Assembly: GCA_021783515.1 (NCBI GenBank)
Contig: JAJXTV010000031.1
Span: 1 to 42,439, forward strand
Length of the DNA stretch: 42,439 nt
Reading direction: 5' to 3'
Source of the DNA: Nitrospirota bacterium
Lineage (GTDB): Bacteria > Nitrospirota > Thermodesulfovibrionia > Thermodesulfovibrionales > UBA6898
Under the pieces are notes generated by a model. The model made no database searches. It was not told the origin of the DNA and was given only the letters and a program-made list of their open reading frames with translations. Shown here in pieces: positions 1 to 42,439 of the stretch. Each line of letters begins with the position of its first letter. Positions within the stretch are counted from its first letter, which is position 1. The translations under genes and the position numbers were made by a program.

Positions 1-1088
1 TGCACGCCCATCCGACTAAGCTCCTCTATTGTCTCGTCCGAGAGCACCCCTCCTTTCTTCATCCAGAAATCTATCGACGTGGCGAATTTCTCCCCGAATG
101 TTTTGCGGGTCTCCTCCGGCAGGCTCTCGAGCAGGAACTCGACATAGCTCTGCCAGGTGTGGCCGTCTGGTAACTTGATATTCTTCCAGGCCATCGCGTT
201 TGTGCCGCCGTAGATCGATGTGAAATTCGCGCCGTTCACCCGGCCCACCATCCTGCCCCATATGTTAGGCTCGATGACCCGGTATAGTTTCAGGCTGCTG
301 ATAGCCCAGTCGTTGAACGGACTGGCGACGCGCATCTCGTGGATGGACAGCCCGGCGTAATAAAACAGGTCGTAGAGTTTGTTATAGTCGAACCCGAAAC
401 GCGCGTTGGCGATCCAGATGTCCTCGGCAGTCCAGTCATATAGAGGATAGGCGCTGAATACATCCGGCTCGCCCCCCGTGGTCCATTTGGTGCCCTGAAA
501 CATATACCGGCCGCGAGTGACCGCTCTCCACCTATTGAGGCTCTCCTGGGCGCGTATGCCGACGAGGGCGCAGGTTTTCCCTTTGCCGCCTCCGACATGC
601 CGGTGGTACCATGGCGTGAACGCCTCGTAGAACTCCTCCTGGAGCATCCCGGGCCTGTAGAAATCGAACTGATGATTATCGAGGTTGATCACGCCCGGAT
701 AATCCGGCATCTCCCGTACCCATATGTCCTGTTTCGCCGGCTCCCACGGCGTCCAGTACTGCTCATGCATGGACGTTGCAGTCTTGCAGGACATCGGCAG
801 ACAGACCCAATATGGCGTGATATATCGCAGGTTCGCAGGAGAGGTGAGCATACGCGTCACGTAATTGGTCGTCTCGGTATACTGGGCCTCGAAATCCTGA
901 TGGAACACGCCGATCTTCCGGATGATGCCGTGCTGCTGCATGTATTGGATGCAGAGGTTCATCAGCATGCCGCTGTCCTTGCCGCCGCTAAAAGAGACAT
1001 AGATATTGTCGAAGTTGTCGAATATGAACTTCAGCCGCGCCTGCGCTGCCTCGTAGACGTTCGTTTGTCGGTATATTTTTCTCCTCAT
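1..1088 (-). CDS. IbrA-like PP-loop ATPase (PAPS reductase/DUF3440 family), 3' end cut by window
   Basis: The ATG is at 1088 and overlaps the helicase stop as ATGA. About 362 codons are open to the window edge, so perhaps 40 C-terminal residues are missing. The N-terminal SFSGGKDS motif is the PP-loop that binds ATP in the PAPS reductase/N-type ATP pyrophosphatase superfamily. Downstream blocks such as WVCLP, CALVGIRAQESLNR, YPLYDW and GRVNGAN recur in the cassette-borne IbrA-like protein at 13,198-14,412, so the two are distant paralogues. Members of this family are common in phages, where the substrate is not established. It does not look like assimilatory CysH. Translational coupling suggests it works with the SNF2-type helicase. 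Confidence 0.85.
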   Translation of the reverse strand, partial: MRRKIYRQTNVYEAAQARLKFIFDNFDNIYVSFSGGKDSGMLMNLCIQYMQQHGIIRKIGVFHQDFEAQYTETTNYVTRMLTSPANLRYITPYWVCLPMSCKTATSMHEQYWTPWEPAKQDIWVREMPDYPGVINLDNHQFDFYRPGMLQEEFYEAFTPWYHRHVGGGKGKTCALVGIRAQESLNRWRAVTRGRYMFQGTKWTTGGEPDVFSAYPLYDWTAEDIWIANARFGFDYNKLYDLFYYAGLSIHEMRVASPFNDWAISSLKLYRVIEPNIWGRMVGRVNGANFTSIYGGTNAMAWKNIKLPDGHTWQSYVEFLLESLPEETRKTFGEKFATSIDFWMKKGGVLSDETIEELSRMGV

Positions 1089-2563
1089 AGCGCCTTCACC
1101 ATGTCTTTCAGTTTCGTCTTCTGGCTTCTTACCTTGTCCACCTCGGCCTTGAACTGCTCGACCACGCTCCCCTTTGAGGCCAGGGCGTTGGCGATGCGGT
1201 CGTCTATGCTGTCGCTGCACTGGATGTCGATGTAGACCACCTTCTGCTCCTGGCCGATGCGGTGACAGCGGTCCTCCGACTGCTGCCGCTCCGAGTATTT
1301 AAAGGCGTTGTTGTAGTAGATCACGTGATGCGCCTCATTCAACGTCAGCCCATGCCCGCCGCAGCTCTGCGTCGCCAGAAAAAACCGCGAGCCGTTGCGA
1401 AATCTCTCAACCTGCTCGGCCCGCTTCTTCTCGCTCAGTGCCCCATGGAAAGGCGCGGTGCAGTCCTCTCCGAATTTCTCCCGCAATGCGGCACCGAGCT
1501 CCTCGATGTCGTGCTGGTATTTCGTCCATATGATTATCTTCTCTGTCTGCGGAACGCTGAGGACGGTGTCCATCAACACATCGATGCGTCGGTGGCTGAA
1601 CTCGTGATGCTCCACCGGCTGACCCTGCCGATGCTGATTCCAAAACCCGCAAACGATCTGCTGCAGGGCGGTGAAGAGGCGAAATATCGTGACGGAATCG
1701 AAGGTATCATTTTCGATGTCCTGCATAATTTCCTCTTTTGCCTCCTCATAGGCATAGCGCTGCTCTCCGGTCATTGAGAAATACCGCGTCTCATAGAGTT
1801 TTTCCGGCAGGTCAAGGCATTCGTCCTTGGTGACCTGGTAGACATAAGGCTTGATCTTCGCGGCAATGAATTCCAGGTTGTGACTCTCGACGATCATCCC
1901 GGGGAACTTGTCGGAGTACTCCAAATGGTTCGCCGCGAAGGAGTAAAAAGATCGGTACCCGAGGATTTTCGGCGAGAGAAACCGCATCTGAGCATAGAGA
2001 TCAACCACGCCCTGGCTGATCGGCGTGCCGGTGAGGATGAGCCGGTACCGGGCGCGCTCAGAGAGTTTCGTCAGCCGCTGCGTGCGCGTGGCATTGTGGC
2101 CTTTGATGTAGCTCGACTCGTCCACGATCACCAGACTGTCCTCCGTAATAAGTTTGTTCACAGTGACGACTACCCTGGCGGAGGCGCTCATTGACTCGAT
2201 CCCGATGATATGCCACAGGCATCCCGGTGCAGTGCGCTCGTTCGTCTTGTCGCCGAAGACGTGGATGTCGGCGTCCGTGCAGTCCGTGTGCTTGAGGATC
2301 TCGTGGCGCACCGTCTGTTTGAGCGAGACCGGGCAGAACCATAGGACGTTTTTGATCCGCGGTAGACGACGGTGGATGATCTCGATCGCGGTCCGACTCT
2401 TGCCGGTCCCCATCTCCATAAAAAGCGCACCGATCCGCGTCGGCAGCATCTTTTCGACGGCGGCGGATTGATGGGGCATGAGGGGGGTAGTTACCTGGAA
2501 ACTACTCTCCACGCCACTATCCACGGTCAACGGCCCCGGTAATACATGTCTGCCCATCATCAA
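1085..2563 (-). CDS. SNF2-family DEAD/DEAH-type helicase/translocase
   Basis: The protein has 492 residues. Helicase motifs are in order: MPHQ near the start, Walker A MGTGKS, a Walker B-like VIVDESS (DESS rather than DEAH), LILTGTP (motif III), and a C-terminal RecA lobe ending in CHRIGQ (motif VI with arginine fingers). HRIGQ is typical of SNF2 family double-strand DNA translocases, and short forms like this are common in phage replication or recombination regions. The ATG at 2563 overlaps the upstream gene by 47 bp. In-frame GTG codons a few residues inside are alternative starts. Its stop overlaps the PP-loop gene start. Confidence 0.88.
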   Translation of the reverse strand: MMMGRHVLPGPLTVDSGVESSFQVTTPLMPHQSAAVEKMLPTRIGALFMEMGTGKSRTAIEIIHRRLPRIKNVLWFCPVSLKQTVRHEILKHTDCTDADIHVFGDKTNERTAPGCLWHIIGIESMSASARVVVTVNKLITEDSLVIVDESSYIKGHNATRTQRLTKLSERARYRLILTGTPISQGVVDLYAQMRFLSPKILGYRSFYSFAANHLEYSDKFPGMIVESHNLEFIAAKIKPYVYQVTKDECLDLPEKLYETRYFSMTGEQRYAYEEAKEEIMQDIENDTFDSVTIFRLFTALQQIVCGFWNQHRQGQPVEHHEFSHRRIDVLMDTVLSVPQTEKIIIWTKYQHDIEELGAALREKFGEDCTAPFHGALSEKKRAEQVERFRNGSRFFLATQSCGGHGLTLNEAHHVIYYNNAFKYSERQQSEDRCHRIGQEQKVVYIDIQCSDSIDDRIANALASKGSVVEQFKAEVDKVRSQKTKLKDMVKAL

Positions 2564-3008
2564 TGTCGTCCATAATGTTCCGGGCTATTTCAGATGGTTT
2601 CAGATCGAGTTCCCTGGTATATAGCCACCCGCATAGAAGCCACGAGAAATGGCGCGCGACTCTGCCCCTTCTCGGTGATATGACGATCATTTCGCAGAGT
2701 ATTCCGGATCGTCCCTCCTCAGGCTCGCTCAGGAACACACTGCCCCCAACGATTATGGGGCGAATCATATATGTTGAGCAATATTCTGCCTCATGTTTAT
2801 CGTCGACGTAGAAACCGCGCGGTGTCACGTCATAGGCATAATCTCCGTCAATGGCAAATATCTGCCTGCTATTCCTATAATGCCTAATCCCTCCGGAGGT
2901 TTTGATAACCTCACCAAAACAGCCGTGAGGGCCTCCGAACATACCGAGGCTGGACATCTCGTCAATGATCGCCTGATTGATTTTCTCTATGCGGCTGCGC
3001 CTGATCAT
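2517..3008 (-). CDS. Hypothetical protein (163 aa)
   Basis: Not recognised. The ATG overlaps the stop of the upstream gene as ATGA, and the reading frame is open through 163 codons inside a coherent minus-strand operon. The N-terminus is basic (MIRRSRIEKINQ) and the rest is mixed alpha/beta in character, with no clear catalytic motif or membrane segment. Placement between a zinc-finger protein and a helicase suggests a DNA-metabolism accessory gene, but this is only context. Confidence 0.7.
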   Translation of the reverse strand: MIRRSRIEKINQAIIDEMSSLGMFGGPHGCFGEVIKTSGGIRHYRNSRQIFAIDGDYAYDVTPRGFYVDDKHEAEYCSTYMIRPIIVGGSVFLSEPEEGRSGILCEMIVISPRRGRVARHFSWLLCGWLYTRELDLKPSEIARNIMDDIDDGQTCITGAVDRG

Positions 3009-4240
3009 TGCCCCACCTCCTCCTTATATTCATCCGCCACCTCTACATTCGCAGGAGCCGCCAGTTTGCGCGGTTTTCTGCCGGGCCGCGGCATGGCCTC
3101 CGGCTCCCGCTTTTCTTCCGCTTTTGCAGTAAGCGCTGCGTCCTTCGCCTTGCGCGCCGTCTCGGCTGACTCCTCCGCGCCGGGCGAGAGTTTGAACCCA
3201 TACATCCCCGCGAAATCGAGCACCTGCTCGAACTGCTCGGGGGGAACGACTACGTCGGGCTTGTCATACCTGCTGCCGGGCAGCTTTTTAGCTGCCTGAT
3301 AGAAATCCTCTTCACGGGGCCAGGAGATCGAGAACCAGCCGGTAAATTGATTCGATGTGCGTTTCATGATCCAGCGGTGGCACTCGGGCTCATACTGACC
3401 TGCAATCGCAGCGGCCCGTATAGATTCATCGAAAATGCGGACCGGGAAACCGGCAGCGAGAAGGCTATGTCCCAGCTCGGCGGCACGATCATTGACGCTG
3501 CCCGACTTGATACCGATAGCCTTTGTCCAACGGCTCTTGATCTTGTCCCACGAATATCCGAGTTTGAATCGGACTAATTCCCTGAAATCCTCGCGTTTCT
3601 CAGGGAAAACAATCTCGATTGATTTTTCGAGGACCTGCACTTCGGCTACGGTTTCGGTGATGGCATGCTCCGGCCTGACTGTGGCCTCAGCCTTGGCATC
3701 CTGTGCCTGAGGTGTATTATCTATCGAACTCTTCTTAAACTCTTTTGCCTTGTCCAAAATAAGCCGTCCGATGTCAGCGTCACGATGTTCAATCCACCAG
3801 TGGGCGGATGCCTCCCCGAGTATCGCCTCGGCGGCAGCGCGAGCAGCTACAAATGCATCTTCGATGCTGCCGAACCCATCCTCAGCAAAGGCTTTTAACA
3901 TGCGATCAGCGTACTCTTGGTCTTCCCTGGCTTTGGTGAGATGTTTTTCGTGGTTTTTAAGCACGGAAAAGATATGTTGCGCCTTTTCTTTTCTTATCGT
4001 CTCGGCCCAGGCTACCTGTTTTTCAGTGCCGGTAAGAGCAGGCAGTCCAAATTCCGTATTCTCCTGTGCTGCCTGTTCGCTTGCTTCTTCGCGGGCTTTC
4101 TGCTTCGCGGCTGCCCAGCATTCCGGGCAGAGCTTATTGTCCTTTGCCCATTCTAGGTAGCTTTCCCGTTCTGAGGTTTTCCCGTAGAGCTGGATGGTAT
4201 CGGTGTGCCCACAACTAAACTCGATCTCGTATTTGGCCAT
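3005..4240 (-). CDS. Hypothetical phage protein with N-terminal zinc-ribbon-like motif (411 aa)
   Basis: Residues 1-42 contain CGH, then about 28 residues on CPEC, a plausible treble-clef or zinc-ribbon site. The middle is charged and probably helical. The C-terminal third has a conserved-looking aromatic block (FTGWFSISWPREEDFYQAA) and ends in an Ala/Pro/Lys tail containing RPGRKPRK, which resembles an AT-hook. The start is well supported by AAAGGAGG about 8 bp upstream of the ATG at 4240. It is the first gene of a four-gene overlapping cluster that reads through the helicase and PP-loop genes. Function is not known; a DNA-binding role is inferred only from the tail and the zinc motif. Confidence 0.75.
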   Translation of the reverse strand: MAKYEIEFSCGHTDTIQLYGKTSERESYLEWAKDNKLCPECWAAAKQKAREEASEQAAQENTEFGLPALTGTEKQVAWAETIRKEKAQHIFSVLKNHEKHLTKAREDQEYADRMLKAFAEDGFGSIEDAFVAARAAAEAILGEASAHWWIEHRDADIGRLILDKAKEFKKSSIDNTPQAQDAKAEATVRPEHAITETVAEVQVLEKSIEIVFPEKREDFRELVRFKLGYSWDKIKSRWTKAIGIKSGSVNDRAAELGHSLLAAGFPVRIFDESIRAAAIAGQYEPECHRWIMKRTSNQFTGWFSISWPREEDFYQAAKKLPGSRYDKPDVVVPPEQFEQVLDFAGMYGFKLSPGAEESAETARKAKDAALTAKAEEKREPEAMPRPGRKPRKLAAPANVEVADEYKEEVGQ

Positions 4241-4256
4241 CTTATGACCTCCTTTC

Positions 4257-4409
4257 GCGGCGTCAAGGCCCCGCTTTGCCTGTTTATGATTATATCATAT
4301 GCTTAGCTGTTGTGCATGTCAAGCAAATAATTTCGCCTGTTTTTTCTCGCGGTCTTCGGCGAGGATCTCATAGACGTAGCGGAGGGAGAGGTTCGGGCCA
4401 CCAGCGCGT
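4257..4409. other. Short intergenic region, probable promoter for the helicase cluster
   Basis: About 150 bp without a gene between the 91-aa ORF and the 411-aa gene. It contains an AT-rich stretch (around 4288-4330) set in GC-rich surroundings, which would suit a promoter for the cluster ending at position 1. No convincing -35/-10 pair could be assigned. This cluster may be a target of the nearby Mor-like activator, since Mor-type promoters have poor -35 boxes. Confidence 0.35.
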
Positions 4410-4685
4410 TTAGGGGCCGCTCCTCAGGTATTTCGTCCCGTCGATCGCCTTGCCCAGGCCGATCACCTTACCGATGCGTTTCTGAAGCGTCGCGCCGAAG
4501 AGGCGCGCGAGAAGGTCCGGGGCCTTCACTGAAAGGCCAGGCCTCGGGGGGAATCGCTTGGTCCCGTGAATATTGGGAAGGCACACGGCCCCGACTTGGC
4601 CGTTCTTCACTGCCTGGACGGCCACTCTATTCCCGATGAACTTGAACTCCACATGCCACTTCGGACGCTTTTCTTTCTTTTTCAC
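4410..4685 (-). CDS. Hypothetical basic protein (91 aa)
   Basis: Not recognised. It is a lysine-rich small protein (N-terminus MKKKEKRPKW) with a predicted beta-rich core. The ATG overlaps the stop of the Mor-like gene as ATGA, which supports translation from the same message. No cysteine pairs suitable for zinc and no membrane segment are seen. Confidence 0.6.
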   Translation of the reverse strand: MKKKEKRPKWHVEFKFIGNRVAVQAVKNGQVGAVCLPNIHGTKRFPPRPGLSVKAPDLLARLFGATLQKRIGKVIGLGKAIDGTKYLRSGP

Positions 4686-5119
4686 TCGTCTTCTCCTTTC
4701 GCCACTATCAGTCTTATCATGCTCGGATCGAGGCCGAACATGGCACCGAGCTCTACGGCGTTTTGCTCGTTCCAGAGTTCGCGGATCCGTCGGTTCCTTT
4801 CTTCACGGTAGAGCGTTTCATGATCCGGGAAGCAAAGTCGCAGACCGCCCAACTCGCAAAGGAATGTTTTCATGATCGTTTTACCGGAGGATTCGCCGAA
4901 CTGAACGATAAGACATTTCCAGAGCTCCCCGATATATCTCATCGAATCGGAACGGTAGCGAACACCGATACGTGCGGACGAATCCGGCACTGTGATGCGC
5001 AAACCGCCGAGGCAGTCGACGATCGCCTTGATAATAGCCTGGCCGTCGACAGGCCCGTAGTCGTTGACATATCCTTGGAACAGGCGGGTGAGGCTTTCGC
5101 GATTATCCCTTCTCGTCAT
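4682..5119 (-). CDS. Mor/C-family transcription activator-like protein
   Basis: The last 60 residues match the Mor/C pattern of Mu-like phages: a GGLRxxxP-type strand, then RNRRIRELW, then NAVELGAMFGLDPSMIRLIV as the helix-turn-helix. The family activates middle or late phage promoters by contacting RNA polymerase. The N-terminal half has a second GGLRITVP copy, suggesting an internal duplication of the dimerisation unit. The start is placed at 5119 because GGAGGTG lies about 6 bp upstream. A 5167 start would overlap the recombinase gene by 65 bp. The chosen start overlaps the recombinase stop by 17 bp. A Mor-like activator favours a phage identity for the element. Confidence 0.72.
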   Translation of the reverse strand: MTRRDNRESLTRLFQGYVNDYGPVDGQAIIKAIVDCLGGLRITVPDSSARIGVRYRSDSMRYIGELWKCLIVQFGESSGKTIMKTFLCELGGLRLCFPDHETLYREERNRRIRELWNEQNAVELGAMFGLDPSMIRLIVAKGEDE

Positions 5120-6140
5120 TCTCGGCACCTCCATGATCGTGAGCTCCGGCGCTGCCAGTGTCAGCATTCTCTAACCTCCAGATATTCGTATAATCCGCCC
5201 AGTAGGCGGAAAGGCTCTTGAACGTTCTGTGTATCCGGCCGCGATCCGGCAGATAGCGGTCAGTTGTCGATATGTTTGCGTGCCCGAGCCGCGCGGCGAT
5301 CGCCGGGGCGTCGAATCCCTCGACAGATCTCAGGTCGTTTGCGTGCGTGGCACGGAACATGTGGAAGTTCACGCGGGACCGCCGGATGCCGGCCGTCTTG
5401 GCGTACCTCTTCACCAGGCCGTCGAGATCCGAGCCCGACATCGGCCTGGGGGAAGGGCGGCGGTGCTTATAGCTGACGATAAAAGGGGCGGTGAGCTTCG
5501 GACTGTGGCCGAGCCGCGTAATCAAATATTCCCGCACGTGATCGCTCGGCGCCTTCCAGAGCCATACCGTCCGGCCATGCCCAAGCTTCGCCATCGACGA
5601 CTCTATGCCAATGTCGATATATTTGCCGTTGTCGACCACGTCGGTAATGCGCAGGTGAGAGATTTCGCCGACGCGGAGGCCTCCGAACGCCGCCAGGATG
5701 AAGATCACGCGGTCACGGAGACCCTTCTCTTTTGTCACGTCGATAGCGCGGAACATGTCAAGGATCTCGCCTTGGGTGAACTTCTGTACCCGCGTGATAG
5801 AGGTCCTGGGCTTGGGGATATCCTCCGTGAAGTCCGCGCCGATGATCCCCTCATACTTCAGATAGCGAGAGAACTTCCTGATCGCCGTGAGCTTCATCAG
5901 GCGGGTGGCGTTGCTGTTGCCGCGATAGAAGCAGGAATGGAGGAAACGCTCGACGTCCTTCCGGGAGACGACCTGGGCGGGATCGAGATCCGACACGTCG
6001 ATATCCCCCGTCTCGGCCGGGTTCTCCCGATACCAAAAAAAGAACTCCTCGACCTTCTTCACGTAGGCCGCGATACTGCTCGACTTCAGGCCGGCGAGGA
6101 CCCGGAGATTCTTCTCGAAGCCGTCGAGGTGCCTATTCAT
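5103..6140 (-). CDS. Tyrosine recombinase (phage integrase family), element-internal
   Basis: A full-length two-domain recombinase of 345 residues. The N-terminal SAM-like/core-binding part runs to about residue 120. The catalytic domain shows GLRVGEI (Arg I), HMFRATH (His-x-x-Arg), LGHANISTTDRY (His and the tyrosine nucleophile). The start at 6140 is preceded by GGGGGAGCC; the ORF is open 12 codons further upstream without a better site. It is not next to an attachment site, so it may resolve multimers or serve inversion rather than integrate the element. It is one of four tyrosine recombinases in the element and the Mor-like gene begins inside its last codons. Confidence 0.88.
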   Translation of the reverse strand: MNRHLDGFEKNLRVLAGLKSSSIAAYVKKVEEFFFWYRENPAETGDIDVSDLDPAQVVSRKDVERFLHSCFYRGNSNATRLMKLTAIRKFSRYLKYEGIIGADFTEDIPKPRTSITRVQKFTQGEILDMFRAIDVTKEKGLRDRVIFILAAFGGLRVGEISHLRITDVVDNGKYIDIGIESSMAKLGHGRTVWLWKAPSDHVREYLITRLGHSPKLTAPFIVSYKHRRPSPRPMSGSDLDGLVKRYAKTAGIRRSRVNFHMFRATHANDLRSVEGFDAPAIAARLGHANISTTDRYLPDRGRIHRTFKSLSAYWADYTNIWRLENADTGSAGAHDHGGAENDEKG

Positions 6141-6599
6141 AAGGCTCCCCCCGCGCCCCCCACTTTTCGAAAACAAAGGAAAAGCTTTGTAAACCCCTGT
6201 GGAATACCATCCAATTTACACAAGAGAAGTGGGGGGGTGGCGCGGCCTTCCCCTGAGAATTTTTGATAGGGGGGGGGTAGCGCAGCCCTCGGAATCCTGA
6301 TCTAACCGCGCCTTTGCCTCGGTCTAACCATCCTAACCCATTGATTACATTAGGCCACTCTTGACCCTTACCGCGTATTTTCCGAGAAAGCGCGGTGAGA
6401 ATTCCGCTTACTTTCGATTCGTTCCAGCCCACGCAAGACCAAAGAACCGATAGAAAGGCATCACAGAGAAAACCAAAGCCTTTGCCGTACTTATGTCTTC
6501 GGACTTTCACAACGATCCATGGAAATACCAAAGAGAATCTATTTTTTATCTGGTAGAAGGCCCATAAAAATCTGTTGACCATGAACTTTACGGACTGCC
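6141..6599. other. Region without a convincing gene
   Basis: A minus-strand frame is open from 6942 to 6133, but its upstream part is translated iteron repeats and its composition is poor. The stretch 6350-6580 could encode about 80 plausible residues (start near 6580) but no family is recognised and no ribosome site is clear. Short G-runs occur at 6228-6240 and 6268-6280. It is treated as non-coding or a decayed gene next to the origin-like region. Confidence 0.4.
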
Positions 6600-6800
6600 C
6601 CACTGCCCCCTGTGAGTCAAGTCCTTGGAATAAAAGAAGAAGGTCTGGGGGCAGACGATCACAACCCCTGTTTTTCTGCCCCGCATCTGCCCCCAACTGC
6701 CCCCACTCTGCCCCCGCATCTGCCCCCACTTTTTTACTTACTTTATTTTTTAAATTCAAATAGTTGTTTATATTTGGGGGCAGTGGGGCAGTGTTTTCAG
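6600..6800. repeat. Iteron-like CTGCCCC array with AT-rich tract, candidate replication origin
   Basis: CTGCCCC begins at 6676, 6687, 6697, 6708 and 6720, a spacing of 10-12 bp, close to one helical turn. It is followed immediately by an AT-rich tract (about 6727-6776). Single copies lie at 6602 and about 6918, and inverted copies (GGGGCAG) at 6648, about 6777 and about 6787. Iterons beside an AT-rich unwinding region are the classic layout of origins bound by a replication protein. The element's primase/ATPase lies 0.8 kb away and phage P4 alpha protein is a precedent for an origin-binding primase-helicase. Origin function is inferred. Confidence 0.65.
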
Positions 6801-6938
6801 AAAGATTGGTCCAAAACTTTGCCGAAGGCTGGGAAAAAAATAAAATGTTACGAATCGTAACAAAAACAGAGGAGTTTTGCTGCCCTCCTTCCACCTTCCC
6901 GGGAAGAAATCTGGTATCTGCCCCCACGTGCCCCCTCA

Positions 6939-7247
6939 TCACTTCCCCACATTCCCCAGCACGGTCCGGAGGCCGATAAAGAAAGACTCATACTCGCCGA
7001 TCCGGCTGTTCAGATCCCGGATCTGTTGTGCCAGGTTCATGGTTTGTTCTGTTCTCTTCATCTCTGCAGCGGCCATGTCGGTCTCGAACTGCTCGACCGT
7101 CCAGATCCGCGCGCCGCATTTCGGGCAGTAGCGCTCCCTTCGGACCTTCGTCCCATTGGCCAGGGTTCGCTTGGTCTGGAGCTCGGCCCCGCAGGTCGAC
7201 TCCTGACCTTTCTTCTTTCCTTTAATAATGGTCGGACATGTGAACAT
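6939..7247 (-). CDS. Zinc-ribbon protein, NrdR/Ogr-like N-terminus
   Basis: The protein has 102 residues. A four-cysteine ribbon is visible: MFTCP near the start, a CGAEL about 18 residues on, then RERYCPKCGARIWTVEQFE. The spacing resembles the zinc ribbon of NrdR and the Ogr/Delta family of phage late activators. The C-terminal half is helical and likely a coiled coil. The start at 7247 begins exactly at the ribbon with AAGG just upstream. An extension to 7319 is open but has no support. A DNA-binding regulator is likely. It lies directly downstream of the 44-bp repeat array, which may hold its promoter or operators. Confidence 0.65.
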   Translation of the reverse strand: MFTCPTIIKGKKKGQESTCGAELQTKRTLANGTKVRRERYCPKCGARIWTVEQFETDMAAAEMKRTEQTMNLAQQIRDLNSRIGEYESFFIGLRTVLGNVGK

Positions 7248-7333
7248 CCCGCCTTGATCTAATGTCTCATATTGGGGTTTAACAAATCGTAGTAAAAAAT
7301 TTATGAGACAGTTTTTCACGCTCTTTCTCCAGT

Positions 7334-7565
7334 GCTAAATCTATCCGGGCACTGCAGCTGGATCCCGCCGCTGCGCCGATAGATATATCGAGTACTCGGT
7401 TCCTCGAGGAGCTGCCGGCAGGATAAATCTATCCTCGGCCGGATCCGATATCGTCCCGGGGACGTGATACATTTATCTCCGATCGCGCTCAGGTCCTGCC
7501 GGTACCGGCGATAGATATATCCGCTGCGAGGCCTCGGTAGCCGGCGCCGTGAGGATAGATGTATC
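7334..7565. repeat. Six 12-bp palindromes at exactly 44-bp intervals
   Basis: The motif GATAnATnTATC occurs at 7378, 7422, 7466, 7510 and 7554, and with one mismatch at 7334. Every start-to-start distance is 44 bp. The five 32-bp spacers differ in sequence but all are very GC-rich, whereas the palindromes are AT-rich. The array fills the gap between the primase stop and the zinc-ribbon gene and is not plausibly coding. Strict phasing at about 4.2 helical turns suggests cooperative binding of a dimeric protein, such as a partition centromere, a replication-control locus (as crr in phage P4) or a multi-operator. The motif is too short for a CRISPR repeat. Confidence 0.85.
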
Positions 7566-7587
7566 GATGCGGGAATTCCTGTCGACC

Positions 7588-10500
7588 TCATCTCACGATC
7601 ACCTTTCTGAATTTCAGGAACCTCGTCCCGTGGATCTTCTTGAAGTACGGTCCGTCCTGGGTATCGTCCTTCTTTACCAGCTCCCAGCCGGCAGACTTCA
7701 GGGTCTTCTCGTCGTTCGACAGCCGCTTCGTAAAGATCGAGGCCGTCCCGTAGGGGTTCTTGATCCCGCGATTCCGGCAGAGCAGGTCCAGGGCATCCAC
7801 CATTTCGGAGGAAGTGGCCGTAAACTCAAAAATCGCGCGCGAATAAATATCGCCGGCCTGTGCGTCCGTACATTCGCATTTCTCGCTGCCTTCGGCATAA
7901 GAGTCCCTGATCTTGTGGCAGGCCATGCAGTGGCTCTTGGCCTTAGTCTTGACCGCCTCGATGTGGTAATCCTGGTGGTAGTAGACAAAGACATCCTCGC
8001 CCGGGTAATCCTTGTGGACCGTAGGCTCGCTTATACTCTTCATCTTGCCCATGTATTCGCTCACAAGGCCGTCCAGAAGCTTAATGATGCTGTTGGAAGA
8101 TGTCTCCGTGTCCTTCGCCTTGGCGTTCTGGTAATCGATCCAGGCGTTCCTGATCTCCTTCGCAGCCGTGGGGATCTCTTCCGGAGTGCCGAACAGGAAG
8201 TCGTCCTCGTCATAATAGGGCACATACTTCAGCATCTTCTCAAGCATCAGCATCAGGAGCGCCAGGTATTCGTCCGTGCGGTTCTTGGCGTGGTTCTTAT
8301 GCTCTTTCTTAAGGACCGTGATGTAATCCTTCCTGACGTCCAGATTAGGCAATATGTCCCTGCTGATAAACTTCAGGATAGCCGACAGGATCAGGTCCCT
8401 CCTCTTGATGACAGATCGGATGACCTCATCTTCGACGAATGCATCATTTTTAAATTTAAACGAGAAGTCGATGTCGAAGGTCCTATTGATAAGCTCGGCC
8501 TTCACGAACGGCTCGATCGCGGTGATAAGAACCAGCGCCTTCGGCTGCTCCTGGATCGTGTCGCTGTCCGTTCCCTGGGTGCGCTTCTCCTTGCCTCCCT
8601 TCGTTGCTGATAAAAGGAGGAACTTCAATATCGATTTCGTGAAGTCGTCGCTTTCGAGGTTGTCTATGATCAGCAGAGGGTTTTGGCTGGCCACCGCATA
8701 TGCGGCCGCGGCCGAGGGATCGCCAAGGTCGTCCTTGCCATAGATCAGCAGGCTCAGCAGCTTCGCGGCCGTCGTCTTGCCGGCGGACGATGCGCCCGAG
8801 AACTTCATCAGTCCCATATAGGGGCTGAAGTCCAGCATAAAGGCGGACAAGAACCAACAGAGTATAAGGTAGCGCTGTTCGCGCTCGCACGTCATATTCT
8901 CGAATACGAGCTCCTGCAGCGCCGCCATGCCCTCTTTGATGTCGGCGTCGGGAAGAAAATTCATCGGAAGGATCTTCTTCGACGATTTAAGGAGCACACC
9001 CTCTTTGTTCATCCCGTTGGGCAGCTCCTCCACTCCCGCCGGCGAGATCTTCAATATCCCGTTATTCGGCGAGTTCAGATTGATATAAATCGAATCCGTC
9101 GCCCGGTCCGTGTGGATCCATGACGCCAGATCGATCTGCATGCCCGAGTTGTACGCCTCGCTCGCCAGGGACTCCCATACGGACCGGCCGGGTTCCTTGG
9201 TCGGCAGCAGCCCCGTAAGCTTCTTCACGAGCGCATTAAAGGGCCTGTTGTTCCCGATCGAATATATCGAGTGGTGATAAAGCAGGTAAACGTCGCCCAT
9301 CCGGTCGCGGTAAAAGCGGCCCTGCTGACAGAGGCTCTTGAAGATCATGCCGGCAATTATGTTCGGGTCCGCGTCCTTCTTCGGCGTCTGCGCAAAGTAA
9401 ACCTGTAACTTACTCCAGAGCTCCTGATTCTGGTCGAGCTCCTTTTCGATCGATTCCTCCGTCCAGCCGAGCTTCGAGAGCTTCTCGATATAGACGATCT
9501 TTTCGACTTCAACCATGTCGGCAACGGCGGCGAAAATACCCCTATCTCTTAGTGCCTTCAGCCGTTCGTCTTTGTCCTCGCCCTGGGCGATCTCCCCGAT
9601 CTCCCAGCTGATATAGTCGCGCGCCTCATCCTGAAGGCGCTTGATCTCCTTCCTGCGGTCGCCTTCGAACTTCCTCAAGTATTCGTCAGGGTCCTTCATA
9701 TACGTCGCGCTGCCTTCAGGCCCTGACGGATGAGAGATGATCCGGATATTCGTCCCCCCGGATCCGGACATCCCCTTGCAAATCTTCCGGACAAAGTTCT
9801 TGCCGCCCTGATCATTGTCCAACCAAAGATAGAGATGCTTTTTGCTGCAAAACGTGCTCAGCGCCTTCAGCTGATATTCGGCCGGCTGGCCGATCATCCC
9901 GATCACATGGTCGACGCCGCTGTCCAGGACGCTCAGGAGATCGTTTTCACCTTCCACAACGATGACCTCGCCATATTTCGAAAGGGCGTCCTGGTTGTAA
10001 AACCGCCAGTCCTTCAGACGCTCTTTCTCCGGAAGCTGATATTTGTATTTCTTCTGAGGGTCCTTAATCGTGAAGTGGAGCACCCGGCCTTTTTCATGAT
10101 GTGGGAAAATAGCCACGCCTTTCACAAAGAAATCCGTCAGGTGCTCCACTCCTTCGTGGTCTTTCCTGGGCTTCGCCAGGCCCGAGGCGGTGATTTCGGT
10201 ATCTGTAAATTGCTTCGACCTCAGATATTCGAGCAGCCATCCGTCCGTCCAGCCGATCTGCATTTTTCTGAGGACGTCCTCCTTATGCCCGCGTTCCTGG
10301 ATGAGGTATTGCTTCCCGCCATTATCGAGCATGTGATTGTGGTAGTAGGTGGCGGCCTCTATGAAGATTCGCTCTTTCGTGGAAAGTTTGAGGTCCCGGG
10401 ATCCTTTTGCCGGCGCCGACAAGGTGAGGCCGGCGATTCGTGCCGCATATCTTAGCGATTCCTGAAGGTCGATGCTCTTATGCTCCTGAAGGAAGGAAAA

Positions 10501-10695
10501 GAGGTCACCGCCCCTTCCGCACTGGTGGCATTTGAACTGACGGCCGGCATTGAAAAGAGAGAAGCATTCATGACCGTGGCAGAAGGGGCATTCAGAAAGA
10601 TGCTTGCCCTTCATCGACAGCCCCGTCTCCTGAGTGATTATCTGCAGGAGATCGAGCTTTTCCTTTATCCGTTCAAAGTCGTTATCAGAGGTCAA
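7588..10695 (-). CDS. Multidomain DNA primase/helicase (CHC2 zinc finger, Toprim, P-loop ATPase)
   Basis: The protein has 1035 residues. Residues about 30-60 hold a CHC2-type zinc finger (CPFCHGHECF then CHQCGRGGD), as in DnaG primases. A Toprim domain follows with VVVEGENDLLSVL and LWLDNDQGG (acidic DxD). The C-terminal half has a P-loop ATPase with Walker A SGASSAGKTT and Walker B LLIIDN, as in phage/plasmid replication helicases. Near the C-terminus two further CxxC-type pairs (CMACHK, CECTD) suggest another zinc site. The frame is closed by TAA directly before a TTG at 10695, so TTG or an internal codon must be the start. It lies 60 bp downstream of intI on the same strand. It is probably the replication initiator of the element. 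Confidence 0.88.
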   Translation of the reverse strand: MTSDNDFERIKEKLDLLQIITQETGLSMKGKHLSECPFCHGHECFSLFNAGRQFKCHQCGRGGDLFSFLQEHKSIDLQESLRYAARIAGLTLSAPAKGSRDLKLSTKERIFIEAATYYHNHMLDNGGKQYLIQERGHKEDVLRKMQIGWTDGWLLEYLRSKQFTDTEITASGLAKPRKDHEGVEHLTDFFVKGVAIFPHHEKGRVLHFTIKDPQKKYKYQLPEKERLKDWRFYNQDALSKYGEVIVVEGENDLLSVLDSGVDHVIGMIGQPAEYQLKALSTFCSKKHLYLWLDNDQGGKNFVRKICKGMSGSGGTNIRIISHPSGPEGSATYMKDPDEYLRKFEGDRRKEIKRLQDEARDYISWEIGEIAQGEDKDERLKALRDRGIFAAVADMVEVEKIVYIEKLSKLGWTEESIEKELDQNQELWSKLQVYFAQTPKKDADPNIIAGMIFKSLCQQGRFYRDRMGDVYLLYHHSIYSIGNNRPFNALVKKLTGLLPTKEPGRSVWESLASEAYNSGMQIDLASWIHTDRATDSIYINLNSPNNGILKISPAGVEELPNGMNKEGVLLKSSKKILPMNFLPDADIKEGMAALQELVFENMTCEREQRYLILCWFLSAFMLDFSPYMGLMKFSGASSAGKTTAAKLLSLLIYGKDDLGDPSAAAAYAVASQNPLLIIDNLESDDFTKSILKFLLLSATKGGKEKRTQGTDSDTIQEQPKALVLITAIEPFVKAELINRTFDIDFSFKFKNDAFVEDEVIRSVIKRRDLILSAILKFISRDILPNLDVRKDYITVLKKEHKNHAKNRTDEYLALLMLMLEKMLKYVPYYDEDDFLFGTPEEIPTAAKEIRNAWIDYQNAKAKDTETSSNSIIKLLDGLVSEYMGKMKSISEPTVHKDYPGEDVFVYYHQDYHIEAVKTKAKSHCMACHKIRDSYAEGSEKCECTDAQAGDIYSRAIFEFTATSSEMVDALDLLCRNRGIKNPYGTASIFTKRLSNDEKTLKSAGWELVKKDDTQDGPYFKKIHGTRFLKFRKVIVR

Positions 10696-10754
10696 TTATT
10701 CGGGTTGAGCATCCTTTCTGTTATTTGTCATCCCGGCGTGTCCGGAATCCTTCT

Positions 10755-11810
10755 TCATTTACTTCCGCCCGCCGCCACAAGCCTGTCCAGCGGGCTCTTC
10801 ACCATCGAAGGCGATTGCATCACATGCAGATAGATCATCGTGGTCTCGATGCTTTCGTGGCCGAGGAGGTCCTGCACTACGCGAACATTCTCGCCGTCTT
10901 CCAGAAGATGAGTCGCGTAGGAATGCCGGAAGATATGCGGCGTCACATGCTTAAAAATGCGGGCTTCGTAGCGGGCGCGCTTTACCGCCTTCTGGACTGC
11001 GCTTTCGTGCAGATGGTGCCGACGCTGTATGTGGGTCTTTGGCTCTATAAAACGGGAGGTGGCAGGGAATACCCATTGCCAGCCCCACTCCTTGCTTGCG
11101 TTAGGATATTTGCGGTCAAGGGCGTTAGGGAGCAGGATAGACCCCCACCCCTTAGCAAGATCCTGCTCGTGCATGCGCTTGGCGTTTTGCAAATGGACCT
11201 GCAACGCGGGGATAAGCGTTTCGGGCAAGGCCAGTGCCCTGGACTTGCCGCCCTTGGCGTTATGGATAGTAATCAGCTTCCGATCGAAGTCGACATCCTG
11301 GACCCTAAGAGTCAGACAATCGCTCTTGACCCGCAGGCCACAGCCATACATCAAGGAGCAGATAAGATGATAAACCCCGGAAAGTTTACTGAGGATCAGA
11401 ACTACCTCTTCCTTGGAAAGTACGGTGGGCAGATGCTTTGGCTTCTTCGCCCTGGGCGCGTCGATCAGCCCGATGCCTTGCTTGAAGACTTGCTTATATA
11501 AAAAAAGAAGGGCACAGAGGGCTACGTTCTGAGTTGAAGCGGAAACTTTCCCGTCCACGGCCATCCAGGTGAGATATTCCCGAACGGCATCATTGCCGCG
11601 CAGGGTCGAATGAATCCTGATACGGTAGTCGATGAAGTCTTCGACATAATAAAGATAGGAATCGCGGGTCGATTCGGCCTTATGATGGAGTTTAAGTTCC
11701 CGCTCCATCCGCCGAAGAATTTCTTCTTTGGATAGGCCGCTTTTCGCGGGAATATTATCCGCTTGATTTGGCTGATATTTCTTTAGTTGATAAATAGTTG
11801 CCATCATCAC
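10755..11810 (-). CDS. intI: Integron integrase IntI
   Basis: A tyrosine recombinase of 351 residues with GLR at 158-160, HIFR at 292-295, LLGH at 315-318 and Tyr327 as nucleophile. Residues 221-249 (GWGSILLPNALDRKYPNA, then WGWQWVF) are the extra patch that separates IntI from XerC/D and allows recognition of folded attC hairpins. The RRHHLHES and IYLHV segments also match class 1 IntI closely. The start at 11810 follows AAGGGGTGTG; three ATG codons are stacked there. The usual Glu after the first Arg (GxRxxE) is replaced. The gene sits divergent to the array direction, as expected, and 60 bp upstream of the primase, so it may be co-transcribed with replication genes. Confidence 0.93.
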   Translation of the reverse strand: MMMATIYQLKKYQPNQADNIPAKSGLSKEEILRRMERELKLHHKAESTRDSYLYYVEDFIDYRIRIHSTLRGNDAVREYLTWMAVDGKVSASTQNVALCALLFLYKQVFKQGIGLIDAPRAKKPKHLPTVLSKEEVVLILSKLSGVYHLICSLMYGCGLRVKSDCLTLRVQDVDFDRKLITIHNAKGGKSRALALPETLIPALQVHLQNAKRMHEQDLAKGWGSILLPNALDRKYPNASKEWGWQWVFPATSRFIEPKTHIQRRHHLHESAVQKAVKRARYEARIFKHVTPHIFRHSYATHLLEDGENVRVVQDLLGHESIETTMIYLHVMQSPSMVKSPLDRLVAAGGSK

Positions 11811-11858
11811 ACCCCTTCCGTATTAATATGCCTGTCGGCCGTTGAAGAATTGTTATAT
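11811..11858. other. attI-like primary recombination site
   Basis: The 48 bp between the intI start and the first cassette end in the core GTTATAT (11,852-11,858). The first cassette begins at TTATAT and its attC has the complementary ATATAAC, which fixes the insertion point. A GTTGAAG a few bases left may be the second, weaker integrase box. No LexA box or cassette promoter was recognised in this short interval. Confidence 0.75.
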
Positions 11859-12089
11859 GCACCCAAGATCATACCTCGTGTTCAGCACCCTCGCTTGATT
11901 AAAATGGCCTTCGAGTTTTGGAGCGTCACCGGGAAATTTCAGGCGCAGGATAATCCGCCTTCCCGTGCTTTTGCTCATTCGTTCGGCCTGTTCGATATTT
12001 TCCCATGCTCTCACTGGTGGCATTATCCCTCCGGTCTTCACGTACCTTTGCAGCTTTTTATAAGAACAGACATGAAAAACAATCATCAT
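11853..12089 (-). CDS. Cassette A: hypothetical small protein (78 aa)
   Basis: Not recognised with certainty. The frame starts with ATG codons at 12,089/12,086 inside the R'' box of its own attC and ends with a TAA that is the reverse complement of TTA in the attI core. The gene therefore fills the cassette end to end. Visible features are FHVCSYKKLQRYVKTGG at the N-terminus and TGRRIILRLKF. The layout is faintly like small ADP-ribosyltransferase-fold proteins, but that is weak. There is no clear ribosome site; translation may rely on coupling or a short leader. Confidence 0.6.
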   Translation of the reverse strand: MMIVFHVCSYKKLQRYVKTGGIMPPVRAWENIEQAERMSKSTGRRIILRLKFPGDAPKLEGHFNQARVLNTRYDLGCI

Positions 12090-12176
12090 ATAACATCCGC
12101 ATCGAGGCGACGCGGATTAACCTCCTTTCTTTTTCCCAAACGCTCTTGCCCGCGCTCCTCATGCGGGGCGTTGTGG
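12088..12176 (+). repeat. attC site of cassette A
   Basis: R'' is ATATAAC at 12,088 and R' is GTTGTGG at 12,170. The left arm CCGCATCGAGG pairs with the right arm CCTCATGCGG, with an extra C in the left arm. The R'' complements the GTTATAT core at 11,852. Confidence 0.88.
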
Positions 12177-12180
12177 CTCC

Positions 12181-12369
12181 TCATGCCTGTACCCCTTCAC
12201 CGTCCGGGGAAGTCGTAAATTTGATGATCTTTAGTCGCAGCTTTTCGATTTCCACAGAAAGATGGATATAATCCTTGCCGCAACCGTTACATTCATATCC
12301 GGTGTCCAGGTCCTTGCCGCATTCGGGGCAAATGTCATCTGCCAGTTTAAGTATGTCCGCATGTGTCAT
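12181..12369 (-). CDS. Cassette B: small zinc-ribbon protein (62 aa)
   Basis: Two CxxC knuckles are present, CPEC and CNGC, spaced as in a rubredoxin-like zinc ribbon, followed by an amphipathic helix (VEIEKLRLKIIK). The ATG at 12,369 has AAGGAG about 6 bp upstream, a good ribosome site. The stop lies 10 bp inside the cassette boundary. The gene is antiparallel to its attC. Such small ribbons are usually protein- or nucleic-acid-binding adaptors; no specific role can be given. Confidence 0.75.
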   Translation of the reverse strand: MTHADILKLADDICPECGKDLDTGYECNGCGKDYIHLSVEIEKLRLKIIKFTTSPDGEGVQA

Positions 12370-12413
12370 GATGTCAGCTCCTTAATTAGAGAATTATTAA
12401 AGACCACAGCCAG

Positions 12414-12504
12414 CCACAACAATTTGCTCAAGGCGACCCCGTGGAAGCGGGTCGCGTTTTCAGTCTTGCGTGGTTGCCGGGGTCGCCTTAGCATGGCGTT
12501 CAGT
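12414..12504 (+). repeat. attC site of cassette B
   Basis: R'' CCACAAC (12,414) and R' GTTCAGT (12,498). The arms AAGGCGACCCCG and CGGGGTCGCCTT pair over 12 bp, and the left arm has one extra C (GCTCAAGG against GCTAAGG). Core and arm sequence resemble the aadA-type attC. Confidence 0.93.
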
Positions 12505-12505
12505 G

Positions 12506-13213
12506 TCAAGGCAATATCTCCATTGCGTCTTCTGTAATAGTGTTAAGGTCATCAGTCTCCATTATGCTTTCAGCCTCCCATGCTTCGCTAAATTCTCTCG
12601 CTGCGAACATTTCAGCAAGCCCCGATATTTGAGACAGTCGTAATATTTCATCAGAGTCCATACCCAAATTTTTAGCAATCTTTTCATCTGACCAGTTACG
12701 CCGCTTTAATTCAACAATAATGTCAGACATTGCACTGATTTGATGTTTCCCTCTTGCTCTGTTATGCCTGATCGTAGATGCTATTCTGTCTCCCCTATCA
12801 ATCCTGTCTGCGTTAATCGTTACAACAGGCAAGTAACCTTTTATTCTCGCTGATACAGGCTTACATTCTTTCCCGACTCTATGCCTATGAAAACCATCAA
12901 CAACAACTCTTTTTTCATTTTCGATAAAGGCAACAATCGGTTGTGTATATCCGTCTTCAAGTATAGAAGTCTTCAGTAATTCCATTTCAGGTGGAGCTAC
13001 TTTATTCGGGTTATAGTCATTGCCTTCAATGTCATCAAACGAAATCCATAAAACACAATCAACCGGCTCTGCTTTCATAGGTGACATATCATGAAGTTTT
13101 ATTTTTAAAGCATTTATCACAGCAATTCTTTCATCTTCTTGCAACTGTAACAATCCTTCAAACGCAGTCGTGGCTTTTTCAAGTATCTGATAGCCCATCA
13201 ATCCAACTTCCAT
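12506..13213 (-). CDS. ibrB: Cassette C: IbrB-like ParB/Srx-domain protein
   Basis: The protein has 235 residues. The ParB-type N-domain is clear: LEDGYTQPIVAF, then VVVDGFHRHRVGKE (the DGFHR nucleotide-binding box), then RHNRARGKHQISAMSDIIVEL. A helix-turn-helix follows (SDEKIAKNLGMDSDEILRL). IbrB pairs with the PP-loop protein IbrA in enterobacterial prophage-derived loci, where the pair activates eib genes; its biochemistry is not settled. Here ibrB overlaps the end of ibrA by 16 bp. The gene ends 2 bp from the attC B core, so the pair is a compact cassette cargo. Lower GC than the surrounding element suggests separate origin. Confidence 0.85.
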   Translation of the reverse strand: MEVGLMGYQILEKATTAFEGLLQLQEDERIAVINALKIKLHDMSPMKAEPVDCVLWISFDDIEGNDYNPNKVAPPEMELLKTSILEDGYTQPIVAFIENEKRVVVDGFHRHRVGKECKPVSARIKGYLPVVTINADRIDRGDRIASTIRHNRARGKHQISAMSDIIVELKRRNWSDEKIAKNLGMDSDEILRLSQISGLAEMFAAREFSEAWEAESIMETDDLNTITEDAMEILP

Positions 13214-14412
13214 GTCTGTTTCCTTTCTTGCATGAGTTTTAAATATTTTCCATATGCTTCACTTTTGTGTTGGGTAAAGCTCAACCCCTTACACCAATAA
13301 TCATTTCTCAAAAGTGATTTTACTATACGTCTCCAAGACGGGACTTTTCTTTTTGCCTCCATTGCATAATCAGCTTCATCTGGTATCCCAGGAAAATCAG
13401 AATAACCTCTTTTGCTCCACCACATACGGAAAACAGCAATTTTGTTTTCATAGTGTTCTCTTGTCTTTGGTGGCATGGAATGTAAAAGCAGTTCAGCGAA
13501 ACTCCGCCAGGTGTGGCCTTCCGGCTTGCTTACTTTTCTATAGCCATTAATATTCCCGGTTTCTTGAATATATAAGGCTCCACTATTAGCCCCGTTGACT
13601 CGCGCAACAACTCTTGTCCATGTTTCAGGTTCAATCAGATGAAACAACCAAAGTCCTCTCCTTTGGTCATCTCCATAAGGTTGACAAATTCTCATTTGGC
13701 TAAGAGTCAATCCAGCTTTATACATCAGATCATAAAGCATGTTGTGTGGTCTTGAATTTTTAGCATGATATATCCAGAGGTCTTCAACCTTCCAATCATA
13801 AATAGGATAAATGTTGTAAAGATTTTCTATGATTTTGGTGGTAAACATTTTGCCTTCATACGTTTCTTTTGTTTTGCTGGCAATAGTCCTATATCTGTTG
13901 AGACTTTCATCTGTTCTAATTCCAACGAAACAAGCACACGATTTGCCTTCAGCAAACCAGTTACCAAACTCAGGAACAAACTCTTCAAATTCCATTCCTG
14001 CATGAAAAAAAGGAAAATAGTTTTCATCACAAATAGACATCGGGGCTGGTTCTCTTATCCATGCTTCTACTTTTGATCTATCCCAACAAATCCAGTGAGT
14101 TTCAAACACGCTTACAGCATTACGCAAGTGGATAGGAAGGCATACCCAAAAAGGAATTGATATATCAGCATATAGATCATAACAATATTGCACATGGTCA
14201 ATTGTTAGTTTGTATTGTCCTTCAAGGTCTATGAATAGTATCCCTATTTTACGACCCCGTTTTTTTGCTTCATCAGCGACTAAATGCAACATAACTGTGC
14301 TGTCTTTCCCTCCACTGAAGCTAACGTATATTTTCTCGAAAGTATCAAAAGACCATGCTATTCGCTGTCTTGCAGCAGTTAAAACATCTATTCCAAGTTT
14401 TTTCTTAGGCAT
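13198..14412 (-). CDS. ibrA: Cassette C: IbrA-like PP-loop ATPase (PAPS reductase family, DUF3440)
   Basis: The protein has 404 residues, a full family length. The PP-loop is VSFSGGKDSTVML near residue 30. Conserved family blocks follow: IDLEGQY, PFWVCLPIHLRNAVS, CACFVGIRTDESLNRYR, YPIYDWKVEDLWIYH, GDDQRRGLW and VARVNGANSG. These enzymes adenylate or activate substrates using ATP; the true substrate of IbrA is unknown. ATG at 14,412 overlaps the upstream 121-aa ORF by 8 bp (ATGCCTAA), and ibrB overlaps its 3' end, so the three are translated together. It is a paralogue of the truncated gene at 1-1088. The AT-rich composition differs from the GC-rich element. Confidence 0.88.
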   Translation of the reverse strand: MPKKKLGIDVLTAARQRIAWSFDTFEKIYVSFSGGKDSTVMLHLVADEAKKRGRKIGILFIDLEGQYKLTIDHVQYCYDLYADISIPFWVCLPIHLRNAVSVFETHWICWDRSKVEAWIREPAPMSICDENYFPFFHAGMEFEEFVPEFGNWFAEGKSCACFVGIRTDESLNRYRTIASKTKETYEGKMFTTKIIENLYNIYPIYDWKVEDLWIYHAKNSRPHNMLYDLMYKAGLTLSQMRICQPYGDDQRRGLWLFHLIEPETWTRVVARVNGANSGALYIQETGNINGYRKVSKPEGHTWRSFAELLLHSMPPKTREHYENKIAVFRMWWSKRGYSDFPGIPDEADYAMEAKRKVPSWRRIVKSLLRNDYWCKGLSFTQHKSEAYGKYLKLMQERKQTWKLD

Positions 14413-14770
14413 TTTGCAGTTCCCATATTTCTATGATTTCATCAGCTATTTTATTAGCTTCCATCCGTTGTTCCTCTGTCAGCATCCACCATGCATCTTT
14501 TGTTTGTTGTTCTGACGACTTATGATTAAAACAACAAGATGCTTGTCCTATCCATGCTTGACGGTTACGTGATCTATTTGATAAATTTACGTCAGCAGAT
14601 ACCTTCCATCCTTGTATCATTGCAAGTGCTACGTTATAAAATTCAGTTGGCGTTGAAAGAAGAATTTTCGATAGTTCAACTTGATGTGGGGAATCTTGAC
14701 ATGATGGAAGTCTGTATAAACCATGCTTAAAGTCTTCCCATTCTGTGTATGGATGAAAAATTCTTATCAT
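14405..14770 (-). CDS. Cassette C: hypothetical protein upstream of ibrA (121 aa)
   Basis: Not recognised. It begins MIRIFHPYTEWEDFKHGLY, contains a central basic block RSRNRQAWIGQASCCFNHKSSEQQTKDAWW, and ends in an acidic helix. The ATG at 14,770 has AGAGG upstream and overlaps the TGA of the cassette D gene (ATGA), although the two belong to different cassettes. Overlap with ibrA indicates a three-gene functional unit, so it may be a third partner of the IbrAB system. Confidence 0.72.
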   Translation of the reverse strand: MIRIFHPYTEWEDFKHGLYRLPSCQDSPHQVELSKILLSTPTEFYNVALAMIQGWKVSADVNLSNRSRNRQAWIGQASCCFNHKSSEQQTKDAWWMLTEEQRMEANKIADEIIEIWELQNA

Positions 14771-15207
14771 TTAATCCTCTTGGAACAAATAGCAGCCACA
14801 CTGAACAAAGCACTCAAGCAGACGTGTGATAACCGTCTGTTGGTTTTGCCCTTTGCATTACACACGCTGCTTAGTTTCACGTTAGAGCGCACGCGCGCCT
14901 CTGCATATGCCAAGCCATGCACTTCACAATCCTTGAGTCGCGCGGCATGGTCAATCACAATTCCAGTCAGGGTTCTCCCTATCCACCCTTGTACAAGCCA
15001 CGTCGGCGAAACAACCTCAATGTCGTCGCGTCCAAGTTCGCTTGCCAGCCGTTCCGGGTAGTCAATTCTGTTGTTGCACCAGACGAAAATTGCTCCCTTG
15101 GGTGCTCCCCTAATCTGCCTTGTCGTCCGTCCTGTCCCTCGGTTACCTTCGAGCGCTCTAACATGGCGGTCAACCGGACTGCTTCCGGCGTTGCTGTTCG
15201 TAGTCAT
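14767..15207 (-). CDS. Cassette D: putative P-loop-like protein reading through a cassette junction
   Basis: The 146-residue frame starts at 15,207 inside attC D with a strong AGGAGG 5 bp upstream. Residues 22-32 (GNRGTGRTTRQI) resemble a Walker A variant seen in small phage ATP-binding proteins, and SPTWLVQG and GIVIDHAARL could form the following core. After about residue 105 the frame runs through attC C into the next cassette and stops at TGA overlapping the 121-aa ORF start. The last 40 residues are therefore translated attC and probably not the original C-terminus. Function unknown. Confidence 0.62.
   Translation of the reverse strand: MTTNSNAGSSPVDRHVRALEGNRGTGRTTRQIRGAPKGAIFVWCNNRIDYPERLASELGRDDIEVVSPTWLVQGWIGRTLTGIVIDHAARLKDCEVHGLAYAEARVRSNVKLSSVCNAKGKTNRRLSHVCLSALFSVAAICSKRIK
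14800..14887 (+). repeat. attC site of cassette C
   Basis: R'' ACTGAAC (14,800) matches the GTTCAGT core at 12,498; R' is GTTAGAG (14,881). Arms AAGCAGACGTGTG and CACACGCTGCTT pair with one bulge, and the left arm carries the extra C (CACTCAAG). Confidence 0.92.
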
Positions 15208-15254
15208 CTTGTCCTCCTGTGCGCCGGCATCAGCCGGTTACCTTCACGTTAAGC
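15156..15254 (+). repeat. attC site of cassette D
   Basis: R'' CTCTAAC (15,156) is complementary to the GTTAGAG core at 14,881; R' is GTTAAGC (15,248). Arms GGTCAACCGG and CCGGTTACC pair with the extra C on the left. The start and ribosome site of the antisense gene lie inside this site. Confidence 0.9.
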
Positions 15255-16076
15255 CCCACACATACCATCGCAGTCGGCCCATCCATTGCCTACGAAAGTT
15301 AATTGGTCGGGGTCTGTCCCTATGGTCAAATCTGCATCCCGAAGCGGTACACATTGCCGGTGCAAAAAAACCTCTTCTTTCATTCCTGGGATCTTGTTTC
15401 TTATCAGGTCATCAATCCGGCACGCTTCGGCAAAGTCTTCTGGTGCTGTGTTCCGCATCTTTTGCCATTCACTATTGCATCTGTTCGGGCAATAGACGCA
15501 GGCACTACGGGGCGGCAGTGGATAGCCGTGTTCATTCATCCACCGCAGGCAGTCATACCGGCTGATCTGCAAATCTACAAGCGGGTGATCGTGCGTTATC
15601 CATTTAACATCGGTGCATGGCTTCGCCCTGTGCCGTTCGTCAAAGGAGATGCCGCGCACCATCACGGCTTGCTTGCAGAATCGCCGTATCTCACGCCGGA
15701 TCGGTGTAACTTTGTAGTCCCAAGTGCATTGCCGGTGTATGCGCCCGCCGTTTGCCGTGAAGAGAGGTGGAGTGCTGAGGCGGTTCGTCTTGCCCGCACA
15801 AGCGGCTTCGATTGCCGCCGTATATCCTTCACCGGCCATCACCTGCACAAAGGGCATCTTTATCCGTGGAACGAGCCAGCCCAGCCACTTGTAGACGGCG
15901 GCAGGTTCGGCGCAGGTGTCGGCAAAGACAACCAAATCAGCCTTCTCAATTTCTCCATGCGCCATCATCATCGCCATTGTCGAACTCTGAACGCCAGCCC
16001 CCAAAGAAAGAACACGGAAGGGCTTAACAAATTGCTCAACCAGACGCGGGGTAACGATGGGTTGGTTTTCACTCAT
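15249..16076 (-). CDS. Cassette E: PP-loop ATPase, short phage-type PAPS reductase-like protein
   Basis: The protein has 275 residues. The PP-loop is the degenerate SLGAGVQSSTMAM form typical of phage members, followed by VVFADTCAEPAAVY. A probable metal site uses CVYCPNRC plus a terminal DCDGMCG. These phage proteins are usually annotated as PAPS reductases, but their role is unproven; tRNA, base or DNA sulfur or nucleotide chemistry are all possible. The ATG at 16,076 lies inside attC E with GGAG about 8 bp upstream. The TAA stop is the reverse complement of the first three bases of the cassette (15,249-15,251). The gene thus occupies the cassette almost entirely. Confidence 0.87.
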   Translation of the reverse strand: MSENQPIVTPRLVEQFVKPFRVLSLGAGVQSSTMAMMMAHGEIEKADLVVFADTCAEPAAVYKWLGWLVPRIKMPFVQVMAGEGYTAAIEAACAGKTNRLSTPPLFTANGGRIHRQCTWDYKVTPIRREIRRFCKQAVMVRGISFDERHRAKPCTDVKWITHDHPLVDLQISRYDCLRWMNEHGYPLPPRSACVYCPNRCNSEWQKMRNTAPEDFAEACRIDDLIRNKIPGMKEEVFLHRQCVPLRDADLTIGTDPDQLTFVGNGWADCDGMCGA

Positions 16077-16111
16077 GCTTTTTCTCCGCGCTGGTTAGCA
16101 TGGCGTTGTGT
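16022..16111 (+). repeat. attC site of cassette E
   Basis: R'' GCTTAAC (16,022) complements the GTTAAGC core at 15,248; R' is GTTGTGT (16,105). Arms AACCAGACGCGG and CCGCGCTGGTT pair with one bulge; the left arm has the extra C (GCTCAACC against GCTAACC). Confidence 0.92.
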
Positions 16112-16121
16112 GTATTACGAC

Positions 16122-16463
16122 TCATTGCGTTTTCCCCTTTGAAAGAGGTGGTCGGGGAGTCGAACCCCGCTGTTTCCGGCGTTCCGATTTTGTCCTGGTC
16201 CCGCGCTTGCGCCCTTGGGCAGTCCCGAGGTCCCGGCTATCCAGCGTCCTACCGTTAGACGATTCCACCCCACAGAAAACTTCCATTTTGTACTGTCCCC
16301 GAAACTCTTCGTTTATCTTCAGTTTCTTGAATTTTTTTATGGCTTTTTCCAAGTCCTTAAACCTCTGAACAAGGTGTTCACCTTCGCCATATTCATCGTA
16401 TGTCGTTTTATAAATAAGAAATTCAACCATAAGCGTCACACAAACTGTGCAGTCTTTTGGCAT
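16122..16463 (-). CDS. Cassette F: hypothetical protein with translated tRNA-like tail
   Basis: The start at 16,463 has GAGG 5 bp upstream and lies just left of attC F. Residues 12-65 look like a genuine small protein (MVEFLIYKTTYDEYGEG, then a lysine-rich helix FKDLEKAIKKFKKLKINEE). The remaining frame, from about 16,275, translates the tRNA-like element and is unlikely to be original protein sequence. No earlier stop exists. A later ATG at 16,430 is a possible alternative start. Function unknown. Confidence 0.5.
   Translation of the reverse strand: MPKDCTVCVTLMVEFLIYKTTYDEYGEGEHLVQRFKDLEKAIKKFKKLKINEEFRGQYKMEVFCGVESSNGRTLDSRDLGTAQGRKRGTRTKSERRKQRGSTPRPPLSKGKTQ
16145..16271 (-). tRNA. tRNA-like element with an enlarged anticodon region (degenerate or interrupted tRNA)
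   Basis: On the minus strand a 7-bp acceptor (GGGGTGG with CCACCTC, one G-U) encloses a D-arm CGTC-TAACGGTAG-GACG close to bacterial tRNA-Gln, and a perfect T-arm CGGGG-TTCGACT-CCCCG. Between D and T arms are about 70 nt instead of about 25. This insert is GC-rich and can form several hairpins, so no normal anticodon arm is seen. There is one extra base between T-arm and acceptor. It may be a pseudo-tRNA, a tRNA carrying an insertion, or a tRNA mimic. Amino acid identity cannot be assigned. Confidence 0.45.
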
Positions 16464-16472
16464 AAAAGCCTC

Positions 16473-16564
16473 ACACAACCAGCGGGTCAAGGCGACCCGG
16501 ATTAAGCGTTTTTCGTTTTGGCTCCTGGCTTTGTGGCCGGGTCGCCTTACCCTTATCGTTAAAC
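16473..16564 (+). repeat. attC site of cassette F
   Basis: R'' ACACAAC (16,473) complements the GTTGTGT core at 16,105; R' is GTTAAAC (16,558). Arms AAGGCGACCCGG and CCGGGTCGCCTT pair over 12 bp; extra C on the left (GGGTCAAGG). Confidence 0.93.
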
Positions 16565-16888
16565 ACTACCGGCCCTATGAAGTCGGTCGATCTCCGCAGC
16601 GATAAGCGCCCCGGCAATCACTAGCCTCCGAAGAGGGGAATGATCTTCACGCCTGTCTGAATCCGCTCCCCATGGGAATGCCTCTTCATACTCCCCCTCG
16701 CGAATCCCTCTGCAAAATATTCTGCCAACCTCGTAATATTCATCACCCTGTTCTAAACCGTAAACAGCATAACAGGCCGCTGCCACTGCCAGCTCTCCAT
16801 TGATGTGCTTATCATCGTGTGTAGCGTTGTAGCCTTCCTTTATTATCTGTCTGGTTCTCTCTTCCGCTATCAGTCCTATCCCGTCCAT
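16559..16888 (-). CDS. Cassette G: phage-type conserved protein of unknown function (109 aa)
   Basis: The sequence has the pattern ERTRQIIKEGYNATHDDKH, GELAVAAACYA, then PLRRLVIAGALIAAEIDRLHR. This set recurs in small proteins of phages and plasmids, often next to replication or nucleotide genes; a His/Asp/Glu set (HDD, GEL) may bind metal, but function is not known. The ATG at 16,888 follows AGGAGG with good spacing. The TAA stop is made from the cassette's own core (16,559-16,561). It is antiparallel to its attC. Confidence 0.78.
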   Translation of the reverse strand: MDGIGLIAEERTRQIIKEGYNATHDDKHINGELAVAAACYAVYGLEQGDEYYEVGRIFCRGIREGEYEEAFPWGADSDRREDHSPLRRLVIAGALIAAEIDRLHRAGSV

Positions 16889-16913
16889 AAATCCTCCTAT
16901 GAAATCAAAAAAT

Positions 16914-17003
16914 GTTTAACAAATCTTTCCAGGCGACCCGGAATAACGCTTTTTGGTTTCAGGCTCCGGTCTGTGGCCGGGTCGCCTGAAATCTGCGTTC
17001 CGC
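16914..17003 (+). repeat. attC site of cassette G
   Basis: R'' GTTTAAC (16,914) complements the GTTAAAC core at 16,558; R' is GTTCCGC (16,997). Arms AGGCGACCCGG and CCGGGTCGCCT pair; extra C on the left (CTTTCCAGG against TTTCAGG). Confidence 0.92.
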
Positions 17004-17248
17004 CTTGCGGCGCACGGCCTCCGCTTCGCGTGGGCCAGAGCGCAGACCGATAAATTAGTGCCGGGGTGCCGCCCGGCGGCGATTGTCGTGTTCGTAGTGA
17101 CCCGAATCTCGGTATCTCTGTACGGCTTCAAACCGTGGGCATCACGGAGTTTCGACGATGACCAGAGACACATCATCGCCGTCCAATCCCTACCTGCAAA
17201 CGACCGGGCCTGTGGGAATCTCAAAGAGCGCGCCGCAAGGCGGAACGC
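16995..17248. repeat. 19-bp perfect inverted repeat bounding the gene-less cassette H
   Basis: GCGTTCCGCCTTGCGGCGC at 16,995-17,013 is repeated as its exact reverse complement at 17,230-17,248. The 216 bp between hold no convincing gene: the open minus frame from 17,392 runs through two attC sites. The best internal candidate starts at about 17,180 and has no recognised features. The left copy overlaps the core of attC G. The cassette may encode a structured RNA or be a recombination product. Confidence 0.7.
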
Positions 17249-17265
17249 GCGGATAACTGAGCAAG

Positions 17266-17349
17266 GCGGAACAAGCGGATCGAGACAGACCCGCAAAATC
17301 GCGGGATAGTCTCTCTCCTGTGTACGCGGGCGGCTCATCCGCGCGTTAG
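17266..17349 (+). repeat. attC site of cassette H
   Basis: R'' GCGGAAC (17,266) complements the GTTCCGC core at 16,997; R' is GTTAGGA (17,343). Left arm GCGGATCGAG pairs with CTCATCCGC with one extra C. The apical part is a further hairpin, GAGAC..CCCGC with GCGGG..GTCTC. A second GCGGAAC at 17,240 lacks matching arms. Confidence 0.8.
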
Positions 17350-17361
17350 GAGTCAATAAAA

Positions 17362-17580
17362 TTAAACTAAACATGGCAGCCATTGAAGACAATATTCACC
17401 GACTTTATGCGCCAATTTGTGTTCTCTATTTCTTTCCCTGCTGTTCATTGGCCCATGTGCCACAATTATGCCGTTGCGCTTATCTACAAACATATGCGTG
17501 ACTCGTGTTCGCATAGGCGACTTACGGCGATAATCTTTTTTCTGCGTGTACTCAATACCATCAAAAGTAATCGTTCTCAT
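17362..17580 (-). CDS. Cassette I: hypothetical small basic protein (72 aa)
   Basis: Not recognised. It begins MRTITFDGIEYTQKKDYRRK and contains FVDKRNGIIVAHGPMNSRERNREHKLAHKVG. The start at 17,580 has GAGGTG about 7 bp upstream; GTG at 17,589 and ATG at 17,586 are less well placed. The stop is TAA, 18 bp inside the cassette's left boundary. Beta-rich N-terminus and basic middle would suit a small nucleic-acid-binding protein, but this is speculative. Confidence 0.6.
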   Translation of the reverse strand: MRTITFDGIEYTQKKDYRRKSPMRTRVTHMFVDKRNGIIVAHGPMNSRERNREHKLAHKVGEYCLQWLPCLV

Positions 17581-17618
17581 TTCCATCACCTCAATATTAT
17601 TTTTGGAGGATAATAACT

Positions 17619-17744
17619 ATGAAAAAGGCACTTATTCCATTCGGAAAACTTCAGGGGCAGCCACTGGAGGAATTGGCCAATCATAAAAGTTACGCCAATT
17701 CTTGTCTGTTCCGGCGCGGGTTACGCACCACGTTATGTGAATAA
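17619..17744 (+). pseudogene. Truncated DUF3820-like ORF fused to a half attC
   Basis: The first 28 codons (MKKALIPFGKLQGQPLEELA, then NHKSYANS) match the N-terminus of the small phage DUF3820-type family, whose motif continues YxxWL. Here the frame departs after YANS and translates the right half of an attC before stopping at 17,744. GGAGG lies 9 bp upstream of the ATG, so the 41-residue product may still be made. It is the only plus-strand frame of this kind in the array and appears truncated by deletion. Confidence 0.6.
17700..17738 (+). repeat. Right half of a degraded attC (cassette I)
   Basis: GCGCGGGTTACGCACCAC followed by the core GTTATGT (17,732-17,738) has the form of other right arms in this array (for example CGGTTACCTTCAC-GTT). 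The expected left box TCCTAAC is missing. Confidence 0.6.
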
Positions 17745-17748
17745 CGGC

Positions 17749-18093
17749 TCATTCTTCCAGCGCCTTATCTATCATGGCAATCGCTTTGTTTATCTCTCCG
17801 AAATGCACAGAATCAAATCGCTCTATTCCAGCGAAAATCAGTTCGCGGACTTTTGACAGGATCAGGCGTTGTTCAGCCCATTCAGCGGCCATCTTTGCAA
17901 CGTCATAGCTGCTCGCAATGTCCGGGTGAATAGAAAGCAAATTCACGCGCTCAGTCCAGGGCAACTTTGTGGCATCCTCAATTTCAGTCACCTTTTCGTT
18001 CGGTCTGCCTTGTCCATGGCCACTGTCAGCACACATTATTGGGCCGTCAGGGTCCATGAACATCCTTCCGCAGTCACATTCGTAATTTGCCAT
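17749..18093 (-). CDS. Cassette J: small protein with N-terminal cysteine motif (114 aa)
   Basis: Not recognised as a family. The N-terminus MANYECDCGRMFMDPDGPIMC contains three cysteines and a later histidine (ADSGHGQG), suggesting a metal site. The rest is helical (YDVAKMAAEWAEQRL, AIAMIDKALEE). GGAGGAG upstream of the ATG at 18,093 supports the start. It lies between two degraded attC half sites. Confidence 0.65.
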   Translation of the reverse strand: MANYECDCGRMFMDPDGPIMCADSGHGQGRPNEKVTEIEDATKLPWTERVNLLSIHPDIASSYDVAKMAAEWAEQRLILSKVRELIFAGIERFDSVHFGEINKAIAMIDKALEE

Positions 18094-18102
18094 TTCAGCA
18101 CT

Positions 18103-18137
18103 CCTCCGCCGGGGTCGGTTCAGCCTTCACGTTCAAC
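18103..18137 (+). repeat. Right half of a degraded attC (cassette J)
   Basis: GTCGGTTCAGCCTTCAC followed by GTTCAAC (18,131-18,137) resembles other right arms in the array. No matching left half with ACATAAC is found. Confidence 0.6.
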
Positions 18138-18453
18138 CTGCAATCTCCTTAACCTTGGCGTCGTCAAGTATATCGAAGGAAACAATAGCGCCGTTGTCCA
18201 TGTGAATCGACAAATGCCCCCAGCCTTTTTCGTCAGTTCCAAATAGGCCGTTCAAAATTCCTATGAAACCGACTTGGCACACCTTATGGTTGTCTTTTCC
18301 CTGGCAGCCCACCTGCACCGTTGGGTGCTCAGAAAGAGGCTGGTTGCAGTACACCCGCAAGTTAAAAAGCGCGTTGATCGCCATCGGGTCCGTTTTCAGA
18401 AGTTCATTCAGAAATTCTGCTGTCTCTTTGAGTGTCACATTTTCCTTTATCAT
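18133..18453 (-). CDS. Cassette K: hypothetical protein (106 aa)
   Basis: Not recognised. It begins MIKENVTLKETAEFLNELL and has a central CNQPL..HPTVQVGCQG region and an alpha/beta tail. GGAGAGG precedes the ATG at 18,453 by about 7 bp. The stop overlaps the GTTCAAC core of the preceding half attC. It is the last cassette before the array breaks off. Confidence 0.65.
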   Translation of the reverse strand: MIKENVTLKETAEFLNELLKTDPMAINALFNLRVYCNQPLSEHPTVQVGCQGKDNHKVCQVGFIGILNGLFGTDEKGWGHLSIHMDNGAIVSFDILDDAKVKEIAG

Positions 18454-18491
18454 CGTTTTGCCTCTCCTTTACCTATAAAATATAAAAAAGA

Positions 18492-18516
18492 GTTGAACCA
18501 GCGGGGCAAGGCGCCG
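18492..18516 (+). repeat. Left half of the truncated terminal attC (cassette K)
   Basis: R'' GTTGAAC is the exact complement of the GTTCAAC core at 18,131, and the following CAGCGGGGCAAGGCG matches the left arm of attC F (CAGCGGGTCAAGGCG). The right arm is absent, so the integron was cut here when it met the flanking phage genes. Confidence 0.75.
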
Positions 18517-18526
18517 TCGTAGTTCG

Positions 18527-18655
18527 TCATTCTCCGCTCACACCGTCGCACGCGAGCAGAGACTTCAACTCCTCGTTCTCCTCTACAAGCTCCTTCATCT
18601 TCGGGCACTGGACGACGAAGCAGCCGGGGCAGTAATGCCCGCAGGGCTTAGTCAT
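18527..18655 (-). CDS. Small cysteine-rich coiled-coil protein (42 aa)
   Basis: Begins MTKPCGHYCPGCFVVQCPKM (four cysteines and a histidine, a likely zinc knuckle), then a heptad-like acidic helix (KELVEENEELKSLL). GGAGG lies 9 bp upstream of the ATG, and the first 8 bases overlap the stop of the next upstream gene. No family name can be given. Confidence 0.6.
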   Translation of the reverse strand: MTKPCGHYCPGCFVVQCPKMKELVEENEELKSLLACDGVSGE

Positions 18656-18824
18656 CGTCCCGTTCCTCCGTCGCGGCCAGCCTCAACTGCCGTTCACGGT
18701 TCCTTATCTCGGTCTCGCCGGTCAGAAATTCTTCCCGGCTGATCTCTCCGTTGAGCTGCTGGTACAAGAGGTCGCGCAAATCCTTCATATCTCTTTTGTC
18801 ATCCTCCGTGAGCCTTCTACGCAT
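18648..18824 (-). CDS. Small charged helical protein (58 aa)
   Basis: Begins MRRRLTEDDKRDMKDLRDLL and is almost wholly charged and helical, with LNGEISREEFLTGETEIRNRE. It overlaps genes on both sides by 8 bp (ATGCGTAG and ATGACTAA), strong evidence of a translated operon member. Function unknown. Confidence 0.6.
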   Translation of the reverse strand: MRRRLTEDDKRDMKDLRDLLYQQLNGEISREEFLTGETEIRNRERQLRLAATEERDDD

Positions 18825-18984
18825 GGCCCTTCGAAGGATCGGGGCATTGCCTTACCGCAAGGACCCGCTTCGGATGGATGCGGTCGAAAAGACAATACTG
18901 CCCGTTGACATAATGTCCCGGCTGAGTGGCATGCTCGCACTCCAGGCTGGTCTTCTCGCATTTCCATTTGGGCGCGTCGCTCAT
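18817..18984 (-). CDS. Small cysteine-containing protein (55 aa)
   Basis: Begins MSDAPKWKCEKTSLECEH, continues HYVNGQYCLFDRIHPKR and ends RQCPDPSKGHA. Cys and His spacing suggests a zinc-stabilised mini-domain. ATG at 18,984 overlaps the stop of the upstream gene as ATGA. Not recognised as a named family. Confidence 0.6.
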   Translation of the reverse strand: MSDAPKWKCEKTSLECEHATQPGHYVNGQYCLFDRIHPKRVLAVRQCPDPSKGHA

Positions 18985-19301
18985 GCCCGTGTCTGCCGCG
19001 CCTCGAGGAACTTCGGGACCGCGAAGGCATAGGCGTCGACCTCGACCTTCACCGCCTTCTTGAAGGCCTCCCGTTCGGCCGGGGTGTTATTGCCCCATAG
19101 CTTGTCGATGAGCGCAAGCGAGTCCTCGTATTTTTTGTAGAGCCCGGGGAAATTCTTTTCGAAAAAGTCGAGCCAGCCGTCGCAGCCGTCCTCGATGCAG
19201 CGGATCCCGGTACTCTCCACGATCTCCTTCAGGGCATTCGCGTAATATTCCGTATGCCACGGCGCGCCTCCTATTATCTTTGGCGGTATCAGCTTCATCA
19301 C
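18981..19301 (-). CDS. Hypothetical protein (106 aa)
   Basis: Not recognised. It starts MMKLIPPKIIGGAPWHTEYY and carries a cysteine-bearing centre (GIRCIEDGCDGWLDFFEK) followed by a helical tail. ATGA overlaps link it to both neighbours. Probably a phage accessory protein. Confidence 0.62.
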   Translation of the reverse strand: MMKLIPPKIIGGAPWHTEYYANALKEIVESTGIRCIEDGCDGWLDFFEKNFPGLYKKYEDSLALIDKLWGNNTPAEREAFKKAVKVEVDAYAFAVPKFLEARQTRA

Positions 19302-19489
19302 AGTAGCTCCTCTATTAATGTTTTAGCTGCCTGTAAGCCGGCCATAAATGCGGCCTCAATTCTGTTTTCCAAATATTCACCCTCAGCCGAGCCGCGGCAG
19401 ATCTTGCGGCCCTCCGCGCTGTTCATGAAATGGTCTCTTGCCTTTGCTATGGGAGACCGCGGATCATCGAGTCCCTTTCTTTCGGGCAT
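19298..19489 (-). CDS. Hypothetical helical protein (63 aa)
   Basis: Not recognised. Predominantly helical, with EYLENRIEAAFMAGLQAAKTLIEELL at the C-terminus. The ATG at 19,489 overlaps the upstream TGA (TGATG) and its own stop overlaps the next start (ATGA). Confidence 0.6.
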   Translation of the reverse strand: MPERKGLDDPRSPIAKARDHFMNSAEGRKICRGSAEGEYLENRIEAAFMAGLQAAKTLIEELL

Positions 19490-20121
19490 CAGAACGGCCT
19501 CCCCTTCCCGAGTGTCTTAATCTCCATAGCAAAAGGACGGATATCCGTCTCGGGCATCCCGTACGAATCGAAGGGCTTTCTCGCCCTGAGGAACCCCTTC
19601 GCCTCGATCGTCGAGCCTTCCACGAGGCCGTCGATCTCCTGGGCTGAAATCGTGTAGATCTCAAAGGCTTCTTCAACAGTCTGGTCATTCGCACCCTCCC
19701 GCGCGACGTGGATATAGAGCTTGCCGGTGCCGTCCTCGAGCTTCCTGCTGTCAGTCACGGCGCCCTTCAGGACAAATGACGCCATGAAGTCCGACGCATT
19801 CGAGGGCATGAACTCGTAGACAGTGTAGTTGGAGAGCCTCCGCCCCTCAGACTCATCGTCGAACTGATTGAAAAACCCCCTAAAATAATAGGGCCGGCCC
19901 GGACTCCCCTTGAGGCTGTCGAGGAAGGTATCGATCTTCTGGCGGCCCCAGAGATTCGCAAAAACCTTCACTGCCCCGTAGAGATCGCTGGAGCACTGGA
20001 TCTGCATCTGGAGATAGGGGATGGCTGCCTTCCCTTGCGACTTGCGCTCCTTATGGTGAGAGACGATCCCAACGATCGCCCCGCCGTTGTAATGCCTGTA
20101 TTGCTTCTCTTCGTCGCTCAC
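19489..20121 (-). CDS. Phage protein, possible OB-fold/single-strand-binding-like (210 aa)
   Basis: The start is set at GTG 20,121 because it forms a GTGA overlap with the upstream stop; the frame is open 38 codons further but overlaps that gene. The protein begins with GTG-encoded Met, then SDEEKQYRHYNGG and AIVGIVSHHKERKSQGK, and has two beta-rich halves, the second with GKLYIHVAREG and IEAKGFLRARK. This pattern is compatible with two OB-folds and a single-strand DNA-binding role beside replication genes, but no signature motif is present. Confidence 0.6.
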   Translation of the reverse strand: MSDEEKQYRHYNGGAIVGIVSHHKERKSQGKAAIPYLQMQIQCSSDLYGAVKVFANLWGRQKIDTFLDSLKGSPGRPYYFRGFFNQFDDESEGRRLSNYTVYEFMPSNASDFMASFVLKGAVTDSRKLEDGTGKLYIHVAREGANDQTVEEAFEIYTISAQEIDGLVEGSTIEAKGFLRARKPFDSYGMPETDIRPFAMEIKTLGKGRPF

Positions 20122-20675
20122 GAAAGGCGCGCCTCGCAATCCCGGAGTTTCTGTTCGAGGTCGAAGGCCGTCAGGAAAAAAGCCGTAGGCTCCGGGCCGC
20201 CGAAGGCCATCACCGCCTGCGCAGTCCTTGGCCATGCGGTGAGATCCAGAATGATGGATAACCCCCCAGCCGCACCAGGCGGGTTCGAAACGGAGGCCTC
20301 ACCCCTCTGAGCCGCCGATCTCTTTGGGACTTTCCTGGCGGTCCTGCCTTTCTTCTCGAAAACGTGACCGCAGTAGTGACATTTAGGGACTGCGTTGCTC
20401 TTTTGCATCGTGCCGCATTCAGGACACTTCTTAAAGCTCTTGACTGCCATCTCTTCCTCCTGTTCATGTGTTCCCTGCATATCCTCGGATGAAATACCGG
20501 CTGGTCGGTTCGCGTCTTCCAGGCTTAAAACGCTCTTCTCCCCCTTGGGGTGGTGCTTCCTCGGTCGGCCTTCCGTCTTCTGTAGATCCGAATCGAGAGT
20601 GAGAAACTTTTCGCAAATCGTGCAGACCCCCGAGGGATTCTCAGTCGACCGGCCGCATCTGCATGAGCATTTCAT
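20118..20675 (-). CDS. Double zinc-ribbon phage protein (185 aa), possible internal start
   Basis: Residues 3-21 hold CSCRCG and CTIC; residues 84-103 hold CPECG and CHYCGHVF, so there are two four-cysteine ribbons. A strong AGGAGGAAGAG lies just before an internal ATG at residue 76 (about 20,450), directly ahead of the second ribbon, so a shorter 110-residue product may also be made. The ATG at 20,675 overlaps the upstream stop. The C-terminal half (TAWPRTAQAVMAFGG) has no known match. Confidence 0.65.
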   Translation of the reverse strand: MKCSCRCGRSTENPSGVCTICEKFLTLDSDLQKTEGRPRKHHPKGEKSVLSLEDANRPAGISSEDMQGTHEQEEEMAVKSFKKCPECGTMQKSNAVPKCHYCGHVFEKKGRTARKVPKRSAAQRGEASVSNPPGAAGGLSIILDLTAWPRTAQAVMAFGGPEPTAFFLTAFDLEQKLRDCEARLS

Positions 20676-20857
20676 GGGCGGTTATAACTCCTCATAAAAT
20701 GGTAGTACGGCATGCCGTCCGCCTTACATACCAAGGCAAAGACGTCCATGCGTTTCTCTGGCTTTACCAGAGGAATCGACAATACAGAGGGCGGCTTTTC
20801 CATATCGCCGAGGTCGATCTCCGCGATCTCGGCTTTATAGCGCAATAGTGCTTTCAT
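20672..20857 (-). CDS. Hypothetical protein (61 aa)
   Basis: Not recognised. It starts MKALLRYKAEIAEIDLGDM and ends FMRSYNRP. The ATG overlaps the stop of the 27-residue membrane peptide (TGATG) and the gene ends in an ATGA overlap with the zinc-ribbon gene. Confidence 0.6.
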   Translation of the reverse strand: MKALLRYKAEIAEIDLGDMEKPPSVLSIPLVKPEKRMDVFALVCKADGMPYYHFMRSYNRP

Positions 20858-20940
20858 CAGTTCAACCCCTGCGGATTGGTCAGATAAATGCCGAGAAGCG
20901 GGATAATGATGATGCCGACGCAGACGGGGATAGACCTCAT
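20857..20940 (-). CDS. 27-residue single-pass membrane peptide
   Basis: The peptide begins MRSIPVCVGIIIIPLLGIY and is hydrophobic for about 17 residues, then polar. Its ATG overlaps the upstream stop (ATGA) and its own stop overlaps the next ATG (TGATG), which argues for real translation despite the size. A second 27-residue membrane peptide lies at 22,192-22,275. Confidence 0.55.
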   Translation of the reverse strand: MRSIPVCVGIIIIPLLGIYLTNPQGLN

Positions 20941-21323
20941 GACAGCAACCTCAGATTGCCGGCAGCGAGCCGGGGGAGAAGGACCCGGCCGATCTGCTGG
21001 TCGGTCCCGGGGATCTCCTCCGGGAGGTTATCGAAGAGTGCGCGGTTCTCCCGGTAGTGTCTGAGCATATCTTCCTTTTCTTCGATATTGCGGTCGCAGA
21101 TGTCGACCTCGATGTCGAAAGGCCATACGCGCGGCCGGCCCTTCCAGCGGCCTCCCGGCTCGACGATGTAAAGCTCCTGACATATGTAGCAGAGCATAAG
21201 ATCCGTCGAAACCCCGCCGATCCCGATCGGGAAAGCGTTTTCGACCGCGCTCACAACCGCGCTATTGCAGTGAGGGCAGTTCCGCCAGTCCTTGTCACGT
21301 ACCATCTTGAGGGTCTTGTTCAT
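20937..21323 (-). CDS. Zinc-ribbon-like hypothetical protein (128 aa)
   Basis: Cysteine pairs NCPHCNS and LCYICQE, about 25 residues apart, indicate a zinc ribbon at the N-terminus. The C-terminal part is charged (NIEEKEDMLRHYREN). The ATG overlaps the recombinase stop. A regulatory or structural DNA-associated role is likely but unproven. Confidence 0.63.
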   Translation of the reverse strand: MNKTLKMVRDKDWRNCPHCNSAVVSAVENAFPIGIGGVSTDLMLCYICQELYIVEPGGRWKGRPRVWPFDIEVDICDRNIEEKEDMLRHYRENRALFDNLPEEIPGTDQQIGRVLLPRLAAGNLRLLS

Positions 21324-21925
21324 CTCGACTCCACCGCCTCTCTCAATTCCTCCTCGCCAGCCTCGACGTACACGCCTGTCGAGCTCAGCGACGTATGCCC
21401 AAGGAGTTTCTGTACTACAGCCAGAGCCTCCGCCCTGTTTTCGTAGCGCTGGAGGATCCTCTTTGCGAAGCTGTGGCGCATGGAGTGGACCGTGTAGTGC
21501 TCGAGGCCGGCGCGATCGCGCCAGTACGCAAATACCTCCTGCAGCGCCCTTGCCGAAAGACGCGCGCCCTTCTTTGAAATAAAGAGGGGCGCGTCGTCGC
21601 TGATCGCTTCGCGCCAGGTAAGCTTCAGGGAAAGAAACCGTTTGATCGCCGCCTGCAGCTTCTTGCTGAGCGGCACCATGCGCCCCCTGGCCTTCTTCGT
21701 GCCGTCCGCCTGGCGTATCGTCGCCTTCGTCGTCTCGGGCCTGACGAAGAGCTTGTCCTTGCCTCTCACGTCGCCGATGTTTAGGCCGGTGATCTCCGAT
21801 AGTCTCAGCCCTGTATTGAACCCCAAAACCAGAATCATCGAATCCCGTTCCGCCTTTTTCCCTTTGACGTCTGCTGCCGTCCGGAGCAGTTGTTTCTCCT
21901 CTTTATCAGATAAATACTTCATCAT
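21320..21925 (-). CDS. Single-domain tyrosine recombinase (catalytic domain only)
   Basis: About 201 residues, far shorter than the usual 300-400. Catalytic residues are present: GLRLSEI (Arg I), HSMRHSF (His-x-x-Arg), LLGHTSLSSTGVY (His and Tyr). The N-terminal core-binding domain is absent. GGAGGAAGG precedes ATG 21,925 at good spacing; the ATG at 21,943 would itself contain that ribosome site. Such minimal recombinases include fimbrial invertases of the FimB/FimE type and small phage resolvases, so DNA inversion or multimer resolution is possible. Confidence 0.82.
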   Translation of the reverse strand: MMKYLSDKEEKQLLRTAADVKGKKAERDSMILVLGFNTGLRLSEITGLNIGDVRGKDKLFVRPETTKATIRQADGTKKARGRMVPLSKKLQAAIKRFLSLKLTWREAISDDAPLFISKKGARLSARALQEVFAYWRDRAGLEHYTVHSMRHSFAKRILQRYENRAEALAVVQKLLGHTSLSSTGVYVEAGEEELREAVESR

Positions 21926-22018
21926 GGCTGTGCCTTCCTCCATGTGCCTCTGATTCGTCGCCTAAGCCCGCCGAAGCGGGCAGGGAAGGCCGAGGCTGGC
22001 CTTGTCGGGCTGCAGGCC

Positions 22019-22195
22019 CTATCCCTGCGAATCGGGCGAAATGCCCACTTCCTCTGCGCACACTTTCATGCCAGTGCCCGACAATTCCTCCCTGGGCGTC
22101 TGTTTTGCGAAGCATTGGGCGCAGTATTCGATACCCTCGTGCTCCATGAATTCGACCGGCTCTGTAGTGCAGTTCCAACAGCGCCTATCTGTCAC
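22019..22195 (-). CDS. Small zinc-ribbon protein (58 aa)
   Basis: From a GTG at 22,195 it reads TDRRCWNCTTEPVEFM and then YCAQCFAKQ, giving a CxxC/CxxC ribbon. The GTG overlaps the stop of the membrane peptide as GTGA and has GGTG upstream. A TTG at 22,237 would extend the frame over the membrane-peptide gene and is less likely. Confidence 0.6.
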   Translation of the reverse strand: MTDRRCWNCTTEPVEFMEHEGIEYCAQCFAKQTPREELSGTGMKVCAEEVGISPDSQG

Positions 22196-22275
22196 CGGCG
22201 GCACCTGAAAAGGATGAAATAGGAAATGATCCCCCAAATTGCCAGCGCGATCAGGAGCGCGATGAAATCAGTCAC
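22192..22275 (-). CDS. 27-residue single-pass membrane peptide
   Basis: Begins with GTG and reads TDFIALLIALAIWGIISYF, then an arginine-rich end (RCRR). One membrane helix fills most of the peptide. It overlaps its upstream neighbour by 8 bp and the downstream ribbon gene by 4 bp. It lies right after a gene that also encodes a membrane protein, so the two may interact. Confidence 0.55.
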   Translation of the reverse strand: MTDFIALLIALAIWGIISYFILFRCRR

Positions 22276-22564
22276 CGTCTCGCTCCGGATCCGACACTGA
22301 TATCCCCGTATGGGATGCTCCGGCTATGCTGTAATGCTTCCTCTTTTCGGCAGCTCTTCCCAGGGCGGCCTTCACTTCGGGCGACAGGCGGTCGTATTCG
22401 TCCGAGTTCTTCATCTGCATCACCTGGACAAGACAGGAGTTCCACCCGGCATCCCACCCCAAGGAGCTGCCGATTGAGAAGCCCGCGATCAGCGTCCCGC
22501 CCGAAATAAAAACGATCAGCACAACAGCGAACCAGATCACTATCGACCCCCGCAAAAATTTCAT
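22268..22564 (-). CDS. Small membrane protein (98 aa)
   Basis: The start at 22,564 has GGAGGAG 3-5 bp upstream; the frame is open further but lacks support. Residues about 6-36 form a hydrophobic membrane helix (IVIWFAVVLIVFISGG), followed by a soluble tail. Holin-like or membrane-anchor roles are possible, but there is no lysis cassette around it. Confidence 0.65.
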   Translation of the reverse strand: MKFLRGSIVIWFAVVLIVFISGGTLIAGFSIGSSLGWDAGWNSCLVQVMQMKNSDEYDRLSPEVKAALGRAAEKRKHYSIAGASHTGISVSDPERDGD

Positions 22565-22779
22565 ATCTCCTCCAATCTCGGCACGCGGCCGCCCGTCTTG
22601 GCCGTGAATGCCAGAAGCTTTTTCGTCTTGTGGTGAAACGCCATTTCCCGTATGGCCGCCTGGTATTCGGCTATTCCCTCCGGCGAGTTCATCCATGTAT
22701 CGTAGGGATCGGCCTTCTTTTCGAAGATGGATTCCAACAACCGCACCCTTGCATCCAGGTCCTCGATCGTGGCCCTCAT
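22561..22779 (-). CDS. Hypothetical protein with N-terminal coiled coil (72 aa)
   Basis: Begins MRATIEDLDARVRLLESIF, a heptad-like helix, then a mixed tail. ATGA overlaps link it to both neighbours. Not recognised. Confidence 0.6.
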   Translation of the reverse strand: MRATIEDLDARVRLLESIFEKKADPYDTWMNSPEGIAEYQAAIREMAFHHKTKKLLAFTAKTGGRVPRLEEI

Positions 22780-23147
22780 TCTTTCACTCCACTAAAGAGG
22801 GCTTGCAGGCCGTGCTCGCGAATCTTATCCCGATAAAAGGCGAGTTCTTCTTCGGTAGTCATTTCCTTCTTGTCCTCGGGGACTTTCTTCCCGGCGAGGA
22901 CGCAGAGCCTGTTTATGAGTTCCGTGGCGCCCTGTGCGTCTTTTCGGATGAAAGTCGCCAGCCAGGTGACGGAGAAGTATTTGCCGTTATGGTTGAAGGC
23001 GTCCCGTAACTGCGAGGATTCCTTGTTGATCATGAAGGAGAAATCCTTCAGCCCTATGCGATATACGCCAGTCTCTATGATCGCCAGGAGCTCATCCCCG
23101 AGTTGTTTGTCGGTTTCAAATGCCCTGAAAAGCTCTTCCTGCTTCAT
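22776..23147 (-). CDS. First gene of the early minus-strand operon, possible CII-like regulator (123 aa)
   Basis: The protein contains DFSFMINKESSQLRDAFN, then WLATFIRKDAQGATELINRLCVLAGKKV. This layout recalls the CII/CP76 type of phage regulators, which have a short helix-turn-helix followed by a residue-rich C-terminal helix, but the match is weak. As the first minus-strand gene facing the divergent XRE repressor it occupies the position of Cro, CII or Cox. The ribosome site is poor (AAGAGA). Confidence 0.6.
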   Translation of the reverse strand: MKQEELFRAFETDKQLGDELLAIIETGVYRIGLKDFSFMINKESSQLRDAFNHNGKYFSVTWLATFIRKDAQGATELINRLCVLAGKKVPEDKKEMTTEEELAFYRDKIREHGLQALFSGVKE

Positions 23148-23457
23148 GAGTTCTCTTGGGTGTCAAATAAAAACTGGTGCGAACTCATCGATTCCGGATA
23201 AAATTTTTTCATGATTTTAAATGAAAAAAAAACCCCGCCTCGTGATATAATCCCGCTGCGGACGGAAATTACAGCAGAGGGGGCAGGGTTTTTTATGTTT
23301 AGGCCCGACTTCGACAAAACAACCGATGGCACTCGCGATGGCAGGGGTCGTTCTGTTTCCATCAGGCCTCCCTTGCGGGCGTTTTTAAAATTTGCGAGTA
23401 CCACCATGATGCATAAATATATCGCTGCCAGAGATATATGTCAAGGAAAATATTGCT
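23148..23457. promoter_or_regulatory. Divergent control region between repressor and early operon
   Basis: About 310 bp without a real gene. CCCCGCC (23,233-23,239) and GGGCAGGG (23,281-23,288), each flanked by A or T runs, form a long-loop hairpin that could act as a terminator in both directions or a small RNA. Near the repressor start the pair ATATATC and GATATAT, nine bases apart (about 23,417-23,439), is a candidate repressor operator. A TATAAT lies at 23,246 but no -35 box fits it on the plus strand. Confidence 0.45.
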
Positions 23458-23937
23458 ATGCGCGATATTAAAAATATTAATGAACGCATAAAAGCGTTCA
23501 GGATCAACAAGGGGTACAGCCAACAATATGTTTCGCATGCCCTCGGCATCTCTCAGGGCTATCTATCGGAGATCGAGGCAGGCACCAAAACGCCATCAAC
23601 CCGCCTGCTGCTGTCGATAATCGGCAGATGGGAATTGCGGTCGGACTGGCTCTTCGAAGGCAAAGGAGAAATGTTCCTGCCGAAAGTCTCGGAAGAACCG
23701 GCACAATACGGCACAGGGATCTGCAGCGAGGAGATAAAAGAGCTGTGGCAGAAGCTGGAGTATATTTTTGAGCATGGCAAAGACGAGGACATAACGACGC
23801 TGTTCGGCATCACTGAGCGGATCATGAGCCGGATAGGCAGGGAAGGCGGGGGAGAGGCAAACGAGGGATCGGATCGTGAGCCTGAGCGATTTCCGGGATC
23901 GGAAAAAGCGGCGGGCAAAGTGCAAAAACCAGCTTGA
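23458..23937 (+). CDS. XRE-family (CI-like) transcriptional repressor
   Basis: The protein has 159 residues. Residues 8-62 form a lambda-repressor-type helix-turn-helix (GYSQQYVSHALGISQGYLSEIE, then AGTKTPSTRLLLSII). The remainder is helical with no peptidase catalytic set, so it is not a self-cleaving CI. AAGGA stands about 10 bp before the ATG. Position beside the integrase and divergent to the early operon identifies it as the likely lysogeny repressor. Confidence 0.85.
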   Translation: MRDIKNINERIKAFRINKGYSQQYVSHALGISQGYLSEIEAGTKTPSTRLLLSIIGRWELRSDWLFEGKGEMFLPKVSEEPAQYGTGICSEEIKELWQKLEYIFEHGKDEDITTLFGITERIMSRIGREGGGEANEGSDREPERFPGSEKAAGKVQKPA

Positions 23938-24058
23938 TCTGTTCGAGTGCGCGGATTGTAGTTGCAAAATGGAGCTGACGAATCTCAAGGCCTCTGCAGT
24001 CAACGCCTTCGCGCGCATCGAGCGAGAACTCGCGCGCCTGAAGGGGATGCTGTTCTGA
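23876..24058 (+). CDS. Small helical protein between repressor and integrase (60 aa)
   Basis: Starts at GTG 23,876 inside the repressor tail with AGGGA upstream, and its TGA overlaps the integrase ATG (TGATG). The sequence has a basic N-terminus (FRDRKKRRAKCKNQ) and FECADCSCKMEL with three cysteines. It may be an excisionase-like or accessory factor; nothing more specific can be seen. Confidence 0.58.
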   Translation: MSLSDFRDRKKRRAKCKNQLDLFECADCSCKMELTNLKASAVNAFARIERELARLKGMLF

Positions 24059-25146
24059 TGTCCGTCTTTCTCCGAAACGGCAGGTGGGTTGTCGACTATT
24101 GGCCTCAGGGCCGCAGGGGCCGCAGAATCCGCATGACCCTCCCGGAAAATATCCGCGAGCGGGAAGAGGCCGGGGCGATCGAGCGCGAACTCCGCAAGGC
24201 GGCGCGGCCAACAGAGCTCGAAGTCCCGAAGAACAGAACCGTCGAAGACCTCTCCCGGGAATACCTCGATTGGTATGACTTGCACCGTTCACCCACGACA
24301 TATCGCGACTGTGAGGGCGTCTTCCGGAATCACATTCGCCCCCACCTCGGCGCCTATATTGCGGACGATATCTCGCCCACCCATGTCAATATCTATAAAC
24401 GCATGCGCAAAGGCGAGGGCGGCAAGAACCGTACGATCTCGAAAGAGCTCAATTACTTCTCGGGCTTTCTTACCTGGGGGGCCAAGAATGGCCACCTTAC
24501 CAAAAGAAACTTTTCGATCGAAAAGCTTCCTTACACTCGGCCGATACCGATCGTCCTGACCCTGAATGAAGCGGTGAAGATCATCAGGGCGGCTGAGCCC
24601 TTCTATCGTGTGATTATACTGATGCTCTTTACCTGCGGCGTACGCCTCAAAGAGGCGCGCCTGCTGAAGTGGACAGATGTCGATTTCAAAAAGCGGACGA
24701 TCCGCATACTGCGCAAAGGCGGCAAGGAAAACATCCTGCCGGTCATCGACTGGCTGCACGACGAGCTGAAGGCCCTGCGCAAGACAAATCGATCGGACTG
24801 GGTATTCCTCTCCCGGGTCCGGGACGATATCCCCGTAACTGATATACGCAAGGCGATCGAGCGGGCAAGGAAGAAGTCCGGCATCGAGAAGAGAGTCTAT
24901 GCCCATCTCTTCAGGCATAGCATGGCCACCCATCTTCTCGAAAGCGGCGTAGACTCTCGGCGCATCCAGGAGATCCTCGGTCACGCCCAGCTAAGCACCA
25001 CCGAGTTCTATACTCAGGTCGCCGTGGGCATCAAGAAAAAAGCGCTCGACCAGGGAAAGATCAGCTCCATAACCGCCGGGAAAAGAAGCCGTGAAACTGC
25101 AGCGTCTACAAAAAGCCGCCCCAAAAAGCCATTGCGTCTACAGTAA
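24058..25146 (+). CDS. Site-specific tyrosine integrase of the element
   Basis: The protein has 362 residues. An arm-binding-like beta-rich N-terminus (FLRNGRWVVDYWPQGRRG) precedes a core-binding domain and a catalytic domain with GVRLKEARLL (Arg I), HLFRHSMAT (His-x-x-Arg) and GHAQLSTTEFYTQ (His, Tyr nucleophile). The start at 24,058 overlaps the preceding stop; an earlier ATG at 23,962 only extends into that gene's frame. The gene ends 40 bp from the tRNA-Arg half, as expected for the enzyme that integrates the element there. Confidence 0.92.
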   Translation: MSVFLRNGRWVVDYWPQGRRGRRIRMTLPENIREREEAGAIERELRKAARPTELEVPKNRTVEDLSREYLDWYDLHRSPTTYRDCEGVFRNHIRPHLGAYIADDISPTHVNIYKRMRKGEGGKNRTISKELNYFSGFLTWGAKNGHLTKRNFSIEKLPYTRPIPIVLTLNEAVKIIRAAEPFYRVIILMLFTCGVRLKEARLLKWTDVDFKKRTIRILRKGGKENILPVIDWLHDELKALRKTNRSDWVFLSRVRDDIPVTDIRKAIERARKKSGIEKRVYAHLFRHSMATHLLESGVDSRRIQEILGHAQLSTTEFYTQVAVGIKKKALDQGKISSITAGKRSRETAASTKSRPKKPLRLQ

Positions 25147-25185
25147 TCCGCAACAACGCCAGCATCCAGGCGCTTCCGCTGCTTC

Positions 25186-25230
25186 CTACGAATCCGCAGG
25201 TCGGGGGTTCGACTCCCTCAGGGCGCGCCA
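25186..25230 (+). other. Attachment site: 3' half of tRNA-Arg(ACG)
   Basis: From the anticodon loop CTACGAA the sequence continues TCCGC, AGGTC, T-arm GGGGG-TTCGACT-CCCTC, acceptor strand AGGGCGC, G and CCA. This is exactly a tRNA-Arg(ACG) 3' half. Bases to the left do not pair as its 5' half, so crossover lies at or near the anticodon loop. The complete tRNA should lie at the left end of the element, outside the window. Confidence 0.88.
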
Positions 25231-25253
25231 CTTTTTCTTTTGTTAGGAGGCAG

Positions 25254-25287
25254 AAGGCCGTGATGTTAAAATCACGGCCTTTTTTTT
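25254..25287 (+). terminator. Rho-independent terminator after the attachment site
   Basis: Perfect 11-bp stem AAGGCCGTGAT/ATCACGGCCTT with a 6-nt loop and a run of Ts. It was probably the terminator of the tRNA-Arg gene and now ends transcription leaving the element. Confidence 0.9.
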
Positions 25288-25446
25288 ATCGGCGACGTGC
25301 TGTTCCCGCAGGCGCATCTTGCTCGACACAACTTAGTGCCAGTATGCCGTGCTTGGCGCGGATCACACGTCTAAATTAACAGTACGTTATCTTTCCCCTG
25401 TGTGTCATTTTCTCGAAACCTTGTCCTGAAAAGGCCATGCAGTCTC

Positions 25447-25492
25447 TTGACAAATATATTCCAAAGAAGTAATATTATTCTCATATGCGAAT
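25447..25492 (+). promoter_or_regulatory. Sigma70-type promoter with overlapping SqrR/BigR-like operator
   Basis: TTGACA (25,447) and TAATAT (25,470) are 17 bp apart. ATTC-TCATATGC-GAAT (25,477-25,492) covers the expected transcription start. ATTC-N8-GAAT is the operator type reported for the persulfide-responsive repressor SqrR. The next gene encodes an ArsR protein, so autoregulation of the sulfur operon is likely. Confidence 0.75.
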
Positions 25493-25511
25493 GGTTGAAT
25501 AGGAGGTTTTC

Positions 25512-25853
25512 ATGATTTGCGAGACCGACAAGCTGGATGTTCTGAAGGTTCTTGCTCATCCGGTGAGAATTCAGATCCTTGAGGAACTGAGCAAGGGCGT
25601 GAAATGCGTGAGCGACCTGGAAGACTTCTTCGAGATCCGTCAGTCCAATATCTCCCAGCACCTGTCGCTGCTCAGGAGGTATGACCTGATCGACTATTAT
25701 ATAGACGGAAGACTTCGTTGTTATTTTCTCAAAGACCCTTTTATCCCGGATCTTCTGCAACTTCTCGGGAAAAGATATGAGGGCGACCTGCCGGCACCCG
25801 CATGCTGTCCTGTAACCAAGAAGGGGAAATATCCGGGCGACAGGAGGAATTGA
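25512..25853 (+). CDS. ArsR-family repressor, SqrR/BigR-like sulfide/persulfide sensor
   Basis: The protein has 113 residues. A winged helix runs through residues 8-75 (AHPVRIQILEEL, IRQSNISQHLSLLRRYDLIDYYIDGRLRCYFL). Cys32 (GVKCVSDL) and Cys98/99 (PACCP) are 66 residues apart, the spacing of the two redox-active cysteines in SqrR and BigR, which form a di- or tetrasulfide with persulfides. It is preceded by AGGAGG and heads an operon with DsrE/F/H-like proteins and SQR, which fits this sensing role. Metal sensing is the main alternative. Confidence 0.85.
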   Translation: MICETDKLDVLKVLAHPVRIQILEELSKGVKCVSDLEDFFEIRQSNISQHLSLLRRYDLIDYYIDGRLRCYFLKDPFIPDLLQLLGKRYEGDLPAPACCPVTKKGKYPGDRRN

Positions 25854-25902
25854 CTGCCGGCATTCTTATTACTCAGATAAACCCGCGCCAGGGAGGAGAT
25901 AC

Positions 25903-26247
25903 ATGGAGAGAGAAATCGTGATGTTTCTGTCAACAACCCCTTACAGCTTCGAGAATACGCACACTCTTGTCAGACTCGCAGATGCGGCACTGAGGAAGGG
26001 CAGGAAGGTAAGGCTGGTGGCGTCAGGAGACGGGGTCTTCTCGGTGGTAAAAGGGCAGGTGCCTCAGGCCCTTTCCGCACTTGAGGATCTGGTAACCAGG
26101 GGGCTGAAGGTGGACATATGAACGGGCTGTTTGAAGACCCGCGGTCTTGCGGGGGAGGACTCGGTAGAAGGCGGAGAAATGAGCTCGCTGAAGGGACTCT
26201 TCAACGTTATCAGTATGCAACCGGTATTTCTTAACTTTGGTGTATAG
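25903..26247 (+). CDS. DsrE-like sulfurtransferase, probable selenoprotein (TGA read as Sec73)
   Basis: The frame 25,903-26,118 encodes 72 residues of a DsrE/TusD-type fold, then TGA, then 41 further codons in the same frame (TGCLKTRGLAGEDSVEGG, LKGLFNVISMQPVFLNF) to TAG at 26,245. The full 114 residues equal the family length. The TGA falls at the catalytic cysteine position: DsrE proteins read C, then R, G eight residues on, here Sec-T-G-C-L-K-T-R-G. A GGUCUU loop on a CCCGC/GCGGG stem begins 21 nt after the TGA. The next gene starts 8 bp beyond the TAG, as expected if the whole frame is used. A nonsense mutation is the alternative, but the undamaged downstream frame argues against it. Confidence 0.8.
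26119..26153 (+). promoter_or_regulatory. Candidate bacterial SECIS element
   Basis: The stem CCCGC/GCGGG (26,138-26,153) carries the six-base loop GGUCUU, 21 nt after the TGA. The E. coli fdhF SECIS exposes GGUCU about 18 nt after its UGA. A competing hairpin, AAGACC-CGC-GGTCTT, can form in the same bases, so the structure needs testing. Confidence 0.65.
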
Positions 26248-26255
26248 GAGGCCCC

Positions 26256-26609
26256 ATGGGAAACATAAGCATAATCCTGAGAAGGCCCCCCTACGGCACC
26301 GCCGACGCTTCCGAGGCGGTCAGACATCTGCTCGGAGCAGCAGCTGAAGGCCTGTCCGCGAAACTCATACTGGTAGATGGGGGAGCGGTCGTTGCAAGAA
26401 AAGGGCAGAACACGGGGGCGACCGAGTATCTCAGTATCGAAGCGGGTATCGTCGACTGCATTGATATGGGAGCGGCGGTCTACGTGGACGAAAAGTCACT
26501 GGACGAGGCTTTGTTGAAGGCCGAGGACCTTGTGGATGGCGTCAAAATCTCAAGCAGCGCCGAAATTGCAGAGATCCTCAGAATGTCTGACACAACGATG
26601 ATCTTTTGA
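26256..26609 (+). CDS. DsrE/DsrF-family protein (117 aa)
   Basis: The length and Rossmann-like pattern match the DsrE/F group (MGNISIILRRPPYGTADASEAVRHLL, then SAKLILVDGGAVVA). It has one cysteine (IVDCIDMG). GGAGG lies 6 bp upstream of ATG 26,256. Placed between the Sec-containing DsrE-like and the DsrH-like genes, it is the probable DsrF/TusC-like partner of a heterohexameric sulfur-carrier complex in the cytoplasm. Confidence 0.8.
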   Translation: MGNISIILRRPPYGTADASEAVRHLLGAAAEGLSAKLILVDGGAVVARKGQNTGATEYLSIEAGIVDCIDMGAAVYVDEKSLDEALLKAEDLVDGVKISSSAEIAEILRMSDTTMIF

Positions 26610-26624
26610 AGGGAGGGGAAAAAT

Positions 26625-26912
26625 ATGCTCGTTATCGTCAAGAGCGGCCCTGACACGCCTGAGGGCAGGAGAGGAGCAGGCCTTGCGGGGGATATGGCCG
26701 CGGCAGTCGTTCTTCTTCAAAACGGCGTCTATTTTATGCAGGGTTCGAAACTCGCCGATGCCGGATTTTCGGGAAAGACCTATCTGCTCGAGGACGACAG
26801 GGTGTTGAGAGGTCTGAGCAAGGATACTGAAAAAGCAAACATTGAATATATCGATTATGACGGCCTCGTTGACCTGATAAGCGAAAGCGACAAAGTGATG
26901 GGCATGTTTTAA
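26625..26912 (+). CDS. DsrH/TusB-family protein (95 aa)
   Basis: A small protein of TusB/DsrH size that begins MLVIVKSGPDTPEGRRGAG and ends YDGLVDLISESDKVMGMF, a typical DsrH-type ending. The usual DsrH cysteine is not present. AGGGAGGGG precedes the ATG. With its two neighbours it completes a DsrEFH-like set that passes sulfane sulfur between proteins. Confidence 0.78.
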   Translation: MLVIVKSGPDTPEGRRGAGLAGDMAAAVVLLQNGVYFMQGSKLADAGFSGKTYLLEDDRVLRGLSKDTEKANIEYIDYDGLVDLISESDKVMGMF

Positions 26913-27004
26913 GAATAAACATAATCGGCGTCGCCCTTCGAAGCTCCAAACAATAACACTACATAAGCCGAAGGTGGTCGCCGGGCACCAATGGGGAGGT
27001 AACA

Positions 27005-28192
27005 GTGGCGAGAATAATGATATTAGGCGGTTCCTTCGGAGGACTCACGGCGGCCTTGGAGCTGAAAAGGCTTCTCGGGAAGAAGGCGGATATCACCGTT
27101 GTAAGCGAAGACGACAAATTCGTATTCGTTCCCTCGCTTCCCTGGCTTTCGATGGGCTGGAGGAAGGCAGTTGATATCACGTTCCCCCTGAAACAGACCC
27201 TGGGACAAAGAGGCATAACGTTTATCCATGAAAAGGCAAAAGGGGTGGATGCCGATAACTCCAAACTCATAACTGGGACGAATGAGCTGCCATATGATTA
27301 TCTTGTCGTATCGACCGGGCCCTGCCTTGCTTACGAGGAAGTGCCGGGTCTCGGCCCCGACGGAGGACATACGGAAAGTATATTCACTCTCGGGCATGCG
27401 GAAAAGGCATATAAAGCCTGGGAAAGGTTCCTTGAAAACCCCGGGGCTGTCGTCATTGGCTCGGTTCAGGGGGTAAGCTGCTTCGGCCCCTCCTATGAAT
27501 ACGCTTTTGAAATAGATGCCGAGCTTCGCAGAAGGAAGATCAGAAGTAAGGTGCCCATCGTCTTCGTTACTTCCGAACCCTACATCGGCCATTTTGGCAT
27601 AGGGGGGGTGCGGAACTCCAGGAGGATGATGGAAGACGAGTTTGCAAAGAGGGATATCAAGGTTGTGGTCAATAGTGCGGTCCAGGAGATCGCGCCGGGT
27701 GAAGTTGTCCTGAAAGACGGGGCAAAGATCCCTTTTCAGCTTTCTATGTTTGCGCCGGCCATGAAAGGGGTTCCGGCAGTCGCTCCCCTCGGCAATCCGC
27801 GCGGCTTCATTTCTGTTGACGGAAGATACAGGCATAGGCAGCACAAAAACATCTTCGCTGTCGGCGTCGCGGTAGCAATTGCCCCGCCTGAACCGACACC
27901 GGTCCCGACCGGCGTTCCCAAGACCGGGTTTATGACTGTCAGGATGGCCAAGACGGCCGCGCGTGCCATTGAGTCAGATATAACCGGAGAATCGGCCCCT
28001 GCCGAAACGGCCATCGATGTCCTGTGCCTCATGGATATGGGGAATACGGCCGCGTTTATGAAGGCCGCCCCCGTGCTGCCCCCAAGACAGGAGTCGGCTT
28101 TCAGGGAAGGCAAACGGTTTAAATGGGGCAAGGCAGCCTTCGAAAGATATTTCCTCTGGAAGATGAGGCATGGATTGAGCGGTCTGCCGTGA
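27005..28192 (+). CDS. sqr: Sulfide:quinone oxidoreductase (SQR) family flavoprotein
   Basis: The protein has 395 residues and starts at GTG 27,005 after GGAGGT. The FAD-binding motif is MILGGSFGGLTAALEL at residues 5-20. Cys159 (GVSCFGPSYEY) and Cys341 (IDVLCLMDMGN) correspond to the two redox cysteines of SQR. A third, Cys107, follows VVSTGP. The C-terminal segment is basic and amphipathic (FERYFLWKMRHG), suited to peripheral membrane attachment. SQR oxidises sulfide to polysulfide or persulfide and reduces quinone; the DsrEFH-like proteins upstream would accept or relay that sulfur. Confidence 0.88.
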   Translation: MARIMILGGSFGGLTAALELKRLLGKKADITVVSEDDKFVFVPSLPWLSMGWRKAVDITFPLKQTLGQRGITFIHEKAKGVDADNSKLITGTNELPYDYLVVSTGPCLAYEEVPGLGPDGGHTESIFTLGHAEKAYKAWERFLENPGAVVIGSVQGVSCFGPSYEYAFEIDAELRRRKIRSKVPIVFVTSEPYIGHFGIGGVRNSRRMMEDEFAKRDIKVVVNSAVQEIAPGEVVLKDGAKIPFQLSMFAPAMKGVPAVAPLGNPRGFISVDGRYRHRQHKNIFAVGVAVAIAPPEPTPVPTGVPKTGFMTVRMAKTAARAIESDITGESAPAETAIDVLCLMDMGNTAAFMKAAPVLPPRQESAFREGKRFKWGKAAFERYFLWKMRHGLSGLP

Positions 28193-28330
28193 AAAAATGT
28201 TGATGAATGGCCTCGAGTGTCGTCCAGGGCGAGAACGCAATGCCCGCCCTTGCTGCAAGGCGTACTCCCGGTACTTCTCGACATGCGAGGGAAGGGCGTC
28301 ATCGGGGCTGATGAATAGACGGACGCGAGG

Positions 28331-28738
28331 TCAGATATAGCGAAATCTGCTTATCGACGACGAGATGACGAAGACCTTTTCGTTGTTCGAATGGGGATCT
28401 GCAGGGGTGACGAAGAAACCGGGTTCCCCGGGTTCGTGGCCCGGAGTCGATCCGACAAGGACCTCGCCGTCGTCCACGAACGTCACTTCTACCCTCCTTC
28501 CCTCCGGCTGCTGGTGAGCGGCAAAATGCTTCTTTTCACGATAGGCCGGGTTGCCGGAAAAATCCCTTACGAAGAAGACCGCCTTCAATTCTTTAAGCGA
28601 GACCTTGACACTCCTGCCGGCCAATGCGGGATCCAGCTGCCGGACGTGAAACAACGCTCCGTCAAGAGGGAAATTATCGGCGTAGCCCCTGACAAGCCTT
28701 CCGTCCGCATACCTCACGACGATCTTCTTCCGACTCAA
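28331..28738 (-). CDS. DUF6982-like domain protein (135 aa)
   Basis: Two repeats of a beta-rich unit are visible: VVRYADGRLVRGYADNFP with LKAVFFVRDFSG, then VEVTFVDDGEVLVGSTPG with GFFVTPADPHSNN and VFVISSSISRFRYI. This resembles the DUF6982 family of uncharacterised, PilZ-like-sized proteins. Start is taken as TTG 28,738 because the longer open frame overlaps the neighbouring gene antisense to nothing supported; the true start is uncertain. Confidence 0.65.
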   Translation of the reverse strand: MSRKKIVVRYADGRLVRGYADNFPLDGALFHVRQLDPALAGRSVKVSLKELKAVFFVRDFSGNPAYREKKHFAAHQQPEGRRVEVTFVDDGEVLVGSTPGHEPGEPGFFVTPADPHSNNEKVFVISSSISRFRYI

Positions 28739-28763
28739 GGCGCCACCGGCATGACGGGAGCGC

Positions 28764-28982
28764 TCATTGCTCTTCCCACGGTTTTCGCTCGCAGATCTCC
28801 CCTTCCGAACAGGTCTCCCTGTCGACGATCTTGGCGATCCTGATCGCATCGGAGACCGCTTTCCCTATATGGCGATCGTCATCGCCCCCCGGCTCTTCTC
28901 TGGAGAGGTATGCGCCGAAGATACGGCAGGCGCCGAGGAAAATCGTCTTTTTATCTTCCGTGAGGGAAATCTGTTCCGGCAT
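28764..28982 (-). CDS. Hypothetical protein (72 aa)
   Basis: Not recognised. It begins MPEQISLTEDKKTIFLGACRI and has two cysteines near the C-terminus (ETCSEGEICE). AAGGAGG lies about 7 bp before the ATG at 28,982. It precedes the DUF6982-like gene by 25 bp, so the two may be co-transcribed. Confidence 0.62.
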   Translation of the reverse strand: MPEQISLTEDKKTIFLGACRIFGAYLSREEPGGDDDRHIGKAVSDAIRIAKIVDRETCSEGEICERKPWEEQ

Positions 28983-29088
28983 AGTCTTCCTCCTTGGCAG
29001 CACTGCGGTGGTCCCGCCGCCTGGCCCGTTCGAAAAGTACGATGCGTTAGACCTGTTCCCTTGTCGCCGGGGAAAACGCCAGGTCTTA

Positions 29089-29670
29089 CTACCTCTTGCT
29101 GATCGCCTTCAGGATATCTCTTCTCGATATGACGCCGGTCAGTCTGCCTTCCGAATCGATGACCGCCAGCCGCCGGATCCTGCGTTCATCCATTATCTTG
29201 GCGGCCTCGCTGATATCGGCGTCGGGCCGGATAGTTATCGGGGTAGGGGTCATGATATCGCCGACAAGGTCCCCCATCTTCCGCTCGGGAAGGGGCTGGC
29301 CGAGCAGATGCCTCATAAAGTCCAAAAAGGTATGCTTCCTCTGTGTCCCCATCATCGCAAGAACGTCCGCCTCCGAGATGATGCCGATGACGCGGTTGTC
29401 CTTGTCGACTACCGGGAGGCCACTGATGTTGTGCTCGGAGAGCGTGCGGGCTGCATGAGAAATGTCTTCCAGTTTCCCGACCGAAATCACATTTTCGGTC
29501 ATGACGTCCTGCACCAGGATCCGTGCGGCAAGCCTGGACTTCGCATGTTTGAAGGCGACTGAGTAGATCTTTTTGAGGTCTTCCGCGCTGATCTGGGCAT
29601 AGGTCTTCGTTTCTTTCAGCGCCGCCATCAGGTCTTCTTCTGAGATTTCATCATGTACCTTTTCGTTCAT
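29089..29670 (-). CDS. Protein with tandem CBS domains
   Basis: The protein has 193 residues. After a 50-residue helical N-terminus there are two CBS motifs: VQDVMTENVISVGKLEDIS with GLPVVDKDNRVIGIISEADVL, and VGDIMTPTPITIRPDADIS with LAVIDSEGRLTGVISRRDIL. Such pairs bind adenine nucleotides and act as energy sensors. GAGAGG precedes ATG 29,670. No partner domain is fused, so the target is unknown. Confidence 0.9.
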   Translation of the reverse strand: MNEKVHDEISEEDLMAALKETKTYAQISAEDLKKIYSVAFKHAKSRLAARILVQDVMTENVISVGKLEDISHAARTLSEHNISGLPVVDKDNRVIGIISEADVLAMMGTQRKHTFLDFMRHLLGQPLPERKMGDLVGDIMTPTPITIRPDADISEAAKIMDERRIRRLAVIDSEGRLTGVISRRDILKAISKR

Positions 29671-29859
29671 TTTGCCTCTCAACAAACTCAGGATTATGCC
29701 GTAGCGTCAGCGGGCGCTTCCGGAAGAACAGCCTATCATACCTTTATCATAAAACTGCGCCCGGCGCAAGCCGGAACGCTGTTCGCGCACTACGCGTCAT
29801 TTGCATAACAGCCTGACATCAATTATAAAAGTTTGATACACTTGTAGCAAGGAGTCGGC

Positions 29860-31452
29860 GTGAAAAGGTCAATAAAAGTCCTTGCGGTTGCATCAGGCGT
29901 CCTGCTTGCGGGAGCTGCCGGCCTGAGTCTCTTTGTCGGGAGTTATCTCAAGAGCGACAAGCTGAAGTCTGTCCTGGTCCCCCGGATCGAGCAGCTTACC
30001 GGGAGAACGGTGAAGATCGATTCGATACAGGTGTCTCTCCTGAGAGGGATTGTGGTGAAGGGGTTCAGCATAAAGGAGAAGAGCGGGGAGGGCAATTTCC
30101 TGAGTTCCCGGATGTTTGTGCTCGATTTCCGTCTGTTACCGCTTCTGAAAAAAGAGGTCGTCATCAAGAAGCTCGAGCTGGATTCGCCGTCGGTCAGGAT
30201 CGAAAGACGAAAAGACGGGACCTATAACTTCAGCGATATACTTAACGCAATGAACGAGGACGGGGAGCGGGGCATGTCCGGGGAGACGGACAATAAAGGG
30301 AGCAACGGATTTACCATTGCGGCCGACAGCCTCCATATCTCGGACGCGAAAGTCGAATACCGGGACGAACGGAATGATCTCGATGTCGCTGCGAGCGGAG
30401 ACGGAGACATCGCAATCACCCCGGCCCACAAGATGTCAGAAGGTCTTTCCGGCACCCTTGAGATTAAGAGCGCCAAAGCTGCAGTCGGTGGCATCGAAAC
30501 GGACACGGCCGGAAGGCTCGATATCAGCCCGCAGACGCTGGCATTTCAGTTGAAGACGCAGATCGGGGAGGGAAGTGTGGGCGTGAGCGGCAAGGTTGGC
30601 GACTACCGAGGCTCTCCGGCAGTGGTATGTAACGTTTCGTTGCGCGATATAGATATCGGAAAGCTAGTAGAGGGAGCCGGCAAACGTGCCCAACCGGGCC
30701 GCAAGGAAGCGGAAGTCGGCGGGGCGGGGAAGGGGCCTGCCGCCTCTGCCATCCCGGAGAACACAGTAGCATCGGGAGAGATAAAGGGGGAGGACCTCAG
30801 ATATCGGGCTTATACGGCGAAGGCCCTTTTTATGAAATATCGCTTCGAAAGGGGTTTTGCGAAGATAGAACCGATCGATATGACATTCAGCGGGGGCGAA
30901 GGCGGGGCGGTCTCGGGCAAGGCGCATGCGGAGCTGGCGTTTCTCGTCGGCCCCGAGAGCCGGGACGTCGCTTCCTCCGTTGAGGACTCCCTTGCCGGGA
31001 AGGGGACGCTCGATCTGAGTGGTATCGGGGCGGGGGAATCGAAGATTACGACGGCGATCGCCTCGCTTACCGGCATAAAGGAAATCAGAAAACCCCGGTT
31101 TTCGCCGACGCGTTTCAATTTTACCGTAAAAGACCGGACATGCTTCTTCGACGGAGTCCTCGAATCGGACCGGATCAGGCTGGACATCTCGGGGAACGCC
31201 GGCTTCGACAAGAGGCTGTCTGTCCTCGCCGATATGAAGATTTCACCGGCGCTTATTTCACAGCTCTCGCCCGCCGCCAAGGTAGCGACGTATGCGAAAG
31301 ACAGCAACGGTTGGGTGACGATACCCCTGAAGATTACCGGAACGACGGAAAGGCCGTCGGTAGGCTTGAACAGGGCGGCGGTTGGAAGACAGGTCGAAAA
31401 AGAGATAGGCAAGGAGATCAAAAAAAGGGTGCTTAAAGGCCTCTTCAAGTGA
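29860..31452 (+). CDS. AsmA-family protein
   Basis: The protein has 530 residues starting at GTG 29,860 after AAGGAG. An N-terminal membrane anchor (VLAVASGVLLAGAAGLSLFVG) is followed by the AsmA signature (LVPRIEQLTGRTVKIDSIQVSLLRG, GFSIKEK) and long beta-rich repeats. The C-terminus contains the AsmA_2-type block SDRIRLDISGNAGFDKRL and VTIPLKITGT. AsmA-like proteins span the periplasm and are linked to phospholipid transport and outer-membrane homeostasis, implying a diderm host. Confidence 0.87.
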   Translation: MKRSIKVLAVASGVLLAGAAGLSLFVGSYLKSDKLKSVLVPRIEQLTGRTVKIDSIQVSLLRGIVVKGFSIKEKSGEGNFLSSRMFVLDFRLLPLLKKEVVIKKLELDSPSVRIERRKDGTYNFSDILNAMNEDGERGMSGETDNKGSNGFTIAADSLHISDAKVEYRDERNDLDVAASGDGDIAITPAHKMSEGLSGTLEIKSAKAAVGGIETDTAGRLDISPQTLAFQLKTQIGEGSVGVSGKVGDYRGSPAVVCNVSLRDIDIGKLVEGAGKRAQPGRKEAEVGGAGKGPAASAIPENTVASGEIKGEDLRYRAYTAKALFMKYRFERGFAKIEPIDMTFSGGEGGAVSGKAHAELAFLVGPESRDVASSVEDSLAGKGTLDLSGIGAGESKITTAIASLTGIKEIRKPRFSPTRFNFTVKDRTCFFDGVLESDRIRLDISGNAGFDKRLSVLADMKISPALISQLSPAAKVATYAKDSNGWVTIPLKITGTTERPSVGLNRAAVGRQVEKEIGKEIKKRVLKGLFK

Positions 31453-31461
31453 TTCCTGTGC

Positions 31462-31508
31462 AGCAAGAAAGCGCTACAGAAGGCCTTTCGGGCCGCTCTC
31501 CCGCCTTT
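31462..31508. repeat. Dispersed repeat, copy 1
   Basis: This 47-bp intergenic segment shares CGCTACAGAAGGC and flanking bases with 40,159-40,206, about 36 of 45 positions by eye. It contains a GGCC-TTTC-GGGCC hairpin. It resembles a REP-type intergenic element. Confidence 0.6.
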
Positions 31509-31567
31509 ATGGTGATATTCATGCAACGCGAGCGTGCGGTTGTCAGGTAGCGGGCCGACGGGCTATA

Positions 31568-32695
31568 ATGGCAGGCGTGAGCGACCTGGAGCGAAAGATC
31601 ATCAGAAGAATCCATCAGGGCGGACCTCTCACCTTTGACGCTTTCATGGATATGGCGCTATACGATCCGCAATATGGATATTACGCGTCGGGAAAGGCGA
31701 GGATAGGCAGGTCGGGAGACTTCTATACCAGTTCCTATCTCCATCCGGTGTTCGGCAGGATGCTCGGGAGGCAGGTCGAAGAGTTCTGGACGTACATGGG
31801 GAAACCCGGCGACTTCCGGGTCATCGAGATGGGGGCCGGCGCCGGATATCTCTGCAAAGACATGCTCGGTTATCTCAAAGAGCGCGAAATCTTCTCATCC
31901 CTCTCCTATACCATTATCGAGCGTTATCCGGAAGTCCGGGGAAAACAGGAAGGTCTCGTTCGGGATTTTGGAAACCACGTTGTCTGGGCCTCCTCGCTCG
32001 GCGAGATCGGGAGCGTCCGGGGCTGTCTGCTGTCCAATGAACTCCTCGACGCGTTTCCGGTCCATATCGTGGTGATGGAAGAGGAGCTGAAGGAGATCTA
32101 CGTGGCGGCTGAAGACGGCCGTCTGAAGGAGGCGCGGGGGCCGCTGAGTGATGCCGCGCTTGCGGACTATTTGGGCGCTCTGCATGGTGATTTCGAAAAA
32201 GGCTATACGACAGAGGTAAATCTTCGTGCGCGCGACTGGATCGCGGGGGCTGAGGCGGCGCTCGGCGAAGGTTTTATACTGACGATAGACTATGGGTATA
32301 CGGCACGCGAGTACTACAGCGGGGACAGGAACCGGGGCACGCTCATGTGCTATTACCGCCACCAGTTGTCCGAAGATCCGCTACGGAATGTGGGCGAACA
32401 GGACATCACCGCCCATGTTAACTTCTCCTCTCTGAAAGGATGGGGCGAGGAGAGGGGGCTTGCCACGATAGGCTTCTGCGGCCAGGGGGCATATCTCACC
32501 GCTCTCGGCATCGACGAGGAAATAAAGAGGCTCTCGGAAGAATCAGCGGATTATCTCTTTGAGCTGGCGAGGATCAAGAAGCTGATCCTCCCGCAGGGGA
32601 TGGGAGAATCCCACATGGTCATGGTGCAATATAAGGGAACGGGCAATCCGGTTCTCAGAGGGTTCAGTCTCAGGAACCGGGCACGATACCTTTAG
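31568..32695 (+). CDS. MidA-family SAM-dependent methyltransferase
   Basis: The protein has 375 residues. MidA/NDUFAF7 (DUF185) features are in order: MALYDPQYGYYAS with GDFYTSS, the SAM motif VIEMGAGAGYLCKDML, LLSNELLDAFPVH, ILTIDYGYTAREYY and a conserved end with MVMVQYKG. Mitochondrial homologues methylate an arginine of complex I; bacterial targets are not settled. A GTG three codons inside is an alternative start. The 3' end overlaps the convergent isomerase gene by 26 bp. Confidence 0.9.
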   Translation: MAGVSDLERKIIRRIHQGGPLTFDAFMDMALYDPQYGYYASGKARIGRSGDFYTSSYLHPVFGRMLGRQVEEFWTYMGKPGDFRVIEMGAGAGYLCKDMLGYLKEREIFSSLSYTIIERYPEVRGKQEGLVRDFGNHVVWASSLGEIGSVRGCLLSNELLDAFPVHIVVMEEELKEIYVAAEDGRLKEARGPLSDAALADYLGALHGDFEKGYTTEVNLRARDWIAGAEAALGEGFILTIDYGYTAREYYSGDRNRGTLMCYYRHQLSEDPLRNVGEQDITAHVNFSSLKGWGEERGLATIGFCGQGAYLTALGIDEEIKRLSEESADYLFELARIKKLILPQGMGESHMVMVQYKGTGNPVLRGFSLRNRARYL

Positions 32696-33440
32696 TCTTC
32701 AGGTAGGCCATGCTCTTTCTGAAGTGTTGAGGGGAATGGGCCTCCAATGTATAGACGCAATCTTTTCTGTCGAGAAGCCTGAAGAAGGTATCGAAATCGA
32801 AGGTCCCGTCGCCCATCGGCAGATGCTGGTCCGACGTCCTGTCGTTGTCATGGAGATGCAGTTCGAGGATGTGCGGATTAAGGTCCCGCATCCATTCGCC
32901 GAGCCCCGCCCTAGAGAAGAGGTGGCAGTGGCCGGTATCGAAACAGACGCCAAAATCATCAGAGTCCATTTCTTTCATGAGAAGTTTCAGATTTGAAGGC
33001 TCGTCTTCGAAGATGTTCTCAATGGCGATCTTCACGCCGATGTCGGACGCGCGGGCGCTGACCGGCCGCCAGGTCTGGAGGCTTTTTTCGAGCCACAAAT
33101 CGATGTTCAGCGCGTACTTCCACTTTTCGTACCCCGAGTGAAATACGATTACCTTCGGCCGGAGGACCTCCGCAATGTCCAGCACATGGAAGAACCGCTC
33201 GGTCGTCGCCTGCCGCACCTTTGAGTCGACCGCTCCCGGCGACAGGTCCATAAACGGCGCATGAATCGAAAGGGACGGCCGATAATCGAGGAGTGCGGCG
33301 AGGCCTTCGATGTCGGCCGGAGATATGTCGTCCAGGACCGCCGACCCGAAATATATCTCGAGGTTCAGCCTTTCCTTTCTGATGAGGTCCTTATATTCGG
33401 CTATCCGGTTGAAGGGAACGTGGGCGTGAGGCAGTGCCAC
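32670..33440 (-). CDS. Sugar-phosphate isomerase/epimerase-like TIM-barrel protein
   Basis: The protein has 256 residues and belongs to the xylose-isomerase-like/AP endonuclease 2 superfamily. Metal-binding strands are visible: LSIHAPFM, VIVFHSGY, IAIENIFED, VCFDTGHCHLF, ELHLHDND and YTLEAH. GTG at 33,440 overlaps the fmdB-like stop (TAGTG). Substrate unknown; members include isomerases and endonuclease IV, and no endonuclease-specific set is apparent. Confidence 0.85.
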   Translation of the reverse strand: MALPHAHVPFNRIAEYKDLIRKERLNLEIYFGSAVLDDISPADIEGLAALLDYRPSLSIHAPFMDLSPGAVDSKVRQATTERFFHVLDIAEVLRPKVIVFHSGYEKWKYALNIDLWLEKSLQTWRPVSARASDIGVKIAIENIFEDEPSNLKLLMKEMDSDDFGVCFDTGHCHLFSRAGLGEWMRDLNPHILELHLHDNDRTSDQHLPMGDGTFDFDTFFRLLDRKDCVYTLEAHSPQHFRKSMAYLKTKGIVPGS

Positions 33441-33739
33441 TATTTCGGGGCCGGCGCGGCAGCTTTTTCCGGTTTCTTGTCGGCTTTCGGCTCCGTCTTT
33501 GCAGCCGTCGTATCCGATTTTTCGCCGTTTCCGGAATCGGATGCCTTCGGCGATGTCCTGGAGGATGCGTAATCAGTCGCGTACCAGCCGGTGCCCTTCA
33601 GTACGAAGGATGTGTTGGATATCATCTTCTTTATTTCGCCCCCGCAGTCCGGGCATGCAGTAAGCGGCGCATCGGTTATCTTCTGCATGATCTCATGCCG
33701 CTTGCCGCACTCTGTACAGCAATATTCATAAATAGGCAT
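33440..33739 (-). CDS. FmdB-family zinc-ribbon protein
   Basis: The protein begins [19 protein letters not shown] and has CPDCGG and the closing [13 protein letters not shown], all typical of FmdB regulatory proteins. A Lys/Ala/Pro-rich disordered tail follows. AAAGGAGG lies about 8 bp before the ATG. FmdB was linked to amide/formamide-inducible genes in one organism, but the broad role is unknown. Confidence 0.92.
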
Positions 33740-33900
33740 AACCCTCAACCTCCTTTACTAATCAACTAGTATTATAACCAAGGGGCCGAAAAGGCGTCAA
33801 ATCTGCAGCAGGAAAAACAGTTACCTCCCCGCCGGCATGCAGCGATCGGGTTATTTTTCGGGGGTTTACCTCCTTCTCAGCATGCAGATATAATATCCTC

Positions 33901-34512
33901 ATGCTGATCGTTGCGCTGACAGGGAATTACGGTATGGGCAAAAGCTTCGTGCTTTCGGCCTTCAGAGACCTTGGGGCGGTCACGCTCGACAGCGATCGGA
34001 TCGTCGCGCTTCTTCTAAAGGAGGAGTGGGTAATCGGCGAAGTCCGGAGACTCGTCGGACCGGAGGCGGTGAATCCCGACGGGACGCTCGACAAGAAGAC
34101 GGTAGCCCGAAAGGTTTTTCAGGACAGGGAACTGAAGAAGAAGCTCGAAGGTTTCATCCATCCCCTCGTATTCGAAAGGGTGAACGACTTTATCGGGAAG
34201 ATAAAGGACAGAAACCGCATTGTTATCGTCGAGGTGCCCCTACTCTTTGAGGGAAGCTATCAGAAGGATTTTTCGAAGGTGATCGCCGTTTCTGCTCCCG
34301 AGGGGACGGCGCTCGAGCGGCTGGAGCGCTCCGGCGTCACGAGGGAGGAGGCCCTTTCCCGATTGCGCAGCCAGATGCCGATCGAACAGAAGAGGGCGGC
34401 CGCCGACTACGTGATCGAAAACGGCGGATCAAAGGACGAGACCAGAAGACAAGTCGGGGAGGTGTACCGGTTGCTGGGCGGGGAGATGAAGAAGGGCGGG
34501 CAGCGGCCTTAA
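33901..34512 (+). CDS. coaE: Dephospho-CoA kinase
   Basis: The protein has 203 residues with the P-loop GNYGMGKS at residues 8-15, LDSDRIVALLL, FIHPLVFE and VIVEVPLLFEGSY, the family landmarks. It phosphorylates dephospho-CoA as the last step of CoA synthesis in the cytoplasm. The usual GxxGSGKS is GNYGMGKS here, with the catalytic lysine retained. Confidence 0.93.
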   Translation: MLIVALTGNYGMGKSFVLSAFRDLGAVTLDSDRIVALLLKEEWVIGEVRRLVGPEAVNPDGTLDKKTVARKVFQDRELKKKLEGFIHPLVFERVNDFIGKIKDRNRIVIVEVPLLFEGSYQKDFSKVIAVSAPEGTALERLERSGVTREEALSRLRSQMPIEQKRAAADYVIENGGSKDETRRQVGEVYRLLGGEMKKGGQRP

Positions 34513-34513
34513 C

Positions 34514-34960
34514 CTACGCCTGCCTCAGATAATGCTCTGTCCAGTCTTCCAGTTGCGAAGGAGACAATGCCCCGTTGACCTCGTCGATCTGTCGTCCTCC
34601 CCTGTAGAGGGTAAGTCTCGGCACGGACATGACACCGAAGCGCTGGGCGAGATAGGTCTCTTTCTCGGTATTGACCGTGACGACCTTCATCCGTCCCGCC
34701 TTTCGGCGGGCGACTTCCTCGATTCCCGGCATCATCCCTCGGCAATGGACGCACCAGGGCGCCCATAAGAATACCAGGACATAACCGGGGGGGTCGAAGG
34801 CCTCGGACTGGAAGTTCGCCGTCGTCCCTTCGACGGGCGAATGGGGAAAATCGAGATATGCTTTGCACTTTCCGCACTTCGGCCGTTCGGTCAATCTGTT
34901 GGCAGGTACCCGATTGACCGTCCGGCATGCCGCACACCGTAAGAGTGCAGATCCTTCCAT
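34514..34960 (-). CDS. Thioredoxin 2-like protein with N-terminal zinc ribbon and CVHC active site
   Basis: The protein has 148 residues. N-terminal LRCAACRTVNRVP and PKCGKCKAYL form the zinc ribbon of TrxC-type thioredoxins. The thioredoxin domain has LVFLWAPWCVHCRGMMP, so the usual WCGPC is WCVHC, and VMSVPRLTLYRGG carries the cis-proline. The changed dipeptide should alter redox potential. It stops 2 bp from the convergent coaE end. Confidence 0.9.
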   Translation of the reverse strand: MEGSALLRCAACRTVNRVPANRLTERPKCGKCKAYLDFPHSPVEGTTANFQSEAFDPPGYVLVFLWAPWCVHCRGMMPGIEEVARRKAGRMKVVTVNTEKETYLAQRFGVMSVPRLTLYRGGRQIDEVNGALSPSQLEDWTEHYLRQA

Positions 34961-35080
34961 GAAGCTTCCTCCTGCATAAAGATTAGCATATCGCGGCCGG
35001 CAGGCGAACTTTGCTATTTGCCTCTTCCTCTTGTAAAATTAACCCTAATCGTTACATGCGGAGTCGAAAGGGAGTAAGCC

Positions 35081-36106
35081 ATGCTTATCGTATTGCATCA
35101 TTGGGCGGCTGACAAAGACGTGGCGCAGGTCAAAAGGACGATTGCGTCGCTGGGCCTCAAGCCTGTCGCGATCCCCGGGGCGGAGAGGACAGCTATCGGG
35201 GTCATTGGCAATCAGGGGTGGATCGAGGACTCTCCTTTCAGGGGCATCAAGTCGATACGGGAGATCATTCACGTTACGAAACCTTACAAATTGGTAAGCC
35301 GCGATTTCCATCCTTCGGACACGGTCGTCAACCTTCCGGGAAAAGTAAGGATCGGCGGAAGGTCCCCTTTCCTTGTCATCGGCGGCCCCTGCGCAATCGA
35401 GGGGAGAGACCAGATATTCCAAACCGCCCGTTTTTTGAAAAAGGTCGGCGTAAAAGTCCTGAGGGCCGGCGCGTACAAGCCCAGAACGAGCCCGCACAGC
35501 TTTCAGGGGCTGAGGGAAGAGGGGCTCGAGATTCTCGACGCGGTGAGAAAGGAGACCGGCATCCTTGTTGTCACCGAAGTGATGAGCCCGGAGCAGGTAG
35601 GACTGGCGGCTGAAAAAGTCGATATCCTCCAGATAGGCGCGCGGAACATGCAGAACTTCGACCTTCTCAATGAGGTGGGAAGGTCGGGAAAGCCGGTGGT
35701 GCTGAAGCGCGGTCTTTCCGCGACTGTCGAAGAATGGCTGGCATCTGCGGAATATATCCTGCTCGGCGGCAACCGTAACGTGATCCTCTGCGAACGGGGC
35801 ATACGGACCTTCGAGACCGCGACGCGTAACACCGCGGACCTTGCGGTCGTTCCTCTGGTGAAATCCCTGTCTCATCTACCGGTCATTTTCGACCCGAGCC
35901 ATGCCACCGGAAGACGGGACCTCGTCCCGCAGATGGCGCTCGCCTCGGTCGTGGCGGGGGCGCACGGCGTGATGATCGAGGTGCATCCCGATCCGGAACA
36001 CGCCCTTTCCGACGGCCCTCAGTCCCTTCACTTCAAGGAGTTCGAGGCGCTCTGCCGCCGGATTTCCGGCCTTGAAGGGTTCATGAGGAGGTCCAGCCGG
36101 AAGTGA
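35081..36106 (+). CDS. aroF: DAHP synthase (type I beta, with N-terminal regulatory domain)
   Basis: The protein has 341 residues. An ACT/ferredoxin-like N-terminal domain of about 70 residues is followed by the barrel with [65 protein letters not shown] and [17 protein letters not shown]. It condenses PEP and erythrose-4-phosphate to start the shikimate pathway. The layout matches the Thermotoga/Bacillus type, where the extra domain gives feedback control by aromatic amino acids. Confidence 0.94.
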
Positions 36107-36234
36107 CCTTTCAGGGCTGATTTTTCATGCCGGAAATGGTATAGTATAAAACCGCAGCAAGTGGTTGTTTCGTTGGCCTTTTTTGCAGAAAAGGAGGACG
36201 CATCGCCTTCTGCATATATCGGTAATAAGTTCTT

Positions 36235-36837
36235 ATGGGCAATGAGAAGAGAAGAAAAAGGGATACCCGGAAAATGAACCTGAAGAAGATCGAAAAGGGC
36301 GTAAGGCTCATCATCGAAGGGATAGGTGAGGACCCCGAAAGACCTGGCATAAAGGACACACCCGTTCGCGTCGCAAAGATGTATCAGGAGATCTTTTCGG
36401 GGCTCGAGACTCCCACGGAAGAGATCCTCCAGCATATCGAGGGCGAAAGCCATGACGAGATGGTGCTCCTGAAGGATATCCCGTTTTATTCGGTCTGCGA
36501 GCACCATCTCCTGCCGTTCATCGGGAAGGCCCATGTGGCGTATATCCCGGGGGCCGGCAAGATCGCGGGGATCGGCGAGCTGGCGAAGGCGGTCGAGATC
36601 CTTGCGAAGAGGCCGCAGGTGCAGGAGAGGCTCACCGCCCAACTGGCCGACATGATCATGAACAAACTGAAGCCGAAGGGCGCGATGGTGATCATCGACG
36701 CCGAGCATCTCTGTCTTTCGATGCGGGGGATGAAGAAGCCCGGCGCCAGGACGGTCACTTCGGCCGTGAGGGGCATCTTCAGGTCAAAGGAATCGACCAG
36801 GGATGAGCTGCTGGAGCTGATCAAGAGACGCGACTGA
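36235..36837 (+). CDS. folE: GTP cyclohydrolase I
   Basis: The protein has 200 residues. Zinc and active-site motifs are [28 protein letters not shown] and [12 protein letters not shown]. It makes dihydroneopterin triphosphate for folate, which fits the folate-dependent genes downstream. ATG 36,235 adds a basic leader with no clear ribosome site; ATG 36,274 ([12 protein letters not shown]) is closer to the usual start. Confidence 0.95.
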
Positions 36838-36906
36838 GGCTTCCCGCGCGCAGCACAGACTTTTTTGGCACTGACACCGACAACTATTATTTAAAGGAGG
36901 AAGAAG

Positions 36907-37821
36907 ATGTCTGCAAAAATCATAAGCGGTACCGAGATCGCCGGCCAGATACGGGAGGAACTCAAGAAGGAAGTCGCGGAGATGAAGGAAAAACACGGGG
37001 TCGTCCCGGGGCTGGTCACCATTCTGGTAGGCAAGAACCCGGCTTCCGTCAGCTACGTTACGGGAAAGCACAAGGCGGCAGATGAGATCGGCTTTTTCTC
37101 GGTCCAGGACGATCAGCCGGAGGACATAACCCAGGAGACCCTTCTCGGACTGATCGACAAATACAACAAGGACCCCAAGGTGCACGGAATCCTCGTCCAG
37201 CTCCCGCTGCCGAGGCATATCGATGAAAAGAAAGTCCTCAATGCCATCGACCCGGACAAGGACGTCGACGGGTTTCATCCGGTCAACGTCGGGCGCCTCA
37301 TGATCGGCGGGGACGAGGCGAAGTTCCTGCCCTGCACACCGGCGGGAATCCAGGAGCTGATCGTCCGCTCCGGCTTCGAGACAGCCGGCGCAGAGGTCGT
37401 GGTCGTCGGCCGCTCCAATATCGTCGGCAAGCCGATCGCGATGATCATGCTTCAGAAGGGCAAGGGCGCGAACTCGACCGTCACGGTCGTTCATACCGGC
37501 ACGAAGAATATGGCCGACCACTGCAAGCGGGCCGACATCCTGATCGTCGCGGCGGGCGTGCCGGGCCTCGTGAAGCCGGAGTGGATCAAGCCGGGCGCCT
37601 GTGTGATCGACGTCGGGGTGAACCGGGTTGGCGAGAAGAAGAGCGAAAAGACCGGCAAGATGGTCCCGATCCTGAAGGGCGATGTCGACTTTGACGCGGC
37701 AAAGGAGATCGCCGGCGCGATCACTCCGGTGCCGGGAGGTGTAGGCCCGATGACGATCACGATGCTGATGAAAAATACCGTCACGTCGGCGAAGATGCAC
37801 GCCGGCCTGCCGATAAAATAA
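36907..37821 (+). CDS. folD: Methylene-THF dehydrogenase/methenyl-THF cyclohydrolase
   Basis: The protein has 304 residues. Signature residues include SYVTGKHKAADEIG (catalytic lysine), GILVQLPLP, DVDGFHPVN, FLPCTPAGIQEL, VVVGRSNIVGKP and ITPVPGGVGPMT. It interconverts methylene-, methenyl- and formyl-THF. AAAGGAGG precedes the ATG. With metV/metF it provides adjoining steps of the methyl branch of the Wood-Ljungdahl pathway. Confidence 0.96.
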   Translation: MSAKIISGTEIAGQIREELKKEVAEMKEKHGVVPGLVTILVGKNPASVSYVTGKHKAADEIGFFSVQDDQPEDITQETLLGLIDKYNKDPKVHGILVQLPLPRHIDEKKVLNAIDPDKDVDGFHPVNVGRLMIGGDEAKFLPCTPAGIQELIVRSGFETAGAEVVVVGRSNIVGKPIAMIMLQKGKGANSTVTVVHTGTKNMADHCKRADILIVAAGVPGLVKPEWIKPGACVIDVGVNRVGEKKSEKTGKMVPILKGDVDFDAAKEIAGAITPVPGGVGPMTITMLMKNTVTSAKMHAGLPIK

Positions 37822-37907
37822 GCCTCTCTGAGAGAAGCCTTGCCGAGACGGAGCAAAATAATTATCTGTTAACATAAAGAGGAAACTCTGAAGCAGGAGT
37901 GTAATGC

Positions 37908-40010
37908 ATGGCACCGGAAAAGACAGAGGAAGCACCTCAGCCGTACCGGCCGTACGGCGCTGAGTTAAAGGAGACCAGACCCTATTCGCCCTGCAGGGCG
38001 GCCTGCCCGGCGCATACGGACGTCCAGGCGTATGTCGGCCTGATCGCGCAGGGTAAATACCACGAGGCGTTCGAGGTGATCACCGCGCCGAACCCGATCG
38101 CATCGGTCTGCTCGATGATCTGCCATCATCCCTGCGAGCAGTCATGCAGGCGGTGCGCAATCGACGAGCCTCTGGCGGTGAGGCACCTGAAGCGGTTTGC
38201 GATCGAGAAGTCGCTTGACTACCGGAGGGCAAAGCGGAGGCTGGTCAAAAAGACGAAAGGCAAGAGCGTCGGGATCATCGGTTCAGGACCTTCCGGCCTT
38301 GCCGCGGCCCGCGACCTTGCGGACTTTGGGTACGACGTTGCGATTTACGAGCGCCACCCTGTGCTCGGCGGCATGCTCGCCTCGGCGATACCTCCGTATC
38401 GTCTTCCGCGGGAGATGCTGAAGGAAGATATCGACGACGTGATCTCCAAGGGCATCGAAGTGAAGACGAACTGCGAAATCGGCAGGGATATAAAGATCGA
38501 CGATCTGGAGAAGCGGCATGACGCGGTGCTTATCGCTATCGGGCTTTCCCTGAGCAGGTCGCTGCCGATTCCCGGAGTCGGCGGGCCGGGCGTGCTTTTG
38601 GCCATTCCTTTCCTGCAAGATGTCGCCTTTGGCAGAAAACCGGCCCTCGGCAAAAAGGTGCTCGTGATCGGCGGCGGAAACGTGGCGATGGATGTCGCCC
38701 GGACGGCACGGCGCCTTGGTGTCAAGGACGTCTCGATGGTCTGTCTCGAATCCGCCGAGGAGATGCCTGCCTGGAAGTGGGAAGTGGACGAGGCACTGGA
38801 GGAATCGATAAAGATCAACCACCGATGGGGGCCGAAGGCGGTCAGGCGCGAAGGAGCCGGGGTGAAAGGCCTCGAAGTGGTGAAGGTGAAATCCGTCTTC
38901 GACCAAAACGGCAGATTCAGCCCTTCCTTTGACAACGACCAGACATCCCTGATCGAGGCCGACACGATTATCATTACGATCGGACAGATGTCGGACATCT
39001 CTTTTCTGAAAGACAGCGTAGTGAAGGTCGACGAACGGGGCCGGGTCGAATGGGACCCTGCGACCCAGATGAGCAGCGCCAGGGGCGTCTTTGTTTCGGG
39101 GGAGGTCGTGACCGGTCCGGGTTCGGCGATTGCGGCGGTTGTCAGCGGGCATCGTGCGGCATTGGCGATCCATCTGTATTGCCAGGGTGAGGCGATCGAA
39201 GGGAATCTCCCTGTCCAGGAGAAGGAAAGGGTCGAGCAGATGCCTGCCGAGGTGGTGGAGAAGGTCGCCAGGGAGCCGCGTCTAAAGATCAAACATCTTG
39301 CTCCGGAGGTGCGCTGCGACAGCATGGTGCACTTTGAGATCGGCTACGACGAAGCGGAGGCCCTGAAAGAGGCCGGCCGATGCCGGGGGTGCGGGGGCGG
39401 AGCTGTCGTCGACCAGAAGAAATGCATGGCCTGTCTGACCTGCATGAGGGTCTGTCCGTATGGAGCCCCTGTCGTCACGTCGGTCTCCGAGATACGGCCG
39501 CAATACTGTCAGGCCTGCGGACTCTGCGCGCCGGAATGTCCCGCCGAGGCGATCAGCATGGTGAGTTATGACGTAAAAGAGATCAGGCGGAGCCTCCCTC
39601 AGGTCGTGGGCAGGGTCGAGCCGGGCCGAAAGGAGCCCCTCATCGTGGCGTTTGTATGTACGCACCATGTTGGCGTGCTCGGCTTCGACCTGCCGAAAAA
39701 CGCGCGGACGGTGCCGGTGCATTGCACCAGCAGGGTCGACGTGCTCGACCTGTTGAAGGCGGTCGAGTCCGGTGCGGACGGCGTTGCGGTGGTCCGCTGC
39801 GGCGACGGCACCTGCAAATACCGTGAGATCGCCCCCCGGGTGAACGCACGGGTGAAGCGCGGGCAGGACCTGCTGAAGACGCTCGGAATGGAGCCGGGGC
39901 GCATCGAGCTGCTGACCGCATCGACCGGCAACGGCGGCAACCCGTACGCGACGGTAGTCTCGGACTTTTCGGAGCGGATTAAACAAATGGGTCTGAGAGG
40001 GGTGAAGTAA
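37908..40010 (+). CDS. FAD/NAD(P) oxidoreductase with ferredoxin and MvhD domains, MetVF-associated
   Basis: The protein has 700 residues. Residues 27-100 form the GltD/NfnB-type N-terminal FeS domain (CRAACPAHTDVQAY, CHHPCEQSCRR). Residues about 115-430 hold FAD- and NAD(P)-binding folds (VGIIGSGPSGLAAARDLA, VIGGGNVAMDVARTA). A two-cluster ferredoxin follows (CMACLTCMRVCP and CQACGLCAPECP), then an MvhD-type domain of about 130 residues (FVCTHHVGVLGFDL, VRCGDGTCKYR). MvhD links hydrogenase or Hdr electron flow in methanogens and acetogens. Placed before metV and metF, it probably supplies electrons to methylene-THF reduction, perhaps by flavin-based bifurcation; this last point is inference. 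Confidence 0.88.
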   Translation: MAPEKTEEAPQPYRPYGAELKETRPYSPCRAACPAHTDVQAYVGLIAQGKYHEAFEVITAPNPIASVCSMICHHPCEQSCRRCAIDEPLAVRHLKRFAIEKSLDYRRAKRRLVKKTKGKSVGIIGSGPSGLAAARDLADFGYDVAIYERHPVLGGMLASAIPPYRLPREMLKEDIDDVISKGIEVKTNCEIGRDIKIDDLEKRHDAVLIAIGLSLSRSLPIPGVGGPGVLLAIPFLQDVAFGRKPALGKKVLVIGGGNVAMDVARTARRLGVKDVSMVCLESAEEMPAWKWEVDEALEESIKINHRWGPKAVRREGAGVKGLEVVKVKSVFDQNGRFSPSFDNDQTSLIEADTIIITIGQMSDISFLKDSVVKVDERGRVEWDPATQMSSARGVFVSGEVVTGPGSAIAAVVSGHRAALAIHLYCQGEAIEGNLPVQEKERVEQMPAEVVEKVAREPRLKIKHLAPEVRCDSMVHFEIGYDEAEALKEAGRCRGCGGGAVVDQKKCMACLTCMRVCPYGAPVVTSVSEIRPQYCQACGLCAPECPAEAISMVSYDVKEIRRSLPQVVGRVEPGRKEPLIVAFVCTHHVGVLGFDLPKNARTVPVHCTSRVDVLDLLKAVESGADGVAVVRCGDGTCKYREIAPRVNARVKRGQDLLKTLGMEPGRIELLTASTGNGGNPYATVVSDFSERIKQMGLRGVK

Positions 40011-40261
40011 CCATGTCTTCGACGTCGCATGCCGGCGGTGTAAGCGTTCCTCAAATCCTTCCTGATGCGATGGGATTTGATGTAGCATGGCGTCGAGAAT
40101 AGGGGGCTTCATTGGAATATCTTCCCTCTTTGGCACTTCATGATGTGGCTTCCGATGCGGCAAGGAATCGCTACAGAAGGCTTTTCGGACCACTCACTCC
40201 GCCGTTGTGTTTTTTGTAAGTGGAGAAGGCGTGAAAACGAACGTGATAAAGGAGTAGACAC
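40011..40261. other. Intergenic region before metV
   Basis: About 250 bp with no gene. It holds copy 2 of the dispersed repeat (40,159-40,206) and the metV ribosome site. No clear promoter or terminator was recognised. Confidence 0.5.
40159..40206. repeat. Dispersed repeat, copy 2
   Basis: Shares CGCTACAGAAGGC, TTTCGG and CCGCC in the same order with 31,462-31,508. Both copies are intergenic and just downstream of plus-strand genes, which suggests a REP-like element or a shared processing or terminator sequence. Confidence 0.6.
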
Positions 40262-40978
40262 ATGATCGTAGGATCACAAAAACCAATCGAAGAAATATGG
40301 GAGATGGTCAGGGACTTCAAAAAGGTCCTCGTCTTCGGCTGTAACACCTGCGTGGCGATCTGTCACGCGGGAGGAGAAAAGGAGGCCGAGACGATCGCCT
40401 CGCTCATCCGCATGCGGGCGCAGCAGGAAGGGAAGGAGATGGTAGTGGACCACCTCGGCGTAATGCGCCACTGCGAGCCGGAGTATTTCGACCCTGTTAT
40501 GGACGAAGTAAGAAAATACGATCTCATACTCTCGACCGCATGCGGCGTGGGCGTGAACTTTCTTTCCGACAGGACCGGAAGCGTCCCCGTCTATCCTGGC
40601 ATCAACACCTCGTTCTACGGTGCGGTGGAGGCTCCGGGCAGTTTCGTCGAGCTCTGTGCCGGCTGCGGAAACTGCATCCTGCATATGACGGGCGGCATCT
40701 GCCCGATCGCAAGGTGCTCCAAGACGCTCATGAACGGCCCCTGCGGCGGGACGAACGACGGAAAATGCGAGGTCAGCAAGGACATAGACTGCGCCTGGTA
40801 TCTGATCGTCGAGAGGATGAAACAGCTCGGGACGCTGGAAAAGCTCTCTGAGGTCCTTCCTCCGCGCAATTGGTCCACATCGCGCGACGGGGGCCCCCGT
40901 CGCGTCTCTCTCGAACACATCCGGGCTTACGAGGCGCAGGAAGGACAGGATTCCGGGACTGCGGGAGGTATGAAATAA
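40262..40978 (+). CDS. metV: MetV: methylene-THF reductase partner (zinc/FeS C-terminal-type domain)
   Basis: The protein has 238 residues with a cysteine-rich layout: GCNTCVAICHAGG, ACGVGVNFLS, ELCAGCGNCILHMTGGICPIARC and LMNGPCGGTNDGKCE. This matches MetV of acetogens, the small subunit that binds a cluster and passes electrons to MetF. AAAGGAG precedes the ATG and the stop overlaps the metF start (TAATG), so the two are translationally coupled. Confidence 0.92.
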   Translation: MIVGSQKPIEEIWEMVRDFKKVLVFGCNTCVAICHAGGEKEAETIASLIRMRAQQEGKEMVVDHLGVMRHCEPEYFDPVMDEVRKYDLILSTACGVGVNFLSDRTGSVPVYPGINTSFYGAVEAPGSFVELCAGCGNCILHMTGGICPIARCSKTLMNGPCGGTNDGKCEVSKDIDCAWYLIVERMKQLGTLEKLSEVLPPRNWSTSRDGGPRRVSLEHIRAYEAQEGQDSGTAGGMK

Positions 40979-41952
40979 TGAAGAGCGGAAGCAATCTCGA
41001 AAGAGTAATCGCCAGCGGAAAACCTGCCGTCACGGCGGAACTCGGTCCGCCCATGAGCGCCGACGGCCATGAGGTAAGGAAAAAGGCCGGCCTGCTCAAG
41101 GGGTTTTGTGACGCCGCGAATGTTACCGACTGCCAGACTGCGGTCGTCCGTATATCGAGCATTGCCGCCGCGGCGATCGCGCTTCAGGAGGGGCTCGAGC
41201 CGGTGATGCAGATGACCTGCCGGGACCGGAACCGCATCGCCATGCAGGCCGATCTCCTCGGCGGCGCGGCGCTTGGCCTCAAGAACTGTCTTTGCATCGC
41301 GGGCGACCATCAGAGCTTCAGCGCCGCAGGAAGGCTCAAGGGTCATCCCGGGGCAAAGAACGTCTATGACGTTGATACCTGCCAGCTTGTCGGCATTTTG
41401 AAAAAGATGCGGGACGAGGGAAAGCAGGAGGGCGGAGACCCGCTGGAAGCCGCCCCGAAGTTTTTTATCGGGGCCTCCTGGACCCCGATGGCAGACCCGG
41501 TAGATTTCAGGCCCGTTAACCTCATGAAGAAGGTGAACGCCGGCGCGGATTTTATCCAGACCCAGGGTATTTACGACATAGAAGGGTTCAGGTCCCAGAT
41601 GGAGAAGATCAGGAAAATGGGCCTGCACGAGCGGACCGCGATTCTCGGCGGCATCATCGTCCCCAAGAGCGCGATGATGCTGAAATACATGGACTCCTCC
41701 GTCGCCGGCGTGTCGGTGCCGAAGTCGCTCATCGACCGGATGAACAAGGCGAAGGCCGCAGCGGGAGAAGACAAGAAGAAGGCGCGTGAGCTTCAGGAGC
41801 AGGAAGGTATCAAGATCACGATCGAGCTGATCCATCAGGTCCTCGAGACGCCCGGGGTGAAGGGAGTCCATATCCAGGCGATCGAGTGGGAAAGCGCGAT
41901 CGAGGGTATCGTCAAGGCGGCGGGACTGTATCCGAGGCCGACCTTCGATTAG
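40978..41952 (+). CDS. metF: Methylenetetrahydrofolate reductase
   Basis: The protein has 324 residues. The MetF barrel shows VTAELGPPMSADG, NVTDCQ, QMTCRDRNRIAMQADLLG, LCIAGDHQ, DFIQTQGIYD and GVHIQAIEW. It reduces methylene-THF to methyl-THF. The start overlaps the metV stop; an upstream in-frame codon at 40,870 lies within metV and is unlikely. The partner MetV and the large flavoprotein point to an electron source other than NADH alone. Confidence 0.94.
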   Translation: MKSGSNLERVIASGKPAVTAELGPPMSADGHEVRKKAGLLKGFCDAANVTDCQTAVVRISSIAAAAIALQEGLEPVMQMTCRDRNRIAMQADLLGGAALGLKNCLCIAGDHQSFSAAGRLKGHPGAKNVYDVDTCQLVGILKKMRDEGKQEGGDPLEAAPKFFIGASWTPMADPVDFRPVNLMKKVNAGADFIQTQGIYDIEGFRSQMEKIRKMGLHERTAILGGIIVPKSAMMLKYMDSSVAGVSVPKSLIDRMNKAKAAAGEDKKKARELQEQEGIKITIELIHQVLETPGVKGVHIQAIEWESAIEGIVKAAGLYPRPTFD

Positions 41953-41980
41953 TCTGACGTAACAAAATGGAGTATGAAGA

Positions 41981-42010
41981 GGGCAGGGCGCGATCCCTGC
42001 CCTTTTTTTT
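41981..42010 (+). terminator. Rho-independent terminator after metF
   Basis: 8-bp stem GGGCAGGG/CCCTGCCC with a 6-nt loop and eight Ts. It closes the folate/C1 gene cluster. Confidence 0.95.
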
Positions 42011-42140
42011 CCGGGGAGAAGTTCCGCCAAGAGGTTTGTCGGCAACAATCTCGTTGACAGAGATGCTTGAAAGGACAACGCGGCGGCCGGGTGAAGACAG
42101 GACGACTTTCTTAACCCCCAATGATATCCTTTAGGCGATC

Positions 42141-42169
42141 TTGACACGATTCAACTTTTTGTGTTTAAA
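42141..42169 (+). promoter_or_regulatory. Sigma70-type promoter before the riboswitch
   Basis: TTGACA at 42,141 and TTTAAA at 42,164, spaced 17 bp. Predicted transcription start is about 42,176, right at the riboswitch. Confidence 0.75.
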
Positions 42170-42170
42170 T

Positions 42171-42257
42171 GCCGCAACCACCGAAAGGGTAAGATCCGGG
42201 TGACCGGACTGCACAAAGCCACCTGTCCGGGATGGAAAGAGGGGTTGTCGAAGTGGA
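42171..42257 (+). ncRNA. GEMM-type cyclic dinucleotide riboswitch
   Basis: The layout matches the GEMM-I class: GAAAGGGTAA, a first hairpin TCCGG-GTGA-CCGGA with a GNRA loop, then CACAAAGCCAC, a second arm, and closing GGGTTGTCGAAG (compare GGGUUGCCGAA in known members). Outer CAACC and GGTTG can pair. GEMM-I binds c-di-GMP or, in a variant, 3',3'-cGAMP; which ligand cannot be told by eye. A terminator follows 12 bp later, giving an on/off switch for the exported protein. Confidence 0.75.
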
Positions 42258-42268
42258 TGGGGAATTTG

Positions 42269-42298
42269 AGCTTACCTTTTCGGAGGTAGGCTTTTTTT
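42269..42298 (+). terminator. Riboswitch-linked terminator
   Basis: AGCTTACCT and AGGTAGGCT pair (with one G-U) around a short loop, followed by seven Ts. Positioned between riboswitch and start codon, as in transcription-controlling riboswitches. Confidence 0.85.
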
Positions 42299-42333
42299 GT
42301 GGGATCTTAAAGATACTGGGAGGGAAATGGGGC

Positions 42334-42439
42334 ATGGGAGATCATCAATTCAGCCGGTCACTGAGAATCATATCTGCAGTAGTTTTATCTTTCTTTTGCT
42401 GGACTTTCGCAGGCGGGGTCGATGTTGCTTATGCGGTCA
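42334..42439 (+). CDS. Exported protein, N-terminal signal peptide only (cut by window end)
   Basis: The 35 visible codons begin MGDHQFSRSLRIISAVVLSF and reach a likely signal cleavage after VAYA. GGGAGG lies about 10 bp upstream of ATG 42,334. Product identity is outside the window. The riboswitch predicts a surface or extracellular protein tied to a lifestyle change. Confidence 0.7.
   Translation, partial: MGDHQFSRSLRIISAVVLSFFCWTFAGGVDVAYAV

Follow-up and report, generated by a model that had tools for sequence, protein, structure and literature searches.

DsrE-like selenoproteins with a UxxC motif were reported in 2005 from the Sargasso Sea and in 2006 from Desulfovibrio vulgaris; WP_014524487.1 is a further entry for the family. 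A 2026 review counts them among the families with largely uncharacterized functions. Compared by description only, this family shares with the locus discussed here the Pfam DsrE domain, the UxxC motif, pairs of Sec and Cys forms, and a SECIS with a small G-containing loop. Since such proteins have been known for this long, the one described below belongs to a known kind. The accessible portions of those reports do not describe a gene setting like the one presented here.

The other systems to consider are the Cys-type sulfurtransferases. Cys78 of DsrE from A. vinosum is the residue proven to bind and pass on sulfur (PMC3397948). Its position is shared by the type I DsrEFH and TusBCD systems. 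In DsrEFH type II, from the YTD cluster of cable bacteria, the active residue is Cys67 and the genes are linked to tusA and yeeE/yedE (PMC13293266). That 2026 survey of DsrEFH used HMMs of Cys-type proteins, never mentions selenium, and blamed sequencing error for its few sequences without Cys (PMC13293266). No report of a Sec-containing DsrE in a gene set of DsrEFH and sulfide:quinone reductase (SQR) was found in the open-access literature.

The window considered here is the whole stretch of 42,439 nucleotides that was analysed, from a Nitrospirota bacterium. Its relevant features are collected in Table 1. The ATG at 25903 is preceded by a strong Shine-Dalgarno sequence. The plain open reading frame has 72 residues and ends at a TGA, just as the original prediction said standard annotation would have it. 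Ordinary annotation takes this UGA as a stop, so the protein would be shortened. Past the TGA the frame stays open until the TAG at 26245-26247. The read-through protein matches Pfam DsrE (PF02635) with 43.1 bits against a cut-off of 22.7. The match covers residues 6-105 of 114, nearly the whole protein. The claimed UxxC motif is there in translation, as UTGC. No NCBIfam model names a Sec-DsrE subfamily.

Table 1. Features of the putative selenoprotein locus (positions in the window)
Feature	Position	Strand	Remarks
ArsR-family regulator	25512..25853	+	Cys32, Cys70, Cys98 and Cys99; HTH_metalloreg (NCBIfam) over cut-off, BigR under
dsrE(Sec), predicted DsrE-like selenoprotein gene	25903..26247	+	114 residues, Sec73, motif UTGC
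UGA codon 73, predicted to be read as Sec; equivalent of DsrE Cys78	26119..26121	+	alignment, locus comparison
Candidate SECIS hairpin	26137..26154	+	6-bp stem, loop GGUCUU at 26143-26148; alignment fold, covariation
DsrF-like (DsrE/DsrF family)	26256..26609	+	Pfam DsrE 48.7 bits; DsrF 2hy5_B E 0.0011
DsrH-like	26625..26912	+	Pfam DsrH 41.6 bits, cut-off 24.4; no cysteine in window copy
Sulfide:quinone reductase-like flavoprotein	27005..28192	+	Cys159 and Cys341; E 1.3e-97 to 3sz0

In the profile alignment Sec73 falls on the Cys of LDMVVCVAAAQRRG in DsrE (2hy5_A), residue 78 by count, and on its counterpart in TusD. The claim that Sec sits at the catalytic cysteine therefore holds. The AlphaFold2 model has a mean pLDDT of 77.6 and is weak at 84-94; residue 73 ends a strand. 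After re-alignment the ten best PDB matches (Z 9.0-11.1) are DsrE/DsrF-family, YchN or Tus proteins, and they include uncharacterised proteins and one design. Matches to designed pentatricopeptide repeats were rejected as false; a broader alignment ranks them below the true DsrE relatives. With these set aside, the best PDB relative by sequence is E. coli YchN (1jx7), whose entry is labelled 'hypothetical protein'. It has a CxxC in place of the UxxC, with Cys and not Sec.

We argue that UGA codon 73 is almost certainly decoded as Sec, which would then be inserted into DsrE. In the related loci compared (the 80 best among 92 confirmed relatives, from a scan of named genomes with peptide patterns built from the Nitrospirota clade itself) the TGA falls at the identical codon with the frame intact in 80 of 80. 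All are labelled as Nitrospirota or a lineage therein except two 'uncultured bacterium' records. The TGA is followed by xGC in all but one locus, L122, which has xAC. Exactly one TGA is found in 39 matches among 61 relatives, the window's own counted. A sample of 396 genomes of the phylum gave 99 single-TGA matches in 92 genomes, with the position of the TGA checked residue by residue in the fetched loci. One of the 99 also extends into its terminal TAA. A match in G158 that starts just past the residue, at a contig end, was left out of the counts. Some genomes have two TGA-bearing copies each (G052, G073, G124, G285, G287, G307 and G345), which means that the two clades can coexist in one genome.

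The stop-free homologues tell the same residue from the other side. Cys occupies the Sec73 position in 15 of the 15 that were checked over it, a count that leaves out weaker stop-free matches covering part of the model. They comprise four close orthologues with CGTC, all from one family of the phylum, and eleven remote ones. None of the homologues ends at this point, as they would if the stop were genuine; they continue with TGA or have Cys at the exact residue. Within clade I, pN/pS is 0.13 upstream of the TGA and 0.19 downstream, and a value of 0.19 means that the downstream part is protein-coding. Judged from the sequences, the shared TGA, the phylum-wide matches and the pN/pS values put the pattern far beyond chance. 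The tree has two Sec/Cys changes, and it fits either the loss of Sec in the Cys group or a separate gain of Sec.

The original prediction presupposed a host with selA, selB, selC and selD, and all of them are in the host genome, which is 98.7% complete. Here selA and selB share one contig and are less than 1 kb apart. The tRNA-Sec scores 67.6 bits; the window itself has no tRNA genes. The selD gene (L052, contig 22) has an in-frame TGA in CAG-TGA-AAK, so the SelD of this host is probably itself a selenoprotein. Across the sample, 88 of 92 TGA genomes have SelB versus 85 of 304 others, with kinship uncorrected. Two of the four TGA genomes without detected SelB are less than 80% complete. Among the 15 Cys-type genomes a full SelB is found only in G071, and G101 has a fragment that is possibly SelB. 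Since G071 (L138) has a full SelB yet carries the Cys form, its Cys cannot be put down to a lost Sec machinery.

A bacterial SECIS is a stem-loop right after the UGA with a G in a small loop (PMC1088965), and the window hairpin has this form. The GGUCUU-loop hairpin was predicted to lie at the right distance, and it does: 26137-26142 pairs with 26149-26154, and the loop starts 21 nt past the TGA. Five of the six pairs form in the window copy. All sequences examined can accommodate a 6-bp stem and a 6-nt loop at a constant 21 nt past the TGA, and RNAalifold recovers the hairpin unaided from the alignment. Pairing is found in 91.3% of cells, against 40-52% when the hairpin is slid. The pairs covary, with 49 cells changed on both sides, a number equalled in none of 500 shuffles. 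Synonymous-codon shuffles that kept the protein and used family codon frequencies pair at 61.2% versus 91.6% in the real sequences (z 18.6). Synonymous divergence is 0.20 in codons 79-85 and 0.77 after them. In the four Cys orthologues the hairpin has decayed, with 12 of 24 pairs left. The minimum-energy structure of the window's isolated 52-nt RNA, folded as a single sequence, lacks the hairpin and prefers another fold. Rfam matched no RNA family at the TGA and hairpin site at the gathering score. It must also be said that the L122 copy (730-777) has the loop CAUGCA, without the G that all other copies have near the loop start.

It is worth considering what else the UGA could be. If it were a true stop, the gene would encode a 72-residue protein, be a pseudogene or contain a sequencing error, and the plain reading frame does end there. 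However, this requires the same accident in all 80 compared loci, purifying selection past the end of the protein, a conserved hairpin in untranslated sequence, and a Cys at that very place in the stop-free homologues. The pseudogene reading was rejected on these grounds, and we find a true stop of any sort very hard to believe. An open frame alone would also permit a changed genetic code, in which TGA is an ordinary amino acid such as Trp. But TGA ends the neighbouring ArsR gene (25853) and DsrF gene (26609), the homologues have Cys, and both tRNA-Sec and SelB are present. TGA as Trp was rejected for the same reasons, and the chance of a changed code is negligible.

The prediction also placed the gene in a sulfide-oxidation setting, and this is right because the fourth gene is clearly a sulfide:quinone reductase. 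Counting the window, clustering of the loci gives 69 with the DsrF-like gene, 58 with the DsrH-like gene and 64 with SQR, all lowered by contig ends and overlapping false ORFs. The DsrF-like gene comes after the Sec gene in most loci. The order dsrE-dsrF-sqr is kept in four of four Cys orthologues, and dsrH was detected in two. Many relatives add DsrE2-like, MMPL transporter, LolA-like and DUF1302 proteins, none of which follows SQR in the window. SQR has Cys159 in 62 and Cys341 in 55 of 64 homologues, and we take these two to be the catalytic redox pair. A third conserved Cys of SQR, present in 62 of 64 homologues, is replaced by Ser at residue 125 in the window copy. The ArsR regulator is close upstream in most loci and its four cysteines are invariant (56 of 56). 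Known sulfane-sulfur sensors include ArsR regulators that have two conserved Cys (PMC12423496). Sequence comparison supports three things: the exchange of Sec and Cys at the predicted sulfur-binding residue, the set of genes, and the two SQR redox cysteines. What seems to be unreported is the setting of dsrE(Sec): a conserved set, dsrE(Sec)-dsrF-dsrH-sqr, that occurs across the Nitrospirota and in most cases has a gene for a Cys-rich ArsR next to it.

Elsewhere in the window, two ORFs, 21320-21943 (-) and 23962-25146 (+), look like tyrosine recombinases by eye. They are near an ORF at 23458-23937 that is helix-turn-helix-like, also by eye, and the group lies shortly before the ArsR gene. The operon may adjoin a mobile element. 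A c-di-GMP-I riboswitch aptamer scores above the Rfam gathering score at 42178-42252 (+), near the window end. The host genome also has dsrA and dsrC, and a separate Cys-type dsrH-dsrE-dsrF-tusA cluster (L155, contig 3, 13500-22500).

How does this set relate to the described ones? It shares the fold, the position of the active residue, and F- and H-like neighbours with type I DsrEFH and TusBCD. It differs from them in having Sec for Cys, an extra Cys76 and SQR as a neighbour. The window E, F and H proteins all fall under the cut-offs of the NCBIfam models TusD/DsrE, TusC/DsrF and TusB/DsrH. Cys20 of DsrH is missing too, as this protein has no Cys at all in the window. Since the Cys on which DsrH depends in A. 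vinosum is absent, and F and H are under the NCBIfam cut-offs, we only infer the complex and the relay. The set resembles type II in being a divergent DsrEFH-like set in dsrA-bearing bacteria. However, the type II linkage with tusA and yeeE/yedE is missing, and the genes next to it encode ArsR and SQR. It is the Cys-type cluster on contig 3 of the host that resembles the type II/YTD set.

We consider it quite probable that the whole picture is as follows. Comparison of sequences strongly supports its first part: UGA-73 is read as Sec by SelA, SelB, SelC and SelD with a SECIS inside the gene, this Sec replaces the sulfur-binding Cys of DsrE/TusD, and the gene opens a conserved dsrE(Sec)-dsrF-dsrH-sqr set. 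The rest would be an EFH relay, in which the three Dsr-like proteins would form a DsrEFH-like complex. SQR would convert sulfide to polysulfide or persulfide, and the DsrE selenolate would take one sulfane sulfur from the polysulfide as Se-S-. DsrC, TusA or another acceptor would then receive this sulfur. With Sec, DsrE may be the more reactive sulfur acceptor that the original prediction had in mind. Alternatively, HS- would be freed as Sec73 forms a selenenylsulfide with Cys76. ArsR would open the operon upon a rise in reactive sulfur. Sulfur relay as the main job of DsrE(Sec), with chemistry that we infer, is a reading we favour by a little.

The Sec could be real and the protein still be mainly a redox enzyme, a persulfide/polysulfide or disulfide reductase that works through a UxxC selenenylsulfide instead of carrying sulfur. 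Cys76 is invariant in a 36-sequence alignment, but no Cys is found at this place in DsrE or TusD. Cys76 lies outside the DsrE/TusD site and may point to redox chemistry. YchN with its CxxC and the absent Cys of DsrH are in line with this. Against it, the neighbours are DsrF- and DsrH-like and not a reductase partner, and the adjoining SQR makes sulfane sulfur. We doubt that reduction is the main role, but the invariance of Cys76 keeps it open. Another role can be drawn from YedF, which has a DsrE-like domain with CGxC and has been linked to selenium metabolism (PMC5322559): the protein could handle selenium and not sulfur, as has been proposed for YedF. However, the neighbours are sulfur genes and not selenium genes, and Cys orthologues are found in genomes without detected SelB. 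Selenium handling is therefore improbable.

Where microbes carry dsrAB, DsrEFH is used to tell in which direction their sulfur metabolism runs. Ordinary gene calling cuts a Sec-containing E subunit at the UGA, so a complete set can be overlooked. We tentatively suggest that the set may be a third class of DsrEFH sulfurtransferase, one that depends on selenium, goes with SQR and is widespread in the Nitrospirota, with Sec in place of the sulfur-carrying Cys of DsrE. If so, these Nitrospirota would need selenium for one step in the oxidation or detoxification of sulfide, and surveys based on annotation would easily miss the class. Natural pairs of Sec and Cys orthologues share this gene setting, and comparing them would directly test what advantage selenium has over sulfur in persulfide chemistry. 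If the relay role is true, selenium would occupy the key residue for sulfur trafficking in a large phylum.
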